From positions 62,001-126,000 of the forward strand of contig CABYPW010000004.1 in NCBI GenBank assembly GCA_902520885.1: a stretch of DNA of 64,000 nucleotides, given 5' to 3'. The DNA comes from an uncultured SAR116 cluster alpha proteobacterium (lineage in GTDB: Bacteria; Pseudomonadota; Alphaproteobacteria; Puniceispirillales; Puniceispirillaceae). Numbering within the stretch: the stretch's first letter is position 1; each line of letters opens with the position of its first letter. Made by a program: the position numbers and the translations under genes. Shown here in pieces: positions 1-64,000 of the stretch. The notes under the pieces were generated by a model. That model was given only the letters and a program-made list of their open reading frames with translations. It had not been told where the DNA came from and ran no database searches.

Positions 1-659
1 CTGATATGCATCCAGGAAATATATTTGTGACATCTGATGGAACGCTAGTGCCTATTGATTTTGGTATTATGGGGAATCTTTTGCCGGAAGACAGATTTTT
101 TTTAGGAAGTTTGCTTATAGCTCTACTGGAACGAGATTATGATAAAGTTGCAAGACTACATTATGATGCAGGTATGCTTCCAGAGGAGGCCTCTCTTTCT
201 TTATTTGCACAAAATTTGAGAGCGCTCGTTGACCCAGTAATGGATAAACCTCTAGGCGAGATAGAGCTAAGTGAAGCCCTTGGTCAAATATTACAAATAT
301 CAGCTAGATTTGATATTTGCGTGCAGCCCCAGTTCAATCTACTTCAAAAAACGATGGTGATGGCTGAGGGTGTGGCACGCAGCCTTAATCCCAAAGCAAA
401 TATGTGGCAGCTCGCAAAACCGCTTGCGTCTGAATGGATTCAGTCTCAAAAAGGGTTTGCATTGAAACTACAGGAATTCTTTTCAGATATTGAACGGGTT
501 GTTTACACCCTCCCAAAGATTGTAGATAAATATGAAAAGAGTCTAATAGAGCAAAATACTAAAAGAAATGAAAACAAAAAGTCTTTCTTCATGTCCAACC
601 TAGGTTGGTTTTTTGGTGGCATATCAATAAGTGTTGCATTTTTTCTTTTTTACAGCTAA
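1..659 (+). CDS. ubiB: UbiB family protein kinase-like (3' fragment)
   Basis: C-terminal part of a UbiB/ABC1 atypical kinase, needed for ubiquinone biosynthesis at the inner membrane. The reading frame is already open at base 3, so the N-terminal part lies outside the window. The fragment begins in the conserved D-M-H-P-G-N catalytic segment and has the metal-binding D-F-G about 16 residues later, both typical of the family. It ends with one clear hydrophobic segment (about the last 20 residues), matching the membrane tail of UbiB. It is followed 36 bases later by coaBC, a common alphaproteobacterial arrangement. Confidence 0.93.
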   Translation, partial: DMHPGNIFVTSDGTLVPIDFGIMGNLLPEDRFFLGSLLIALLERDYDKVARLHYDAGMLPEEASLSLFAQNLRALVDPVMDKPLGEIELSEALGQILQISARFDICVQPQFNLLQKTMVMAEGVARSLNPKANMWQLAKPLASEWIQSQKGFALKLQEFFSDIERVVYTLPKIVDKYEKSLIEQNTKRNENKKSFFMSNLGWFFGGISISVAFFLFYS

Positions 660-695
660 TTTCAATTATGTGAAGTCATCACCAATTTGTGAAAA

Positions 696-2165
696 ATGAG
701 TTATCAGAATAAATTAAACTATTTGATTAATGCTTTTGGGGGCGCTGATAATTTTCAAAAACTACTCGGTGTAGGTCCTAGTGCTATAAGTAATTATAAA
801 AGCCGAAAACATCTACCTTTGAACCAAGCAAAAAGATTATCTAAAATAGCTCCTCAGTTTGGTTTTAGTTTAGACCCACATAGCCTGCAAATTAGTACTA
901 TCGATAAAAATAAAAAATCGGAAATATTGCTTATTATAACTGGTGGGATTGCTGCATATAAAGCTCTTGAACTTATCAGACGATTACGAGATTTTGAATT
1001 CTCCATCACAGTCGTTATGACAGAAGCAGCCAAAAACTTTATAACACCGTTATCTGTATCTGCACTTAGTGGAAATAAAGTTTATTCAAATTTATTTGAT
1101 TTAACAGATGAGCAAGAAATGGGACATATCCAACTTGCTCGTAGGGCGGAATTAATTTTAATTGCTCCTGCAACGGCTAATTTTATTGGAAAAATGGCGC
1201 ATGGGCTTGCTGATGATCTTGCTAGCACCATATGTCTAGTGGCAGACGCTCCTATTTTTGTTGCGCCTGCAATGAATCCACACATGTGGTCAAATATTGC
1301 AACTCAGGAAAACTGTGCTACCCTTTTGAATAGGGCTGTTCGCTTCTTAGGTCCAGACAATGGCAATACAGCATGTGGGGAAATAGGTTCTGGTAGATTT
1401 GCTGATACTTCGTTCATTGTTTCTGAGATACAAAAGACATTACACATCAAGCAAAACGAAAAAATAAGAATTAGTGATAAAAGCAAGCAAAAACCATTGG
1501 ACGGAATAAGAATTCTTATAACTGCAGGACCAACTTATGAGCCTGTTGACCCCGTTAGGTTTATTGGAAATAGATCATCTGGAAAGCAGGGATATGCAAT
1601 TGCAGATGCCTGCGCTGCTGCTGGTGCTTCAGTATGTCTCATTTCAGGACCAGTGACTTTAGAAGCGCCAAAAGACGTCCGCCTTATTTTGGTTGATACA
1701 GCAGAACAAATGAAGAGCGCTTGTGAGAAAGAACTTGAAGTGGATTGTGTGGTTTGCGCAGCAGCTGTTTCTGATTGGCGCCCACTTCAGATTGAAAATA
1801 GAAAAATCAAGAAATCCAGTAAAAAAATACCTCAACTTGTGTTAACTGAAACACCTGACATTTTATCTTGGGTTGGAAATCACAAATCAAGGCCAAGGCT
1901 TGTTATTGGATTCGCAGCAGAGACAGAAAATCTTAAAATAAATGCCGCTAACAAAAGAAGAAACAAAAATGCAGATTGGATTTTAGCAAATTCAGTTTTT
2001 CAGTCTGGTGTTTCTGTGTTCAATTCTGACAATAATGAAGTTTTTTTTGTTTCTAAAAATGAAGTGGAAGATTGGGGTACAAACAGTAAGGAAATGATAG
2101 CACAAAAATTAACTGATAAGATTAATGAATATTTTTTTGATAATCAAGAAAAGGAGGTTGTGTGA
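696..2165 (+). CDS. coaBC: CoaBC, phosphopantothenoylcysteine synthetase/decarboxylase, with N-terminal HTH-like extension
   Basis: Bifunctional flavoprotein of coenzyme A synthesis: the CoaB part joins cysteine to 4'-phosphopantothenate, the CoaC part decarboxylates the product. The CoaC domain starts near residue 75 with T-G-G-I-A-A-Y-K (82-89), the P-A-M-N-P-H-M-W motif is at 191-198 and a catalytic-type Cys is near 227. CoaB runs from about 270 with the nucleotide-binding segment around T-A-G-P-T and the N-R-S-S-G-K motif (292-297). The protein is 489 residues, against about 400 for the usual enzyme. The extra first 70 or so residues resemble a Cro/YdaS-type helix-turn-helix, and there is no ATG at the normal CoaC start, so the extension appears to be translated. 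The stop overlaps the GTG start of dut. Confidence 0.96.
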   Translation: MSYQNKLNYLINAFGGADNFQKLLGVGPSAISNYKSRKHLPLNQAKRLSKIAPQFGFSLDPHSLQISTIDKNKKSEILLIITGGIAAYKALELIRRLRDFEFSITVVMTEAAKNFITPLSVSALSGNKVYSNLFDLTDEQEMGHIQLARRAELILIAPATANFIGKMAHGLADDLASTICLVADAPIFVAPAMNPHMWSNIATQENCATLLNRAVRFLGPDNGNTACGEIGSGRFADTSFIVSEIQKTLHIKQNEKIRISDKSKQKPLDGIRILITAGPTYEPVDPVRFIGNRSSGKQGYAIADACAAAGASVCLISGPVTLEAPKDVRLILVDTAEQMKSACEKELEVDCVVCAAAVSDWRPLQIENRKIKKSSKKIPQLVLTETPDILSWVGNHKSRPRLVIGFAAETENLKINAANKRRNKNADWILANSVFQSGVSVFNSDNNEVFFVSKNEVEDWGTNSKEMIAQKLTDKINEYFFDNQEKEVV

Positions 2166-2620
2166 GCTCTTCCCTTAAAATTGATATTGAAATATTAGAC
2201 AATGCAAGCGACCTACCTATTCCCAAATATCAAACAGAAGGTGCCTCTGGTATGGATTTATATGCTGCACTTTCAAAGCCAATTGTATTAAGACCGCTTG
2301 AAAGAACTCTAATTCCTACGGGTTTAAAAATAAGCCTTCCAAAGAATTTAGAAGCTCAAATACGTCCACGTTCTGGACTTGCATATACGCATGGTATATC
2401 GATATTAAATTCACCTGGAACAATTGATAGCGACTATAGAGGTGAATTAAAAATTTTACTTGTAAATTTAGGTCAGGATAAATTTGTTATTGAACATAGT
2501 TCTAGAATTGCGCAATTAATAATTGCCCCTATTATACAAGCAAAATTAAAAGTTGTATTAGCCCTAAATAAAACAAAAAGAGGACAAAAAGGGTTTGGTT
2601 CTACGGGGCAAAAGGCATAA
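2162..2620 (+). CDS. dut: Deoxyuridine 5'-triphosphate nucleotidohydrolase (dUTPase)
   Basis: Trimeric dUTPase that hydrolyses dUTP to dUMP and pyrophosphate, keeping uracil out of DNA and feeding dTMP synthesis. The conserved motifs are present: G-A-S-G-M-D-L-Y-A at 27-35, P-R-S-G-L-A near 69-74, the G-T-I-D-S-D-Y-R-G segment near 86-94, and the Gly-rich C-terminal K-G-F-G-S-T-G arm that closes over the substrate. At 152 residues it is full length. Start is GTG, overlapping the coaBC stop by 4 bases, with a strong Shine-Dalgarno AAGGAGG at 2151-2157 inside the coaBC coding end, indicating translational coupling. Confidence 0.97.
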   Translation: MSSSLKIDIEILDNASDLPIPKYQTEGASGMDLYAALSKPIVLRPLERTLIPTGLKISLPKNLEAQIRPRSGLAYTHGISILNSPGTIDSDYRGELKILLVNLGQDKFVIEHSSRIAQLIIAPIIQAKLKVVLALNKTKRGQKGFGSTGQKA

Positions 2621-2626
2621 ACATAA

Positions 2627-3406
2627 ATGAAGATAACCGATACCCAACTCCACCGTTATGCACGCCAAGTAGTGATGCATGAAATTGATGAAGATGGACA
2701 GCAAGCATTATTATCTTCTAAAGTAGCAGTGCTGGGGGCGGGAGGCTTGGGCTCAGTTGTTATTGCAAATCTAGCAGCTGCTGGTGTTGGAGAGCTAATA
2801 ATTTGTGACAATGACATTATTGATTTAAGTAATCTAAACAGGCAAATCATTCACCGTGAGAAGGATGTTGGAAAACCAAAAACTGAAAGTGCAAAAAGAT
2901 TCGTTCAAGATATCAATCCAGATGTTTCGGTAAAAATAATACAAGAAACTATGGAGAAGGAAATACTTAACGATATTTTATCTGATTGCAATTTACTAGT
3001 AGATTGTGCTGACCAATTCAGCACAAGGTTTGATGCTGCCAAAGCAGCTTTCCAAAATGGAATCCCACATATTTTTGGAGGTGCCGTTCGGTTTGATGGG
3101 CAAATGGCCTCTTTGATGGCAGGAGTAGAAGGTTATAATAATTCACCCTGTTTCGCGTGTCTTTTTCCAAAAGATTTCGATGCGGCACAAGCCGCAAATT
3201 GTGCACAAGCCGGTATCTTATCACCTATAACAGGATTAATCGGAAACTTACAATCTTTAGAAACAATAAAGTGGGTTACAAGAGCTGGTGAAATGGCATT
3301 AAATAAATTAATTTTATTTGACGGTTTTTCAAGCAACTTCAAATCCATTGAAACGACTAAACTAGATAACTGCGTGATCTGCTCAAAAAGTGACAACTTA
3401 AAATAA
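2627..3406 (+). CDS. moeB: HesA/MoeB/ThiF family adenylyltransferase
   Basis: E1-like enzyme that adenylates the C-terminal Gly-Gly of a small sulfur-carrier protein (MoaD or ThiS) for molybdopterin or thiamin synthesis. The nucleotide-binding G-A-G-G-L-G-S is at 37-43, followed by the D-x-D-x-I-D-x-S-N-L-N-R-Q signature. Two zinc-binding Cys pairs (C175/C178 and C249/C252) and a conserved Cys near 192 are all present, so the protein looks active. At 259 residues it lacks the rhodanese extension of larger MoeZ types. Whether it serves MoaD or ThiS cannot be decided here, so the symbol is provisional. It follows dut by 6 bases and probably ends this operon. Confidence 0.85.
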   Translation: MKITDTQLHRYARQVVMHEIDEDGQQALLSSKVAVLGAGGLGSVVIANLAAAGVGELIICDNDIIDLSNLNRQIIHREKDVGKPKTESAKRFVQDINPDVSVKIIQETMEKEILNDILSDCNLLVDCADQFSTRFDAAKAAFQNGIPHIFGGAVRFDGQMASLMAGVEGYNNSPCFACLFPKDFDAAQAANCAQAGILSPITGLIGNLQSLETIKWVTRAGEMALNKLILFDGFSSNFKSIETTKLDNCVICSKSDNLK

Positions 3407-3412
3407 ATAGTT

Positions 3413-3430
3413 AATGCTGCTTACAGCATT
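3413..3430 (-). terminator. Possible terminator hairpin between convergent genes
   Basis: A perfect 7-bp inverted repeat AATGCTG / CAGCATT with a 4-base loop sits between the convergent moeB and hydroxyacid dehydrogenase genes. The dehydrogenase stop codon overlaps its loop. On the minus strand it is followed by a T-rich but interrupted tract. The stem is AT-rich, so its strength as a terminator is uncertain. Confidence 0.35.
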
Positions 3431-4398
3431 GCTGGAACGACTCTGTCTGGCGGGGTGTGGCCATCCAAAAAAGTTTGGATATTTATAATAACTTTATCTC
3501 CCATCGCATGTCTGCCCTCAATTGTGGCCGAGCCTATATGTGGAAGTAATACTACATTCGGCAAATCAAAAAGTTCAGATTTCACAATTGGCTCATTTTC
3601 ATATACATCTAAACCAGCTCCTGCAATTTTTTTCTGCTTTAATAAGTCTATAAGTGCTTGCTCATCTATCACATCCCCTCTCCCAGTATTTACAAGATAA
3701 GAATGAGAAGATAGAAGACTCAATCTATGCCCATTTAAAAGATGATGTGTTGCTGTTGTGCTTGGACAATTTACCGAAATAATATCCACACGAGGAAGCA
3801 TTTGCTCAACATTGTCCCAATAAGTGGCCTCCAATTCTGCCTCTGTTGAGGGATGCACAGCTTTTCTATTATGATAATGAATAGACATTCCAAATGCTTT
3901 GGCTCTTCGTGCTATAGCTTGCCCTATCGAGCCCATTCCAATAATGCCTAGTCGTTTTCCATTTATACGGTGACCGAGCATCCCTGTTGGTGACCAGCCG
4001 TCCCATTGACCAGAGCGAATTTTTGTATCTCCCTGAACAATTCGACGCGGTACTGCCAAAATAAGTGCCATAGCAACGTCTGCTGTATCCTCACTTAAAA
4101 CACCCGGTGTGTTAGTAACAGTAATTCCCTTTTCACGCGCAGCATTAACATCAATATGGTCAACGCCTGTTCCAAAAGAAGCTATAAGTCTTAACTGAGG
4201 ACCCGCCTGTTCTATAATGGAAGAATTAAGGTTATCTGTAACTGTTGGGACAAGTACATCAGCTGTTTTTACTGCATCAATCAACTGGGCTTGGGTAAAT
4301 GGTTGATCAAACTCGTTTAATACAGCGTCAAATAGCTCTCGCATACGTGTCTCAACCGAATCTGGTAGCCTACGCGTTAAAATAATTTTGGTTTTCAT
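3421..4398 (-). CDS. D-isomer-specific 2-hydroxyacid dehydrogenase (glyoxylate/hydroxypyruvate reductase type)
   Basis: NAD(P)-dependent dehydrogenase of the D-2-hydroxyacid family, acting most likely on glyoxylate/hydroxypyruvate or D-glycerate. The Rossmann G-M-G-S-I-G is at 154-159 and the catalytic triad is visible as Arg240 (N-T-G-R-G), Glu269 (E-N-E-P) and His287 (L-P-H-I-G-S). The length of 325 residues is normal. It is transcribed away from the SH3b gene across a 181-base spacer. A hydroxyacid dehydrogenase beside an SH3 protein upstream of fabA is an arrangement I recall from other alphaproteobacteria. The substrate is not determined by the sequence. Confidence 0.9.
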   Translation of the reverse strand: MKTKIILTRRLPDSVETRMRELFDAVLNEFDQPFTQAQLIDAVKTADVLVPTVTDNLNSSIIEQAGPQLRLIASFGTGVDHIDVNAAREKGITVTNTPGVLSEDTADVAMALILAVPRRIVQGDTKIRSGQWDGWSPTGMLGHRINGKRLGIIGMGSIGQAIARRAKAFGMSIHYHNRKAVHPSTEAELEATYWDNVEQMLPRVDIISVNCPSTTATHHLLNGHRLSLLSSHSYLVNTGRGDVIDEQALIDLLKQKKIAGAGLDVYENEPIVKSELFDLPNVVLLPHIGSATIEGRHAMGDKVIINIQTFLDGHTPPDRVVPAML

Positions 4399-4579
4399 CT
4401 TCCTTTAACCTTATTTGTTTTAACCCAATACAGAAGATACTCGCATTATAATGCACATTTCTGCTATGATAGTCCAAATGAAAATTTTTAAATTTAACCC
4501 AGTTTAATTACTTTAAATTTGGTTTATGCTTGCGTCCAGATTTATTTTTTTTGTATTAGAGGATGTTTAAAAAACTACT

Positions 4580-5176
4580 ATGTTTATAATCAAAAAAAAT
4601 TATTTTAATCGAAATCTCCTCATTAAACCAAAATGCAATCAATTGACTTTTAGAGCAATTTTTATTTTCTTATACACCATAATAATTATGGCCATAATGG
4701 CATCTGATACAACGAACACAAGCAACGTATTTGCTCAGGATATTCGATTGGTTGTGCGTGGTTCTGGATATGAAATTCCCAGATTCCTATCGCTTAAATC
4801 TGGAGAGGCAAATATGAGAGTTGGGCCAGGTAATGAATATCCGATTTTATGGACTTATAAACAGAAAGGGTTGCCACTCAAAATAATTGCCGAATATGAT
4901 GTATGGAGAAAAGTTATTGACCATGATGAAGTAACTGGATGGATGCATTCCAAACTATTAACTGGGCGAAGAACAGCCTTGATAACTGAGCGAGTTACAA
5001 AAATTTATAAAACAGGTGAAGACAATTCTGAAATCGTGGGTTACGCTGAAAGAAATGTTATAATGGAATTGCAATATTGCAAATCCCTATTCTGTAAAGT
5101 GGCTCATTCTGAATTAAAAGGTTGGATAAAACGAGACTCATTCTGGGGACTAATTGAAGATGAAAAACTGAATTGA
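4580..5176 (+). CDS. Exported SH3b-domain protein
   Basis: Protein of 198 residues with a long N-terminal region containing a hydrophobic segment (about 24-41), consistent with an uncleaved anchor or a signal peptide ending near V-F-A-Q (50-53). The mature part has a bacterial SH3b fold signature: A-N-M-R-V-G-P-G at 77-84 and G-W-M-H near 120-123. A second, weaker SH3-like unit covers about 135-190 and ends in G-W-I-K. Such proteins usually bind peptidoglycan or other envelope partners. The exact role is unknown. An ATG further in could be the true start, since the n-region is unusually long. Confidence 0.75.
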   Translation: MFIIKKNYFNRNLLIKPKCNQLTFRAIFIFLYTIIIMAIMASDTTNTSNVFAQDIRLVVRGSGYEIPRFLSLKSGEANMRVGPGNEYPILWTYKQKGLPLKIIAEYDVWRKVIDHDEVTGWMHSKLLTGRRTALITERVTKIYKTGEDNSEIVGYAERNVIMELQYCKSLFCKVAHSELKGWIKRDSFWGLIEDEKLN

Positions 5177-5253
5177 GCCATCTTTAAAAATAATTGCCTT
5201 TTTATTGAATACAAAGCAAATAACTTCCTAAAAATGTTAAAAAAGGAACATTA

Positions 5254-5769
5254 ATGAAAAAAAGCCAACAATCAAGTTATTCTTACGATGAATTAATTTT
5301 ATGTGCAAAAGGGGAATTATTTGGTCCTGGAAATCCGCAATTACCAATGCCCCCAATGCTTATGTGCAACAGAATTACTTCTATTTCAGATGACGGTGGT
5401 CAATTTAATAAGGGCCAAATTGAAGCTGAATTCGATATCCATCCAGACCTTTGGTTTTTTAAGTGTCATTTTGAAAATGACCCAGTGATGCCAGGCTGCC
5501 TTGGCATGGATGCACTATGGCAGTTAGTGGGTTTCTATTTAGGTTGGGCAGGAGGACTTGGCAGAGGACGTGCAATTTCTGTTGGACAAGTAAAATTTTC
5601 AGGGCAAATTCTGCCAGATGCCAAAATTCTTTCGTTTAGACTCCATATGAAACGGGTAATTTTGCGAAAACTTGTATTGGGTATAGCAGATGGTGAAGTA
5701 TTATGCGATGGGGAGTCAGTCTTCCAGGCAGAGGAAATTCGTGTTGGGCTATTCGGAGCGGGAGTATAA
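5254..5769 (+). CDS. fabA: 3-hydroxydecanoyl-[acyl-carrier-protein] dehydratase/isomerase
   Basis: Hot-dog-fold enzyme that dehydrates 3-hydroxydecanoyl-ACP and isomerises the product to the cis-3 form, the branch point for unsaturated fatty acids. The catalytic His is at 72 (K-C-H-F-E-N) and Asp at 86 inside M-P-G-C-L-G-M-D, both as in characterised FabA. At 171 residues it is full length. Start ATG at 5254 follows an AAAGGA ribosome-binding site. It is followed after 2 bases by fabB and then fabI, so the three genes form an operon. The gene irr, next to fabA in rhizobia, is not present upstream. Confidence 0.97.
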
Positions 5770-5771
5770 TT

Positions 5772-7010
5772 ATGCGGAGAGTTGTAATTACAGGTATCGG
5801 TATTGTTTCATCAATTGGAAATGATGTTGATGAAGTTACACAATCGTTAATGAACGGTGTTTCTGGAATTATAAGTGCTCCCGATTATGCGGAACTTGGG
5901 TTTAGGTCACAAGTAAAAGGAGCTGTAAAACTAGATGTGAGTGAACATATTGACAGGAAAAAAATGAGGTTTATGGGAGAAGGATCTGCCTATGCAGTTT
6001 TGTCAATGGAACAAGCAATTTTAGATTCTGGGCTGGACGAAACAGATATTTCTAACCCACGAACTGGCTTGATCGCCGGTTCTGGGGGACCTTCGACGGC
6101 AAATGTCGTTATTGCCGCAGATATTACAAGAGAAAAAGGGCCAAAACGAATTGGACCATATATGGTTCCCAGATGTATGTCGTCTACCGTATCTGCGTGT
6201 ATTGCTACTTTTTTTAAAATTAAAGGACTTAATTACTCTATAACTTCTGCCTGCTCAACCTCTGCACATTGTATAGCTGCGGGGACAGATTCTATTCGTT
6301 ACGGGATGCAAGATATTGTTTTCGCAGGAGGCGGTGAAGAATTAGACTGGTCTTTATCCTCATTATTTGATGCAATGGGCGCAATGTCATCAAAATATAA
6401 CGATACACCACATCTTGCAAGTAGAGCATATGATTCCGACAGAGATGGGTTTGTAATAGCCGGTGGTGGCGGTATGCTTGTATTAGAAGAGTATGAACAT
6501 GCAAAAGCAAGGGGGGCTAAAATATATGCAGAAATTGTCGGATATGGAGCCAATTCTGATGGATATGACATGGTTGCGCCCTCGGGAGAGGGGGCTGTAA
6601 GATGCATGCAATTAGCGTTAAAAGGTTTTAATGGTAATGGACTGCCTGGAGATGTTGTATATATTAATGCCCATGGTACATCTACTCCAGCTGGTGATTC
6701 AAAAGAACTAATAGCCGTTAATGAAGTATTTGGTCCTCTAAATAAATTACCTTATTTATCGTCAACAAAATCTTTAACAGGTCACTCACTTGGTGCTACA
6801 GGCGTGCAAGAACTTATTTATACGTTGCTAATGATGAAAAATAATTTTATTGCTGCCTCTGCTAACATTTATACACCCGACCCAGAAATAGGAGAGTTGC
6901 CGGTAGTTACCGGACGGATAGATGATATCAATATAGACGTAGCGCTATCCAACTCTTTTGGCTTTGGTGGAACAAATGCCACTCTTGCTGTAGCTAGAGT
7001 TGTGGAGTAG
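5772..7010 (+). CDS. fabB: 3-oxoacyl-[acyl-carrier-protein] synthase I
   Basis: Beta-ketoacyl-ACP synthase that elongates the cis-3-decenoyl-ACP made by FabA. The catalytic Cys161 (S-A-C-S-T-S), His301 (N-A-H-G-T-S-T) and His338 (K-S-L-T-G-H-S) are in place, with the Gly-rich G-F-G-G-T-N near the C-terminus. I chose the ATG at 5772, which gives 412 residues beginning R-R-V-V-I-T-G, the standard family start. A longer reading frame back to 5703 only overlaps fabA. The gene lies 2 bases after fabA and 12 bases before fabI. Confidence 0.97.
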
Positions 7011-7022
7011 GTTTTCAAAAAA

Positions 7023-7805
7023 ATGACTATTTTATCTGGCAAACGAGGATTAATAATGGGTGTCGCAAACGAAAACTCTGCTGCATGGGGAATAGCTAAG
7101 CAAGCCCATAACCTTGGTGCAAAATTAGCGTTTACTTATCAGATACCAGCTTTTGAGAAACGACTTATACCATTAGCTGAAACAGTTGAAACAGAAATCC
7201 TAATACCTTGTGATGTGAGCCAAAAAACATCAACCGAAACAGCGATAGAAAAATTATCAAAATATTGGACCGAGATTGATTTTGTGGTTCACGCTGTAGG
7301 GTTTTCAGATAAAAATGAACTGCGAGGTGCTTATTACAATACCTCCAGAGAAAATTTTAAGAAAACGATGTTAATATCTACATTTTCTTTTACAGAATTG
7401 GCAAAATCTTCCTTGCCAATTCTGTCGAATGGTGGCTCTCTATTAACACTAAGTTATCTAGGAGGGGTGAGAACCACTCCAAATTATAATGTAATGGGTG
7501 TTGCAAAGGCTGCGCTAGAAGCATCTATTCGTTATTTGGCTGTTGATCTTGGCAAGCATAACATTAGAGTAAATGGCCTTTCCGCCGGACCAATGAAAAC
7601 TCTTGCTGGCGCAGCAATTAGTGGGGCCCGCGGAATTTTTCGTCATAGTGAAAACAATGCGCCTTTAGGTAGAAATCCTGATATATATGAGGTAGGAAAG
7701 GCAGGCTGTTACTTGATTTCAGATCTTTCAAGTGGGGTGACTGGAGAAATTCATTACGTAGATGGTGGCTTTAATAACGTCGGGGTAGCAGCATCTGACA
7801 TATAA
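7023..7805 (+). CDS. fabI: Enoyl-[acyl-carrier-protein] reductase (NADH)
   Basis: Short-chain dehydrogenase-type enzyme catalysing the last reduction of each fatty-acid elongation cycle. The atypical FabI nucleotide motif G-V-A-N-E-N-S-A-A-W-G-I is at 13-24. The catalytic Tyr155 and Lys162 are spaced Y-x6-K as is specific to FabI rather than to FabG, and a further conserved Tyr is at 145. The length of 260 residues is normal. It is the last gene of the fabA-fabB-fabI operon and ends 99 bases before the convergent pnp. No clear terminator is seen in that spacer. Confidence 0.96.
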   Translation: MTILSGKRGLIMGVANENSAAWGIAKQAHNLGAKLAFTYQIPAFEKRLIPLAETVETEILIPCDVSQKTSTETAIEKLSKYWTEIDFVVHAVGFSDKNELRGAYYNTSRENFKKTMLISTFSFTELAKSSLPILSNGGSLLTLSYLGGVRTTPNYNVMGVAKAALEASIRYLAVDLGKHNIRVNGLSAGPMKTLAGAAISGARGIFRHSENNAPLGRNPDIYEVGKAGCYLISDLSSGVTGEIHYVDGGFNNVGVAASDI

Positions 7806-7904
7806 TAATAGAAACTTTAATACTTTTCTTAATGCATAAATATATCAGCTTTTAATCTACCCCAATTTTTACTAACTCTTTTCTGAGACCCCTGTTTTAA
7901 AACG

Positions 7905-10028
7905 TCATTCTTCTTCTGAAGAATCAGAAATAGCTTCGAGGTCGGCACCTGTTTTCTGGTCAACCCGTTTCATTGATAATTTTACTTTTCCTCGATCATC
8001 AAAGCCAATAACCTTCACCTTAACGCTATCACCTTCTTTACATACATCTGTTGTCTTTGCTACTCGCTCTTCAAGCATTTCAGAGATATGTACAAGACCA
8101 TCTTTTGGTCCAAGAAAATTAACAAAAGCACCAAAATCCACTGTTTTGACGACAGTTCCAGAGTAAATTTGACCAAGTTCTGCCTCTGCTACAATATCCT
8201 TAATGCGGCCAATTGCCTCCTCAGAAGACTCTTGGGAAGATGCTGCTATTGACACCGTGCCGTCGTCTTCAATATCAATTTTTGCACCAGTTTGCTCACA
8301 AATTTCTCTGATAACTTTTCCACCAGGCCCAATAATATCCCTTATTTTATCAACTGATATTTTTAAAGTGGTAATTTTGGGCGCGCTATCAGATAAAGTC
8401 TCTCTGGCAGATTTTAGAGCCTTACTCATTTCCCCTAGAATATGCAACCTTCCATCTTTGGCTTGGCCTAACGCAATCTCCATAATCTCAGAAGTAATAG
8501 ATGTAATTTTTATATCCATTTGTAATGACGTGATCCCATCTTGAGTTCCAGCGACTTTAAAGTCCATGTCACCTAAATGATCTTCATCACCGAGAATATC
8601 AGATAAAACAGCATAGGAATCATCTTCTTTAATTAGTCCCATTGCTATACCAGCAACAGGACGTTTCAAAGGAACCCCAGCGTCCATCATTGCGAGCGAT
8701 GTTCCACACACAGTAGCCATAGAGGATGAACCATTAGATTCTGTTACTTCAGATACAGTTCTTAGGGTATAAGGGAATTCCTCTTTTTTTGGTAAAACAG
8801 GGTTAATTGCTCTCCAAGCTAACTTTCCGTGTCCAATTTCACGCCTACCAGGACTTCCAATGCGGCCCGCCTCTCCAACTGAATATGGAGGAAAATTATA
8901 GTGGAGCATAAATCTCGAACGAAATTCTCCCTCTAGTGAGTCAATTATTTGCTCGTCTTGTCCCGTACCAAGTGTTGTAACGGCAAGAGCCTGTGTTTCT
9001 CCTCGTGTAAAAAGCGCTGAACCATGGGTCCTCGGAAGCAATCCGACCTCAGCTACAATCGGACGAACTGTTTTAGTATCGCGACCATCGATACGTTTTC
9101 CCGTCTTTAAGATAGCGGAACGCACAACATTTGACTCAAGTTCCTTCATTATGCCGGCAACCAAAACTCCATCTGCCTCTTGACCTGCTATTTCAATAGC
9201 CCTTTCCTTAATATCTGATAGGACCCCTTGCCTTTCACTTTTTTCTGAGATGGTATAAGCCTTTTCAACCTCAGTTTTCAGACTTAATAAATTTTTTCTA
9301 ATTTCCTGAGCTTCGGGTAATTCTTGTGGTAAGTCACGTGGCTCTTTAGCAGCTGTTTCTGCAAGCTCTATAATAGCGCTTATAACTGTTTGTATTTTCT
9401 CATGCCCAAAATTAACAGCATCTAACATTGTTTTTTCAGATAATTCACTTGCTTCCGACTCTACCATTAGCACCCCTTCTGAAGTGCCAGCCATTACTAA
9501 ATCTAAAGTAGATTCTTCCATTTGAGTGATAGTCGGGTTTAAAACAAAGTCACCCCCAATAAGTCCTACTCGAGCCGCTCCAATAGGTCCAAAGAATGGA
9601 ACGCCTGAAATCGTTAAAGCTGCAGATGCCCCTATCATTGCTACAATATCTGGATTTGTTTCCATATCATGCGATAGAACTGTGCATATAACCTGTGTTT
9701 CACATTTAAATTCTCTAGGAAACAAAGGTCTTATAGGCCTATCAATTAGTCTACTTACAAGTGTTTCATTTTCAGATGGGCGCCCTTCACGTTTAAAAAA
9801 CCCACCTGGAATTTTTCCAGCAGCAAATGCCTTTTCCTGATAATTTACAGTTAATGGAAAGAAATCTTGGCCAGGCTTTGCGGATTTTGCAGCAACAGCT
9901 GTACATAAAACAGTCGTTTGACCAATAGTAGCCAAAATAGCCCCATCTGCTTGTCTAGCTATTTTCCCCGTTTCCAAAACAACAGTCTTATCACCCCATT
10001 TGAATTCTTTTTTATATATTGTGAACAT
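7905..10028 (-). CDS. pnp: Polyribonucleotide nucleotidyltransferase (PNPase)
   Basis: Trimeric phosphorolytic 3'-5' exoribonuclease of mRNA decay and the degradosome. It has two RNase PH-like halves (about 1-230 and 320-540) joined by a helical linker, the active-site segment [10 protein letters not shown] near 485-495, a KH domain (I-G-P-G-G-K near 565) and a C-terminal S1 domain (G-A-F-V-N-F about 645). At 707 residues it is full length. The start has GGAG six bases upstream. It is preceded by a 324-base leader after rpsO and is the last gene of the rimP-to-pnp run. Confidence 0.98.
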
Positions 10029-10352
10029 ACATAACTCCGTTCGCTCATCATGTCAGCCGCTTTACGAATTGCTTCATGAGATATAGGATTTTGTGCGAAG
10101 CGCTTGCGGTTCCAAAATAAGTTTCTTAAATTTTAGTAGAATCAAACTGAACAACAATCTCCGTCTGGTTGTTCAAAAGGCTTGCTCTGTCAAGCGTCCG
10201 CATCACTCCATCTTTTGCGGCAAATAATTGTTTTTACTTTTCTATGATGGCTGTATGACATGAGAAATATTGAATTGCAACAACAAAAAAAACTGCTGCT
10301 GAATAAAGTAGTACAGAAATGATATTTTAAAAACCAAATAAAATTTTTAATA
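10029..10352 (-). promoter_or_regulatory. pnp leader with two stem-loops
   Basis: Non-coding interval between rpsO and pnp. Its pnp-proximal 230 bases look less AT-rich than the other spacers here. On the minus strand it can form two successive hairpins: GCTTG/CAAGC with a 6-base loop (10180-10195) and GAACAAC/GTTGTTC with a 12-base loop (10149-10174). In E. coli the pnp leader has paired stem-loops used for RNase III and PNPase autoregulation, so a similar role is plausible but is inference. A 25-codon frame starting with ATG at about 10204 runs through both hairpins. I do not call it a gene. Confidence 0.45.
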
Positions 10353-10622
10353 TTATCTGCGCAAGCCTAATGTTGATATTAGCTCTCTATAATCGCTTTC
10401 TTTCCGTGATTTTATATAATCAAGCAAATGACGTCTTTGTCCAACCATCATTAAAAGACCACGACGCGAGCCAAAATCTTTTTTATGGGTTTTTAAGTGC
10501 TCTGTCAGATTAACAATACGCTCGCTTAAAATTGCTACCTGCACGGCAGCGGAACCAGAATCTTTTTCATTAGAACCAAATCTTTTAACCAATTCAGCTG
10601 TTTTTTCTTTTGTTATCGACAT
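10353..10622 (-). CDS. rpsO: 30S ribosomal protein S15
   Basis: Primary 16S rRNA-binding protein of the small-subunit platform. The 89-residue length, the conserved D-S-G-S-A-A-V-Q segment, the [11 protein letters not shown] helix and the G-Q-R-R-H-L-L-D-Y motif are standard for S15. A strong ribosome-binding site AAGGAGG lies just upstream of the start. It sits between truB (21 bases upstream) and pnp, the classic order. Confidence 0.98.
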
Positions 10623-10643
10623 CTAATACCTCCTTAAACATAA

Positions 10644-11561
10644 CTACTGTATGTTAAAAACCCTGACAGGACGAATAATACCGGAATCAAGTGTTATTAA
10701 TGCGATTACCACGCCATCACAAATAGCCACACCATTTTGGTTTTCCATAAAGCTTTTACCAAAATAGCGTATACGTTGCCCCATTCTTATTTTTTCTGCC
10801 TCTTCGGTTGTTATATGCAATGCCGGGATGTCGTCTAGCACTGTAGATAACGAAATAACATTTTTTTTTGCCTCGGCAATATCTCTCAAATTTTTAAAAA
10901 AATCCAGCGAAATCGCATCTTTTAGATTAAAATTTCCCACAGAAATCCTCTTGAGGGCAGAAATATGTCCAGCTGACCCTAATCGGCGACCTAAGTCGCG
11001 CCCTAAAGAGCGAACATAAGTTCCTTTCCCACAAAATATTGAGAAACAAGCTTTGTTGTTACTCAATGATAATAACGACAAATTATGGATGTTTACATCA
11101 CGTGATTTTAATTCCATTTGATTTTCTATTCCCCTTTTTTCAGAAAAACGTGCAATGGAATAAGCGCGCTTGCCGTCTATCTTTACAGCTGAGTAGTCTG
11201 GCGGTGTCTGTTTTATTGTTCCAATAAATTCAGGGATGCACGTGTCAATATCCTCCTTTGTAGGAATCTTGTCAGATGTTCTGGTAGGTGAACCCTCTTT
11301 ATCATCTGTTGTTGTTTCGTACCCCCAACTTATTGTGAATTCGTATTTTTTTTCGCAATCCATTACATAAGAAACAGTTTTTGTTGCCTCCCCAACAGCA
11401 ATGGGCAATACACCACTAGCTAATGGGTCCAAGGTCCCACCATGGCCAATTTTTGAACAATTTAATTTTTTACGAATAACAGCTAAAGCTTTGGCAGAAC
11501 TTATCCCTACAGGCTTATCGAAGTTAATCCATCCATGTATCTTAGTTTTATTAGATAACAT
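10644..11561 (-). CDS. truB: tRNA pseudouridine(55) synthase
   Basis: Makes pseudouridine 55 in the T-loop of tRNAs. The catalytic Asp45 lies in the hallmark G-G-T-L-D-P-L-A-S-G-V-L. The family start with a K-P-x-G-x-S-S motif (D-K-P-V-G-I-S-S at 15-22) is present, and the C-terminal part has the small PUA-like extension. At 305 residues it is full length. It lies 17 bases after rbfA and 21 bases before rpsO in the same direction, so it is co-transcribed with them. Confidence 0.96.
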   Translation of the reverse strand: MLSNKTKIHGWINFDKPVGISSAKALAVIRKKLNCSKIGHGGTLDPLASGVLPIAVGEATKTVSYVMDCEKKYEFTISWGYETTTDDKEGSPTRTSDKIPTKEDIDTCIPEFIGTIKQTPPDYSAVKIDGKRAYSIARFSEKRGIENQMELKSRDVNIHNLSLLSLSNNKACFSIFCGKGTYVRSLGRDLGRRLGSAGHISALKRISVGNFNLKDAISLDFFKNLRDIAEAKKNVISLSTVLDDIPALHITTEEAEKIRMGQRIRYFGKSFMENQNGVAICDGVVIALITLDSGIIRPVRVFNIQ

Positions 11562-11578
11562 AACTAATTTAGCATCGT

Positions 11579-12043
11579 TTAAGATTTTCTTTTTTGCGAG
11601 AAGCTGTCTGCTTGAGTGTCAACCTGTATTTCATTCTCATTAAAGATTGAGGTCTCAGCATTTAATGGTGTAGGTAAATTATTAAATAAAGAAGTAATTT
11701 TATCTACGTAATCAAAACTTTCATCTTTTAAAAAACTAAGCTTTGGCATGCGTTTAAGGTGTACTTTCTGAGAAACATGGTGCGCAAAAAATGGGGCCAT
11801 TTTATTTAGAACAGGAAGTATTATTTCTATATCTTGCCCACCCAGAGGCATAACAAAAACCCTTGCGCTAGAAAGATCTGAACTTACAGAAACCTCACTT
11901 ACGGTGATAGATTTACCACTTAGTTCATCAACATAAATATCCTGTCTTATAAAGAGTCCAGCCAATATATGGCGTATTTCTTCCCCAACGCGCAACTGGC
12001 GTTTACTTGGAGACTTACTAGATATTTTAGCTTTTTTCGACAT
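11579..12043 (-). CDS. rbfA: 30S ribosome-binding factor A
   Basis: Ribosome maturation factor that binds the 30S subunit near the 5' end of 16S rRNA, important for cold growth. The core KH-like fold is recognisable from R-V-G-E-E-I-R-H-I-L, the V-S-V-S-S-D-L-S-S-A-R-V-F-V segment and L-K-R-M-P-K-L-S-F near the C-terminal third. The 154 residues include a charged tail of about 35 residues beyond the core, usual in alphaproteobacteria. It lies between infB and truB. Confidence 0.94.
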   Translation of the reverse strand: MSKKAKISSKSPSKRQLRVGEEIRHILAGLFIRQDIYVDELSGKSITVSEVSVSSDLSSARVFVMPLGGQDIEIILPVLNKMAPFFAHHVSQKVHLKRMPKLSFLKDESFDYVDKITSLFNNLPTPLNAETSIFNENEIQVDTQADSFSQKRKS

Positions 12044-12097
12044 AATAATTGCCTAGTTTTCAATTAAAAAACACCGAATATTAAAGTAGTAATTACA

Positions 12098-14686
12098 TTA
12101 CAAGCTACGAGCTACCTCTGTTACTTCGAAACATTCAATAACGTCACCCTTTTGTATATCAGAATAATTTTCAAACGCCATCCCACATTCCATGCCATCC
12201 TTTACCTCCTTTACTTCATCTTTAAAACGTTTCAGTGTTTTAAGAGAGCCTTCGTGAATTACAATATTATCTCTTAACAAACGAACACTACACCCACGAC
12301 GAATTATTCCCTCTGTAACGAAGCATCCTGCAACTTTACCTAGTTTTGATACTGAAAAGACCTCTCTTATTTCTGCATATCCAATGAATTCCTCTTGCTT
12401 ATCTGGACTTAATAATCCACTCATCGCTGATTTAATATCATCAATTAGCTCATAAATTATAGAGTGGTATCTAATTTCAATACCATCACGTCGAGCAAGA
12501 TCTCGAGCCTGAGGAATAGCACGAACATTAAATCCAACAACAATAGCTTGTGAAGCTGCAGCTAGAGATATATCTGATTCCGACAGAGCACCAACTCCAC
12601 CTGTTAAGATGCGTACCTTTACCTGGTCTGTTGCTAATTTATCAAGAGCAACTTTTATAGCTTCAAGAGAGCCATGAACATCTGTTTTTATTACTACAGG
12701 CAATACTTCAGCTTCACCTGCCGCAATTGCTGATAACATTTGTTCAACCGACCCACGTGCTTTTATTGCAGCCTCTTTGTCTCGTGCTTTTCTACCTCGG
12801 TAATCAGCAATTTCACGAGCTCTGGGCTCTGTAGGGACAACAATAAATTGGTCACCGGCCATTGGTGTGCCGTTTAGTCCCAAAACCTCAACTGGCTGTC
12901 CTGGAAGTGCCTTTTTTAAATTTTTACCTCTATCGTTAAGGAGTGCACGTACTCTTCCATATTCTGCCCCTACAACAAAAATATCACCAACCTCCAAGGT
13001 TCCCTTCTGAACTAAAACTGTTGCAACAGAACCTTTTCCGCGCTCAACTTTCGCTTCAATCACAGAACCTTCCGCAGACCTATCTGGATTTGCCTTTAGT
13101 TCTAAAATCTCTGCTTGAAGCATCATAGCCTCTTCTAACTTTTCAAGACCCTCTCCTGTATGGGCCGAGACATCAATACACTGGATCTCTCCGCCAAAAT
13201 CTTCTGTTATAATGTCGTGTTGCAATAAATCATTGCGAACCCGTTGAGCATCTGCTTCTGGTTTATCACATTTATTTACTGCAACAATGATAGGGCACTC
13301 CGCAGCTTTAGCATGGTTAATTGCTTCAATAGTTTGTGCTTTAACAGAATCATCTGCAGCAACAACAAGAACCACAATATCTGTAGTATTTGCGCCTCTT
13401 AAACGCATTTCTGTAAAAGCTTCATGCCCTGGAGTATCAATAAAAGTGATAATGTTTTCTAACTGTGTTTTAATTTGATATGCGCCTATATGCTGGGTGA
13501 TACCCCCTGACTCACCTCCAGCGACATCTGTTTTACGAATAGCATCTAATAAACTAGTCTTACCATGATCAACATGTCCCATAATCGTTATAACGGGGGG
13601 TCTTGTTTTCAGACTGTCTTGAGAGTCTTCCTTACCTTCAAGACCAATCTCAATATCTGATTCAGATACTCGGAGTGCCTTATGACCAAATTCTATTGTA
13701 ACTAACTCTGCTGTCTCTGCGTCAATGTTCTGAGTTGCTGTAACCATTATACCTTGCTTCATCAATTCTTTTACGACGTCTGCGGAACGTTCAGCCATAC
13801 GATTTGCTAGCTCAGATACAGTAATTGAATCTGGGATTATAACATCTCTAATCTGTTTAATCTGAGGTTGTGTTTCCTCACGCATACGAGCTTTTTCTCG
13901 CTGTCTTTTAACAGATGCAAGAGAACGTTGTCTGCCGCCTTCTGAACCTGAAAGCGCCTCTGATATAGTAAGTTTACCTTGCCTTCTTGAGATACCATCG
14001 CGTACTCTTCCAGGAGATCTGCGTGGCAGTTCAATGTCATCGTCGCGTTTCCGTCTATTTGGGGACGCATCATTAAGGCGCTTAGTTTGTGGTGCCTCTT
14101 TAATAATATCTGGAGGCATCGAATTTATGTCTTTTTGTCTGAGTTTTTCAGCTACAATATTTGACAACTCTTGATCTTTTTTTGCTTTTGTTCGAGCTTC
14201 TATTTCTTCGAGCTCTGCTAATTCTATGCGTCGCCGTTCTAATAATAAATCTTTGCTTTTTTCTGAAATTTCGTGAGGGTCATTTTCAACCAACTTTTTT
14301 CCATTCGACCCTTTAATATTTGTTTTGCTCTCTCCTAGTTTATTAGAAATTTCTTCAGAACGTTTCATGCCTTGTTTTAACACCGCAATTCGATTAGCAC
14401 GTTCTGTAGCCGTAAGGCCATCTTGATGTTGGTTTTCCCCTTCGTTATCAACCACAAGTGGCGATAGAGCTGGTGACTGATTTGTTTTAGTCTGCGATGT
14501 CGCTGAGGGGTTTCTTTGAATCTGACTTGCAGGAGCCCTTTTCCGACGGACTTCTACCTGCACAGTTTTACCTCTCCTTGCGCTAACTTCAGAGCCTCGG
14601 CGGCCAGGGGAGTCCACACCACCAAGTGATAACTTGCCACTACCTGACAAACTTAAGGTCTTGGTCTTATTTGTGTCTTCACTCAT
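12098..14686 (-). CDS. infB: Translation initiation factor IF-2
   Basis: GTPase that brings initiator tRNA to the 30S subunit and promotes subunit joining. The long basic and acidic N-terminal region (about 1-280) is followed by an IF2_N domain (285-340). The G domain has G-H-V-D-H-G-K-T at 370-377, D-T-P-G-H-E (G3), N-K-C-D (G4) and S-A-H-T-G (G5). Beta-barrel domains and the C-terminal fMet-tRNA-binding domain follow. The 862 residues are typical of the class. It belongs to the rimP-nusA-ylxR-infB-rbfA-truB operon. Confidence 0.98.
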
Positions 14687-14725
14687 TATATGCCCTTTTT
14701 GCTACCTTCGTTATTTATTTAAAAC

Positions 14726-15352
14726 TTAAATTGATTCGTTGATACACCCGTCGGTGCCCCTCTGACAAGAGTTCTCGTTAATAAATGCTTCCCACCTACG
14801 AAAAGAATGCCTAATGAGGTGCCCCTCAAAATTATTTTTTTCATTTTTTGAACTAAAGATGCCTACAAATGCTAAAGAATTTCGTCCAAAAGCCTTTCCT
14901 AATGTTTCTGCTGGAATGTTCTTCAATATCCAGCTAGGCTTAGTCAAAGACATAATTTTTCTAGCTTCTCTCTTAGAAGCGTCGGCTGCAATAAGTAATC
15001 CCTTAGCAAACTGATTTTCTTTCAAATTACCTGCACCAGCAAATGCGCTTCCCTGCTTTCGAACAAGACTTATCTGCTCAATAAAGTTTTTCTGTAATAA
15101 ATTTTCGAGTGAAGAGAGAAATAAATCTATTTCTCTTGGTGATAAATGTTTATAGAAACCAAGATGTTTGGCAAATCTGTTTTTGTACAGTGCCTCCTTT
15201 ACGTACTCAGGTTTTGACAACGTGTAAGCGCCTCTACCTGGCAATTTATTTAATATATCGGGAGTTAAAGACTTGTCAGGGCCAACAACAAACCTTAACA
15301 AGTTAGTGGATTCATCTGTTTCACCAGTTACTATGCAGGTCCGTTTTACCAT
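14726..15352 (-). CDS. ylxR: YlxR (DUF448) family RNA-binding protein with L7Ae-like domain
   Basis: The N-terminal part (about 1-90) is the DUF448/YlxR domain, with an R-T-C-I-V-T-G-E start and the conserved L-P-G-R-G-A-Y segment. The middle part (about 110-165) resembles the L7Ae/L30e-like fold that follows YlxR in many alphaproteobacteria. The family has been linked to RNase P activity in Bacillus (RnpM), but the role in this group is not established. It is placed between nusA (21 bases upstream) and infB, the conserved position. The last 40 residues are not recognisable. Confidence 0.88.
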   Translation of the reverse strand: MVKRTCIVTGETDESTNLLRFVVGPDKSLTPDILNKLPGRGAYTLSKPEYVKEALYKNRFAKHLGFYKHLSPREIDLFLSSLENLLQKNFIEQISLVRKQGSAFAGAGNLKENQFAKGLLIAADASKREARKIMSLTKPSWILKNIPAETLGKAFGRNSLAFVGIFSSKNEKNNFEGHLIRHSFRRWEAFINENSCQRGTDGCINESI

Positions 15353-15373
15353 TTAGTTTTGAGCTCATAAAAA

Positions 15374-16936
15374 TTAATCTGCTAAACTAGATTGTTCATC
15401 ATCTAATTTATTTTTAGAAACATCTTCTGATGCTTTATCATCTTCAAACCAATGTGCTCGAGCAGCCATAATAATGTTTCCTGCCTCTACTTCATCATCG
15501 AGACCAAGCTCTCCAATCAAGTTCATTAACTCTTCACTATCTAATTCTGCCAAATCATCAAGTTTTAGAATTTCATTTTCAGCTAACTTCAGCATCATAG
15601 GAAGGGACAGATATTCAAACTGACGAAGATCATTCGAGACATTCAATCTTACAAGTTCACTCTCAATACGTTTATTTTCTGCATCAACAAATTCAACAGC
15701 TCGATTATGAATTTCCGTTGCAATATCAATATCAAAACCCTGTATATCTGCGAGTTCTTCAATTTCCGCAACCACAATATCTTCTAACATTACAAATCCC
15801 TCCGCAACCAAAAGATGGGCAATAACATCGTCAATATTTAATGCCTCGATAAATCGGCTGGAACGGGTTTTTATTTCTTCCTGTCGCTTCTCAGACTCTT
15901 CTGCTTCAGTCAAAATATCGATATACCAACCAGTAAGCTGTGAGGCAAGACGAACGTTCTGACCGCGTCTACCTATTGCAAGACTAAGTTGGTCGTCCGG
16001 AACAACGACTTCCATCCTATTAGCAACTTCATCCATTAAAACTTTTGCGACTTCGGCAGGCGCCAGTGCGTTTACTACAAAACCAACGGGATCCTCTACA
16101 AATGGTATAATTTCTATTTTTTCACCTTGCAATTCACCAACAACTGCTTGAACACGACTACCACGCAACCCAACACAGGCCCCTACAGGATCAATGCTAG
16201 TATCTCTTGAGAGAACCGATATTTTGGCTCGACTTCCTGGTTCCCTTGCTACAGCCTTAATCTCAATAATTCCATCATAAATCTCTGGGACTTCTTGAGT
16301 AAATAATTTAGCCATAAAGTCATTTGATGCTCGAGACAAAAATATTTGGGGGCCTCTTACTTCCTCTCTTACATCTAAAATGTATGCTCTTATTCTATCT
16401 CCCTGTCGCAAATTTTCACGTGGAATCATCTCCTCACGTCTAATTACTCCCTCTGCCCTGCCGAGATCGACTGTAATTGAATAACTTTCAGAGCGCTTTA
16501 TGGTGCCTACAACAATTTCCCCAACTCTGTCTTTGTACTCTTCATATTGCCTTGCACGCTCTGCGTCTCTAACTTTTTGTGATATTACTTGTTTCGCTGT
16601 CTGTGCAGCGATTCTGCCAAATTCAATTGGTGGTAAAGGTTCACGTAAAAATCCTCCTAATTCAATTTGGTGTTTTTTCCCCTCATCGACTGACATCTGA
16701 GTTGCATCATCTTCGATGTCTTCAACGACTTCTGTCCATCTCTCAAGGCTGATGGAACCTGTTTTTCTATCAATCATTGCCCTAATGTCGTGTTCATATC
16801 CGTATTTAGAGCGACCTGCTTTTTGAATTGCTTCTTCCATCGCCGTGATAACCTCATCACGGTCAATTGACTTTTCCCTCGCAACTGCGTCTGCAATTTG
16901 AATAAGTTCTAATCCAGGAACTGAAGATGTATCCAT
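15374..16936 (-). CDS. nusA: Transcription termination/antitermination factor NusA
   Basis: RNA polymerase-binding factor controlling pausing, intrinsic termination and rRNA antitermination. The N-terminal polymerase-binding domain (about 1-125) is followed by S1 (about 135-200), two KH domains (the second with A-I-G-R-R-G-Q-N-V-R-L-A) and acidic C-terminal repeats rich in E-L-A-D and D-D-L-A-E-L. At 520 residues it carries the acidic repeats of proteobacterial NusA. It lies 21 bases after rimP. NusA feedback on its own operon is known in E. coli and may be relevant to the terminator seen in the leader here. Confidence 0.97.
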   Translation of the reverse strand: MDTSSVPGLELIQIADAVAREKSIDRDEVITAMEEAIQKAGRSKYGYEHDIRAMIDRKTGSISLERWTEVVEDIEDDATQMSVDEGKKHQIELGGFLREPLPPIEFGRIAAQTAKQVISQKVRDAERARQYEEYKDRVGEIVVGTIKRSESYSITVDLGRAEGVIRREEMIPRENLRQGDRIRAYILDVREEVRGPQIFLSRASNDFMAKLFTQEVPEIYDGIIEIKAVAREPGSRAKISVLSRDTSIDPVGACVGLRGSRVQAVVGELQGEKIEIIPFVEDPVGFVVNALAPAEVAKVLMDEVANRMEVVVPDDQLSLAIGRRGQNVRLASQLTGWYIDILTEAEESEKRQEEIKTRSSRFIEALNIDDVIAHLLVAEGFVMLEDIVVAEIEELADIQGFDIDIATEIHNRAVEFVDAENKRIESELVRLNVSNDLRQFEYLSLPMMLKLAENEILKLDDLAELDSEELMNLIGELGLDDEVEAGNIIMAARAHWFEDDKASEDVSKNKLDDEQSSLAD

Positions 16937-16957
16937 TGTAATCTCTTTTCTTTTTTA

Positions 16958-17455
16958 TTATATCCTAGACTTAGTCGAAAAATATTTGCTTGGGTCTATA
17001 CAAACGTATTCAATTTCACCAAGTCCAAGTGTAACCCTTCCAAATCCAGTCTCGAATATAATGTTTTCGTTTTTATCAACTTTGGCTATTTTTGCTCTAA
17101 ATCGTTTCCGTCCGTCCCTAATGGACCGCATTCGCACCTTTACTAATTCACCCTTGAATCTATCAAAATCAGCAATTCTTGTTAATGGCCTGTCTATCCC
17201 AGGGGAACTTACCTCAAGATAGTAAGGGACTTTTATAGGGTCTTCCACATCGAGTACGGTGGCTATATGACGACTAATTTTTTCACAATCCTTTATAGTC
17301 ATTTCTGATAAATCAACCGGTTCAGCCATAATTTGAAGTTTTGATCTCTTTTGTCTGTTAGAGTTTTCATCTTGCCTAGAAAAATTTAATCGTACTAGCA
17401 AGTAACCTATATCTTCAAGTGCTGGTTCAACAATTTGTGTCAATTTTAAGAGGGA
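16958..17455 (-). CDS. rimP: Ribosome maturation factor RimP
   Basis: 30S maturation factor and first gene of the nusA-infB operon. The conserved pieces are V-E-P-A-L-E-D-I-G-Y near the start, Y-Y-L-E-V-S-S-P-G-I-D-R-P-L in the middle and the Sm-like C-terminal domain. I chose the ATG at 17455, giving 165 residues starting S-L-L-K-L-T. An upstream in-frame TTG at 17488 would add 11 residues, but it falls at the edge of the T-tract of an intrinsic terminator and is less likely. Confidence 0.93.
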   Translation of the reverse strand, partial: SLLKLTQIVEPALEDIGYLLVRLNFSRQDENSNRQKRSKLQIMAEPVDLSEMTIKDCEKISRHIATVLDVEDPIKVPYYLEVSSPGIDRPLTRIADFDRFKGELVKVRMRSIRDGRKRFRAKIAKVDKNENIIFETGFGRVTLGLGEIEYVCIDPSKYFSTKSRI

Positions 17456-17486
17456 CATATATAAACGCAACCCTTGTTTATTAACC

Positions 17487-17512
17487 AAAAAAAAGGCGGG
17501 TCAGAGCCCACC
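17487..17512 (-). terminator. Intrinsic terminator just upstream of rimP
   Basis: Read on the minus strand, a GGTGGG / CCCGCC hairpin (6 bp with one G-T pair, 6-base loop) is followed directly by eight T residues. It is the clearest intrinsic terminator seen in the window. It may end the metK-trmB transcript. It also lies about 30 bases upstream of the rimP ATG and downstream of a possible promoter, so it could act as an attenuator for the rimP-nusA-infB operon. Confidence 0.8.
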
Positions 17513-17538
17513 AAATATTTTGACGCGAATATTTCAAA

Positions 17539-17567
17539 AGTTTATCACAACTTAGAAAATCTTTCAA
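17539..17567 (-). promoter_or_regulatory. Possible sigma-70 promoter for the rimP operon
   Basis: On the minus strand TTGAAA (17562-17567) and TAAACT (17539-17544) are separated by 17 bases, matching a -35 (5 of 6) and a -10 (4 of 6). It lies in the 158-base interval between trmB and rimP and would start a leader of about 75 bases that includes the terminator hairpin. In AT-rich DNA such matches can occur by chance. Confidence 0.35.
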
Positions 17568-17613
17568 GTATATAAAAAATTTTCATATAAGCTTAAACCC
17601 TAAGCCACAACAA

Positions 17614-18303
17614 TCAATTAGTCACTCTCCTAAAGTTAAACCAAGCTGGTTTTCGCCCTTCTATAACAGCCTTCCTCATATATCTACTCTCAGGCCAGTT
17701 CTTAGGTTTTATATTCCAGTCATTAGGATGGTTGGCGGACCATTCAAAATTCGGGTTTTCTAAAATTCCTGCTAGAATCCAGTTTTTTGCACAAGAATGG
17801 TCGGTCGCCATTCTGAGTTCCCCTCCAATCTTAGTTAATCTGCTGAGTTCTTCAAGATTATCTTTATTAATTATTCGTCTACTTGCATGTCTGTTTTTTG
17901 GCCAAGGATCTGGAAACATTATAAACACGCCATCTAAACAATTGCTAGGCCATGATGAAACCTGTAAGCGAATGTCATCTGGCCATATGCGAATATTTTT
18001 AATCTCATCTTTTTTGCAATATCTCAAAAGCGAAATCACACCGTTCAGAAAGGGTTCAGCACCAATGTAACCATTTTCAGGATGCTTTTTAGCTTCCATT
18101 GCCAAATGCTCTCCGCCACCAAAACCTATTTCCAAAAATATTTTTTCTGGATAATGGGTAAATAAGCATGTCGGATGACTAAATTTATGGGGCAACAAGT
18201 ACGCTGGCAAATTTTTTTCTAGTAACCGCTTTGAAGCTTTACTTAGCCTTCGTCCTTTTCGTCTCCCATAATAAGGCAGAAATTCTTCCATAGATAAATT
18301 CAT
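17614..18303 (-). CDS. trmB: tRNA (guanine(46)-N7)-methyltransferase
   Basis: SAM-dependent enzyme that makes m7G46 in the tRNA variable loop. The SAM-binding E-I-G-F-G-G-G-E-H segment lies near residue 60-70, and the family signature F-P-D-P-W-P-K-N-R-H-x-x-R-R is present in the middle. The length of 229 residues is normal. It lies 25 bases after metK, which supplies its SAM cofactor, and is the last gene before the terminator at 17487-17512. Confidence 0.95.
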   Translation of the reverse strand: MNLSMEEFLPYYGRRKGRRLSKASKRLLEKNLPAYLLPHKFSHPTCLFTHYPEKIFLEIGFGGGEHLAMEAKKHPENGYIGAEPFLNGVISLLRYCKKDEIKNIRIWPDDIRLQVSSWPSNCLDGVFIMFPDPWPKNRHASRRIINKDNLEELSRLTKIGGELRMATDHSCAKNWILAGILENPNFEWSANHPNDWNIKPKNWPESRYMRKAVIEGRKPAWFNFRRVTN

Positions 18304-18328
18304 TGGTAATATTATTGTGCCTTGGCAA

Positions 18329-19504
18329 TCAAAAAAAAGATTTCAATGAGTTAACCAAATCCGTATTTTCCCAAGAAAATGTGTTTTTACCCATCTCTTG
18401 AAATTCGCGTCCAAAATGGCCGTATGCAGAAGTACAAGCATATATCGGATTATTTAGCTTCAAATGGTTGCGTATGCCCCTTGGTGATAGGTCAATTAAT
18501 TCCCGAATGGCATCTTCAATTTTCTTACTTTCAAATTTACTTCTGCCATGAGTGTCTACATGTATAGATACAGGTTGAGAAACACCAATCGCATACGCAA
18601 TTTGTATTGTACATTTTTCAGCAAGTTCAGCGGCAACAATATTCTTCGCAAGGTATCTTGCAGCATATGCAGCTGACCTATCAACTTTAGTAGGATCTTT
18701 TCCAGAAAACGCCCCACCTCCGTGCGGAGCAGCACCCCCATATGTGTCTACGATAATTTTTCGACCAGTAAGGCCTGTGTCTCCATCTGGCCCGCCTATT
18801 TCAAATTTTCCTGTGGGGTTTATAAGAAGTTTATCTTTTGACACCATCCAACCTTCCGGCAGTAAATTATCAATCAAAGGCGTAACTATATTTCTGATTT
18901 CTTGGGTATTGACCCCCTTTTTATGCTGCGTCGACAAAACTATAGTATCTACACCAAGGATTTTACCTGAATCACTATATTTCAAAGTAATCTGTGACTT
19001 TGAGTCTGGACCAAAAATTGAATCTTGTTGCTTTTTTCTATAATTAGCCAGATTTTTTAAAATTAAATGGGAATAATGAATAGCAGCCGGCATGAGAGTT
19101 TTTGTTTCCATACAGGCATGGCCAAACATCAATCCTTGGTCACCCGCTCCTTCATCTTTGTTGCTTTTGCTATCAACACCTTGAGATATATCCACAGATT
19201 GCTCATGTAAATAATTAAAAAATTCAAAATGAGCATGATGAAATTTTTCCTGAAAATAACCTATATCCCTGACAGCCGAGCGGACTGCTGGCTCTATTTT
19301 TTCCATTATGTCAAGAAGGTGCTTTTGGTTTGCTCTAACCTCTCCGGCTATTATAACGCGATTTGTTGTAGCTAAAGTTTCGCACGCAACGCGAGCTTCA
19401 GGCTCATGTTCTAAGAACAAGTCCAACACAACATCAGAGATCCTATCACAAACCTTATCCGGGTGCCCCTCGGAAACAGATTCAGAAGTAAATAAGTAAG
19501 ACAT
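18329..19504 (-). CDS. metK: S-adenosylmethionine synthetase
   Basis: Makes SAM from methionine and ATP. The signatures are intact: [14 protein letters not shown] near the N-terminus, [10 protein letters not shown] in the middle and [19 protein letters not shown] near residue 260. I take the ATG at 19504 (391 residues). An in-frame TTG immediately before it is less likely. It lies 12 bases after the lnt stop. There is no room for a SAM riboswitch directly upstream, so expression depends on the lnt-corC-ybeY-phoH-miaB transcript or an internal promoter. Confidence 0.97.
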
Positions 19505-19516
19505 CAATCTAATCCG

Positions 19517-21091
19517 CTAAAATTTATTTGCTTTTTGCCCTCGTAAATGATTTAGGTCAAGAAAAACTGAACCTAGGATCAAAATAAAAATTAATACAGT
19601 TGTAATTTTCCACCTATACCTAGAATATATTGTTGCTTCTTGGTTAAGTGGTAACAGAATATCTAAAATCCCTTTTTCAGAAAGATTTATTTTACCAACA
19701 AGAATACCCTTATAATCAAACGCAGCTGAAATTCCAGTATTTGCAACGCGGACCAAAGGTAATCCCTCCTCTATTGATCTCAGGCGTGCCTGACTCAAAT
19801 GCTGATAAGGGCCAAGTGTTTTACCAAACCAAGCATCATTAGTTAAGTTTACTATAATGTCTGGTCTATCTTTTGATGAAAATAAAACTGGAAAAATAAT
19901 TTCATAACAAATAAAGATTCCCAATTTTATATTATCTTTAGTGTACAATAATCCTTTATTTGGTCCTATATTAATATCCATTTTATTCCCAAATAAAGAT
20001 AAATTTTTAAAAGGAAAATTATCCCTAAATGGAATATATTCTCCAAATGGAACACGTTTTTGCTTATCAACTATTCCAGCTGAGTAGCCATTAGTGTCAA
20101 ATAATATTGCAGAATTATATAATTTCTTATTCAAATCAAAACGCAGCATCCCAGACAAAAGCTCTGATTTATTAACTAATATTTTTTTAACAATATCATT
20201 AAATTCTTTTTTGGAGTTTGGCCAAATAGAAGGGTATGCAGCCTCAGGCCAAATTATTAATGATGCTGACGTTTTCTTCAGTTTAGATAAAGCAAATAAA
20301 CTTTCTATATGTTGGTCTTTATATTCTGGCTTCCACCTCTGATTTTGAGGAATGTTTGGCTGCACAATCCTTATCAAATAATCTGAATTTTGTTCCAATT
20401 CTAAATTAATTGGTACAGAAGCATGATCAATTCTCCAATAACCATAGAAAACACTTATTATAAAAGGCATAATACATAAAAAACATAGCTTCCAAGAACG
20501 AAGATATAGAAAACAAAGAGAAACGATAAATAAAAGTATGAGAAAGGCAGAACCATTTTGTCCAATCACAGATGCAATCTGAGACAAGTAAACATGAGTT
20601 AATATAAGATGTGATGGTGAGTTCCAAGGAAATCCTGTAAATAAAAAAGACCTTCCTAATTCTGCTAAACCAATAAAAAGGACCGAAAATAATAGTCTAG
20701 ATATGATAGTTTTTCCGCAGATAAATACAAATAAACCAGCAATTGCCCAGAAAATAGCTAAAAATGCTGGTAAACCAAACAGGCTAAAGGGTAATAATAA
20801 AATTTGCCATGAAACATCTACAAATAGAGAAGCCGAGATCCAGTAAAGTGAAGCAGAAAACCAACCAAAGGCAAACCCCCAAAATAACAACATAATTTGC
20901 CTTACGGACTTTGAAAGCAATGAATGAATAAAAAATGGAATAAATCCGAGAATTGCTGGAAAAATAAACAGAGGCGGAAGTGACAATGAAGCCACCATGC
21001 CGAATGAAGCCATTGCAAATACCTGCAAAAAAAGCCCTTTTTGATGTAACTTATTGGATAACTTAATGAATTTAAATTCGGCTATTTTCAC
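19517..21091 (-). CDS. lnt: Apolipoprotein N-acyltransferase
   Basis: Inner-membrane enzyme that adds the third acyl chain to lipoproteins. About six to eight hydrophobic segments occupy the first 225 residues, followed by a periplasmic nitrilase domain. The catalytic triad is visible as Glu283 (W-P-E-A-A-Y-P), Lys343 (D-K-Q-K-R-V-P-F-G-E) and Cys395 (I-C-Y-E). A last membrane segment lies near 493-510. The start is GTG at 21091 with a weak ribosome-binding site. The length of 524 residues is normal. Several lipoproteins that would be its substrates are encoded elsewhere in this window. Confidence 0.95.
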   Translation of the reverse strand: MKIAEFKFIKLSNKLHQKGLFLQVFAMASFGMVASLSLPPLFIFPAILGFIPFFIHSLLSKSVRQIMLLFWGFAFGWFSASLYWISASLFVDVSWQILLLPFSLFGLPAFLAIFWAIAGLFVFICGKTIISRLLFSVLFIGLAELGRSFLFTGFPWNSPSHLILTHVYLSQIASVIGQNGSAFLILLFIVSLCFLYLRSWKLCFLCIMPFIISVFYGYWRIDHASVPINLELEQNSDYLIRIVQPNIPQNQRWKPEYKDQHIESLFALSKLKKTSASLIIWPEAAYPSIWPNSKKEFNDIVKKILVNKSELLSGMLRFDLNKKLYNSAILFDTNGYSAGIVDKQKRVPFGEYIPFRDNFPFKNLSLFGNKMDINIGPNKGLLYTKDNIKLGIFICYEIIFPVLFSSKDRPDIIVNLTNDAWFGKTLGPYQHLSQARLRSIEEGLPLVRVANTGISAAFDYKGILVGKINLSEKGILDILLPLNQEATIYSRYRWKITTVLIFILILGSVFLDLNHLRGQKANKF

Positions 21092-21121
21092 CTTGGCTTG
21101 CTTCTTAAATTAACATTTAGT

Positions 21122-21961
21122 TTATTTTAGCTTATTAACCGAATGAATGCCATCTATCTTCAACAATGTAATGCGTCGCGGATCTCCTTCAATGACTTCA
21201 AACTCCAACCCACAGGGATGACGTATAACCTCACCTTTCACTGGAACTCTACCAGCCAGTTGGAATACGAGCCCAGCTACTGTATCAATCTCTTCACGTT
21301 CTTCAACATCCACTAAAGGACCAACTAATTTTTCAAGATCCTCAAGCTCTAGTCTCGCATCTGCGATTGCTGAGTCTTCCTCTATTAGCTCGAAACGAGG
21401 CATTTCCATTTCATCATGTTCATCTTCAATTTCTCCAACGATCTCCTCTACAAGGTCTTCAATTGTAACAAGACCATCGACACCACCAAATTCATCAACT
21501 ACAAGAGCAAGATGGCGTCTTTTTAATCTCATCTCATGAAGTAAATCCATCACCCAAATTGAGGGCGAAACAAATAAAACAGGACGCATCAGTTTTTCTA
21601 AATCCGGCTTTGAGCCCTCAAGTAAGTGTGGCATCAAGTCTTTAATGTGAATCATTCCCAATATCAAGTCCATGGAGCCGTTATGAACAGGCAGTCTGCT
21701 ATGATTAGCAGAGCAGATATGCGACATAACACTATCGATGTTTTCAGTCAGATCTATAGAAACAATGTCAGCTCTTGGAACCATAAGACTCTCAGCAGTT
21801 AAATCTTTCAAATCTAAAATATTTCGTAACAAAGCGCTTTCATGATCATCAAAACTATCGTTCGTCTTGTTGGAATTTTCGATTAGTTCTGATAGTTCAT
21901 CTCTTACCGATTGCTTTCTAAAACTAAATGGTCCCATTTTAAAATTCTTAAGGAATGTCAT
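21122..21961 (-). CDS. corC: CBS-domain protein of the CorC/HlyC family
   Basis: Soluble protein with two CBS domains (about 60-185; S-L-M-V-P-R-A-D-I near the first, V-V-D-E-F-G-G-V-D-G-L-V-T-I in the second) and a C-terminal transporter-associated CorC_HlyC domain (about 195-275). Family members are tied to magnesium or cobalt efflux, but direct evidence is limited. At 279 residues it lacks the N-terminal membrane DUF21 part. It sits between ybeY and lnt, the common order in proteobacteria. Confidence 0.9.
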   Translation of the reverse strand: MTFLKNFKMGPFSFRKQSVRDELSELIENSNKTNDSFDDHESALLRNILDLKDLTAESLMVPRADIVSIDLTENIDSVMSHICSANHSRLPVHNGSMDLILGMIHIKDLMPHLLEGSKPDLEKLMRPVLFVSPSIWVMDLLHEMRLKRRHLALVVDEFGGVDGLVTIEDLVEEIVGEIEDEHDEMEMPRFELIEEDSAIADARLELEDLEKLVGPLVDVEEREEIDTVAGLVFQLAGRVPVKGEVIRHPCGLEFEVIEGDPRRITLLKIDGIHSVNKLK

Positions 21962-21973
21962 AGTTTTTTTTCC

Positions 21974-22573
21974 TCATAACGAATAAGGGTTTGGAATATT
22001 AAAAATACCCAATATTTTTTTTTCTTTGTTTTCCATAATTTGAGCTTGAATTTCATCTTCGTGCTCATATCCGAGAAGGTGCAAAACGCCGTGCACTATC
22101 AAATGATTTAGATGATTTACAGTAGGTATGTTCAGTTTCTTTGCTTCTTTATTAATAATTTCATATCCTAAAAATATATCGCCAAGATGAAATTCATCTC
22201 CTGTCTGGTCAATGCTCCCATCAGAAAAAGACAATACATTTGTTGGATTTGGTTTATTTCTAAAATCGGCATTTAGTTTACACATATGCGCATTATCTGT
22301 AGCTATTATTGACAGAGTGGTTCGTTTATTTGGCAAAATTATAGGGTGAGATGAAAAGTTAATGACCGTTTCAATAATCACACCGAGCTCTTTCATATCT
22401 ATCAGGTGAAAAATACCCAACCAACATTTTTCTAAGATAGATATGCTAGCTTCACCATCTTTAAATTTCAAGAGAACAAAACTGTCATTGTTTTCAAAAT
22501 ATGTGTTATATTGAATGTCAGACTCTGGACTGTCAGATTCTTCTGAAGAGGCTTCTAAGATTTCAGTATTCAT
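21974..22573 (-). CDS. ybeY: Endoribonuclease YbeY
   Basis: Zinc-dependent RNase involved in 16S rRNA 3'-end maturation and ribosome quality control. The metal-binding H-x3-H-x5-H (H-G-V-L-H-L-L-G-Y-E-H) lies near the C-terminus, and the S-x-x-N-x-x-F-R-x-x-x-x-P-T-N-V-L-S-F segment is recognisable. I chose the ATG at 22573 (199 residues) rather than a TTG three codons upstream. The first 40 or so residues are an acidic, low-complexity extension not seen in the 155-residue E. coli protein. It lies between phoH and corC. Confidence 0.92.
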   Translation of the reverse strand: MNTEILEASSEESDSPESDIQYNTYFENNDSFVLLKFKDGEASISILEKCWLGIFHLIDMKELGVIIETVINFSSHPIILPNKRTTLSIIATDNAHMCKLNADFRNKPNPTNVLSFSDGSIDQTGDEFHLGDIFLGYEIINKEAKKLNIPTVNHLNHLIVHGVLHLLGYEHEDEIQAQIMENKEKKILGIFNIPNPYSL

Positions 22574-22672
22574 TTTTTTCAAATAGTTTTCAATTACGTT
22601 AAAATGATGCTATAAATATACGGTATTTGTCCAGTAAATTTCGTGAATGAAAAAGTAAACGATTTTAAAACA

Positions 22673-23647
22673 TTATTTTTTTTCTTCGTTATAGGCTTTT
22701 AATATTCTGCCTACAACCGCATGTCTAACCACATCTTTACCAGACAGGCAAAAAATTCCAACGCCTTTTATTTGTTTTAGTCTGGCAGTTGCATCAACCA
22801 AACCAGAGAGCTGATTTGGTGGCAGGTCTATTTGGGATAAATCACCCGTTATCACCATTCTTGAATTGTGACCAAGTCGGGTTAATACCATTTTCATCTG
22901 AACTGATGTAGTGTTTTGAGCCTCATCAATTATCACAAAAGAATTACTTAATGTGCGGCCCCTCATAAACGCAAGTGGTGCTATCTCTATCTCACCGCTC
23001 ACTAGCATCCTTTCTACCTTATCAACAGGCATCATGTCGTAAAGGGCATCATAAAGTGGTCTAAGATATGGATCAACTTTTTCCTTCATATCTCCAGGCA
23101 AAAAACCTAGCCTCTCACCTGCCTCAACTGCAGGACGTGATAAAACTAATTTTTCGACCTTCTTACTTTTAAGATAATCGACTGCTATTGCCACTGCCAT
23201 GTATGTCTTGCCCGTACCAGCAGGACCAAGGCCAAATACAACTTCATTTTGACGCATTATTTTAAAATAATCTTCCTGGCCGTGTGTTCGAGGAAAAATC
23301 TTTTTCCGCCAAGTTGCTGCATGCACGTCAGATTTTAACGAGGGTTTTGAAAGGTCATATCCATTTTCAACCAATCTTAATATATCCTCAATAAGTGGAC
23401 CGTCTGCAGCTGCTTGAGGATCTGGGTCTGCAGATAATTGCTTAAAAAGCCTTTGTATAACATCCCCTGCAAGCTTTGTCTGTTTAGCAAACCCTTTGAT
23501 CCTTAATTCGTTTCCAAAGCTATCAATTGAAACGTTTAATGTTTTCTCGATTTTTGCTAAATTGACATTATATTGTCCGCAAAGTAATAATAATAAATCA
23601 TTGTCATCAAAAGTTAATCTAAAAGCCTTTTCTTCTCTGCTAGTCAC
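22673..23647 (-). CDS. phoH: PhoH-like ATPase
   Basis: P-loop protein of the PhoH family, with Walker A G-P-A-G-T-G-K-T in the middle and Walker B V-I-I-D-E-A-Q-N, plus an N-terminal KH-like region. The family is linked to RNA metabolism and often co-located with ybeY, as here. The length of 324 residues is typical. It starts with GTG at 23647, supported by an AAAAGG site about 8 bases upstream. The biochemical role is still unclear. It lies 14 bases after miaB and 99 bases before the ybeY start. Confidence 0.92.
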   Translation of the reverse strand: MTSREEKAFRLTFDDNDLLLLLCGQYNVNLAKIEKTLNVSIDSFGNELRIKGFAKQTKLAGDVIQRLFKQLSADPDPQAAADGPLIEDILRLVENGYDLSKPSLKSDVHAATWRKKIFPRTHGQEDYFKIMRQNEVVFGLGPAGTGKTYMAVAIAVDYLKSKKVEKLVLSRPAVEAGERLGFLPGDMKEKVDPYLRPLYDALYDMMPVDKVERMLVSGEIEIAPLAFMRGRTLSNSFVIIDEAQNTTSVQMKMVLTRLGHNSRMVITGDLSQIDLPPNQLSGLVDATARLKQIKGVGIFCLSGKDVVRHAVVGRILKAYNEEKK

Positions 23648-23661
23648 TGGGATTACCTTTT

Positions 23662-24999
23662 TTAACTTATTATTTCTGCAAATAAAGAGTTTTGTCTTCC
23701 ATCTAAAACTTTTACCTGCACTACTTCACCTATTAAACTTTCAGGACCATCAAAATATACTGATTGCATATAGGGAGTTCTAGCATTTAATTTGTCGCCT
23801 TTAACACCTTTTTGCTCAACGAGAACCTCAAATTCCATAGATTCACAATTTTTATTAAATGCATATTGCTGAGCATCTAGTAATTGCTGCAACGCTAGCA
23901 GACGCTCCGATTTAACATGTTCTGAAACTTGTTCAGATTTATCTGCTGCAGGAGTACCAGGGCGTGCGCTGTACTTAAAAGAATATGCTGACGCATATCC
24001 AACATTGTTTATTAGTTTTATAGTATCTGCAAAATCTCTATCCGTCTCTCCTGGGAAACCCACTATAAAGTCCCCAGACATAGCCACATCCTCTCGAACA
24101 GAACGCAAACGCTCTATAATTCTTAAATAATCTAATGCTGTATGGCGCCTATTCATAGCATGTAAAATTTTATCGGAGCCTGATTGTATTGGCAAATGAA
24201 GATATGGTATTAACTTATCTACCTCAGCATGGGCATTAATTAACTCATCATCCATATCCAATGGGTGAGAGGTTGTATAGCGAATTCGATAAAGTCCTGA
24301 TAAGTCTGCTAATTCTCGAATTAGCCTACCAAGCCCCCATTCTTTCCCATCGAGCCCCTCTCCGTGCCATGCATTCACATTTTGGCCAAGGAGAGTTAGT
24401 TCTTTTGTGCCAGAAGAAATTAACTTTTTTGCCTCGTTGATAATTGCTTTTGCAGAACGTGAAAACTCAGAACCTCTTGTATATGGAACAACGCAAAAGC
24501 TGCAAAATTTATCGCACCCTTCCTGAACTGATAAAAATGCAGTAGGTCCTCGTTTTCCTATTTTTTCTGGCAAAAAATCGAACTTTGTTTCTGGAGGAAA
24601 ATCGGTGTCTATTAAATGCCCTCTGTCAACTGGATCTAACTTTGCAACCAAGTCTGGAAGCCTATGATAAGTTTGCGGACCAACAACAATATCAACCCAC
24701 GGAGCACGCTTTGTAATTTCCTCACCTTCAGCTTGTGCCACGCAACCTGCAACAACTATTTTTACCTGCCGATTTTGCTGTTCTGCAGCACGCTCTTTTA
24801 CTTTTCGAAGACGACCAAGCTCTGAAAATACCTTTTCAGATGCTTTTTCTCTAATATGACAGGTGTTTATAACAATTATATCAGCCTCCTGTAAGTCTTT
24901 GCCTTCCTGATAACCTAAAGGTAAAAGAGAATCTTTCATTCTGTCAGAATCATAAGTATTCATCTGGCAACCATATGTTTTAAGAAATAAATTCTTCAT
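23662..24999 (-). CDS. miaB: tRNA-2-methylthio-N6-dimethylallyladenosine synthase
   Basis: Radical-SAM methylthiotransferase that converts i6A37 to ms2i6A37 in tRNA. The N-terminal domain holds its three iron-sulfur Cys (first in Y-G-C-Q-M-N near residue 10, others near 47 and 83). The radical-SAM C-x3-C-x2-C (C-D-K-F-C-S-F-C) is near 160-170. A TRAM domain ends the protein. The length of 445 residues is normal. In Caulobacter a fur gene lies near this region, between rimI and miaB. Here only a 97-base spacer separates rimI and miaB. Confidence 0.97.
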
Positions 25000-25096
25000 A
25001 AATTCACAATCAATAACAAATTAGTTGGTCATGGTTAAATTGGTCATTACGTTTAGATTTAAGACATTTCAAGTTCGATATAGTATCGGGCATATT

Positions 25097-25549
25097 TTAA
25101 CTTTTCAACTTCCAAGAATATTCATAAGAATCAGATGAAACACCATCTCTAAAATAATAATTCTTTCGAATTCCAATTTTATTAAATTCAGCCTTCTCGT
25201 ATAGAGAAATAGCAGCAATATTATTTTCAGCAACACCTAAAAAAATTTTTTGAATACCGTTCTTTATGCAATGTTTTTGAAGGTGGGAAACAAGTTTATA
25301 GGCAACACCTTGTCTCCTTTGTTCTTTTATAACACCAATTTCAATAATATCAATTTCATCAAGTACATGAATGGCAGATATAAAAGAACTTAAGGTATTG
25401 TTAATATATCCACAAAATCCAATGTGATAAGGTTTTTTCATTGTTTCCAAAAATGTAACTGAGCTTTCATTATATAAGTTAATTTTCTGATAAAGTTTAA
25501 AAACAGCTTCAATATTTTGGCCTTTAATTTTTTTTATTTCAAACATCAA
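25097..25549 (-). CDS. rimI: GNAT acetyltransferase, RimI type
   Basis: Probable N-alpha-acetyltransferase of ribosomal protein S18 type. The 150-residue GNAT fold has the acetyl-CoA-binding R-R-Q-G-V-A segment (motif A, about residue 80-85) and V-A-E-N-N-I-A-A-I-S-L-Y-E-K-A-E-F (motif B). Position directly after tsaB (17 bases) supports the RimI assignment, since tsaB-rimI pairs are widespread. The sequence is more diverged than typical RimI, so the exact substrate is inferred from context. Confidence 0.82.
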   Translation of the reverse strand: MMFEIKKIKGQNIEAVFKLYQKINLYNESSVTFLETMKKPYHIGFCGYINNTLSSFISAIHVLDEIDIIEIGVIKEQRRQGVAYKLVSHLQKHCIKNGIQKIFLGVAENNIAAISLYEKAEFNKIGIRKNYYFRDGVSSDSYEYSWKLKS

Positions 25550-25566
25550 GCTAAACTAAAAAGCAT

Positions 25567-26274
25567 TTAATTGTTTATTTGTCGTTTTATTATTGGTGGG
25601 GCTAAATATAACGGAGTTGCGGGTGAACACTGTCCTTTATTTTGTAGCTGCCATGCTGCATAATTTGCTATATGCGCAGCATTAAGCTTTTCCATGAAAT
25701 ACTGCACGTTTGAGGCGTTTCCTCTATCACCATTAAATAAATCAGTTCTCTTAGCAAACGGACCATATATTTTTACTTTGAAACCAGACTTAATCAAATA
25801 ATTCACTTTGATTTGCAAGTGTTCTAATGACAAATCCTCTATATTATTTTGTGCTTTAATTTCTCGGTTAAATTCTTGACAATAATAAGACCCTCTTCTT
25901 GTATCCGTAATTGCAAAAATAACTATATTATCATTATATTCACCATCATTGTTCAGTTTATTGTAACAAGAAAACCCCAACGCAGATAAGCTATTAACAC
26001 CATAATATCCTTTGCCTGTGGCAATACTAAAACCCGTTATAGCAGCAAGACAGGTTCGTATGCCCGTAAATGAACCAGGACCTCTCCCGCCAACAAAAAA
26101 GTCGATTTCATCTAAGTTAAGCTTAGCTTGTTTTAAAGCTTTATGTACCTGAGTTATTATTCTTTCAGCATGACCAAATTTTGCTTCAATAATTTGATAA
26201 GAAAGAAGTTTAGAATTCTGCCAAATGGCAACTGAACTCGATTCGGCCGAAGACTCTAGCGCAAGTAAAATCAT
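25567..26274 (-). CDS. tsaB: tRNA threonylcarbamoyladenosine biosynthesis protein TsaB
   Basis: ASKHA-fold partner of TsaD in making t6A37 on tRNA. The start L-A-L-E-S-S-A-E-S-S-S-V-A and the G-R-G-P-G-S-F-T-G-I-R segment are characteristic. I chose the ATG at 26274 (235 residues), because the enzyme normally begins with this ATPase strand. An upstream ATG at 26313 would add 13 basic residues and is less likely. It is transcribed away from the polysaccharide deacetylase gene. Confidence 0.93.
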   Translation of the reverse strand: MILLALESSAESSSVAIWQNSKLLSYQIIEAKFGHAERIITQVHKALKQAKLNLDEIDFFVGGRGPGSFTGIRTCLAAITGFSIATGKGYYGVNSLSALGFSCYNKLNNDGEYNDNIVIFAITDTRRGSYYCQEFNREIKAQNNIEDLSLEHLQIKVNYLIKSGFKVKIYGPFAKRTDLFNGDRGNASNVQYFMEKLNAAHIANYAAWQLQNKGQCSPATPLYLAPPIIKRQINN

Positions 26275-26365
26275 TTTTTTCTTTATAAATTTATTTTTAA
26301 TTGGCATATGCAAACAAAGTAGTATTTTTAAGTTAACAAAATATGGTATAACACGAAAAAATCAA

Positions 26366-27421
26366 ATGGAAATTACGTGTTTTATGTTTAATCATTACTT
26401 ACTTTTTGTGTCTTTATTAATTGGCTTCATTAGCGTTGGCTTTAATGCAACATTACTCAACCAAGCTAAAGCGGCGGAGAAAAATGATTATGCAACAGTA
26501 ATAATGTATCATCGATTTGGTGAAAGCAGATATCCGTCAACAAATGTTACTATAGAACAATTCGAGTCCCATCTCGAATTTATTAGGCAGGGTAATTATA
26601 CTGTCATGCCGCTAATAAAAATTATAGAAGCGCTGAAGTCTGGAGGCGAAATAAATGATAAAACTGTAGCCATTACAATAGATGATGCGTATTTATCAGT
26701 TTATAAGGAGGCTTGGCCGCGCTTACAAGAATATGGTTATCCATTTACAATATTTATCGCAACAGACCCCGTAGATAATAATCTTAAAAACTACATGGAC
26801 TGGGATCAAATACGTGAATTACAGGAAGGTGGGGTAACAATTGGTTCCCAAACTAAATCCCACCCCCACATGCATAGATTATCCCCAATTAAGATAGAAC
26901 AGGAAATTGGTATATCAAACAAGAGGTTTTTGGAGGAAACTGGCCAATACCCCATGCTATTTGCCTATCCGTATGGTGAATATTCTCTAGATGTTGTAAA
27001 AGCCGTAAAGGATGCAGGATTTATTGCAGCATTCGGTCAAAATTCTGGTGTTTTATATGCTGATGATAATATGTTTGAATTACCAAGATTTGCGTTCAAT
27101 GAAAACTATGGGTCTATAGACAGGCTAAAACTTGCACTTGATGGGAAACCCTTGCGAGTGAGAGATATTATACCCCAAGACATGGTGTTAAAAGACAATC
27201 CTCCTTCTTTTGGTTTTACTGTCGATAAATCACTTACACCAATAAGTCAATTGAGATGCTTTTCTGGAGAATTTGGTCAACTTAATGTTGAAATATTAGG
27301 TCCAAGAGCAGAAATTAGATTGCCTGGAGCTTTGAAAAGACCTCGTTCACGTATAAATTGCACAATGCCTGCAGAAAATGGACGTTGGCGTTGGTTTGGT
27401 AGACAATTTCTTACTAATTGA
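26366..27421 (+). CDS. Exported polysaccharide deacetylase (NodB/CE4 family)
   Basis: Secreted or membrane-anchored carbohydrate deacetylase, probably acting on cell-wall or surface N-acetylated sugars. The start at 26366 gives 351 residues with a signal peptide ending near A-K-A (33-36). The NodB domain follows: M-Y-H-R-F near 47-51, the metal and catalytic Asp pair T-I-D-D-A (104-108), and H166 and H170 as the H-x3-H metal ligands. The C-terminal part (about 255-350) is not recognised. A longer frame to 26225 overlaps tsaB on the other strand and is not used. It overlaps the convergent glucosaminidase by 8 bases. Confidence 0.88.
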   Translation: MEITCFMFNHYLLFVSLLIGFISVGFNATLLNQAKAAEKNDYATVIMYHRFGESRYPSTNVTIEQFESHLEFIRQGNYTVMPLIKIIEALKSGGEINDKTVAITIDDAYLSVYKEAWPRLQEYGYPFTIFIATDPVDNNLKNYMDWDQIRELQEGGVTIGSQTKSHPHMHRLSPIKIEQEIGISNKRFLEETGQYPMLFAYPYGEYSLDVVKAVKDAGFIAAFGQNSGVLYADDNMFELPRFAFNENYGSIDRLKLALDGKPLRVRDIIPQDMVLKDNPPSFGFTVDKSLTPISQLRCFSGEFGQLNVEILGPRAEIRLPGALKRPRSRINCTMPAENGRWRWFGRQFLTN

Positions 27422-28379
27422 CTAGCATGCTATAATCAAAACGCTGTAAATTGTTATGTAATATAATATTTTTTATAGACTCAACATATTCATCACCCGT
27501 TTCAGCGTAAGGATACAAAGCTGAAGCTAATGCCAAACCATCGGGCCATTTTCCTTTTTCAATATATGAAATCCTGAGGTTTCTAAATTCTTTATAAGCA
27601 AAATGTGTGTTCAAATTTCTCATGTAAGACCTAACAGAGCTTTTAAGGTTAGGAAAACTTTGAACAAACGCCTGGCTATTTGACGCTTCTAAGGGTTTAA
27701 TGCCAGAGTTGGGTGACCAAGACCATTGTCCATATAAAGCGTTTCCCTCTATACTGAAACGAGATGTTCCCCAACCAGATTCTATGGCAGCTTGAGCCAA
27801 AGCCAAGGAAGTTGGTATTGGTAAAACTTTTTTATCTAACAACTGAAACATCTCATCACTGTTAGAAGTATTTTCGTCAATTTTATAGATTTTTGCGATT
27901 CTTTTCGCCTCAGAAAAGTTTGCTGATTTTTTTGTGTTCAAAAATATTTGTCTTTGGTTCCAAATTTCTTGATTTGCTTCAAGGATTAGAGGCAACATTA
28001 ACCTGATAAAAATTGCTTTTTTCTCTGCAACTGGCAATTTATCTAAACCAATAGGCACAGAGTTCAAATATATTTTCGGTACTTGTATCAAACCAGATAA
28101 TGTGTAGGTGGGATACTCAAAACCCATTGGAAGAAATTGTGTAAGAGTTTTATTGGGAATTTGAAAAAACCAACCTAACCCTTTATTCAAGAAATCTCTA
28201 TTTTCAAGTTGATAATTATATAAATTGTAAGCAGGGTCGTCGTTTCCATAACTTTCGATAGTCGTTTTTATTTCCGAATTAAAAAAGCGTGGCTTTTCAA
28301 AACTTAGTGGCAATAAAAAACCCAAAACAAGAGCACAAAATAAGATTAACAAAATAACAGGCTGAAACAACCTTGACAT
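27414..28379 (-). CDS. Bax-like glucosaminidase domain protein
   Basis: Predicted peptidoglycan hydrolase with an N-terminal membrane segment (about 7-26) and a glucosaminidase domain in the second half. The catalytic-type Glu200 lies in A-Q-A-A-I-E-S-G-W-G-T-S-R-F, followed by G-N-A-L-Y-G-Q-W. The whole 321-residue layout matches the E. coli Bax family. It is tail to tail with the polysaccharide deacetylase and 29 bases after nfuA. Both neighbours on this stretch act on cell-wall sugars, but no direct link is shown. Confidence 0.85.
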   Translation of the reverse strand: MSRLFQPVILLILFCALVLGFLLPLSFEKPRFFNSEIKTTIESYGNDDPAYNLYNYQLENRDFLNKGLGWFFQIPNKTLTQFLPMGFEYPTYTLSGLIQVPKIYLNSVPIGLDKLPVAEKKAIFIRLMLPLILEANQEIWNQRQIFLNTKKSANFSEAKRIAKIYKIDENTSNSDEMFQLLDKKVLPIPTSLALAQAAIESGWGTSRFSIEGNALYGQWSWSPNSGIKPLEASNSQAFVQSFPNLKSSVRSYMRNLNTHFAYKEFRNLRISYIEKGKWPDGLALASALYPYAETGDEYVESIKNIILHNNLQRFDYSMLVN

Positions 28380-28408
28380 CTCTTATTTTCCCCAAATTTT
28401 TTTAAATT

Positions 28409-28963
28409 TTAAGACGCAGCAGGCCTTACTTCTTTAACTTCAGGAATGTAGTGACGAAGCATATTTTCAATTCCCATTTTGAGGGTCGCTGCACTACTTG
28501 GACAGCCTTGACAAGCACCGCGCATCTGCAAAGTAACTATACCATCCTCATATGATGAAAAGGTAATATCACCGCCATCCATTGCAACAGCTGGTCTCAC
28601 TCTAGTATCAATCAAATGTTTAATTTGCTGTACTGTCTCACTATCAGTTTCATTTTCAGATGAAGCTTTTTCATCCAATGTCTCAACAACTGGTAATCCG
28701 GAAGCGTAATGTTCCATTATAGCCGCTAAAATCGCAGGTTTCAAAGAAAACCATTCGAGGGAGTCAATTTTAGTGACAGCAATAAAATCTGAACCTAAAA
28801 AAACAGATTGTACACCATCGATATTAAACAGGCATTTCGCGAGTGGGGAATTCTTAGCTTCAAAATCAGAATTGAATTCTGCGTTCCCTGTACCCATGAC
28901 GTCGACACCAGGAATAAATTTTAAAGCCGCTGGATTTGGCGTTTCTTCTGTTTGTATAAACAT
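28409..28963 (-). CDS. nfuA: Nfu-type iron-sulfur carrier protein
   Basis: Scaffold or carrier that delivers 4Fe-4S clusters to target enzymes. It has the alphaproteobacterial and mitochondrial NFU layout: an N-terminal Nfu_N domain (1-90, beginning F-I-Q-T-E-E-T-P-N-P) and a C-terminal NifU-like domain with the cluster-binding Cys pair C151 and C154 in G-A-C-Q-G-C-P-S-S. The length of 184 residues is typical. It lies 29 bases before the glucosaminidase gene in the same direction and after trpS, across a 109-base spacer. Confidence 0.94.
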   Translation of the reverse strand: MFIQTEETPNPAALKFIPGVDVMGTGNAEFNSDFEAKNSPLAKCLFNIDGVQSVFLGSDFIAVTKIDSLEWFSLKPAILAAIMEHYASGLPVVETLDEKASSENETDSETVQQIKHLIDTRVRPAVAMDGGDITFSSYEDGIVTLQMRGACQGCPSSAATLKMGIENMLRHYIPEVKEVRPAAS

Positions 28964-29072
28964 GTTTATTTTTCTCCAAAACCTAATTACTCAAATATAC
29001 TCTAAAAGATATTACTTTCAATGTATCAATAATACCACATATTGAAAAGTGATTACTCAAAAATAATACGAA

Positions 29073-30086
29073 CTAATTGGAACATTGGACGAATCCCATA
29101 ACACTCTTGCAAGCTGCCAATATAGGCTCAGCTATCGACTGCGCTCTTTTGCTTCCCTCAGCCAAAAAACGGTCTAACTCTACCGTATCAGATAATATTA
29201 TATTCATCTCATTTCTAATTGGTGAAATTGTATTAATTAAACACTCGGCTAGCATTGGCTTAAATTTTCCAAAGCCTTCTCCAGAAAATTCTGATAATAC
29301 ATCGCCTTCAGTTTGATTTGTTAATGCAGCATAAATACCTACAAGATTTCTTGCTTCCGGTCTTTCTTCAAGTTCATGAACATTATCTGGGAGAGGCTCT
29401 GAGTCAGTTTTTGCCTTTTTTATTTTTTGAGCTATTAAATTGTCATCATCATTTAGATTTATTCGAGTAAAATCAGACGCACTAGATTTACTCATTTTAG
29501 AGGTGCCATCCCTGAGGCTCATAATTCGTGCTGCTGTTTTTTGAATAATAGGGTCTGGAATTGGGAAAAAATTTTCCCCAAACATTGAATTAAATGCTGT
29601 TGCAATATCTCTTGTAAGCTCTAAATGCTGCTTTTGGTCTTCACCAACTGGAACATATGTTGCCTTATAAGCAAGGATGTCAGCTGCCATGAGTGTTGGG
29701 TATGCATATAATCCTACCGTAGCATTTTCTCTATTTTTTCCAGCCTTTTCTTTAAATTGAGTCATACGATTCAGCCAACCTAGGCGAGCAACACAGTTAA
29801 ATAGCCAAGCAAGTTCCGCATGTTGTGGTACCTGAGACTGGTTGAATAAAATGGAGTTATTTACGTCAATTCCAGATGCGATAAGACATGCAGCTACTTC
29901 ATGAGTTGCTGTGGATAAAGACGTCGGTTGTTGTGGCACTGTAATGGCATGTAAATCAACAATACAATAAATGGTTTCATGATCCTTCTGCAACCCTACC
30001 CAATTTTTTATGGCACCAAGATAATTTCCTAAATGGAGATTCCCGGTAGGTTGTACACCTGAAAAAACTCGCCCATCTAACATCAT
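29073..30086 (-). CDS. trpS: Tryptophanyl-tRNA synthetase
   Basis: Class I aminoacyl-tRNA synthetase that charges tRNA-Trp. The HIGH-type motif is G-N-L-H-L-G-N-Y (residues about 15-22) and the KMSKS motif is present as written near residue 197. I chose the ATG at 30086 (337 residues). A TTG three codons upstream is also in frame but is less likely. The next ATG follows immediately, so the start could be one codon later. It follows murJ, which ends 75 bases before the upstream TTG. Confidence 0.97.
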
Positions 30087-30170
30087 TTTTTCCAATTTAA
30101 AAAATATTTTCCTATTTAAGCTTTATCAAAGATAAACACAATATTATACAAAACGATTTCCTTAAAAGGT

Positions 30171-31745
30171 TTAATGCTTAGCAACTTTACTATTTAGTAA
30201 ACCAGCAGGTAAAAAACCACTAAAAAAAGCAATACTAAAGTAAAAACACATTCCAAATATAACTAAAATTCCCAAAACATGTATATCCAAAAGTTGCGTT
30301 TTATTTAACCAACTTTCTAAAAGAGCTAAAAGAGAACCCATCAACATACAAAAAATAAAAATAGGCAAAAAACAGCTAAAACTGTTTGATATTAGGTAAC
30401 CTTCTTTAATGAGAAGATATGATAAATAGAATGTCCCAAACCAAATTGAGATTGATGTACCTAATGCTAATCCAACGTGCCCAATAAACTGCATTAAAAT
30501 AATGCTAAGAATAATATTTGCAAATACTGTTGCAAAGCTTACTTTTAGAATTACCGACGGTCTATTCGAAGCAAAAAACACAGATTGAAATAATTTTTGT
30601 GCAACAAATGCAGGTAGACCTATAGCATAAGCTACTAATGCATCTGCTGTTGCCCTAACATCTACCTCATCAAACGCACCATATCCAAACACTCCAGAAA
30701 TAATCAAAGGAGATATTATAATTAATGCAGTGGCTGCAGGAATAGTAAAAAACCAACCAAGATGAAGTGAATTACTCAGAGATTTTCGCATCTCTTTTTT
30801 TTCACCATTGGCGTATAACCTGGCAAGATGTGGGAGGAGTGCAGTTCCGAGCGCAATGCCAATAATCCCGAGCGGAAGTTGATTAATTCTATCACCATAA
30901 TAAAGCCAAGATATAGCTCCAACAGGAAGCAATGAGGCAAGTATCATATCAACAAAAATATTTATTTGTACACTTCCAGCACTAAACGCTGCAGGCACGA
31001 AAGATTTCCACATTTTTTTCCCGGATTTACTTATGCCTACCCATTCCCATGATGGATTTAATCTAGCCCTCAAAAGCACTATTTTCATTAATAATATTTG
31101 CATAAGACCAGCTAATGAAACACTAACTGCTAATGGGAAGGTTAGGGATATCAAAGTTGCATCAGACAAATTTCCTACTGAAAAAAATACAAAAATTGCA
31201 CCTAAAATAAGCGCTATATTCAGTAAAATTGGTGCAGCTGCACCAGGCCAAAATATTCTATGAGCATTTAATAAAGCAGACCATAAAGCTACCAAGGATA
31301 TCATAACAAGGTAAGGCATCGTTATTCGGGCTAATAGAATTGCAGCTTCAAGTCTTTCTGCTGTAGACTTAAAACCAGGCGCAAGAATCTGTATAATGAA
31401 TGGCATTAGTAATTCAAATATAATAACGATGCCAGACAAACAAATTACTAGTAAAATTTGCACCTCTGTTACTAAGTGGAGAGCTGTTTTTTTATTGTTT
31501 TTTGCAATCTCTTCCTCATATGTTGGCAAAAATACATTTGTCAATGCACCCTCTGCCGTAATTCGCCTAAAGAAATTTGGTAGCTTCAGGGCTACCAAAA
31601 AGGCATCCGAAGCAGCACCTGCTCCCAGTACTATAGCCAATAATACATCTCTCACTAAACCTAAGATACGACTGATAGCAGTAAAAAACCCAACTTGTTT
31701 AAATCCACGAATCACAGAAAATGAATTAGTGCTAGAGGGGTTCAT
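30171..31745 (-). CDS. murJ: Lipid II flippase MurJ
   Basis: Polytopic inner-membrane protein of the MOP superfamily that moves lipid II across the membrane. It is 524 residues with about 14 hydrophobic segments. The N-terminal G-F-x-x-V-G-x-x-T-x-x-S-R-I-L-G-L-V-R-D motif and the conserved R-I-T-A-E-G-A-L-T-N-V-F-L-P segment are recognisable. Its start overlaps the glnD stop by 4 bases (ATGA type), so it is translationally coupled to glnD, an arrangement shared by many alphaproteobacteria. Confidence 0.96.
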   Translation of the reverse strand: MNPSSTNSFSVIRGFKQVGFFTAISRILGLVRDVLLAIVLGAGAASDAFLVALKLPNFFRRITAEGALTNVFLPTYEEEIAKNNKKTALHLVTEVQILLVICLSGIVIIFELLMPFIIQILAPGFKSTAERLEAAILLARITMPYLVMISLVALWSALLNAHRIFWPGAAAPILLNIALILGAIFVFFSVGNLSDATLISLTFPLAVSVSLAGLMQILLMKIVLLRARLNPSWEWVGISKSGKKMWKSFVPAAFSAGSVQINIFVDMILASLLPVGAISWLYYGDRINQLPLGIIGIALGTALLPHLARLYANGEKKEMRKSLSNSLHLGWFFTIPAATALIIISPLIISGVFGYGAFDEVDVRATADALVAYAIGLPAFVAQKLFQSVFFASNRPSVILKVSFATVFANIILSIILMQFIGHVGLALGTSISIWFGTFYLSYLLIKEGYLISNSFSCFLPIFIFCMLMGSLLALLESWLNKTQLLDIHVLGILVIFGMCFYFSIAFFSGFLPAGLLNSKVAKH

Positions 31746-34582
31746 AGCTGATCTTTTTCCGACTGTTTCAACACTTGAAGAAGAGAAGTTCGGATTTTTT
31801 CAATCATCATATTTGTCTTAATTTTCATACCAAAAATATCTTTCACATAAAAAACATCAACAGCTCTATCACCATAGGTGGAAACAGATGCTGAATTAAT
31901 CTGTAACCCTAACTGAGCAATTTTGCGAGTTAAGTCGTATAAAAGTTGGGGTCTGTCAGGGCCACTTATTTCTAATACTGTATGAGTGTTGCTCATTTGA
32001 TTTGTGATAGTTACCCTTGGCACAGTCAACATCGCTTTTTGGCGCTTTGAAATAGTTTTCGTTTTTTTACCAAGTTGTTCTGCTAAAATTATTTTACCAG
32101 CCAATGTATCATCTATCATTTTTTTAATACGAATTAATGTTTCTGGTTCTTTTACGGAAGATTTTTCTAATGTCTGAATCATGAATTCATCAAGAATTGT
32201 GCCATCTTTGCGTGTATTAATTCGTGCATACACAACTTGACACCCCGCCATAGTAACCGCGCCAGCTATTCTACTAAACAATCCTGGGTGATCCTGGGTA
32301 ATTATAGTTAACATTGTCGACTTACTGTCTTCTTTTTCAGTCAAATCGAGATGCAGCAGGTTTTTATTTTGATAAAACTTTTCTAGCAAATTGCTGTGAA
32401 ACAAATGTGTTTGAACATCAAACGTAAGCCAATATGAAGGATAAAATAATTCTTGATATTTTTCGAATTTTTTATCATCCCAATTTAGGTTTTTCTGAAT
32501 CAAAATCTTTGCTCTTGATTTGGACTGTTCTGACAGTCCGCTCACCTCATGACTTGGCGCCAAACCTCCAAGCACACGCTCTGATTCGTAATATAATACT
32601 CTCATCAAGCTTGCTTTCCAACCATTCCAAATAGTTGGACCGACAGCTCTAATATCTGCAACAGTAAGGACAAGAAGAAGTTTTAACCTTTCTAAAGATT
32701 GAACATTTGCTACGAAATTTTGAATTGTTTTCGGATCATTAAGATCATAACGGAATGCTATTTTGCTTATTAATAGATGCCATCTAATTAGCCATTTGAC
32801 CGTGTCTGTTTCGTCTTCAGTAAAACCAAACCATGGACACAGTTTGGCAGCGATTTTGGAACCCAAAATAGAGTGGTCTCCACCTTTACCTTTGGCGAGA
32901 TCATGCAAAAACACCGCCATATATAGGACTTTTCTAGCTTCTGTCTGATGCATTAATTCACATGCAAGCGGGGCTTCATTCTTAATTTTTCCAGTCTCAA
33001 TTTCGTTTAGAATTTCTACTGCTTTAATAGTGTGTTCATCAACTGTATAACTATGATACATATCAAATTGCATCATACATATAACATGCCCAAATTCAGG
33101 TAAGAATTTACTGAGATAACCTGTATCACTCATTAAACGAAGCACTCGACCCGCTGAGTCTTTGCAGGTCAATATTTCAAGAAACAATCTCCTATTTTCT
33201 TCTGTTTGTAATTGTACAACAGAACAAGCTTTAATCGCTCGTGTCATTCTCCTAAATGTTTCTGGATGAATATCTGACTTCAAAAATTGAGCATGATGGA
33301 AAAGTTGGATAAGAAGTTCTGGATTCTGTCTAAAACGAATTGATGGTGGCAGACTCAATCTGTTTTTCATAATTTCAAATGGCGCTAACCTAGACTGATT
33401 GTAAAAGCTTACAAAATTTAAAATTCTTCCTAAGCCAAATATACCCTTATTTTCAAAATCACTTTCTATTGCTGAGCAAAATATCCTTGTAAGGGTTCCT
33501 ACCTGTCTTGCTGCTAAAAAATAACGTTTCATAAAACGTTCAACACCACGCATCCCCCCTCTTCCGGAAAAACCCACTAATGGCGCAATATCTATCTGAG
33601 CATCAAACGTAAGCCTATCATCCTCGCGTTTTGATCTTAAATGTAAGAAACAACGAACTGTCCATAAAAACCGCTGAGATGCTGCAAAATTTTTTGCCTC
33701 AGAAACTCGCAAAACACCGAGCTCAATAACTTCTTCGACAGACCTAACTTTATAGGCAAATTTTGCTATCCAAAAAAGAGTGTGAAGGTCTCTCAAGCCC
33801 CCCTTACCCTCTTTAATTTGCGGCTCCAACATGTAACGAGTTGCGCCATGCAGTTTATGTCTGGAGTCTCTTTCACGTAATTTTTCAGTTACAAAATATG
33901 ATACTGGCTTTTCTGAGATCCATGAACGAAGATGCTTTTCAAAATTTTCAAATAACTTTTCGTCCCCCTCAATATACCTTATTTCTAATAGGGTTGTCAT
34001 TATTGTTATATCATCATTTGCTGCTTCCAAACATTGGTCACTCGTTCTAGTAGCGTGACCTACCTTCAATCCAAGATCCCAGAGAAGGTATAAGATATAT
34101 TCAATAACAGGCTGATTTTTAGTTAATTGATCTTTCTGATAAAGAAATAATAAATCTATATCACTATGAGGTGCGAGCTCCCCTCTGCCATATCCGCCAA
34201 CAGCTAAAATAGACAAACCAATTATTTTTTTTTTATTTTTCTTATAATGCCTATTTAAAATCATGCTATGAATTGTTGATATAAGCTGATCCATTATCAT
34301 GGCATGAGTGCCGACGTATACCGCACCGTCATAATTTTTATATAAGTTTTCAGCGAGCTTGGATTTTACTTCTGTAAGAGTTTTTTTGAGAACATTTAGA
34401 AGTTTTTCACGAAATATACCTTCATCTTCCTCAGATTGGATCTTTGTTAAATCATCAGAAAGCTTCTTTGAATAAAAACTATAATTCTTGCTATATTCAG
34501 CTACACCGATTGACGCTGACAAAGACAAGGAGCCACTTGGTTGTCCTTGCTGCCTCAAAAGAAATCCATGTTGTTTTTTCAT
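31742..34582 (-). CDS. glnD: Bifunctional uridylyltransferase/uridylyl-removing enzyme (PII regulator)
   Basis: Nitrogen sensor that uridylylates and deuridylylates PII proteins in response to glutamine. The nucleotidyltransferase domain has G-G-Y-G-R-G-E-L-A-P-H-S-D-I-D near residue 127-141. The HD domain is marked by F-L-H-D-L-A-K-G near 550. Two C-terminal ACT domains (about 715-780 and 835-910) bind glutamine. The 946 residues are full length. A run of ten A bases on the coding strand (34225-34234) encodes Lys codons and stays in frame. It lies 5 bases after mutS. Confidence 0.97.
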   Translation of the reverse strand: MKKQHGFLLRQQGQPSGSLSLSASIGVAEYSKNYSFYSKKLSDDLTKIQSEEDEGIFREKLLNVLKKTLTEVKSKLAENLYKNYDGAVYVGTHAMIMDQLISTIHSMILNRHYKKNKKKIIGLSILAVGGYGRGELAPHSDIDLLFLYQKDQLTKNQPVIEYILYLLWDLGLKVGHATRTSDQCLEAANDDITIMTTLLEIRYIEGDEKLFENFEKHLRSWISEKPVSYFVTEKLRERDSRHKLHGATRYMLEPQIKEGKGGLRDLHTLFWIAKFAYKVRSVEEVIELGVLRVSEAKNFAASQRFLWTVRCFLHLRSKREDDRLTFDAQIDIAPLVGFSGRGGMRGVERFMKRYFLAARQVGTLTRIFCSAIESDFENKGIFGLGRILNFVSFYNQSRLAPFEIMKNRLSLPPSIRFRQNPELLIQLFHHAQFLKSDIHPETFRRMTRAIKACSVVQLQTEENRRLFLEILTCKDSAGRVLRLMSDTGYLSKFLPEFGHVICMMQFDMYHSYTVDEHTIKAVEILNEIETGKIKNEAPLACELMHQTEARKVLYMAVFLHDLAKGKGGDHSILGSKIAAKLCPWFGFTEDETDTVKWLIRWHLLISKIAFRYDLNDPKTIQNFVANVQSLERLKLLLVLTVADIRAVGPTIWNGWKASLMRVLYYESERVLGGLAPSHEVSGLSEQSKSRAKILIQKNLNWDDKKFEKYQELFYPSYWLTFDVQTHLFHSNLLEKFYQNKNLLHLDLTEKEDSKSTMLTIITQDHPGLFSRIAGAVTMAGCQVVYARINTRKDGTILDEFMIQTLEKSSVKEPETLIRIKKMIDDTLAGKIILAEQLGKKTKTISKRQKAMLTVPRVTITNQMSNTHTVLEISGPDRPQLLYDLTRKIAQLGLQINSASVSTYGDRAVDVFYVKDIFGMKIKTNMMIEKIRTSLLQVLKQSEKDQL

Positions 34583-34587
34583 TATTT

Positions 34588-37251
34588 TCAGCTTTTTTTA
34601 TAAAGGTCATGAATTTCATACAACATATTTAAGGCCTCTTTTGGTGATAGATCATCTGGGTGAAAAGATTGAAGTAATTCGAAAATTTCAGTGCATGTTG
34701 TGTCTGTTTCATTGTGAGAGCTAGATGCTGCTGCCTTTTCCAAAAGAGGAAAATTAACCCCTTTTTTAGCTAGATTTTGTTCTTCTGCCCATCGTTGGCT
34801 TTCTAACTCTGATAATATATTTTTAGCACGCTCTATTACGTTGTCTGGTAAGCCGGCTAACATTGCCACATGAATACCGTATGACCTTCCAGCTCTACCT
34901 TTAATAACTTTATGAAGAAAAACGATTTCCTGTCTCCACTCTTTGATTTTCATGTGAACGCTCATTACGTAAGAAAGTTTCTCTTCCAAAATAGTAAGCT
35001 CATGATAGTGGGTTGCGAATAATCCTCTACATCGATTAATGTCATGCAAATTTTCTAAGGTGGCTTGAGCTATTGCGAGTCCATCATAAGTAGATGTACC
35101 GCGTCCAATTTCATCGAGAATCACTAAAGATTTAGGTGTGGCATGCCTCAAAATTGCTGCTGTTTCAAGCATTTCAATCATAAAAGTGGATTGACCTTTT
35201 GCCAAATCATCGGAGGCGCCAACTCTGCTAAATAATTTATCAACAATACCGATATTTGCCTTTTTTGCTGGCACAAATAATCCTGCTTGAGCCAAAATAA
35301 CCATAAGGGCGTTTTGGCGAAGAAAAGTTGATTTACCCGCCATATTAGGTCCTGTTACTAGCCAAATTCTTTGGCTTTTCGATAAGTCACAATCATTTTC
35401 CATAAAAGTTGCATTAACGCCTGATGTAAACTCGACCACGGGATGTCTACCAGCTTCAATCATAAATTGAGCATTATTTGTAATTACTGGTCTAACATAA
35501 TTATGATTTTCAGCCAGTGATGCGGTCGATAAAGCAACATCAATCTGAGCAATAATAGAGGCACATTGGGCAATTTTAGTTTCACATTTCAAGAGTTCCT
35601 GAACCAGGCTATCATATAAAGATTGCTCTATTGCTAATGCTCTATCCGCTGCTGTTGTTAATTCCCTCTCTAAATCTGCAAGCTCAATTGTTGTAAAACG
35701 CAAAGCCTGAGCTGTTGTTTGCCTGTGTATAAATTTAGCGTCAGACATTAACTTTTCTGCATGGATAGAACGAACCTCAATATGATATCCAAGAAGATTA
35801 TTATATTTAATTTTTAAAGATGTAATAGAAGTTTCTTCAATATACTTTTGCTGAAGCAAAACTATGTGCTCTTTATTTTCTTTGCTTAAATTACGCAACG
35901 TATCAAGGCTTGAATCAAAACCAGAACGAATAAAATTACCATCCCTTACTTGTAACGGTAAATCATCAGCTAATGCATCTTTTATTTTTGTGGATACCGA
36001 ATAGGGACTAACTATTATTTCATCAATATTAGCAAAAAGCGGTTGACCGGATGACGAAATACTTCGCACAATCGTTTTAAAAATTTGCTCAGTTTTTTCG
36101 ATAGCAGTGGCAAGAAAAAATAAATCTCTTGGTCCACCTCTCCGAACAGACAAGCGACAGAGAGACCTTTCAAAATCAGGGATCCCTTTTAACAAATTTT
36201 CTAGATTTGATTTTATTGAATACTCACTCAAAAACCAATTTACAAGGTCCAGACGTTCTTCAATTTGAGCTTTTACAGTCAACGGTGATGCTATTCTGCT
36301 AGCTAGCAAACGTGCTCCTATCGCTGTTCTAGTTTTATCAATAGTATTTAATAGGCAGCCATGTTTTTCACCAGACAAAGTTCTAATAATCTCAAGTGAA
36401 CGGCGTGTTGCTGTATCTATCTCCAGGATTCTATTATTTTCTGTCAGAATGGGTTGTCTTAAAAAGGGTTTTTGTGAAATTTGTGTTTGGCTTAGATAAT
36501 TCAGAATACCTAATATTGCCGATAATTGTGCTCTTGAATAGGCCAATTTGTTCAAGTTCACTGAGTTAGGAAAAAAAGCTTGGAAAACATCCAATGGATT
36601 GTTGCTATCGAAACTATCTTTTGGTAAGGCATAAATACATGAAATTTCTTTTATTTTTTGGAAAATTATTTCCTGGTCTTCTGGATATAATATTTCTGCA
36701 GGATTGAGGCGCTCAATTGTTGATAAAATAGATTCCTCATTAATATCTTGTGTATGAAAAGTACCAGTTGACATATCAGCCCATGCTACTGCAAAGTTGC
36801 CATTAGCATTACCTATAGCTAGTAAAAAATTATTGAGGTCAGGAGCTAATATACTCTCTTCGTTTAGAGTACCTGCTGTTACAACTCTTACAACAGCCCG
36901 CGGTAAAGGTCCTTTACCTCCTTTTTTTTTGAATGACTCTGGTGTTTCTGCCTGTTCGCAAACTGCAACACGATGTCCAAGTCGAATTAATTTTTCTAAA
37001 TAACCATCCACCGCATGAAATGGAACGCCGCACATGGGTATATCAATCCCATTCATCTGCCCTCTTTTTGTCAGGACTATACCAAGTGATTCTGAAACAA
37101 TTTCCGCATCGTGGAAAAACATTTCGTAAAAATCGCCCATACGATAAAATAATAAGAAATCCTGATATTGTGACTTCACGTCGAGGAACTGCTGCATCAT
37201 TGGTGTTGGCTTCGATGATAAACTCAAACTAGTTTTTTGTGTTTTAGACAT
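34588..37251 (-). CDS. mutS: DNA mismatch repair protein MutS
   Basis: ATPase that recognises base mismatches and starts repair. The N-terminal mismatch-binding domain has the F-Y-R-M-G-D-F-Y-E-M-F-F motif (about 34-45), whose equivalent Phe stacks on mispaired bases in E. coli MutS. The ATPase domain has Walker A G-P-N-M-A-G-K-S-T, Walker B L-V-I-L-D-E-I-G-R-G-T-S and the T-H-Y-H-E-L segment. At 887 residues it is full length. It is the first gene of mutS-glnD-murJ and is divergent from maeB. Confidence 0.98.
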   Translation of the reverse strand: MSKTQKTSLSLSSKPTPMMQQFLDVKSQYQDFLLFYRMGDFYEMFFHDAEIVSESLGIVLTKRGQMNGIDIPMCGVPFHAVDGYLEKLIRLGHRVAVCEQAETPESFKKKGGKGPLPRAVVRVVTAGTLNEESILAPDLNNFLLAIGNANGNFAVAWADMSTGTFHTQDINEESILSTIERLNPAEILYPEDQEIIFQKIKEISCIYALPKDSFDSNNPLDVFQAFFPNSVNLNKLAYSRAQLSAILGILNYLSQTQISQKPFLRQPILTENNRILEIDTATRRSLEIIRTLSGEKHGCLLNTIDKTRTAIGARLLASRIASPLTVKAQIEERLDLVNWFLSEYSIKSNLENLLKGIPDFERSLCRLSVRRGGPRDLFFLATAIEKTEQIFKTIVRSISSSGQPLFANIDEIIVSPYSVSTKIKDALADDLPLQVRDGNFIRSGFDSSLDTLRNLSKENKEHIVLLQQKYIEETSITSLKIKYNNLLGYHIEVRSIHAEKLMSDAKFIHRQTTAQALRFTTIELADLERELTTAADRALAIEQSLYDSLVQELLKCETKIAQCASIIAQIDVALSTASLAENHNYVRPVITNNAQFMIEAGRHPVVEFTSGVNATFMENDCDLSKSQRIWLVTGPNMAGKSTFLRQNALMVILAQAGLFVPAKKANIGIVDKLFSRVGASDDLAKGQSTFMIEMLETAAILRHATPKSLVILDEIGRGTSTYDGLAIAQATLENLHDINRCRGLFATHYHELTILEEKLSYVMSVHMKIKEWRQEIVFLHKVIKGRAGRSYGIHVAMLAGLPDNVIERAKNILSELESQRWAEEQNLAKKGVNFPLLEKAAASSSHNETDTTCTEIFELLQSFHPDDLSPKEALNMLYEIHDLYKKS

Positions 37252-37367
37252 GTTATACTACTTTGACCTACTAATTCGTGAGTATTCAATTTATAAAAAA
37301 GAAATAACGAAACCATCTAAGTAACTTATTTCAACAAGAACTTATTATCAATATCAATAGGGCCAAA

Positions 37368-39629
37368 ATGCAGGATAAAATTAAGAATTTAAAAGAAGAT
37401 GCAATAACTTTTCATACAACGGGAAGGCCTGGGAAACTTGAAATAACGCCAACCAAACCTCTTAACACACAGCGAGATTTGTCACTTGCTTACTCACCGG
37501 GTGTAGCTGAACCCTGTATAATTATAAATAAAGACCCTGAAACGGCTTATGATTATACGGCAAAAGGTAACATGGTTGCGATCATTTCAAATGGAACTGC
37601 AGTTTTGGGATTGGGAAATATTGGAGCTGTTGCCTCAAAACCGGTAATGGAAGGAAAAGCTGTTCTGTTTAAAAAATTCGCAGATCTGGATGGGATTGAT
37701 TTAGAAGTCGATACCGAAGATCCTGAAAAGTTTATTGAAGCTGTTTCTTTATTAGGCCCATCATTTGGTGGAATTAATCTTGAGGATATTGCAGCACCCG
37801 AATGTTTTATTATAGAGCAACGATTGCGTGAAATTATGGATATACCCGTATTTCATGACGACCAGCATGGTACTGCAATAATCACTGCTGCCGGTTTAAT
37901 GAATGCACTATATTTAACTGGACGTAATTTTAAAGATATTAAAGTTGTATGTAATGGTGCAGGTTCTGCGTCTATTGCTTGTGTGGAACTAATTAAAGCT
38001 ATTGGCGTACCTCACAACAATATTACCCTTGTTGATCGAACGGGTGTAATATATCAGGGGCGCGAAAAGGGTATGAACCAATGGAAATCAGCTCATGCGG
38101 TTAAAACTGATGCTCGTAGTCTTGAGGAAGCGATAGTGGGAGCTGATGTTTTTTTGGGTCTTTCTGTTGCTGGAGCTGTAACAAAAGAAATGGTTAAGAA
38201 GATGGCTAAAGAGCCAATTATCTTTGCAATGGCAAACCCAGACCCTGAGATTTCACCTGAGGATGCTAAAGCCGCTAGGTCAGATGCAATTATTGCGACA
38301 GGTCGCTCAGATTATCCTAATCAGGTTAACAATGTTTTAGGATTTCCATATATATTTCGTGGTGCATTGGATGTTCGTGCCTCAGCAATAAACGAAGAAA
38401 TGAAAATTGCTGCCGCAAATGCAATTGCCATGCTTGCGAGGGAAGATGTGCCGGATGAAGTAAATAATGCTTATTCTGGGCAGCCTCTAAAATTTGGGAG
38501 AGACTATATAATTCCAGCACCCTTTGATCCACGACTTATATCAGCAATTTCCAGTGCCGTAGCACAAGCAGCTATGGATACTGGTGTCGCACGGAAACCG
38601 ATTAGTGACATGCAGGCTTATAAAAAAGAATTATCAGCCCGCCTTGATCCAACAGCAATTTTTTTGCAGGAAATTTTTGAACGTATATCTTCTAAAAATG
38701 CTCGGGTTGTATTTGCAGAGGGTGAAGAGGAAGTCGTGATTAGAGCGGCTCTTGCTTTTAGGAACAGCGGGTATGGCCAACCAATTCTTGTTGGTAGAGA
38801 ATACAGAATTAAAAGAGCAATAGAGCAGCTTGGGCTGGATGGCGCTGATGACTTGCCCATAACTAATGCGAAAATATCAAAACAAAATGATGTTTACACT
38901 GATGCTCTCTATAATCGGCTTCAGAGAGAAGGATATCTCTATAGAGATTGCCAGCGAATGGTAAATTTAGACAGAAATATTTTTGGTGCTTGCATGATTG
39001 TTAACGGAGAAGCTGATGCGATGGTAACTGGTGTTACAAGATCTTTTAAAGCAAGCTTTGAGCATGTTAAACGTGTTATCGATTCTAAAGATGAAGAAAT
39101 TTTCGTTTCTTGCTCTATGTTAATTTTAAAAGGAAGAACAGTTTTTCTTGGGGATACATCAATTTATGAACGTCCAACAGCGGAACAACTTGCTCAGATT
39201 GCAATCTCTGTGTCAAATCAAGCTAGATTGATGGGACACACACCCCGCGTTGCCTTATTATCCTTTTCAAATTTTGGCAATCCTTCTGGTCCTTCAACCG
39301 ACCATATAGCGAAAGCAACAAAAATTCTTGATTCTATGAATGTTGATTTTGAATATGATGGTGAAATGAGTGCGGAAGTCGCCCTAAATTACGATTTACA
39401 AAGGCAAAGGTATCCTTTTTGCAGATTAACAGGAGCAGCAAATATTCTAATTATGCCTGGTCTTCATTCTGCAAATATTTCATTTAAGCTTATGCAACAA
39501 CTGGGTGGAGGCTCAGTTATTGGACCTATGCTAATTGGCTCTAAACATCCATTCCAGATTGTCCAAATGGGTGCGCAAGTAAATGATATTGTAAATGCTG
39601 CAGCTATGGCCGTTTATGAAACACTTTAA
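37368..39629 (+). CDS. maeB: NADP-type malic enzyme fused to phosphotransacetylase domain
   Basis: Converts malate to pyruvate with NAD(P). The N-terminal malic enzyme (about 1-430) has S-P-G-V-A-E-P-C near 43-50, the F-H-D-D-Q-H-G-T-A segment and the nucleotide-binding G-A-G-S-A-S. The C-terminal part (about 440-750) is a phosphotransacetylase-like domain that in this enzyme class is thought to be regulatory, for example binding acetyl-CoA. The 753-residue fusion is the usual MaeB/TME form. It is divergent from mutS, with 116 bases between. Confidence 0.96.
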   Translation: MQDKIKNLKEDAITFHTTGRPGKLEITPTKPLNTQRDLSLAYSPGVAEPCIIINKDPETAYDYTAKGNMVAIISNGTAVLGLGNIGAVASKPVMEGKAVLFKKFADLDGIDLEVDTEDPEKFIEAVSLLGPSFGGINLEDIAAPECFIIEQRLREIMDIPVFHDDQHGTAIITAAGLMNALYLTGRNFKDIKVVCNGAGSASIACVELIKAIGVPHNNITLVDRTGVIYQGREKGMNQWKSAHAVKTDARSLEEAIVGADVFLGLSVAGAVTKEMVKKMAKEPIIFAMANPDPEISPEDAKAARSDAIIATGRSDYPNQVNNVLGFPYIFRGALDVRASAINEEMKIAAANAIAMLAREDVPDEVNNAYSGQPLKFGRDYIIPAPFDPRLISAISSAVAQAAMDTGVARKPISDMQAYKKELSARLDPTAIFLQEIFERISSKNARVVFAEGEEEVVIRAALAFRNSGYGQPILVGREYRIKRAIEQLGLDGADDLPITNAKISKQNDVYTDALYNRLQREGYLYRDCQRMVNLDRNIFGACMIVNGEADAMVTGVTRSFKASFEHVKRVIDSKDEEIFVSCSMLILKGRTVFLGDTSIYERPTAEQLAQIAISVSNQARLMGHTPRVALLSFSNFGNPSGPSTDHIAKATKILDSMNVDFEYDGEMSAEVALNYDLQRQRYPFCRLTGAANILIMPGLHSANISFKLMQQLGGGSVIGPMLIGSKHPFQIVQMGAQVNDIVNAAAMAVYETL

Positions 39630-39635
39630 CTGAAT

Positions 39636-40589
39636 ATGAGAATTTGTATAAAAAACAATTTTTTCAAAAAAAACTTAAAGTTTAGTTTAATTATTACAAT
39701 GAGTGTTTTTCTATCAGCATGTGAGAGCATTCCCAGTAAAACCTCAAAACCCGTTTTTAAAATTGCAAACTTTCCTTCCCTTAAACAAAAAAAAGAAAAT
39801 GTCAATAATAATGGTCAAAAGGTTAATCAATCAAAAACAGAAAAAGAAGCAGATTTGGTTAACACAAATGCCTTAAATAAGGCAACTCAACCAGAAAAAA
39901 CTACGTTAGATGTCGTTCAACAAGAAGAAAACAATAATAGTGATCAAAAGGTTAATCAATCAAAAACAGAAAAAGAAGCAGATTTGGTTAACACAAATGC
40001 CTTAAATAAGGCAACTCAACCAGAAAAAACTACGTTAGATGTCGTTCAACAAGAAGAACGTAAAAACAATTATCAAAAAACTCCAGAGGAAATGGTAGAC
40101 CAAAATGCTTTTACTAGTTTACCAGATTCAAAAGAATCTAAAATTCAAGATAATCAATTATTAGATAATAATGATCTTGCTTTTGCAAAAGATTACTTTG
40201 AAAACAAAAAAACAAAAACGGACATAGAAAATTTTGATAGAGAAATATTAGAATTCAAAACGCGCCAAGAAAATAAAATTGCTTCGTTAACTAATATACC
40301 CCAAGCCCCAATGAAACCGCCCCCTATAAAAAAGATAAAAATTAATTCATTAATAAATGTAAAAGTTGAAAACCTTGAGAGTGTTCTGGGTAAACCCAAT
40401 TTTGTTATATTTGATGAAGGTATGAATTTATGGCAGTACGAATTTGGTAAATGTATTGTAGATTTTTTTCTTAAGTTCAACGAGAATAATTATTCCGTAG
40501 TATTTATAGATATAAGAGCAACTGAACTCGGTTATATTACAGATATGACTACTTGCGAAAACGAGTTATCAACTGCTTTGAACCGCTGA
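39636..40589 (+). CDS. Lipoprotein of unknown function with internal tandem duplication
   Basis: Protein of 317 residues with a lipoprotein signal: basic start, hydrophobic stretch and lipobox L-S-A-C at Cys29. The middle (about 50-145) is a Lys/Gln/Asn-rich, probably disordered linker containing two copies of a 43-residue unit. The C-terminal 75 residues (from about 243) form a compact, conserved-looking domain with two Cys and no named match that I know. It follows maeB by 6 bases and faces nth. No function is claimed. Confidence 0.75.
   Translation: MRICIKNNFFKKNLKFSLIITMSVFLSACESIPSKTSKPVFKIANFPSLKQKKENVNNNGQKVNQSKTEKEADLVNTNALNKATQPEKTTLDVVQQEENNNSDQKVNQSKTEKEADLVNTNALNKATQPEKTTLDVVQQEERKNNYQKTPEEMVDQNAFTSLPDSKESKIQDNQLLDNNDLAFAKDYFENKKTKTDIENFDREILEFKTRQENKIASLTNIPQAPMKPPPIKKIKINSLINVKVENLESVLGKPNFVIFDEGMNLWQYEFGKCIVDFFLKFNENNYSVVFIDIRATELGYITDMTTCENELSTALNR
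39803..40060 (+). repeat. 129-bp tandem in-frame duplication
   Basis: Two direct copies with a period of 129 bases (43 codons). Bases 39815-39929 and 39944-40058 are identical as read here. The short joining segments differ by a few bases. Because the period is a multiple of three, the lipoprotein frame is kept. The near-identity in an otherwise diverged linker points to a recent duplication. Confidence 0.95.
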
Positions 40590-40603
40590 TTTCAGCATAG
40601 TTT

Positions 40604-41272
40604 TTACGGTATGTTTTTATCTTTATAACTACAAAAAATTGAAATTAAACAGGCGCCGCAATCAGGCTTTCTAGCCTTACAAACATAACGCCCATGCAAT
40701 ATGAGCCAATGGTGGGCTCCTTTTTTCCATTTGTCTGGTACCCTTCGGATCAATTTCTTTTCTACTTCATCTGGTGTTTTTCCAGGGGCTAATCCAGTTC
40801 GATTACTTACTCTAAAAATATGCGTGTCAACTGCAATAGTTGGCTGCCCAAAGGCCTCGTTCAATACGACATTAGCTGTTTTTCGACCAACTCCTGGCAA
40901 CGCCTCAAGTGATTCCCTATCTTCTGGCACTACACTTTTATGTTTTTCTATCAAAATCTTAGATAGTTTGAACACATTTTCAGCTTTATTGTTATATAAA
41001 CCAATAGTTTTGATATGTTGCTTAATCTCCGAAACACCTAATTTAACCATGTCTTCGGGCGTGGAGGCTTTCTGGAATAGTGTTTTAGTTGCTTTATTTA
41101 CACTGGTGTCCGTTGCCTGTGCCGATAGCACAACCGCAACTAGAAGTGTGAATGAGTTTATAAAAATCAAATCTGTTTTTGGATGAGGGTTTGCTCTATA
41201 TAATATTTGGAACAATGGGTCTATATTTGATACAACCATTTTATTTTGTTTATTTTTAAATTTAGACCCCAT
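40604..41272 (-). CDS. nth: Endonuclease III
   Basis: Base-excision DNA glycosylase/AP lyase for oxidised pyrimidines. The helix-hairpin-helix L-P-G-V-G-R-K carries the catalytic Lys131, Asp149 is in V-D-T-H, and the C-terminal 4Fe-4S ligands are C198, C205, C208 and C214 in the standard C-x6-C-x2-C-x5-C spacing. The length of 222 residues is normal. It is convergent with the lipoprotein gene and divergent from the DUF2244 gene. Confidence 0.97.
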   Translation of the reverse strand: MGSKFKNKQNKMVVSNIDPLFQILYRANPHPKTDLIFINSFTLLVAVVLSAQATDTSVNKATKTLFQKASTPEDMVKLGVSEIKQHIKTIGLYNNKAENVFKLSKILIEKHKSVVPEDRESLEALPGVGRKTANVVLNEAFGQPTIAVDTHIFRVSNRTGLAPGKTPDEVEKKLIRRVPDKWKKGAHHWLILHGRYVCKARKPDCGACLISIFCSYKDKNIP

Positions 41273-41325
41273 TTTTCCTCTCTTTTATGCTAAATAAATA
41301 AAGTTTATAAATTAATGGTTAGAAC

Positions 41326-41841
41326 ATGGTTAAACAATCTAAGAATTCTTACTGGCATTACAAAACAAATTTAAAACAGCGCGATGTTATCACAATCACT
41401 TTATGCCCATATCGTTCTCTTGGAAATCGCGGTTATCTATATCTTATGATAGGATTTATAGCGTTTATATTAGTCTTAAGTTTATTTTTTTATTCCATGG
41501 GTGCTTGGCCTGTTATTGGCTTCTTAGGTATTGAAATCGGGTTAGTATGGTTTTTATTTAAGGTAAATTATAAATCTGGAAAAAATTTTGAGCAAATATT
41601 AATAACCAAAAACTCAACGTTTATAAAAAAAATAAACTGGAGCGGTGCTATAATTAATTTTACCATTGAGTCTCCCTGGATAAGAGCAAGCTGTATTAAA
41701 TCTATTGGTACATCGGATAAGCTTTTTTTGAACTATCATGCTGAGCAGTTGGAGATAGGAGAGTTTCTTCCACCACAAGAGAAGGTACTTCTGGCTAATA
41801 CGCTGAATAACTGTTTTGAACGCATGAGATGCGCTTGTTAA
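41326..41841 (+). CDS. DUF2244 family membrane protein
   Basis: Small membrane protein of 171 residues with two adjacent hydrophobic segments (about 42-60 and 63-80) after the conserved L-C-P-Y-R-S-L-G motif, and a soluble C-terminal half containing W-I-R-A. This matches the DUF2244 family, whose function is unknown. The gene lies beside nth and dapB, as in other alphaproteobacteria. Its end overlaps the convergent dapB by 4 bases. Confidence 0.8.
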   Translation: MVKQSKNSYWHYKTNLKQRDVITITLCPYRSLGNRGYLYLMIGFIAFILVLSLFFYSMGAWPVIGFLGIEIGLVWFLFKVNYKSGKNFEQILITKNSTFIKKINWSGAIINFTIESPWIRASCIKSIGTSDKLFLNYHAEQLEIGEFLPPQEKVLLANTLNNCFERMRCAC

Positions 41842-42659
41842 CTAAGCACATCATCCATTGTAAAATAGCCATTAAAATTGGTTTGATTTGATTTGTCCGA
41901 AATAAATTTAGCAGCTTTTAAAGCCCCTCGTGCAAAAATCACCCTATCATTAGCTTTATGGGTCAATTCTATGCGCTCATTTTTTCCAAAGAATATAACT
42001 GTATGTTCTCCTGCAATATCGCCACCACGAATTGCAGAAAAACCAATATCACCTTTTTTACGCACTTTTGTTATTCCATCACGCCCACTAACACGGACCT
42101 TTTCTAATAATACAGAGCGTCCTTGTGCTGCAGCTTTTCCTAATGCGAGTGCTGTGCCGGATGGGGCATCTAATTTTTGATTATGATGGGTTTCAATAAT
42201 TTCTATATCCCAACTATCGTCTAATTTGGAAGCAATTTGTTGCACTTGTTGTAGAAGAATTGTTACGCCTATAGAAGTGTTCGCACAATAAATGATAGGG
42301 ATAAGTTTACCAGCATCTGATATTTTTTTTTCCTGTGCCTTATTAAGACCTGTTGTACCGATTACCATAGGAGTGTTTGTCTCCAGAGCAATTCGGACGT
42401 GCTCCATGGTAGCCTCTGGTTGAGTAAAATCAATGATAACATCACTGCTATTTCCTAAGATATCAGCAAAAGCAGAAATTTTAATCCCTGTTTTGGGAAT
42501 ACCAAGATTTTGTGATATATCGCACCCAATTAATTTAGAATTAAGTGTCTCTGTTGCAGCAACCAGCTCAAATGAACTGTCTTGTTGAATAAGCCTTGCG
42601 ATCATTTTACCCATTCGACCACCAAATCCCGGAAGACCAACTTTTATAGGGGCAGACAT
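41838..42659 (-). CDS. dapB: 4-hydroxy-tetrahydrodipicolinate reductase
   Basis: Second dedicated enzyme of lysine and diaminopimelate synthesis. The nucleotide-binding start G-L-P-G-F-G-G-R-M-G-K is slightly variant (usually G-x-x-G-R-M-G). D-F-T-Q-P and G-T-T-G-L follow, and the catalytic region is H-H-N-Q-K-L-D-A-P-S-G-T-A. I chose the ATG at 42659 (273 residues), which has GGGA upstream. A TTG five codons earlier is less likely. It lies 63 bases after dnaJ on the same strand. Confidence 0.95.
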   Translation of the reverse strand: MSAPIKVGLPGFGGRMGKMIARLIQQDSSFELVAATETLNSKLIGCDISQNLGIPKTGIKISAFADILGNSSDVIIDFTQPEATMEHVRIALETNTPMVIGTTGLNKAQEKKISDAGKLIPIIYCANTSIGVTILLQQVQQIASKLDDSWDIEIIETHHNQKLDAPSGTALALGKAAAQGRSVLLEKVRVSGRDGITKVRKKGDIGFSAIRGGDIAGEHTVIFFGKNERIELTHKANDRVIFARGALKAAKFISDKSNQTNFNGYFTMDDVLS

Positions 42660-42722
42660 CTTTATTCCCAACAATTACGATACTTCATGATTATAAAAAT
42701 TACCATTACTAGCTATTAGTTA

Positions 42723-43853
42723 CTAGTCATTTCCAAAAATGCGCTTTACCCGTTTCATAAAACCTTCAGTCTCTGGTGACACACTTCCTTGTTCGCTAAA
42801 TTTCCTTAATAACTGTTTCTGCTCCTGAGTCAGATCTGTTGGCGTTTCCACAAAAATCTCAACGATCTGGTCTCCTATTCTAGAGCTCCGAAGTACGGGC
42901 ATCCCTTTACCCCGCATTCTAAATTTTCGATTTGATTGAGTGCCGGCATCAATCTTTAATTTTGTTAACTTTCCAGTTAAAGTCGGCACCTCTATGGAGC
43001 CCCCTAGGGCTGCCGTTACCATTGGAACCGGTATTTTTACATATAATGTATCGGCGTCACGCTGAAAAATTGAGTGCTGATCAACTGATATAAAAATATA
43101 TAAATCTCCCGAGGTAGCTCCTCTTAATCCAGCTTCTCCCTTACCCGAAAGGCGAATACGTGTGCCTGTATCCACGCCAGCTGGCACAGTTACGGACAAT
43201 GTTTCTATTTTTTGGACTCTACCCTGACCACGACAAGATTTACATGGGTTTGAGATAGTCTCTCCAACTCCCTGACATGAACTACATGTACGTTCTATGG
43301 TAAAAAAGCCTTGTTGTGCTCGAACCTTTCCATGACCGCCACATTGTGAACATGTTACTGGCTTACTTCCTTTAGCCGCTCCCGTCCCTGCACAGTCCTC
43401 ACACTTTCCAGACACCGTAATCTGTATATCTTGATTACACCCTGAGTAAGCGTCCTCTAGCGATACAGATAGATCATATCTGAGGTCAGCTCCTTTCCTA
43501 CTCTGTCTACCCTCGTTCTGCCCGCCAGAAAATTCACTAAACATTTGCTCAAAAATATCAGAAAAACCTCCTCCTCCAAAACCACTGGACGAAAAGCCAC
43601 TAGCGCCTCCAAACCCTCCGCTTGTCTGGTCAAATGCAGCGTGGCCCAACCTATCATATGCAGCTTTTTTTTGAGGATCTTTCAGTATTTCATACGCTTC
43701 AGCAGCCTCTCTAAAGCGTTCTGCTGCTACTTCATCATCCGGGTTTCGGTCAGGGTGGTTTTGCATAGCTAATTTTCGATATGCGGATTTTATAGCTTTA
43801 TCATCCGCATCCCGGCTGATCCCAAGCACTTCATAAATATCTCTTTTTGACAT
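42723..43853 (-). CDS. dnaJ: Chaperone protein DnaJ
   Basis: Hsp40 co-chaperone that stimulates DnaK ATPase activity and binds unfolded proteins. The J domain has H-P-D at 33-35. A Gly/Phe-rich linker follows (about 78-115), then four C-x-x-C-x-G-x-G-type zinc-binding repeats (about 150-215) and the C-terminal substrate domains. The 376 residues are a full DnaJ type I. It follows dnaK across 108 bases that contain a long-loop hairpin. Confidence 0.97.
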   Translation of the reverse strand: MSKRDIYEVLGISRDADDKAIKSAYRKLAMQNHPDRNPDDEVAAERFREAAEAYEILKDPQKKAAYDRLGHAAFDQTSGGFGGASGFSSSGFGGGGFSDIFEQMFSEFSGGQNEGRQSRKGADLRYDLSVSLEDAYSGCNQDIQITVSGKCEDCAGTGAAKGSKPVTCSQCGGHGKVRAQQGFFTIERTCSSCQGVGETISNPCKSCRGQGRVQKIETLSVTVPAGVDTGTRIRLSGKGEAGLRGATSGDLYIFISVDQHSIFQRDADTLYVKIPVPMVTAALGGSIEVPTLTGKLTKLKIDAGTQSNRKFRMRGKGMPVLRSSRIGDQIVEIFVETPTDLTQEQKQLLRKFSEQGSVSPETEGFMKRVKRIFGND

Positions 43854-43911
43854 ATAAGGTAACCAACATTAGTTATAAATTAAACGATTAAACGAATAAC
43901 AAAAGAATCAG

Positions 43912-43943
43912 CCATGCTCAAAATATATTTATAAGATGCATGG
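43912..43943 (-). other. Hairpin in the dnaK-dnaJ spacer
   Basis: CCATGC (43912-43917) and GCATGG (43938-43943) form a 6-bp stem around a 20-base AT-rich loop, just after the dnaK stop on the minus strand. There is no strong T-tract, so it is not a clear terminator. It could stabilise the dnaK mRNA or lower dnaJ output, but this is speculation. Confidence 0.3.
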
Positions 43944-43961
43944 TGTTTAATATATGAAGAC

Positions 43962-45912
<1,951 letters not shown>

Positions 45913-45976
45913 TCAAAAATATTAATTTCCATTAGTAAGGAAATTTAGCCTCATTTATAAAGCCATGATAAACCAC

Positions 45977-46004
45977 ATATAAGTGTTGTTTTCTCTCATG
46001 CAAG
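45977..46004 (-). promoter_or_regulatory. Probable RpoH (sigma-32) heat-shock promoter of dnaK
   Basis: On the minus strand CTTG (46001-46004) and CTTATAT (45977-45983) are 17 bases apart, matching the alphaproteobacterial heat-shock consensus of CTTG and CYTATNT-type elements at 17-18 bases. It lies about 80 bases upstream of the dnaK start, in the 137-base spacer after grpE. This allows dnaK-dnaJ to be induced separately from grpE. Confidence 0.6.
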
Positions 46005-46037
46005 GCCATCAAACTTAAAAGATCGCCAAAAAAATTT

Positions 46038-46685
46038 TTACGCTTGTTTATCTACAGAGTTTTCTTCTTTAGAATCTGTAGAACTCGTTTTTTTCGAAAC
46101 CCCAACCATAGCTGGGCGAATTAACCTATCATGAAGCAGATATCCTGGTTGGGCAACTTGAACAACTGTTCCAACCTCTACATCGTCATTTGGCACTTCA
46201 AACATCGCTTGATGATGGTTATAGTCAAACTTCTCTCCGATTGGATTAATCTTGGTAATATGGTGACGCTGAAGTATAGTGTCAATTTCATTCGAAATCA
46301 TTTCTACACCCACTAATATATTTTTCAAGTTTTCATCAAAATGGCTTTTATCCTCGGGTGCCAGCGCTATAGCCTGAGATAAATTATCAAAGCATGAGAG
46401 CAAATCACGAGCAAACGCTAAATGACCGTATTTGTTGGCTTGAGCAACATCCCGTTCACTTCGACGGCGCATATTTTCAACCTCCGCCAGTGCTCTCAAA
46501 AGCTGATCTTTGATTTCTGAATCTGTGTTTTTTGAGTCTTCATCTGATTCCTCAGGTTCGTCAATTTCGTCATCTAAAGCATCATTTTCTTCCAACGACA
46601 TTTCAACCAAATTTTCATCCTTGTCTTCTGGAGTAATTTTTTCTTTTGCAAATTCTTCTGGTCTTTGTATTTTTTTATCTGGCAT
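46038..46685 (-). CDS. grpE: Nucleotide exchange factor GrpE
   Basis: Dimeric exchange factor for DnaK. An acidic disordered N-terminus (about 10-55) is followed by a long coiled coil beginning R-A-L-A-E-V-E-N-M-R-R-R and the C-terminal beta-wing with G-E-K-F-D-Y-N-H-H-Q-A-M-F. I chose the ATG at 46685 (215 residues). An upstream TTG at 46742 would add 19 residues unlike GrpE. Upstream there is a weaker CTTG / CCCAAAT pair (46753 to 46725) that could be a heat-shock promoter. hrcA, often paired with grpE, is absent. Confidence 0.94.
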   Translation of the reverse strand: MPDKKIQRPEEFAKEKITPEDKDENLVEMSLEENDALDDEIDEPEESDEDSKNTDSEIKDQLLRALAEVENMRRRSERDVAQANKYGHLAFARDLLSCFDNLSQAIALAPEDKSHFDENLKNILVGVEMISNEIDTILQRHHITKINPIGEKFDYNHHQAMFEVPNDDVEVGTVVQVAQPGYLLHDRLIRPAMVGVSKKTSSTDSKEENSVDKQA

Positions 46686-47004
46686 GTTTATCTCAAATTT
46701 TGTTTTTGAAAAAAGATGTGTGATATTTGGGAATTGTAACACAAATTGCCAAGGGGTAATTATGTTTTTTGTACAATTAAAATAAGGTGCAATGCTAAAA
46801 AATTCCGTTCTTTCATAGAAATCTTAAAATTTTTTAAAAAAATAATTAAAAAACTTTTATGGGCTTTAAACGAAAGGGGTTTTCACAATATTCATGGATA
46901 ATCTAGTTTTTTAACCATATCTTGATAGTACGCCTTGCATCAAATCCATACCACACCTAGTTTATGAGAGGCAAAAAATTAAATGAACTACTTTGGATAT
47001 AGAA

Positions 47005-47742
47005 ATGAATCGAATTGTTAGAAACTCTGGACGAAATTTTAATGAATTGCGTAACATTAAATTAACACCCCATTTTGCAAAATATGCAGATGGATCATGT
47101 CTTGTACAATTTGGTGATACGCATGTTTTATGCACTGCGAGCATAGAGGAGAAAGTACCACCTTTCCTTAGGGGACAAATGAGTGGCTGGATAACTGCAG
47201 AGTATGGTATGCTTCCCCGCTCTACTCATAGTAGAATGGATAGAGAAGCAAAAAAAGGTAAATTATCAGGGAGAACGATGGAAATTCAACGTCTGATTGG
47301 CCGCTCTTTGCGAGCTGTAGCAGATTTATCTATCCTAGGTGAAAGGCAAATAATCATTGATTGTGATGTTTTACAGGCCGATGGTGGAACAAGGACTGCC
47401 TCAATTACAGGTGGCTGGGTCGCATTAGCTATTGCTGTTGAGAATCTTTTGCTTCAAGGGAAAATTAATTCATCACCATTAACAGACCAAGTGGCAGCTA
47501 TATCTTGCGGTATTGTTGGTGATGAAGTGTTTTTGGATCTGGATTATTCCGAAGATAGTACTGCAAAAGCAGATGCTAATTTTGTGATGACGACACGAAA
47601 TCAGGTGGTCGAATTTCAGGCGACAGCTGAGGAGTCTGCTTTTGAAAAATCCGTTATAGACAAAATGTGGTTACTTGCAATAGACGGTTGTTCGTTTTTA
47701 TTTAAAGAACAGTTAAACGCAACGCGTCAAGAACGGAAATAA
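47005..47742 (+). CDS. rph: Ribonuclease PH
   Basis: Phosphorolytic 3'-exoribonuclease that trims tRNA precursors. The start R-N-S-G-R-x-x-x-x-L-R, the active region E-Y-G-M-L-P-R-S-T and R-L-I-G-R-S-L-R-A, and the [13 protein letters not shown] segment are all typical. I chose the ATG at 47005 (245 residues), with GGA eight bases upstream. The TTG at 46993 gives four extra residues and is less likely. It is divergent from grpE and followed after 4 bases by rdgB. Confidence 0.96.
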
Positions 47743-47746
47743 TTTT

Positions 47747-48352
47747 ATGCCTCGTAAATTTCGTGAAACTAAAATTGTAATTGCAAGTCATAATGAAGGG
47801 AAAGTTAGTGAGATAGCAGATTTGTTAATACCACTTGGGATATCTATAATATCTTCGAGGGATATTAATTTACCGGAACCTGAAGAAACAGGCACCAGCT
47901 TTATTGAGAACGCAGAACTTAAAGCAAGAGTTGCGGCAGAGCTCTCCGGCTTACCTGCAATTGCGGACGATAGCGGTTTGTGTATCTCTGCTCTCGGCGG
48001 GGCACCAGGTATTTATTCGGCGAGATGGGCAGGAGAAAATAAGAATTTTAATACAGCAATGGAAAGAGTTGCAGACGCTCTTTTGATGAGTGGTCAATAT
48101 GATAGAAAAGCTAGTTTTCACTGTGCTCTTTCTTTGGGTTGGCCAGATGGCAAAAACGAGAGCGTCGAAGGGGTTTTAACAGGACAAATAATATGGCCTG
48201 CGAGAGGAAATAAAGGTTTTGGGTACGACCCTATTTTTGTTCCAGATGGTTATACAGAAACATTTGGTGAAATGGAACCAAACAAAAAACATGCTATAAG
48301 TCATCGGGCTGTCGCTTATGATAAGTTGATAAAAAAATGCTTCCAAAAATAG
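47747..48352 (+). CDS. rdgB: Non-canonical purine NTP pyrophosphatase (dITP/XTP)
   Basis: House-cleaning enzyme that hydrolyses dITP, XTP and similar purine nucleotides before they enter DNA. The S-H-N-E-G-K-V-S-E start, A-D-D-S-G-L near the middle and G-F-G-Y-D-P-I-F in the second half are standard. The length of 201 residues is normal. It lies between rph and hemW and overlaps the hemW start by 16 bases. Confidence 0.96.
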   Translation: MPRKFRETKIVIASHNEGKVSEIADLLIPLGISIISSRDINLPEPEETGTSFIENAELKARVAAELSGLPAIADDSGLCISALGGAPGIYSARWAGENKNFNTAMERVADALLMSGQYDRKASFHCALSLGWPDGKNESVEGVLTGQIIWPARGNKGFGYDPIFVPDGYTETFGEMEPNKKHAISHRAVAYDKLIKKCFQK

Positions 48353-49515
48353 CGCCTAAACAAAATAAATTGGGACTTTATATTCATTGGCCTTTTTGTG
48401 TTTCAAAATGTCCATATTGTGATTTCAATTCACATGTTGAAAAAGATATTGATGTTGAACAGTGGGAATTTGCATATTTATCCGAACTTCGTTGGATGGC
48501 AGATATTTACAGACAAAACACGCAATATCCGTCAATATTACACACTATTTTTTTCGGAGGAGGCACACCCTCTTTAATGCCCGTATCCATCATTGAAAAA
48601 ATACTGGAAACTATAGAAGAGCTTTTTATTCTCCATCCAAAAATCGAAATAACAGTTGAAGCAAACCCTTCTTCGAGTGAGTTGGATAACTTGTCTACTT
48701 TTAAATCAATAGGTGTAAATAGAATTTCATTTGGCGCTCAATCTTTGAACCCGAAAACACTAAATTTTCTTGGGAGGGCACATGATGCTCGCGATATTTA
48801 TAAAGCTTTAGATGTTGCGTTTGGATTATTTAACCAAATTTCTGCAGATTTCATTTATGGAGTACCCGGTCAAAATATTAGTGGTTGGGAAGATGAACTT
48901 TCCAAAATTATCAAATTTGATTTAACTCACATCTCTGCCTACCAACTTACAATTGAGCCAGGAACGCAATTTTATAGCAGAAGTAAAAAAGGGGAAAAAC
49001 TGACATGCAATGACGACACAGTAGTGGATTTATATGATTTAACAACAAACCTTCTTTCAAGTCATGGGTATGAAATATATGAGATATCCAATTACGCAAA
49101 ACCGAACTCTCAATGTCAGCATAACCTATTGTATTGGAATGCTCAGGATTGGCTTGGTATAGGTCCTGGTGCCCATGGAAGATTTACTATGCCTAAAAAT
49201 CGAAGATGCCACAGTCAAACAAGACGAAGCCCTGACGGATGGTTGTCATCTGTTCAAAAAGAACAGCACGGTATTGAAATTCAAAACGAAGATCATATTT
49301 CTGACTTTGCTAAAGAAATCATTATTATGGGACTAAGACTCACCTCTGGCATAGAATTGCCAGATTGGCTTATAGGAAAAAGTGATTTTATAAATTTGAA
49401 TTGGTTAGATGAATTCGAAAAAGATGGTTTTATTACATTTAACAAGAACCATATTCGAGTTACAAAAAATGGCAGATTACATTTAAATTCCATTGTTTCT
49501 AAATTATTGAATTGA
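48337..49515 (+). CDS. hemW: Radical SAM protein HemW
   Basis: Heme-binding radical-SAM protein, related to coproporphyrinogen III oxidase HemN but thought to act in heme trafficking. The cluster motif C21-x3-C25-x2-C28 (C-V-S-K-C-P-Y-C) follows Y-I-H-W-P-F, and G-G-G-T-P-S is near 74-79. It lacks the extra N-terminal region of true HemN. The length of 392 residues is normal. Its end overlaps the convergent lipoprotein gene by 12 bases. Confidence 0.92.
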   Translation: MLPKIAPKQNKLGLYIHWPFCVSKCPYCDFNSHVEKDIDVEQWEFAYLSELRWMADIYRQNTQYPSILHTIFFGGGTPSLMPVSIIEKILETIEELFILHPKIEITVEANPSSSELDNLSTFKSIGVNRISFGAQSLNPKTLNFLGRAHDARDIYKALDVAFGLFNQISADFIYGVPGQNISGWEDELSKIIKFDLTHISAYQLTIEPGTQFYSRSKKGEKLTCNDDTVVDLYDLTTNLLSSHGYEIYEISNYAKPNSQCQHNLLYWNAQDWLGIGPGAHGRFTMPKNRRCHSQTRRSPDGWLSSVQKEQHGIEIQNEDHISDFAKEIIIMGLRLTSGIELPDWLIGKSDFINLNWLDEFEKDGFITFNKNHIRVTKNGRLHLNSIVSKLLN

Positions 49516-51171
49516 TGGTTTAATAAGAAGATTGTCGGAAATTTTTTTTATCTCAAAAATACGTTCCGTTAATCCTGTTCTAGACATCTTAAATTGTCCA
49601 CTAAATCCTAAAAAACCTGGTTGGCCAGCAAGTCTTTCAGACAAAGAAGCGTCTGAATTAATATTAGCGGTTGCTATTACCAGCGCCGTTGCGTCAAAAG
49701 ATATCCTTGCTAAATCGTTTGAGTCTATTTTAAATTCCGATTCCCATACTTTATTGAATTTATCATCTGCTGGTCTAGTTGGCAGGGTTAAAATTGCATT
49801 CTGCAAAGAGGGCTCATTTAACATTTTTGGTACATTCCATCTATCTATACCAATAAATAGGGCTCTATCTGGTCCAAGATCATAATAAGATAAGATAGGT
49901 GCAACCTGCAGAATAAAACTTGTATCCCCGGCAATAAGTACAGTGTCAAATACTGGAGGTGGAAGAGTTAACGGGTCTTTTTCTGTGTCTATATATTGTG
50001 CGAATATTTTTATTTTATTTAAAAGTTCATTCTGATCCATGTCTTCAATATTATTGATAGTTAATACTGTCCTAGGTGATAAACCATATTCAGTTAATTT
50101 ATTCACAGCTGCCTTAGTTATTTTATTGCCGAGCTGAGATGAAGAACTTAAAATTCCAACGTTTTGTTTTCCCCTAGCCACAGCAAAGTCTATCAATTGA
50201 TCAATCTGTTGTTCTGGCAAATAGCCCAAAACCCAAACACCTTCCTCTGCGACATCAATATTGTTCGAGAAAGACAAAATCGGGATATCTAACTCATTAA
50301 AAAGAGGCTTAATAGCCTTTACAGAATCAGAAAATAATGGGCCTATTATTACGTCAACATCATTAGAAATAGCGCTATTAGCAGCCTCAATTACTTTATC
50401 GCCACCCGCTGTATCAAAATATAATAATTCTATATTTGGATTTTGCATTTTAAAAAAGGCTAGCTCAGATCCTCCTGATATTGTATCACCTAGATACGAA
50501 AATTGTCCGGTTAACGGCACCAACAATCCAATTCTAAATTTAGCCTTTTTTGATTTATGAAAATTATTTCCTAGTTTTTTTGGGTCAATCTGAATAGGCT
50601 GTGCACTTTTAGCCAACATTTCAAAAGCTGCTTCTAATGCAGCTGTTTCTAACTGTTCCTGTTGTTTCTCTGTTAATTCTGTTTTGGCATTTTTTGATGA
50701 ATTATCTGGGAAAACGTATGATTTCATTAAATCTTCTTTTTTTAACGGTTCTACTGGAGGAGCAAGTGCTATTTCTAGAGTTTCCTCGGGCTTAAAATTT
50801 AATTCTTTATTAATCTCATTTTGTTTTTTATTAGTCGCGTAATTATTTTCAACAATATTTTTTACCGCATCACTTATTTCGTTTTTGCCATCATCTAAAG
50901 CTTCAAAAGACTCTTTATTTTTCTCATCATTTTCTATTTTAACAGCATTAGTTATTTGGCTTTTTTGCAAGTTATTTGAATTTAAATTATCCTCTTGAAT
51001 ATAAACTGTATTCACGACTGGTCTCGTACCAGAATCCTCACAACCAGAAAAAATGGTTGCAACAAACAATAATGAGATAAAAACACTTTTAAATCTTAGT
51101 TTACGAAAACAAATAAAGAAATTTGACAGGAAAAACCCAGCTAGCTCTGATTTGAAGTTACTTTTAAACAT
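49504..51171 (-). CDS. LpoA-like penicillin-binding protein activator (lipoprotein)
   Basis: Probable outer-membrane lipoprotein of the LppC/LpoA type, which in gammaproteobacteria activates PBP1A. A lipobox F-S-G-C ends the signal at Cys44, preceded by an R-K-L-R-F-K n-region. A long disordered linker (45-200) follows, then a periplasmic-binding-like domain starting R-I-G-L-L-V-P-L-T-G and including the V-I-I-G-P-L-F-S segment. The 555 residues are typical of alphaproteobacterial members next to rsmI. The first 20 residues before the basic stretch are unusual, but no other start codon fits. Confidence 0.85.
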   Translation of the reverse strand: MFKSNFKSELAGFFLSNFFICFRKLRFKSVFISLLFVATIFSGCEDSGTRPVVNTVYIQEDNLNSNNLQKSQITNAVKIENDEKNKESFEALDDGKNEISDAVKNIVENNYATNKKQNEINKELNFKPEETLEIALAPPVEPLKKEDLMKSYVFPDNSSKNAKTELTEKQQEQLETAALEAAFEMLAKSAQPIQIDPKKLGNNFHKSKKAKFRIGLLVPLTGQFSYLGDTISGGSELAFFKMQNPNIELLYFDTAGGDKVIEAANSAISNDVDVIIGPLFSDSVKAIKPLFNELDIPILSFSNNIDVAEEGVWVLGYLPEQQIDQLIDFAVARGKQNVGILSSSSQLGNKITKAAVNKLTEYGLSPRTVLTINNIEDMDQNELLNKIKIFAQYIDTEKDPLTLPPPVFDTVLIAGDTSFILQVAPILSYYDLGPDRALFIGIDRWNVPKMLNEPSLQNAILTLPTRPADDKFNKVWESEFKIDSNDLARISFDATALVIATANINSDASLSERLAGQPGFLGFSGQFKMSRTGLTERIFEIKKISDNLLIKPSIQ

Positions 51172-51314
51172 CGCTAATACATTCTTAGATTTTTGTGAAT
51201 TTCACATCCTATTTATTTACTTTAAAAATCTAACTAATCTAATGTCAATCAAACGAATAGTTTTTTTATAATTTTTACCTTATACAGTAAGTTAACCGTT
51301 TAGAGAAAATTTTT

Positions 51315-52160
51315 ATGTTAATGATCATTGGAACACCCATAGGCAATGTTGAAGATATAACTGTTCGCGCTACTAATTATTTAAAAGATGCTGATTTGAT
51401 TGCTTGTGAAGATACTCGTTCAACAAAAAAATTGTTGAGGCTTTTAAATATTAAAGCTAACGGCAAACTTATCTCTTATCATGATCATAATGGCGCATCG
51501 GTTAGGCCATATCTTATTGCAGAACTCAAAATGGGAAAGTCTGTTGCTTTAGTGAGCGATGCAGGAACTCCATTGATCTCCGATCCTGGTTATAAACTTG
51601 TCGAGTCATGTCATAAAAACAACATTCGTGTATCAGCGATACCCGGCCCCACTTCCCCAATTGTAGCACTTACTGTATCTGGGCTTCCCACTGATAAATT
51701 TACATTTAATGGATACATCCCATCTGCCGTGAATAATAGCAGGAAAGCTCTAGTTGAAACAAAAAATTTACAGACAACACAAATTTGGTTCAGTACTTCG
51801 CCAAAATTAATAAATCATTTGAAAACGATGCTTTCCGTATATGGAAATAGACGTATTGTTATCGCCAGAGAAATGACTAAACTTCACGAAGAAGTGAAAA
51901 ATGCGCCTTTAAATGACCTTTTATGCCATTACGAAACGAATGGTCCCCCGAAAGGGGAAATAGTTATTGTTGCTGCTGGTGCTAATAATGGTGGTAAAAA
52001 AAACGATTTGCCTGATGTTGTTTCTTTACTAAGGGATGCTCTTGGGAGGTTAAGTTTGCGCGATGCTGTAAATGAGGTTTCTATTTTAACCGGAGCGAGT
52101 AAGAAGCATATTTATCAAAATGCTCTGGATATAATTAATAATAAAACTGAATATAAATAA
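51315..52160 (+). CDS. rsmI: 16S rRNA (cytidine(1402)-2'-O)-methyltransferase
   Basis: SAM-dependent methyltransferase of the tetrapyrrole-methylase fold that modifies C1402 in the 16S decoding centre. The start I-I-G-T-P-I-G-N, C-E-D-T-R-S-T-K-K-L-L and V-S-D-A-G-T-P-L-I-S-D-P-G motifs are diagnostic. The length of 281 residues is normal. It is divergent from the LpoA-like gene. In several alphaproteobacteria yraN lies directly downstream. Here a 175-base non-coding spacer and the BON lipoprotein follow instead. Confidence 0.96.
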   Translation: MLMIIGTPIGNVEDITVRATNYLKDADLIACEDTRSTKKLLRLLNIKANGKLISYHDHNGASVRPYLIAELKMGKSVALVSDAGTPLISDPGYKLVESCHKNNIRVSAIPGPTSPIVALTVSGLPTDKFTFNGYIPSAVNNSRKALVETKNLQTTQIWFSTSPKLINHLKTMLSVYGNRRIVIAREMTKLHEEVKNAPLNDLLCHYETNGPPKGEIVIVAAGANNGGKKNDLPDVVSLLRDALGRLSLRDAVNEVSILTGASKKHIYQNALDIINNKTEYK

Positions 52161-52335
52161 ATAAATGTAAATTTTTACAGAAAAAACTCCTCTCTTTTTA
52201 ATAAATCTTTATTGAGGTATGAAATGATTTGTTTTACGTCAATATTTTTTAAAGATGTCGTAGAATCGCTTACCTCATTCTGATATAAGAATTCACATAT
52301 TCAGTTAAAAAAATTAATCCAAAGGGAACACGCGA

Positions 52336-52926
52336 ATGCTTAATAAAATTTTTTCAGCCATTATTTTTTTTATAATAGCTACTCAACTCTCTGGATGTGC
52401 AGGTGCAATCATTGGAGCCGGTGCTGCTGCTATCGGGGCGTCAAGCACGGAAAAAGGATTTGCAACTTCAATAACTGATACCTCTATCTCGCTCAAAATC
52501 AGAGATAAGTTCATTCAAACTGATATTAATCTTGTTGAAGGCATTTCTATACAAGTAGATGATGGTAATGTTCTTCTTGTTGGACGAATAGAAACTCAGG
52601 AACTTAAATTTGAAGCAAGCAAATTAGCTTGGGAGGTTCGTGGCGTACGCTCTGTAATAAATAATGTTGAAATCGCTGATAAGGTATCACTAAAAGACAG
52701 AGCAAAAGATGCAACTGCTGGAGCTAATCTCCGTAGATTATTGATTACAGATATGAACGTTAATTCTCTCAACTATTCTATCGAAGTAGTTGAAGGTGTA
52801 GTATATATTACGGGTATTGCAAAAGATGCTGCTGAACGAGATAGGGTAATTCAGCATGCACAAAACTTATCTTATGCAGATAAGGTTGAAGATTACGTCA
52901 TCCTCCAAGATGATCCACGTGAATAA
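52336..52926 (+). CDS. BON-domain outer-membrane lipoprotein
   Basis: Lipoprotein with lipobox L-S-G-C at Cys21 and two BON domains (about 45-110 and 120-190), each with the V-x-x-G-x-V-x-L-x-G pattern, the second reading V-E-V-V-E-G-V-V-Y-I-T-G. The architecture is that of DolP (YraP), an outer-membrane protein binding anionic phospholipids. The length of 196 residues fits. The AAAGGG site upstream supports the start. It precedes gshB by 3 bases. Confidence 0.88.
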   Translation: MLNKIFSAIIFFIIATQLSGCAGAIIGAGAAAIGASSTEKGFATSITDTSISLKIRDKFIQTDINLVEGISIQVDDGNVLLVGRIETQELKFEASKLAWEVRGVRSVINNVEIADKVSLKDRAKDATAGANLRRLLITDMNVNSLNYSIEVVEGVVYITGIAKDAAERDRVIQHAQNLSYADKVEDYVILQDDPRE

Positions 52927-52929
52927 ACT

Positions 52930-53886
52930 ATGAATCAACTTCATGTGGCAATTCAAATGGACCCAATTGAGTCAATTGATATCAAAGGGGATACAACTTT
53001 TCGGCTTGCTTTGGAAGCACAGAAAAGAAATCACTATGTTTATATTTATCAACCGACAGATTTAAGCTGGAGTAAAGAAGGTGTCCAAGCGAAAATTAAA
53101 TCGGTAAGGTTGAAAGACGAAGTTGGAAATCACTTCAAAATTGAAGAAACAAAAAATACCTTATTAAAATATTTTGATGTCATTTTAATGCGGCAAGACC
53201 CTCCTTTCGATATGGCTTACATTACATCGACTCATTTGCTAGAACATCTCCCAAAAACAACCCAAGTAATTAACAACCCAAAAGAAGTCAGAAATGCACC
53301 AGAAAAACTTCTAATCACAAATTTCCCTGATTTAATTCCCCCTACACTAATCAGTAATAATAAAGAACAAATAACTAAATTTCGTAAGGAACATAAAGAC
53401 ATTATTATTAAACCCCTCTATGGAAATGGTGGTGCGGGTGTATTTAGGATCCGTCCTTACGACCAGAACTTGAACACCCTTTTAGATATGTTTAGTAGCA
53501 TAAATAAAGAACCACTGATGATTCAAACTTATCTTCCAGCTGTTCGAAATGGTGATAAACGAATTATAATTATCAATGGGAAACCTGCTGGAGCAATCAA
53601 TCGTATACCGCCCAAAAATGAAGCGCGTTCAAACATGCACGTTGGTGGTAAACCAGTTCCATGTGAACTTACAAAGCGAGACCAATATATTTGCGAGGAA
53701 ATTGGGCCAACCCTAAAAAAGAGGGGATTGTTATTTGTTGGTATAGATGTAATCGGAGAATATTTAACAGAAATTAATGTTACATCGCCAACCGGAATAC
53801 GTGAGATAGAGGCTTTTTCAAATAATAATATCGCTGAAAAGACGTGGCAAATAATTGAGAAAAATGCAACAAAACTTTATAAATGA
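52930..53886 (+). CDS. gshB: Glutathione synthetase
   Basis: ATP-grasp enzyme that joins glycine to gamma-glutamylcysteine. The start H-V-A-I-Q-M-D-P-I-E-S-I, the K-P-L-Y-G-N-G-G-A-G-V loop near 157-167, the segment G-D-K-R-I-I-I-I-N-G-K-P and the C-terminal E-I-N-V-T-S-P-T-G-I-R-E are characteristic. The length of 318 residues is normal. The gene is coupled to the BON lipoprotein upstream and faces hinT. The 114-base spacer after it is AT-rich and shows no clear hairpin. Confidence 0.97.
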   Translation: MNQLHVAIQMDPIESIDIKGDTTFRLALEAQKRNHYVYIYQPTDLSWSKEGVQAKIKSVRLKDEVGNHFKIEETKNTLLKYFDVILMRQDPPFDMAYITSTHLLEHLPKTTQVINNPKEVRNAPEKLLITNFPDLIPPTLISNNKEQITKFRKEHKDIIIKPLYGNGGAGVFRIRPYDQNLNTLLDMFSSINKEPLMIQTYLPAVRNGDKRIIIINGKPAGAINRIPPKNEARSNMHVGGKPVPCELTKRDQYICEEIGPTLKKRGLLFVGIDVIGEYLTEINVTSPTGIREIEAFSNNNIAEKTWQIIEKNATKLYK

Positions 53887-54000
53887 CACCACAAACGAAC
53901 ATTTTCATTTAAAATAAAAAGCTTTCAAATTCTGCTATTTTTTTAAATGTAGTACAATCTTTTTTCTGTATTTATAAAATATAAAAAACATTAAAACATG

Positions 54001-54369
54001 TTAACGTGAACGTATTGGACCTATAGACTCTCCTCCTAATAAATGTGCATGGAGATGAGGCACCTCTTGATGACCAAATCCACCTACATTTGAAATAATA
54101 CGATATCCTCCCTCAAAAGCCCCAGTTAATTTAGCCGCCCTTCCAATGGCAGCGATGAAAGCCGCCTGTTCCTCGACCGAGGCTCTACTAGAAAAATCAT
54201 TCATATCTACATAAGAACCTTTTGGTATGATTAATACATGTATAGGGGCTTGCGGATTAATATCAAAAAATGTGAGGGTATAGAGACATTCGTCTAACTT
54301 TTTACAAGGAATTTCACCGCGAATAATCTTAGCAAATATATTATTTGGGTCATATAACGAGTCTTTCAT
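54001..54369 (-). CDS. hinT: HIT family nucleotide hydrolase (HinT-like)
   Basis: Histidine-triad protein, probably a purine nucleoside phosphoramidase. The motif H105-x-H107-x-H109 in H-L-H-A-H-L-L-G-G and the F-A-K-I-I-R-G-E-I-P-C-K start are typical. The 122-residue length is normal. It follows hisE on the same strand after 33 bases and ends the his transcript or overlaps its 3' end. Confidence 0.94.
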   Translation of the reverse strand: MKDSLYDPNNIFAKIIRGEIPCKKLDECLYTLTFFDINPQAPIHVLIIPKGSYVDMNDFSSRASVEEQAAFIAAIGRAAKLTGAFEGGYRIISNVGGFGHQEVPHLHAHLLGGESIGPIRSR

Positions 54370-54402
54370 TTTTTGAATCTCCCCACAAAATTTTTAGGTA
54401 TT

Positions 54403-54720
54403 CTATTTCCTGTTTCTTTTTTCTTCGTAACCTGACATTCCTTCACGCTTCTCTAATTCATGAAGAACTTCTGAAAAAGAAATATCTGCTGCTGCTAGTA
54501 CAACAAGATAATGATAAAGCACATCGGCTGCTTCTTTTGTTGCACCTTTAACATCTCCTTTCACAACATCAATTAGGAGTTCAGTTACTTCCTCGAATAA
54601 TTTGCGCAAAGGCTTGTCTGGGGCATGTGCTAAAAGTGATGCGGTGTAACTTTGGTCAACCTCTGCACTTTTTCGCTCCTCTATCTTTTTTATTAGTTTT
54701 TCTAATGTCAAAAATGTCAT
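54403..54720 (-). CDS. hisE: Phosphoribosyl-ATP pyrophosphatase
   Basis: Second enzyme of histidine synthesis, hydrolysing phosphoribosyl-ATP to phosphoribosyl-AMP. The K-L-F-E-E-V-T-E-L and E-A-A-D-V-L-Y-H-Y helices contain the acidic metal ligands. I chose the ATG at 54720 (105 residues), which has AAGGAG in the right place. The upstream ATG at 54756 would add 12 residues and lacks support. It lies 43 bases after hisF. Confidence 0.94.
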   Translation of the reverse strand: MTFLTLEKLIKKIEERKSAEVDQSYTASLLAHAPDKPLRKLFEEVTELLIDVVKGDVKGATKEAADVLYHYLVVLAAADISFSEVLHELEKREGMSGYEEKRNRK

Positions 54721-54763
54721 TGATTGCTCCTTATCTATGGAAATCCTGCCCTCCAAATAAACG

Positions 54764-55528
54764 CTACATGTTGTTTCGAATAGTTATATTCGCTGCTGCC
54801 ATCGCCCGTTTAACTTCACTAATAGAAATTTCACCAAAATGAAAAACAGAGGCTGCCAAAACAGCAGATGCATTACCAAATTTAACTGCATCAACAAAAT
54901 GTTCAACTGAACCTGCGCCCCCTGATGCGATAACGGGCACAGTTACAGCATCACACACAGCTTTTAACATCGGTAAATCATATCCTTTTTTTGTTCCATC
55001 CCCATCCATAGAAGTAAGCAAAATTTCACCAGCACCTAATCGAACCGCCTCTTCTGCCCATTCTAAAGCATCTATTCCTGTTGGTTGTCTGCCCCCATGA
55101 GTATATACTTCAAACATACCTTCCGAATTTATTTTTGCGTCAATTGCCAAAACTACGCATTGAGCTCCAAATTTATCGGCTGCCCTTGATAATAAAAATT
55201 TATCAGCTACAGCAGCAGAATTTATAGAGACCTTATCAGCACCAGATAAAAGCATGCGTCTAAAATCTGCAACCTCCCTTACACCCCCGCCAACTGTAAG
55301 TGGAATAAAACAATTCTCCGCAGTCTTAGAAATTACATCATATATTGTCTCACGATCCTCGTAACTTGCTGTTATATCCAAAAAACAAAGCTCGTCAGCG
55401 CCTTCTTCATCGTATATTTTTGCCTGCTCTACAGGATCTCCAGCATCTATTAAATTAACAAAATTCACACCTTTAACCACTCTTCCAGCGTGAACATCAA
55501 GACATGGTATAATCCGAGATGCTAACAT
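54764..55528 (-). CDS. hisF: Imidazole glycerol phosphate synthase subunit HisF
   Basis: Cyclase subunit of the HisHF complex, making imidazole glycerol phosphate and AICAR. The TIM barrel has the catalytic Asp in I-P-C-L-D-V near residue 11, the phosphate-binding G-G-G-V-R segment and I-A-S-G-G-A-G-S. The second catalytic Asp lies in T-S-M-D-G-D-G. The length of 254 residues is normal. It starts 1 base after hisA ends. Confidence 0.97.
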
Positions 55529-55529
55529 G

Positions 55530-56270
55530 TTAACTATCTATTATATTTGACTGATTTGCGACCTTTATTGCTTCTTTAAGAGACAAACGACCATCATATA
55601 AAGCTCTTCCTGCAATGATGCCATCGATACCATAATGAGCAAGTTTTGAACATGCCTCTATATCCTTTAAACCCCTTACACCTCCAGATGCAATGATCGG
55701 AATATTTGTTTCACGAGCCAATTCAGCCGTAGCGCTTACATTAACACCAGACAATGCGCCATCTCTAGAAATATCAGTAAATATAATTGCGGCAACGCCA
55801 CAGTCTTCAAATCTCTTTACGAGTTCAACAACAGGAACGGTGCTTATTTCTAACCATCCCTGCGTTGCGATCATTCCTTCTTTAGCATCAGCACCCACTG
55901 CAATACGACCTTCAAATAGTTTTGCTGCTTGTTTTAATAAGTTTGGTTCTTTTAAAGCTGCGGTTCCCAACACTAATCTTTCCACACCCAAAGAAAGCCA
56001 GTGTTCTATGTTTTTTAAATTTCGAATACCACCACCTAACTGAACTTTTGTTCCTGCCTTCATAATTTGCTCTACAGCTGAGATGTTTTTAGGTTTTCCT
56101 TGTATTGCTCCATCTAAATCGACTACGTGGATCCATGTACAACCAGCTGCAACAAATTCAGCTGCTTGCGCACCCACGTCTGATGTGTAAACTGTCATTT
56201 GTTGAAAATCACCATTCAACAATCTAACTCCCTGTCCATTCTTTAAATCTATTGCAGGATAAATATGCAT
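55530..56270 (-). CDS. hisA: ProFAR isomerase HisA
   Basis: Phosphoribosylformimino-5-aminoimidazole carboxamide ribotide isomerase. The TIM barrel begins [10 protein letters not shown] (catalytic Asp8). Q-L-G-G-G-I-R and I-F-T-D-I-S-R-D-G follow, the latter with the second Asp. The 246 residues are full length. A GNAT gene separates it from hisH by about 0.57 kb, which is unusual. It lies 9 bases after that gene. Confidence 0.97.
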
Positions 56271-56279
56271 CTTTTCCCT

Positions 56280-56846
56280 CTAAATTTGTTTCGTAAAATA
56301 ATAGCCAGAAACATACTTTCCTTCAATTAAAGCATAATTTGGGTGCGTCCCTATCTTAGTAAAACCAAGTGTTTCGAATGAATGAATTGCTCTATCTTGC
56401 GTTGCCCTAACATCAAGGTTAATTGTGTGAAATCCATTAGATTTCGCATAGTTTTCTGCCTCTATAACAAGTTGACCCGCCATTCCATAGCCACGAGCCC
56501 AAGGAGCTAAAAAAAATGTTGTAAGCTGACAACTAAAGGCTTGTGCTTCATTATTTTGAGGCGGTTTTAAAATTTGGCAGGAGCCTGCTATCACGTGGTC
56601 CAACTTACCAATTATTAATACTCTTTCAGGAATCAGTAAGACGCCACGCCAATAATTTTCGAGAACCGAACGTGATGGAGGTGAAACCCAACCAAATCCG
56701 CCACCAGCCTCTATGGCTTCTTCGGTTGCATCACAAATTTCACTTAAATCACTTGCATCCAAATCATTTAAAGTCTCTACAGTAACTATAGGGATTCGGG
56801 TTTGTGAAACTGATTTTTTATCAAAAGTAATAAATTCTTCACTCAT
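56280..56846 (-). CDS. GNAT-family N-acetyltransferase inside the his operon
   Basis: Protein of 188 residues with a GNAT fold. The acetyl-CoA-binding motif is A-R-G-Y-G-M-A (about residue 122-128) and a following helix contains E-A-E-N-Y-A-K-S. Motif B reads D-R-A-I-H-S-F-E-T-L-G-F. The substrate is unknown. It sits between hisH and hisA in the same direction with no spacer to hisH and 9 bases to hisA, so it must be co-transcribed with the his genes. A link to histidine metabolism is not shown. Confidence 0.85.
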   Translation of the reverse strand: MSEEFITFDKKSVSQTRIPIVTVETLNDLDASDLSEICDATEEAIEAGGGFGWVSPPSRSVLENYWRGVLLIPERVLIIGKLDHVIAGSCQILKPPQNNEAQAFSCQLTTFFLAPWARGYGMAGQLVIEAENYAKSNGFHTINLDVRATQDRAIHSFETLGFTKIGTHPNYALIEGKYVSGYYFTKQI

Positions 56847-57497
56847 TTAAATATGCCAATTTAAAAATGCTGATATTAGATTTAAACCAGCCTTCTGACT
56901 TTTTTCTGGATGAAATTGTGTTCCAATTTTATTATCTCTTGCGATAATTGCTGTCACTTGCTCTCCATAATCAGTAAAGGCGAGGCAATCATTGAAATTA
57001 TCTGGCACAAAATGATATGAATGGACAAAATAGTAAAATAAATCGTTGGCCAATTTAGAAGAAAATGAATGATTGAAATTACAAATTGAAACTTTATTCC
57101 ATCCCATATGAGGAATCTTATATTCTACTTTGCATTTTGGACTCAACGGCAATACGCTACCATTAATCCAGTTTAAACCTGATACAAGATTTCCTTCAAA
57201 CCCCTTTGTTGCCATCAACTGCATTCCAACACAAATACCCAGAAACGGAACTGCTTGCTCTTGGACCCGTGTTTCTAATACCTGCTCCATATCTTGTATT
57301 TCTGCCAAGCTTTGTTTGCAATCTGCAAAATTTCCAACACCTGGTAATATAATATAGTCTGACTTTAATACCTCTTTTGGGTCAGAGGAAGTTTTTATTG
57401 CCCATTCTTCCTTAAGCTCATTAGCTACTCTACCCACTGACTGTTGAACTGAATGCAAATTTCCAGAACCATAATCTACAATCACTAAGGACTTCAT
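56847..57497 (-). CDS. hisH: Imidazole glycerol phosphate synthase subunit HisH
   Basis: Glutaminase subunit that feeds ammonia to HisF. The start V-D-Y-G-S-G-N-L-H-S-V, the nucleophile Cys in L-G-I-C-V-G-M-Q near 85 and the Q-F-H-P-E-K-S-Q segment with the catalytic His and Glu are present. I chose the ATG at 57497 (216 residues), 1 base after the hisB stop. A longer frame to 57551 only overlaps hisB. Confidence 0.96.
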   Translation of the reverse strand: MKSLVIVDYGSGNLHSVQQSVGRVANELKEEWAIKTSSDPKEVLKSDYIILPGVGNFADCKQSLAEIQDMEQVLETRVQEQAVPFLGICVGMQLMATKGFEGNLVSGLNWINGSVLPLSPKCKVEYKIPHMGWNKVSICNFNHSFSSKLANDLFYYFVHSYHFVPDNFNDCLAFTDYGEQVTAIIARDNKIGTQFHPEKSQKAGLNLISAFLNWHI

Positions 57498-57498
57498 A

Positions 57499-58098
57499 CT
57501 ATAAACTCCCACCGAGCGTTCCCTTAGTCGAAGGTATTTCTTGAGAAGCACGTGGATCTATTTCTGTGGATTGTCGTATTGCTCTAGCCAATGCTTTAAA
57601 GCAACTTTCTATAATATGATGTGTGTTTACACCATAGAAGTTTTCTACATGAAGCGTTATACCTGAACCCATGGAAAAAGCCTGAAACCATTCTCTAAAC
57701 AATTCTGTCTGCATACTACCTAATGTTTGGGAAGGCAAAACCACTCTCCAAACTAAAAATGGTCTCCCGGACAAATCTACTGTGACTTGGGACATGGCTT
57801 CATCCATCGGCAACAAGCTTGCCCCATAACGATTAATACCTCGCCTGTCTCCCAAAGCTTCTTTAAACGCTTGGCCAAGAGCCCAGCCAGTATCCTCTGT
57901 GGTATGATGATCATCAATGTGTAAGTCACCAATTACATTAATGGTAATATCCATTAAACTATGTTTTGCCAATTGCTCAAGCATATGGTCTAAAAATCCA
58001 ATGCCAGTATTTATTTCACCCTTTCCCACACCATCAATTGATAATGAAACTGAAACATTTGTTTCATTGGTTTTTCGAGTTATTTTTGATTTGCGCAT
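57499..58098 (-). CDS. hisB: Imidazoleglycerol-phosphate dehydratase
   Basis: Manganese-dependent dehydratase of the sixth step of histidine synthesis. The two metal motifs D-D-H-H-T-T-E-D and the later [10 protein letters not shown] are intact, as is G-F-L-D-H-M-L near the N-terminus. The 199 residues are a monofunctional HisB without the phosphatase domain. It is the first gene of the his cluster. A 116-base spacer separates it from the XRE gene and contains a CCAGATCTGG palindrome. Confidence 0.97.
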
Positions 58099-58179
58099 AT
58101 GGTTAATTCTTTCAAGTTACGTCTTATGATAACTTTACATTTTTTTTTTGCCACATTTATCAGTTTTTTTAAAATTTGA

Positions 58180-58189
58180 CCAGATCTGG
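58180..58189. promoter_or_regulatory. Palindrome upstream of hisB
   Basis: A perfect 10-base palindrome, CCAGATCTGG, lies about 82 bases upstream of the hisB start and 26 bases after the XRE regulator stop codon. It stands out in AT-rich surroundings and could be an operator. With only one copy, the role is uncertain. Confidence 0.2.
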
Positions 58190-58214
58190 ATAATCGAAAA
58201 TCCTGAGGGGTTTC

Positions 58215-58607
58215 TTAAAGATTTTTATCATCATGTTCTTCAAAACCTGCTGAGAGCATTTGCTCTAATTGATTTCCTAACCTACTACACTGATTTTCAG
58301 ATAATCTATCAATATTATTTGCCAACATGTTACCAAGAGCTGTAGCTCTCGGACCTAAACTACTAGTGTTTATTACAGGTTTCGGATGAGAAATTTGAGC
58401 GAGTCTCTTAAGTTTCTCTGCTTCATCCCATATTAATCCCAGCCAAACACATATCTGATCTATCAGTATTGGTGAAGGTTTACCTCTTTTTCCGTGTTCT
58501 AAGGCAGAGAGATAAGCAACGGAAACCGTTAACTTATTCGCCTGTTGTATAAGTGTTTTGTTATATTTTGAACGCAAAAAACGCATGTGTTCGCCAAAAG
58601 GTGTCAT
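58215..58607 (-). CDS. XRE-family helix-turn-helix regulator
   Basis: Protein of 130 residues with a Cro/C1-type helix-turn-helix in the first half (about 8-62), including I-Q-Q-A-N-K-L-T-V-S-V-A-Y-L-S-A-L-E-H-G-K-R-G. The second half is not recognised. Its start overlaps the smr stop by 4 bases, so it is translationally coupled to smr. An XRE gene after smr is a pattern I recall from other alphaproteobacteria, including rhizobia. The targets are unknown. Confidence 0.85.
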   Translation of the reverse strand: MTPFGEHMRFLRSKYNKTLIQQANKLTVSVAYLSALEHGKRGKPSPILIDQICVWLGLIWDEAEKLKRLAQISHPKPVINTSSLGPRATALGNMLANNIDRLSENQCSRLGNQLEQMLSAGFEEHDDKNL

Positions 58608-59185
58608 TTACTTGGAGACCTATTTCTTCTTAACCTTACATAAAATGCACCACTTCCACCGTCTTTTTCTTTTGCCTGACCAAATGCTAAAATATAAGGC
58701 AAACAAAAATCGGATTTTAGCCATACTGGAAGTTTGTTTCTTAAAACACCTGTGCCTTCTTTTCCCTTCCCAGTGATAATGAGAATGGTTCGATATTGAT
58801 TTGAAAAAGATTTTTTAATAAAAGTCTGTAAATTTAAAAATGCGTTATGCTGTGACATGCCATGTAAATCTAATTTAGCTTCAACATTAAATTTACCGGC
58901 TCGTAATTTTTTTGAGCTAGTTCCATCTATTCCTGCCGCCTCTTCATACCTAAGGTCAGAAGGAATGTTTTTAATAACTTTCAAAGTTTGCGGTGTAGAC
59001 TGTAACGAGCTTTGTGAATAAACTTTCTTATTTTTTTTCTTACTTTCAGATTTGTTAATTTTTTTGTTCATATCTCCAATTGAAAAATTAACAGGTGATA
59101 TTTTGTCAGAATTTTTTGGAATTATGGTTTTTGTAACTATATTCCACAAATCTTCATTATCCAAATTTACCCTTTTTTTTACCAT
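58604..59185 (-). CDS. Smr-domain protein
   Basis: Protein of 193 residues with a variable basic N-terminus (about 1-95) and a C-terminal Smr domain: the L-D-L-H-G motif near 106-110 and the I-I-T-G-K-G-K-E-G segment near 144-152. Smr domains are nucleases acting on DNA or RNA, for example at stalled ribosomes or branched DNA. The precise role here is unknown. It lies 43 bases downstream of timA. The mltA gene often found between these two in alphaproteobacteria is missing. Confidence 0.88.
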   Translation of the reverse strand: MVKKRVNLDNEDLWNIVTKTIIPKNSDKISPVNFSIGDMNKKINKSESKKKNKKVYSQSSLQSTPQTLKVIKNIPSDLRYEEAAGIDGTSSKKLRAGKFNVEAKLDLHGMSQHNAFLNLQTFIKKSFSNQYRTILIITGKGKEGTGVLRNKLPVWLKSDFCLPYILAFGQAKEKDGGSGAFYVRLRRNRSPSK

Positions 59186-59228
59186 CGGTTCACCTTAGCA
59201 AGATTTATTAAGATTTTAACTCTTATTA

Positions 59229-59867
59229 CTAATCGATTTCGGTTGTTCCTGTTTCAACTAATTTCCAATTCGGGTCTTTACTATTTATGTCTCTTTCAAA
59301 AATCCAAATATCTTCTATATGCTCACTTGAGAAGCTATCGTCCTCAATTTCCACGTCTTTAGAGTCAAAAAGTATTCTAGTTTGAATAGTGTCAAATTTA
59401 ACTGTAACGGAAGCTATCCCATCAGATATTTCGGCATCTAACAACTGAATATCATTTACCTTCTCTATGTTTATTTTCAACTTTTCACCAGCTTCGTCTC
59501 TTTGGTGGATAGCAGTTGCAAATTCTTCATATAAGTCAAAACCAACATAACGCCGAAGATTTCCTAGATCACCTTCTGAAAAAGAGTTTAAAATTAACGG
59601 GAACGCTGCTCTTGCTCCATTTAAGAATTCTTCGTCTTTAAAAGATGTATCCAGTTTGCGTAAATCTTTTAAACCTGAACCATTTAATGCCTCATGAATA
59701 GTATCAGATGCTTTGGTTTTAAAATTTATAACGTTATCTTTCTTAGTTTCTGTTTGCATTGTTTTCTGTGGTTTTTCAAAACCATCTTTTGTTCCAAGTA
59801 TCGAACGGAGTCTAAAAATTAGAAAAATTGCAATAACAGCAAAAATTAAAATGTCGATGAAGGGCAT
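59229..59867 (-). CDS. timA: Tim44-like (TimA) protein
   Basis: Protein of 212 residues with an N-terminal membrane segment (about 2-18) and a C-terminal Tim44-like domain (about 80-205). It is homologous to the mitochondrial import protein Tim44. The bacterial TimA is membrane bound and its role is not well defined. The F-L-N-G-A-R-A-A-F-P-L-I-L and W-x-F-E-R-D segments fit the family. It is divergent from fxsA and near secB, the usual alphaproteobacterial context. Confidence 0.88.
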   Translation of the reverse strand: MPFIDILIFAVIAIFLIFRLRSILGTKDGFEKPQKTMQTETKKDNVINFKTKASDTIHEALNGSGLKDLRKLDTSFKDEEFLNGARAAFPLILNSFSEGDLGNLRRYVGFDLYEEFATAIHQRDEAGEKLKINIEKVNDIQLLDAEISDGIASVTVKFDTIQTRILFDSKDVEIEDDSFSSEHIEDIWIFERDINSKDPNWKLVETGTTEID

Positions 59868-59903
59868 AATTTTTCCATTTAATAAGGTGAATGTAATACA
59901 GCG

Positions 59904-59932
59904 TTTTAATTCTGCTTAGTTTATACTATAAT
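59904..59932 (+). promoter_or_regulatory. Possible sigma-70 promoter for fxsA
   Basis: TATAAT (59927-59932) is a perfect -10 element, with a weak -35-like TTTTAA (59904-59909) 17 bases upstream. It lies in the 114-base spacer between divergent timA and fxsA, about 50 bases before the fxsA start. The -10 is convincing. The -35 is not. Confidence 0.4.
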
Positions 59933-59981
59933 TCTACAAATAGGTGATAAATAAGACAAGAACAACCAATGAGAATTAAAA

Positions 59982-60461
59982 ATGCGCAAACCCAATGTAT
60001 TTATATTACTTTTAGGTTTTATTATCTATGGTTGGATAGAATTTGAAACCTTATTATTTGTAGGAAATATAATTGGTGGTTTGCTGAGTTTCCTTGGTTT
60101 GTTCTTTACAGCGTTTATAGGAATTTTCCTTATAAAGCTATTGTCTAAAAAAGTGTTTTCGACCTGGCAATCGGAGTACCAATTAAAAACGTTTGGCTTA
60201 TCTAGGTTTGCAGAGGGGGTATCTATTTTGTTTGGAGGTATGCTTTTGATAATACCTGGCTATTTTACTGATTTGATTGGAATAATTTGCATGGTTCCGA
60301 TACTAAGAATTTATATTGGAAGTATTATTATTGCAAATTTTGCTGACCACAGGTTTTTCACTAATTTGAGAAAAAAACATGGGGATGACTTCTATTACAC
60401 TGATGATACAGGAAAAAACACTCGTAATATTATAATCGATGGTGACTATAAAGAAAAATAA
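59982..60461 (+). CDS. fxsA: FxsA family membrane protein
   Basis: Cytoplasmic-membrane protein of 159 residues with three to four hydrophobic segments (about 5-20, 25-52, 80-118) and the G-G-x-L-L-I-I-P-G-Y-F-T-D motif near 84-96, typical of FxsA. In E. coli overproduction relieves phage F exclusion of T7, but the normal role is unknown. The ATG is at 59982. It is followed after 87 bases by secB. Confidence 0.9.
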   Translation: MRKPNVFILLLGFIIYGWIEFETLLFVGNIIGGLLSFLGLFFTAFIGIFLIKLLSKKVFSTWQSEYQLKTFGLSRFAEGVSILFGGMLLIIPGYFTDLIGIICMVPILRIYIGSIIIANFADHRFFTNLRKKHGDDFYYTDDTGKNTRNIIIDGDYKEK

Positions 60462-60548
60462 ATATTTTAATGTTGTTCAGTGACATATATAAAGGCATGT
60501 TTTAGCAATATGTTATTGTAAATTTAAATTTTTGATATGGAGCAAATT

Positions 60549-61010
60549 ATGTCTAAGAAAGAGAGTGCAACCAAAACAACACCTTCTTTGACAATGCATG
60601 CCCAATATATCAAAGATTTATCTTTTGAAAACCCAAGAGCTTCAAGCGTATTCACGCAACAAACTGGACAACCGGATGTTGAGGTAAGTGTAAATGTAGG
60701 AGCAAGTTCACTTGAAGATAACCGATACGAAATCATACTTAACCTTAACGCGAAGGCTAATGTTAACAAAGAACCTCTCTTTTTAATTGAACTAAGTTAT
60801 GGTGGTATAGCAAGTTTAAACGACATTCCCGAGAATGATAAAAATGCTTTTGTGATGATTGAAGGTCCAAGACTGTTGTTTCCGTTTGCTCGAGCGACAA
60901 TAGCTACGATAACAAGAGAGGGTGGTTTTTTGCCACTAAACCTGCAACCCATTGATTTTGTTGCTGTATTTAAAGCCAACCTAAAGGCGAGGCAAAAAGA
61001 GAGTAATTAA
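60549..61010 (+). CDS. secB: Protein-export chaperone SecB
   Basis: Tetrameric chaperone that keeps preproteins unfolded for SecA. The start Y-I-K-D-L-S-F-E-N-P, the E-L-S-Y-G-G segment (usually E-x-x-Y-x-G) and G-F-L-P-L-N-L-Q-P-I-D-F near the end are diagnostic. I chose the ATG at 60549 (153 residues), which has GGAG seven bases upstream. The ATG at 60537 is four codons earlier and would overlap this site. It is convergent with dnaQ, 8 bases away. Both stop codons lie within or beside an AT-only hairpin. Confidence 0.96.
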   Translation: MSKKESATKTTPSLTMHAQYIKDLSFENPRASSVFTQQTGQPDVEVSVNVGASSLEDNRYEIILNLNAKANVNKEPLFLIELSYGGIASLNDIPENDKNAFVMIEGPRLLFPFARATIATITREGGFLPLNLQPIDFVAVFKANLKARQKESN

Positions 61011-61018
61011 AAACTTAA

Positions 61019-61714
61019 TTATTCAGAATGATACCATATTGGATCTGTAATTAGGTTTAAGAATTGAGAGTGGTTTTTTAGTTCGTCTTTCGTTGGCTCG
61101 TGATGTCTAATTGGCCTATGTTTTCTATTGACAAACGAAGATTGAAAATCTTTGGTGTTTTCTTTGCCTTCAATCGCAACCTCATTGAATTGAAGGTCTG
61201 GTTGGAGCCCACCTCTTAATTCAACATAAACAGAAGCCAGCAAGTCTGCATCTATTAAAGCTCCATGAAATTCTCTATGCGAATTATCTATCTGAAATCT
61301 TCGACAAAGCGCGTCTAAAGAAGCGTGTGCGCCCGGAAATTTTTTCCGAGCTATTTTTAATGTATCTACAACCTTATCTTCAGATATTATCTGAAAACCT
61401 GACTGCCTTAACTCAGAGTTTAAAAAAGCTAAATCGAATGATGCATTATGTATTACTAATTGATCGTTTTTTATAAAATCGAGAAATTCTTGAGCTACTT
61501 GTTTGAAAGTAGGTTTGTTTGATATAAACTCTTTTGTAATACCGTGTATTTTTATAGCTTCCTCATCTATATCCCTCTCTGGATTAATATACAAATGAAG
61601 CGTTCTTTCTGATGGAACTAAATTAATTATTTCTAATGCCCCTATTTCGATTATTTTATGACCACTATGCACATCAAGTCCTGTAGTTTCTGTATCCAAC
61701 ACCACTTCTCGCAT
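61019..61714 (-). CDS. dnaQ: DNA polymerase III subunit epsilon
   Basis: Proofreading 3'-5' exonuclease of the replicative polymerase. The DEDDh residues are visible: Asp7 and Glu9 in L-D-T-E-T-T-G-L, the Asp in N-A-S-F-D-L-A-F-L-N near 141, and H-x-A-x-x-D in H-G-A-L-I-D-A-D near 154. The 231 residues include the C-terminal polymerase-binding tail. It lies 18 bases after coaE. Confidence 0.96.
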   Translation of the reverse strand: MREVVLDTETTGLDVHSGHKIIEIGALEIINLVPSERTLHLYINPERDIDEEAIKIHGITKEFISNKPTFKQVAQEFLDFIKNDQLVIHNASFDLAFLNSELRQSGFQIISEDKVVDTLKIARKKFPGAHASLDALCRRFQIDNSHREFHGALIDADLLASVYVELRGGLQPDLQFNEVAIEGKENTKDFQSSFVNRKHRPIRHHEPTKDELKNHSQFLNLITDPIWYHSE

Positions 61715-61732
61715 TATTACCTCTACTTAACT

Positions 61733-62326
61733 TCAATCAATTTTATTAAAAAACAACCAACGTTTTAACAATTTATAGCTATATGCTTTTCCTAAACCTG
61801 TTGGAAGACAAAAGTCAGCCAATTGCATTTTAACTTTTTGCGGAAATTGATAACTTATTATATTATTCAATTTTCTTTCTGACATGCCTGAACGTGCTAA
61901 TGCACGTTGTCTTTGCAGAAATTCAGGAGCCCAAACACATATAATAGAATCACAAAAAACTTCACACCCTGTCTCAAATAGTAATGGAATGTCAACGACT
62001 ACCATTTTCTGTCTTTGACCTCTCATTCGAGCAAGAAATTTATTTCTATTAGATTCCACTAACGGATGAATAACAGACTCTAAAGCTTTTTTTCCTTCAA
62101 AGCTTGAAAAGGCTATCTTCCCTAATTTTTCTCTATCTATGCCATTTTCGAGAGTTCTTATATCTCCAAACAATTCAACAATCATAGGAACTGCTGCACC
62201 ATTTGGACCAATTAAGTCATGCACCGTTTTATCTGAATCATGTACTGGTATTTTAAAATGATTACACATTTTACCAATAGTTGTTTTACCTGTTGCTATA
62301 GACCCAGTTAACCCTATTACTCTCAT
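61733..62326 (-). CDS. coaE: Dephospho-CoA kinase
   Basis: Last step of coenzyme A synthesis. The P-loop G-S-I-A-T-G-K-T is at residues 7-14, with D-S-D in the middle of the family's metal site, and V-V-D-I-P-L-L-F-E-T-G is characteristic. The length of 197 residues is normal. The start overlaps the maf stop by 4 bases. In many relatives aroE lies between maf and coaE, but here the two overlap directly. Confidence 0.95.
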   Translation of the reverse strand: MRVIGLTGSIATGKTTIGKMCNHFKIPVHDSDKTVHDLIGPNGAAVPMIVELFGDIRTLENGIDREKLGKIAFSSFEGKKALESVIHPLVESNRNKFLARMRGQRQKMVVVDIPLLFETGCEVFCDSIICVWAPEFLQRQRALARSGMSERKLNNIISYQFPQKVKMQLADFCLPTGLGKAYSYKLLKRWLFFNKID

Positions 62327-62952
62327 GAGACCACAGTTTCTTTAGTTGACACTAAACCGTGTAAACGTAAAAACTCTAATAAAGGGAGTAACGGAATTCC
62401 GAGTATATCATAAAAAGAACCATCGAAACTCGATATTATATGACAGCCCTGATTTTCTATTTGATAACATCCTGGTGTTTTGAGCGCTTTATTCCCTATC
62501 TCTTTAAGGTAGTCATCTATTTCAATATCTGTAAGGGAACGTAGAGTGACCGTTGGTGATGATAAATGGTGCCAAATTCTCTTCCCACCAGAAAAAACAA
62601 CAACACTAGTATGCAGCACATGTGTGTTCCCTTGCAATTTTCTTAGCTGTTCTTTTGCTTTTTTTAGTGATTTTGGTTTCGAAAAACCGATCCCTTTAGA
62701 TTCTAATATTTGATCACTCGCTATAACAAAAGCTTCTGTGTTTGAAAGAGCTATTTGATACCCCTTTATTTCAGCAAGCAATACGGCGCATTCTTGAAGT
62801 GTTGTTTTCCCGGCTAGGGCAGACTCTTTAATAGATTCTTCATCAACAAAGGGTCTTTTGACCAAAAAATCAATTTTTGCATTTTTTAATAAAGCTTGCC
62901 TCGATTTCGATGACGAAGCTAAAATTATAGTCTTATGTTTAAGATTATACAT
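62323..62952 (-). CDS. maf: Maf-like nucleotide pyrophosphatase
   Basis: Pyrophosphatase of the Maf family that removes dTTP, UTP or modified nucleotides. The N-terminal L-A-S-S-S-K-S-R segment, S-D-Q-I-L near the middle and G-C-Y-Q-I-E-N-Q-G in the second half match the family. The length of 209 residues is normal. Substrate class (YhdE or YceF type) is not decided from the sequence. It overlaps the ppsR stop by 8 bases. Confidence 0.9.
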   Translation of the reverse strand: MYNLKHKTIILASSSKSRQALLKNAKIDFLVKRPFVDEESIKESALAGKTTLQECAVLLAEIKGYQIALSNTEAFVIASDQILESKGIGFSKPKSLKKAKEQLRKLQGNTHVLHTSVVVFSGGKRIWHHLSSPTVTLRSLTDIEIDDYLKEIGNKALKTPGCYQIENQGCHIISSFDGSFYDILGIPLLPLLEFLRLHGLVSTKETVVS

Positions 62953-63778
62953 TATCTAATTGATCCAGCCACTGGCGATATAGATGTATTATTGATGCTG
63001 CTATTTCTTCCACTGAACGACGAGAGACATCTATGACGGGCCAATTTTGTCTACTAAATAATTTTCTGGCATCTCTCACCTCATTAGTAATAATATCTAG
63101 ATCAGCATAATTTGGATTACTTAAATTAGATAAATGCTGAAGGCGTGTTTTTCTGACTTGCATTAGCCTTTTTGGATCAGTGGTCAAGCCAACTATGAAA
63201 ATATTTTTTTCTGGTAGTTTATCAATTGGAAATGGTACACCCGGAACGAGAGCATAATTGGCTACTTTGAAGCCTCTGTGACCCAAATACATAGATGTTG
63301 GAGTTTTTGAAGTTCTAGAAACACCAACAAGCAACATATCGGCATCATCCAACCTCTCTATATTTAATCCGTCATCGTGGACAACAGCATATTCTACTGC
63401 TGCCATACGCTTAAAATACGCTCTGTCTAGTTTATGTTGGGCTCCAGATCTTAAACTTTGTTCTACACCTAAAACATTGGTGAAAAGATCTACAACTGAG
63501 TCCAAAATTGATAAGTTTGGTATACCTCGCCTTGTACATAAAGTTTCCAACATTACTCTGACTTCTTTGTTAACTACTGAAAATAATACAACACCTGGGT
63601 TTTTCTCTAAATTACGCTCTATAGCGTCTATGTGTGCTTTGTTCCGAACGAGGGTCCAGATATGTTCCGTGATGTTTGTATCTGGAAACTGTGCCAATCC
63701 AGCTCGCGCAAATTGATGTACTGTTTCACCTGTTGAGTCAGATATTAGATGTAAATGTAAATCATTTTTTTTTACCAT
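62945..63778 (-). CDS. ppsR: PEP synthase regulatory protein (DUF299 kinase/pyrophosphorylase)
   Basis: Bifunctional regulator of the DUF299 family that phosphorylates and dephosphorylates PEP synthase or PPDK. The start L-H-L-H-L-I-S-D-S-T-G-E-T, the P-loop-like V-G-V-S-R-T-S-K-T-P-T-S segment and the D-V-S-R-R-S-V-E-E-I-A-A C-terminus are typical. I chose the ATG at 63778 (277 residues). An upstream GTG at 63847 would add 23 basic residues unlike the family. It is equivalent to RP001, which borders the chromosomal origin next to hemE in Caulobacter. Confidence 0.93.
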   Translation of the reverse strand: MVKKNDLHLHLISDSTGETVHQFARAGLAQFPDTNITEHIWTLVRNKAHIDAIERNLEKNPGVVLFSVVNKEVRVMLETLCTRRGIPNLSILDSVVDLFTNVLGVEQSLRSGAQHKLDRAYFKRMAAVEYAVVHDDGLNIERLDDADMLLVGVSRTSKTPTSMYLGHRGFKVANYALVPGVPFPIDKLPEKNIFIVGLTTDPKRLMQVRKTRLQHLSNLSNPNYADLDIITNEVRDARKLFSRQNWPVIDVSRRSVEEIAASIIHLYRQWLDQLDNV

Positions 63779-63839
63779 TTTCTGCCAGTCTAAGAAGAAA
63801 GAAAGCTTTAACTTAATTATTTTCCTCATATTTCTTTTA

Positions 63840-63848
63840 TTGTACACA
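63840..63848 (+). other. DnaA box-like site (one mismatch)
   Basis: TTGTACACA differs from TTWTNCACA only at the third base. It counts only together with the two better boxes nearby. Confidence 0.35.
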
Positions 63849-63865
63849 GATAATTATCTTTTTCC

Positions 63866-63874
63866 TGTGAATAA
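63866..63874 (-). other. DnaA box
   Basis: TGTGAATAA on the plus strand is TTATTCACA on the minus strand, fitting the TTATNCACA consensus. Confidence 0.6.
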
Positions 63875-63910
63875 TTATTAAAATTTTGGAAAAAGATCAA
63901 AATATACGAT

Positions 63911-63919
63911 TTTTACACA
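63911..63919 (+). other. DnaA box
   Basis: TTTTACACA fits TTWTNCACA. It lies 36 bases from the previous box, in AT-rich DNA suited to unwinding. Confidence 0.55.
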
Positions 63920-64000
63920 AGTTTTTAGAAACTAAATAATTAATTGTATAAGTTTTTACTAAATTTTGTTCAAGTGTTGATTACTTTTTCAAAATTTTTA

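Follow-up and report, generated by a model that had tools for sequence, protein, structure and literature searches.

The last part of the stretch of DNA analysed here (the window; 64,000 nucleotides, C4:62001-126000 of a 2.17-Mb assembly in 39 contigs) very probably belongs to the chromosomal replication origin of an alphaproteobacterium of the SAR116 clade, making up the left 60% of that origin. We assign a predicted oriC to the gap between ppsR and hemE because four lines of evidence agree: gene synteny, DnaA boxes, GC skew as read in relatives, and the neighbouring segregation loci. An origin of this hemE type would be of a known kind, predicted here for a SAR116 genome. Its layout is that of the known Caulobacter origin, which makes it an ordinary though well-supported find with a few details particular to the lineage.

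The whole gap extends over C4:125779-126145 (367 bp, 19.6% GC), that is, from window position 63779 to 145 bp past the window end. An earlier note on this DNA had read the sequence after ppsR as non-coding and had proposed that hemE be sought to the right. Both expectations were borne out: the ppsR match begins at 63778, which leaves 63779 as the first non-coding base, and hemE directly adjoins the gap on its other side, divergent from ppsR, with its start on the plus strand at C4:126146, 146 bp beyond the window end. The ppsR start was taken as the ATG at 63778; a longer frame with a GTG start, reaching to 63847, is also open. The features at this end of the window are the following, in window coordinates.

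61019..61714, minus strand: dnaQ (DNA polymerase III epsilon), left flank
61733..62326, minus strand: coaE (dephospho-CoA kinase), left flank
62323..62952, minus strand: maf-like gene, left flank; NCBIfam scores below the curated cut-offs
62945..63778, minus strand: ppsR (kinase/pyrophosphorylase, PEP synthase regulator), left neighbour of the predicted origin
63779..64000, no strand: predicted oriC, left part (222 of 367 bp) of the ppsR-hemE gap; a further 145 bp lie beyond the window, to C4:126145
63840..63848, plus strand: near-match TTGTACACA, two mismatches to TTATCCACA; possible weak site
63866..63874, minus strand: DnaA box TTATTCACA; TTWTNCACA match at the aligned place in 5/5 genomes of the window's genus and in a partial sixth (L061)
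63911..63919, plus strand: DnaA box TTTTACACA; TTWTNCACA match at the aligned place in 3/5 genus genomes and in L061
64059-64067 (window-equivalent, beyond the edge), minus strand: DnaA box TTTTCCACA; TTWTNCACA match at the aligned place in 4/5 genus genomes

To the right of the gap, hemE is followed by a UPF0093 gene, which we take to be hemJ, and then by rho, an ogt-like gene on the minus strand, mnmE, mnmG, rsmG, parA and parB. NCBIfam cut-offs were passed by ppsR, coaE, dnaQ, hemE, rho, mnmE, mnmG and rsmG, and Pfam cut-offs by parA, parB, the ogt-like gene and the UPF0093 gene. The Ori-Finder description counts hemE among its origin indicator genes (PMC2275245). The view that most genes run away from the gap held to the left of it, where leftward genes numbered 29 of 41 among the window's non-overlapping ATG-initiated ORFs of 200 aa or more, and 63 of 85 over all of the contig to the left of the gap; on the contig's right side the bias was weak, with 14 of 23 ORFs running rightward. 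The window had no Rfam match at gathering scores, and a plasmid collection returned a single 68% match over 7% of the query, which was of no use.

A GC-skew minimum had been expected at this place. On the contig, cumulative skew did reach its minimum at C4:126196, 51 bp into hemE, but only marginally, since another near-minimum 32 kb to the right, near the contig end, was just 15 counts higher. Skew on this contig alone is too weak to serve as proof of an origin, and because of the rival place the skew argument rests on relatives. Two closed genomes, G015 and G020, were followed through 20 sampled 20-kb stretches each, and in both the sign of the skew changed at the gap. In G015 (2,753,527 bp) the negative arm ran from 450 to 1,780 kb and the positive arm from 1,800 kb onward around the circle to 300 kb, with the exception of one stretch of the positive arm at 2,400 kb (-0.023), and the local minimum, at 1,808,564, fell inside the ppsR-hemE gap. 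In G020 the stretches between 260 and 1,470 kb were negative and those from 1,490 kb on, around the circle as far as 130 kb, were positive, with a local minimum at 1,491,844, ~50 bp inside ppsR. The second sign change lay roughly half a chromosome from the gap in both genomes.

The segregation loci point to the same place. The exact parS word GTTTCACGTGAAAC occurs only twice in the whole assembly, at C4:129318 (3.2 kb to the right of the gap, within the ogt-like gene) and at C4:132976 (6.8 kb to the right, at the start of rsmG), after which parAB follow. Thus both parS and parAB, which we looked for beside a hemE-linked oriC, are found near the gap. These observations also bear on whether the gap might be merely a promoter region shared by ppsR and hemE, with its boxes acting as transcription sites and the origin located near dnaA. 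Both genes need promoters, DnaA is also described as a regulator of transcription with boxes in many C. crescentus promoters (PMC4468827), and dnaA lies 68 kb away, to the left of the gap. We nevertheless consider such an arrangement very unlikely, and rejected an origin at dnaA: the skew of G015 and G020 switches at the gap and not at dnaA, which is ~87 and 75 kb off, respectively; parS and parAB lie beside hemE; and the 5 kb taken around dnaA holds no box cluster, its two boxes both falling within the dnaA coding sequence. A pair of origins, at hemE and at dnaA respectively, would resemble what has been proposed from sequence for chromosome 1 of Ochrobactrum anthropi and of Ralstonia pickettii (PMC4403523), but this is highly improbable here: those 5 kb lack a box cluster, and in the closed relatives that were sampled the skew has one main switch of each sign.

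The three DnaA-box words that had been reported for the gap, two boxes and a near-match, were all confirmed on the sequence at their coordinates. The accompanying chance rate of one TTWTNCACA match per 16 kb is right at equal base composition; the rate observed in the window was one per 6.4 kb. Over the window as a whole the word is not in excess (10 matches vs 10.96 in dinucleotide shuffles), whereas the full gap contains 3 matches vs 0.11 in shuffles of the gap itself, with 0 of 200 shuffles reaching 3. The gap carries a cluster of DnaA boxes above chance that includes a further box past the window end, TTTTCCACA on the minus strand, as had been anticipated. The 158,367 bp of contig examined hold 26 boxes, and only in the gap do two or more fall within 367 bp. 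No box of the window matches TTATCCACA perfectly. In two genus relatives (L049 and L053) a whole box on the minus strand overlaps the place aligned to the near-match at 63840. Taken with the hemE neighbour and the skew switch in two closed relatives, the box beyond the edge supports the reading of the earlier note that the window ends at the probable edge of an oriC.

The same gap was compared across the family in a sample of 61 genomes, of which 52 had a hemE match and 45 had both genes in the fetched stretch; these genomes are kin to one another, and counts among them are not independent events. Left out were G006, G044, G046 and G060 (contig ending before any ppsR), G038 and G002 (hemE at the contig edge), L060, L062, L063 and L064 (duplicates, being the same contigs as in G040, G041, G036 and G037), and L061, the partial sixth genome of the window's genus, and L065, in both of which no hemE was seen. 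Also left out was G035, whose diverged hemE (37% identical) lies on an 8.5-kb contig with no ppsR and is perhaps a contaminant. Two genomes of genus g7, G032 and G033 (91% and 98% complete), had no hemE match; ppsR is partial in G033 and was not found in G032. In G030 (C7:234530-235546; L056) the hemE match is in four pieces while the adjoining ppsR has no inner stops, which may reflect either a broken gene or an assembly error.

In all 45 SAR116 gaps ppsR and hemE are divergent, with a spacing of 353-674 bp, and class-wide hemE lies divergently beside ppsR in 28 of the 30 loci examined (from 79 genomes with ppsR among 114). The 45 gaps contain 81 TTWTNCACA boxes vs 3.8 in shuffles, at least one being present in 38 gaps and none in 7, and a word search made without any motif returned TTATCCACA as its top 9-mer (26 of 45 genomes, 0.25 expected). 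The gap of the closed genome G015 is among those with no TTWTNCACA match and has the one-mismatch words TTATCCGCA, TTATCCCCA and ATATCCACA instead. An AT-rich stretch just before hemE is found across the family, the ten GC-richest gaps included, in which AT content is 81% in a 30-bp segment whose end lies 20 bp before hemE, as against ~42-63% elsewhere. Of 40 occurrences of the word TATATATA, which 24 of the 45 gaps contain, 33 begin 26-50 bp before hemE. That the box words are chance products of AT-rich DNA at a place with no role, as the chance-level frequency of the 9-mer over the whole window might suggest, is scarcely credible beside the excess in the window's gap and in the 45 gaps and the one box place kept in 5/5 genus genomes.

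The word GANTC, the methylation word of CcrM, was scarce in the 45 SAR116 gaps (12 occurrences vs about 45 in shuffles).

The closest known parallel in layout is Cori of C. crescentus, which is flanked by hemE and has parS within 8 kb (PMC6650430, PMC4468827), as in the SAR116 genome. The likeness extends to TCCCCA, given as the consensus of the weak Caulobacter site, or W-box (PMC4285127). Outside the window's genus this word occurs in 36 of 40 SAR116 gaps, with 69 occurrences vs 8.9 expected, and the W-box in the form TTATCCCCA occurs 25 times in these 40 gaps vs 0.22 expected. In 28 gaps from other families of the class, TCCCCA was found in 19 (35 occurrences vs 11.8 expected) and TTATCCCCA in 9 (10 vs 0.14); the reversed control ACCCCT was somewhat raised as well, though less than TCCCCA (12 vs 5.5 in SAR116 and 11 vs 7.5 class-wide). 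W-box words extend well beyond Caulobacter. Unlike in Cori, the commonest box in SAR116 gaps is the E. coli type TTATCCACA, the G-box TGATCCACA was found in 0 of 45 SAR116 gaps (and in 0 of 28 class-wide), and CtrA pairs, TTAA-N7-TTAA, were not enriched, with 2 seen, in 2 of 45 gaps, vs 2.9 expected. Control by CtrA of the Cori type, judged by these G-box and CtrA-pair counts, was not supported. CtrA pairs in the gap were rare class-wide too (3 of 28 gaps; 6 occurrences vs 1.0 expected, the palindrome being counted on both strands).

In the window's own genus TCCCCA was found in none of the five gaps, nor in the partial L061. AT-richness alone does not explain the missing word, because the gap of L047, at 17.8% GC, carries two. 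Since the five genomes represent one lineage, however, the W-box absence counts as one event.

A second family trait concerns the DNA that may be unwound. A DnaA box (up to two mismatches) followed after exactly 4 bp by CTA was present in 22 of 44 SAR116 gaps vs 0.57 expected, while the reverse strand had none at this spacing; L057 was omitted from the CTA and trio counts because of a run of N. CTA at 7 bp from a box occurred in 11 of 44 gaps, 9 of which also had the CTA at 4 bp. Box-N4-CTA was a family-level signature only, being absent from the 28 class-wide gaps. The fixed spacing may mark the melting site, and the arrangement resembles the basal unwinding system of B. subtilis, in which the nearer box is reported to lie 4 bp on average from the DnaA-trios (PMC8287927): the SAR116 gaps likewise have a box, 4 bp, CTA (the complement of 3'-GAT-5') and AT-rich DNA after it. 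It differs in that the published trio pattern (at least 3 triplets with middle A, at most 16 bp from a box) was found in 20 of 39 SAR116 gaps outside the window's genus on the forward strand and 28 of 39 on the reverse, against 8.4 in shuffles. With CTA required as the first triplet, the counts were 6 forward and 8 reverse of 39 (shuffles 0.8) and 0/5 in the window's genus; the unrestricted pattern occurred in 4/5 genus gaps on each strand (shuffles 1.9). Being about as frequent on the other strand, the published pattern fails to mark the hemE side.

The window's genus differs here as well. Box-N4-CTA occurred in 22 of 39 gaps outside the genus, whereas the five genus gaps keep the CTA and the AT tract with no adjacent box at up to two mismatches (0/5); the nearest box is on the opposite strand, at a distance of 36-42 bp from the first CTA. 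A tentative and rather unlikely reading is that two features have been lost in this AT-rich genus, the W-box words and the DnaA box that precedes the CTA/AT tract by 4 bp, and that opening of its origin would start from a box farther away; the odds of this reading are lowered by the lack of strand specificity of the trio pattern. If true, this would be a natural origin that works although it lacks the proximal platform believed to direct unwinding.

For the predicted hemE-linked origin, initiation would proceed by binding of DnaA-ATP to the gap boxes and formation of an oligomer, after which AT-rich DNA would melt, most likely in the tract just upstream of hemE (window-equivalent ~64101-64145), the least certain of these steps. 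Helicase would then be loaded for two forks, and ParB on the parS sites would move the new origin.

A further comparison is offered by Hyphomonas neptunium, whose origin is also near hemE, with hemE close to the marker-frequency maximum, parAB ~7 kb from hemE and two perfect parS sites (PMC6650430). Unlike the SAR116 origin, predicted here from sequence, that of H. neptunium was mapped by marker frequency; before this mapping, according to the same account, bioinformatic markers had given no clear origin, and for this reason sequence-only origin calls need caution. SAR116 is described as belonging to the most abundant heterotrophs of the surface ocean (PMC8547437). Literature matching a search on SAR116 oriC was on other subjects by title, and no origin passage was found in the SAR116 genome papers that were searched; an earlier prediction may exist in origin databases or elsewhere. 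A search on DnaA-trios and alphaproteobacterial oriC matched, by title, only work on Epsilonproteobacteria, and all among the matches listed for TTATCCCCA were unrelated by title. The find is of modest interest, which lies in how the gap is laid out across the family and in the features missing from the window's genus. Placement of the origin would also supply a zero point for coverage-based (peak-to-trough) growth estimates in SAR116 genomes.

The parS and dnaA comparisons covered 10 chosen genomes. Both parS words near the window are intragenic (L003, positions 9318 and 12976), and the ogt-like and rsmG proteins share the peptide VSRET. G015 has 18 exact parS words: 8 form a cluster at 3-8 kb from the origin, and the other 10 are scattered over the chromosome. 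In each of the nine further family genomes searched, 0 to 3 were found. Five of the 10 scattered words in G015 lie within a longer common unit, TTTGTTCACGAAAT followed by parS.
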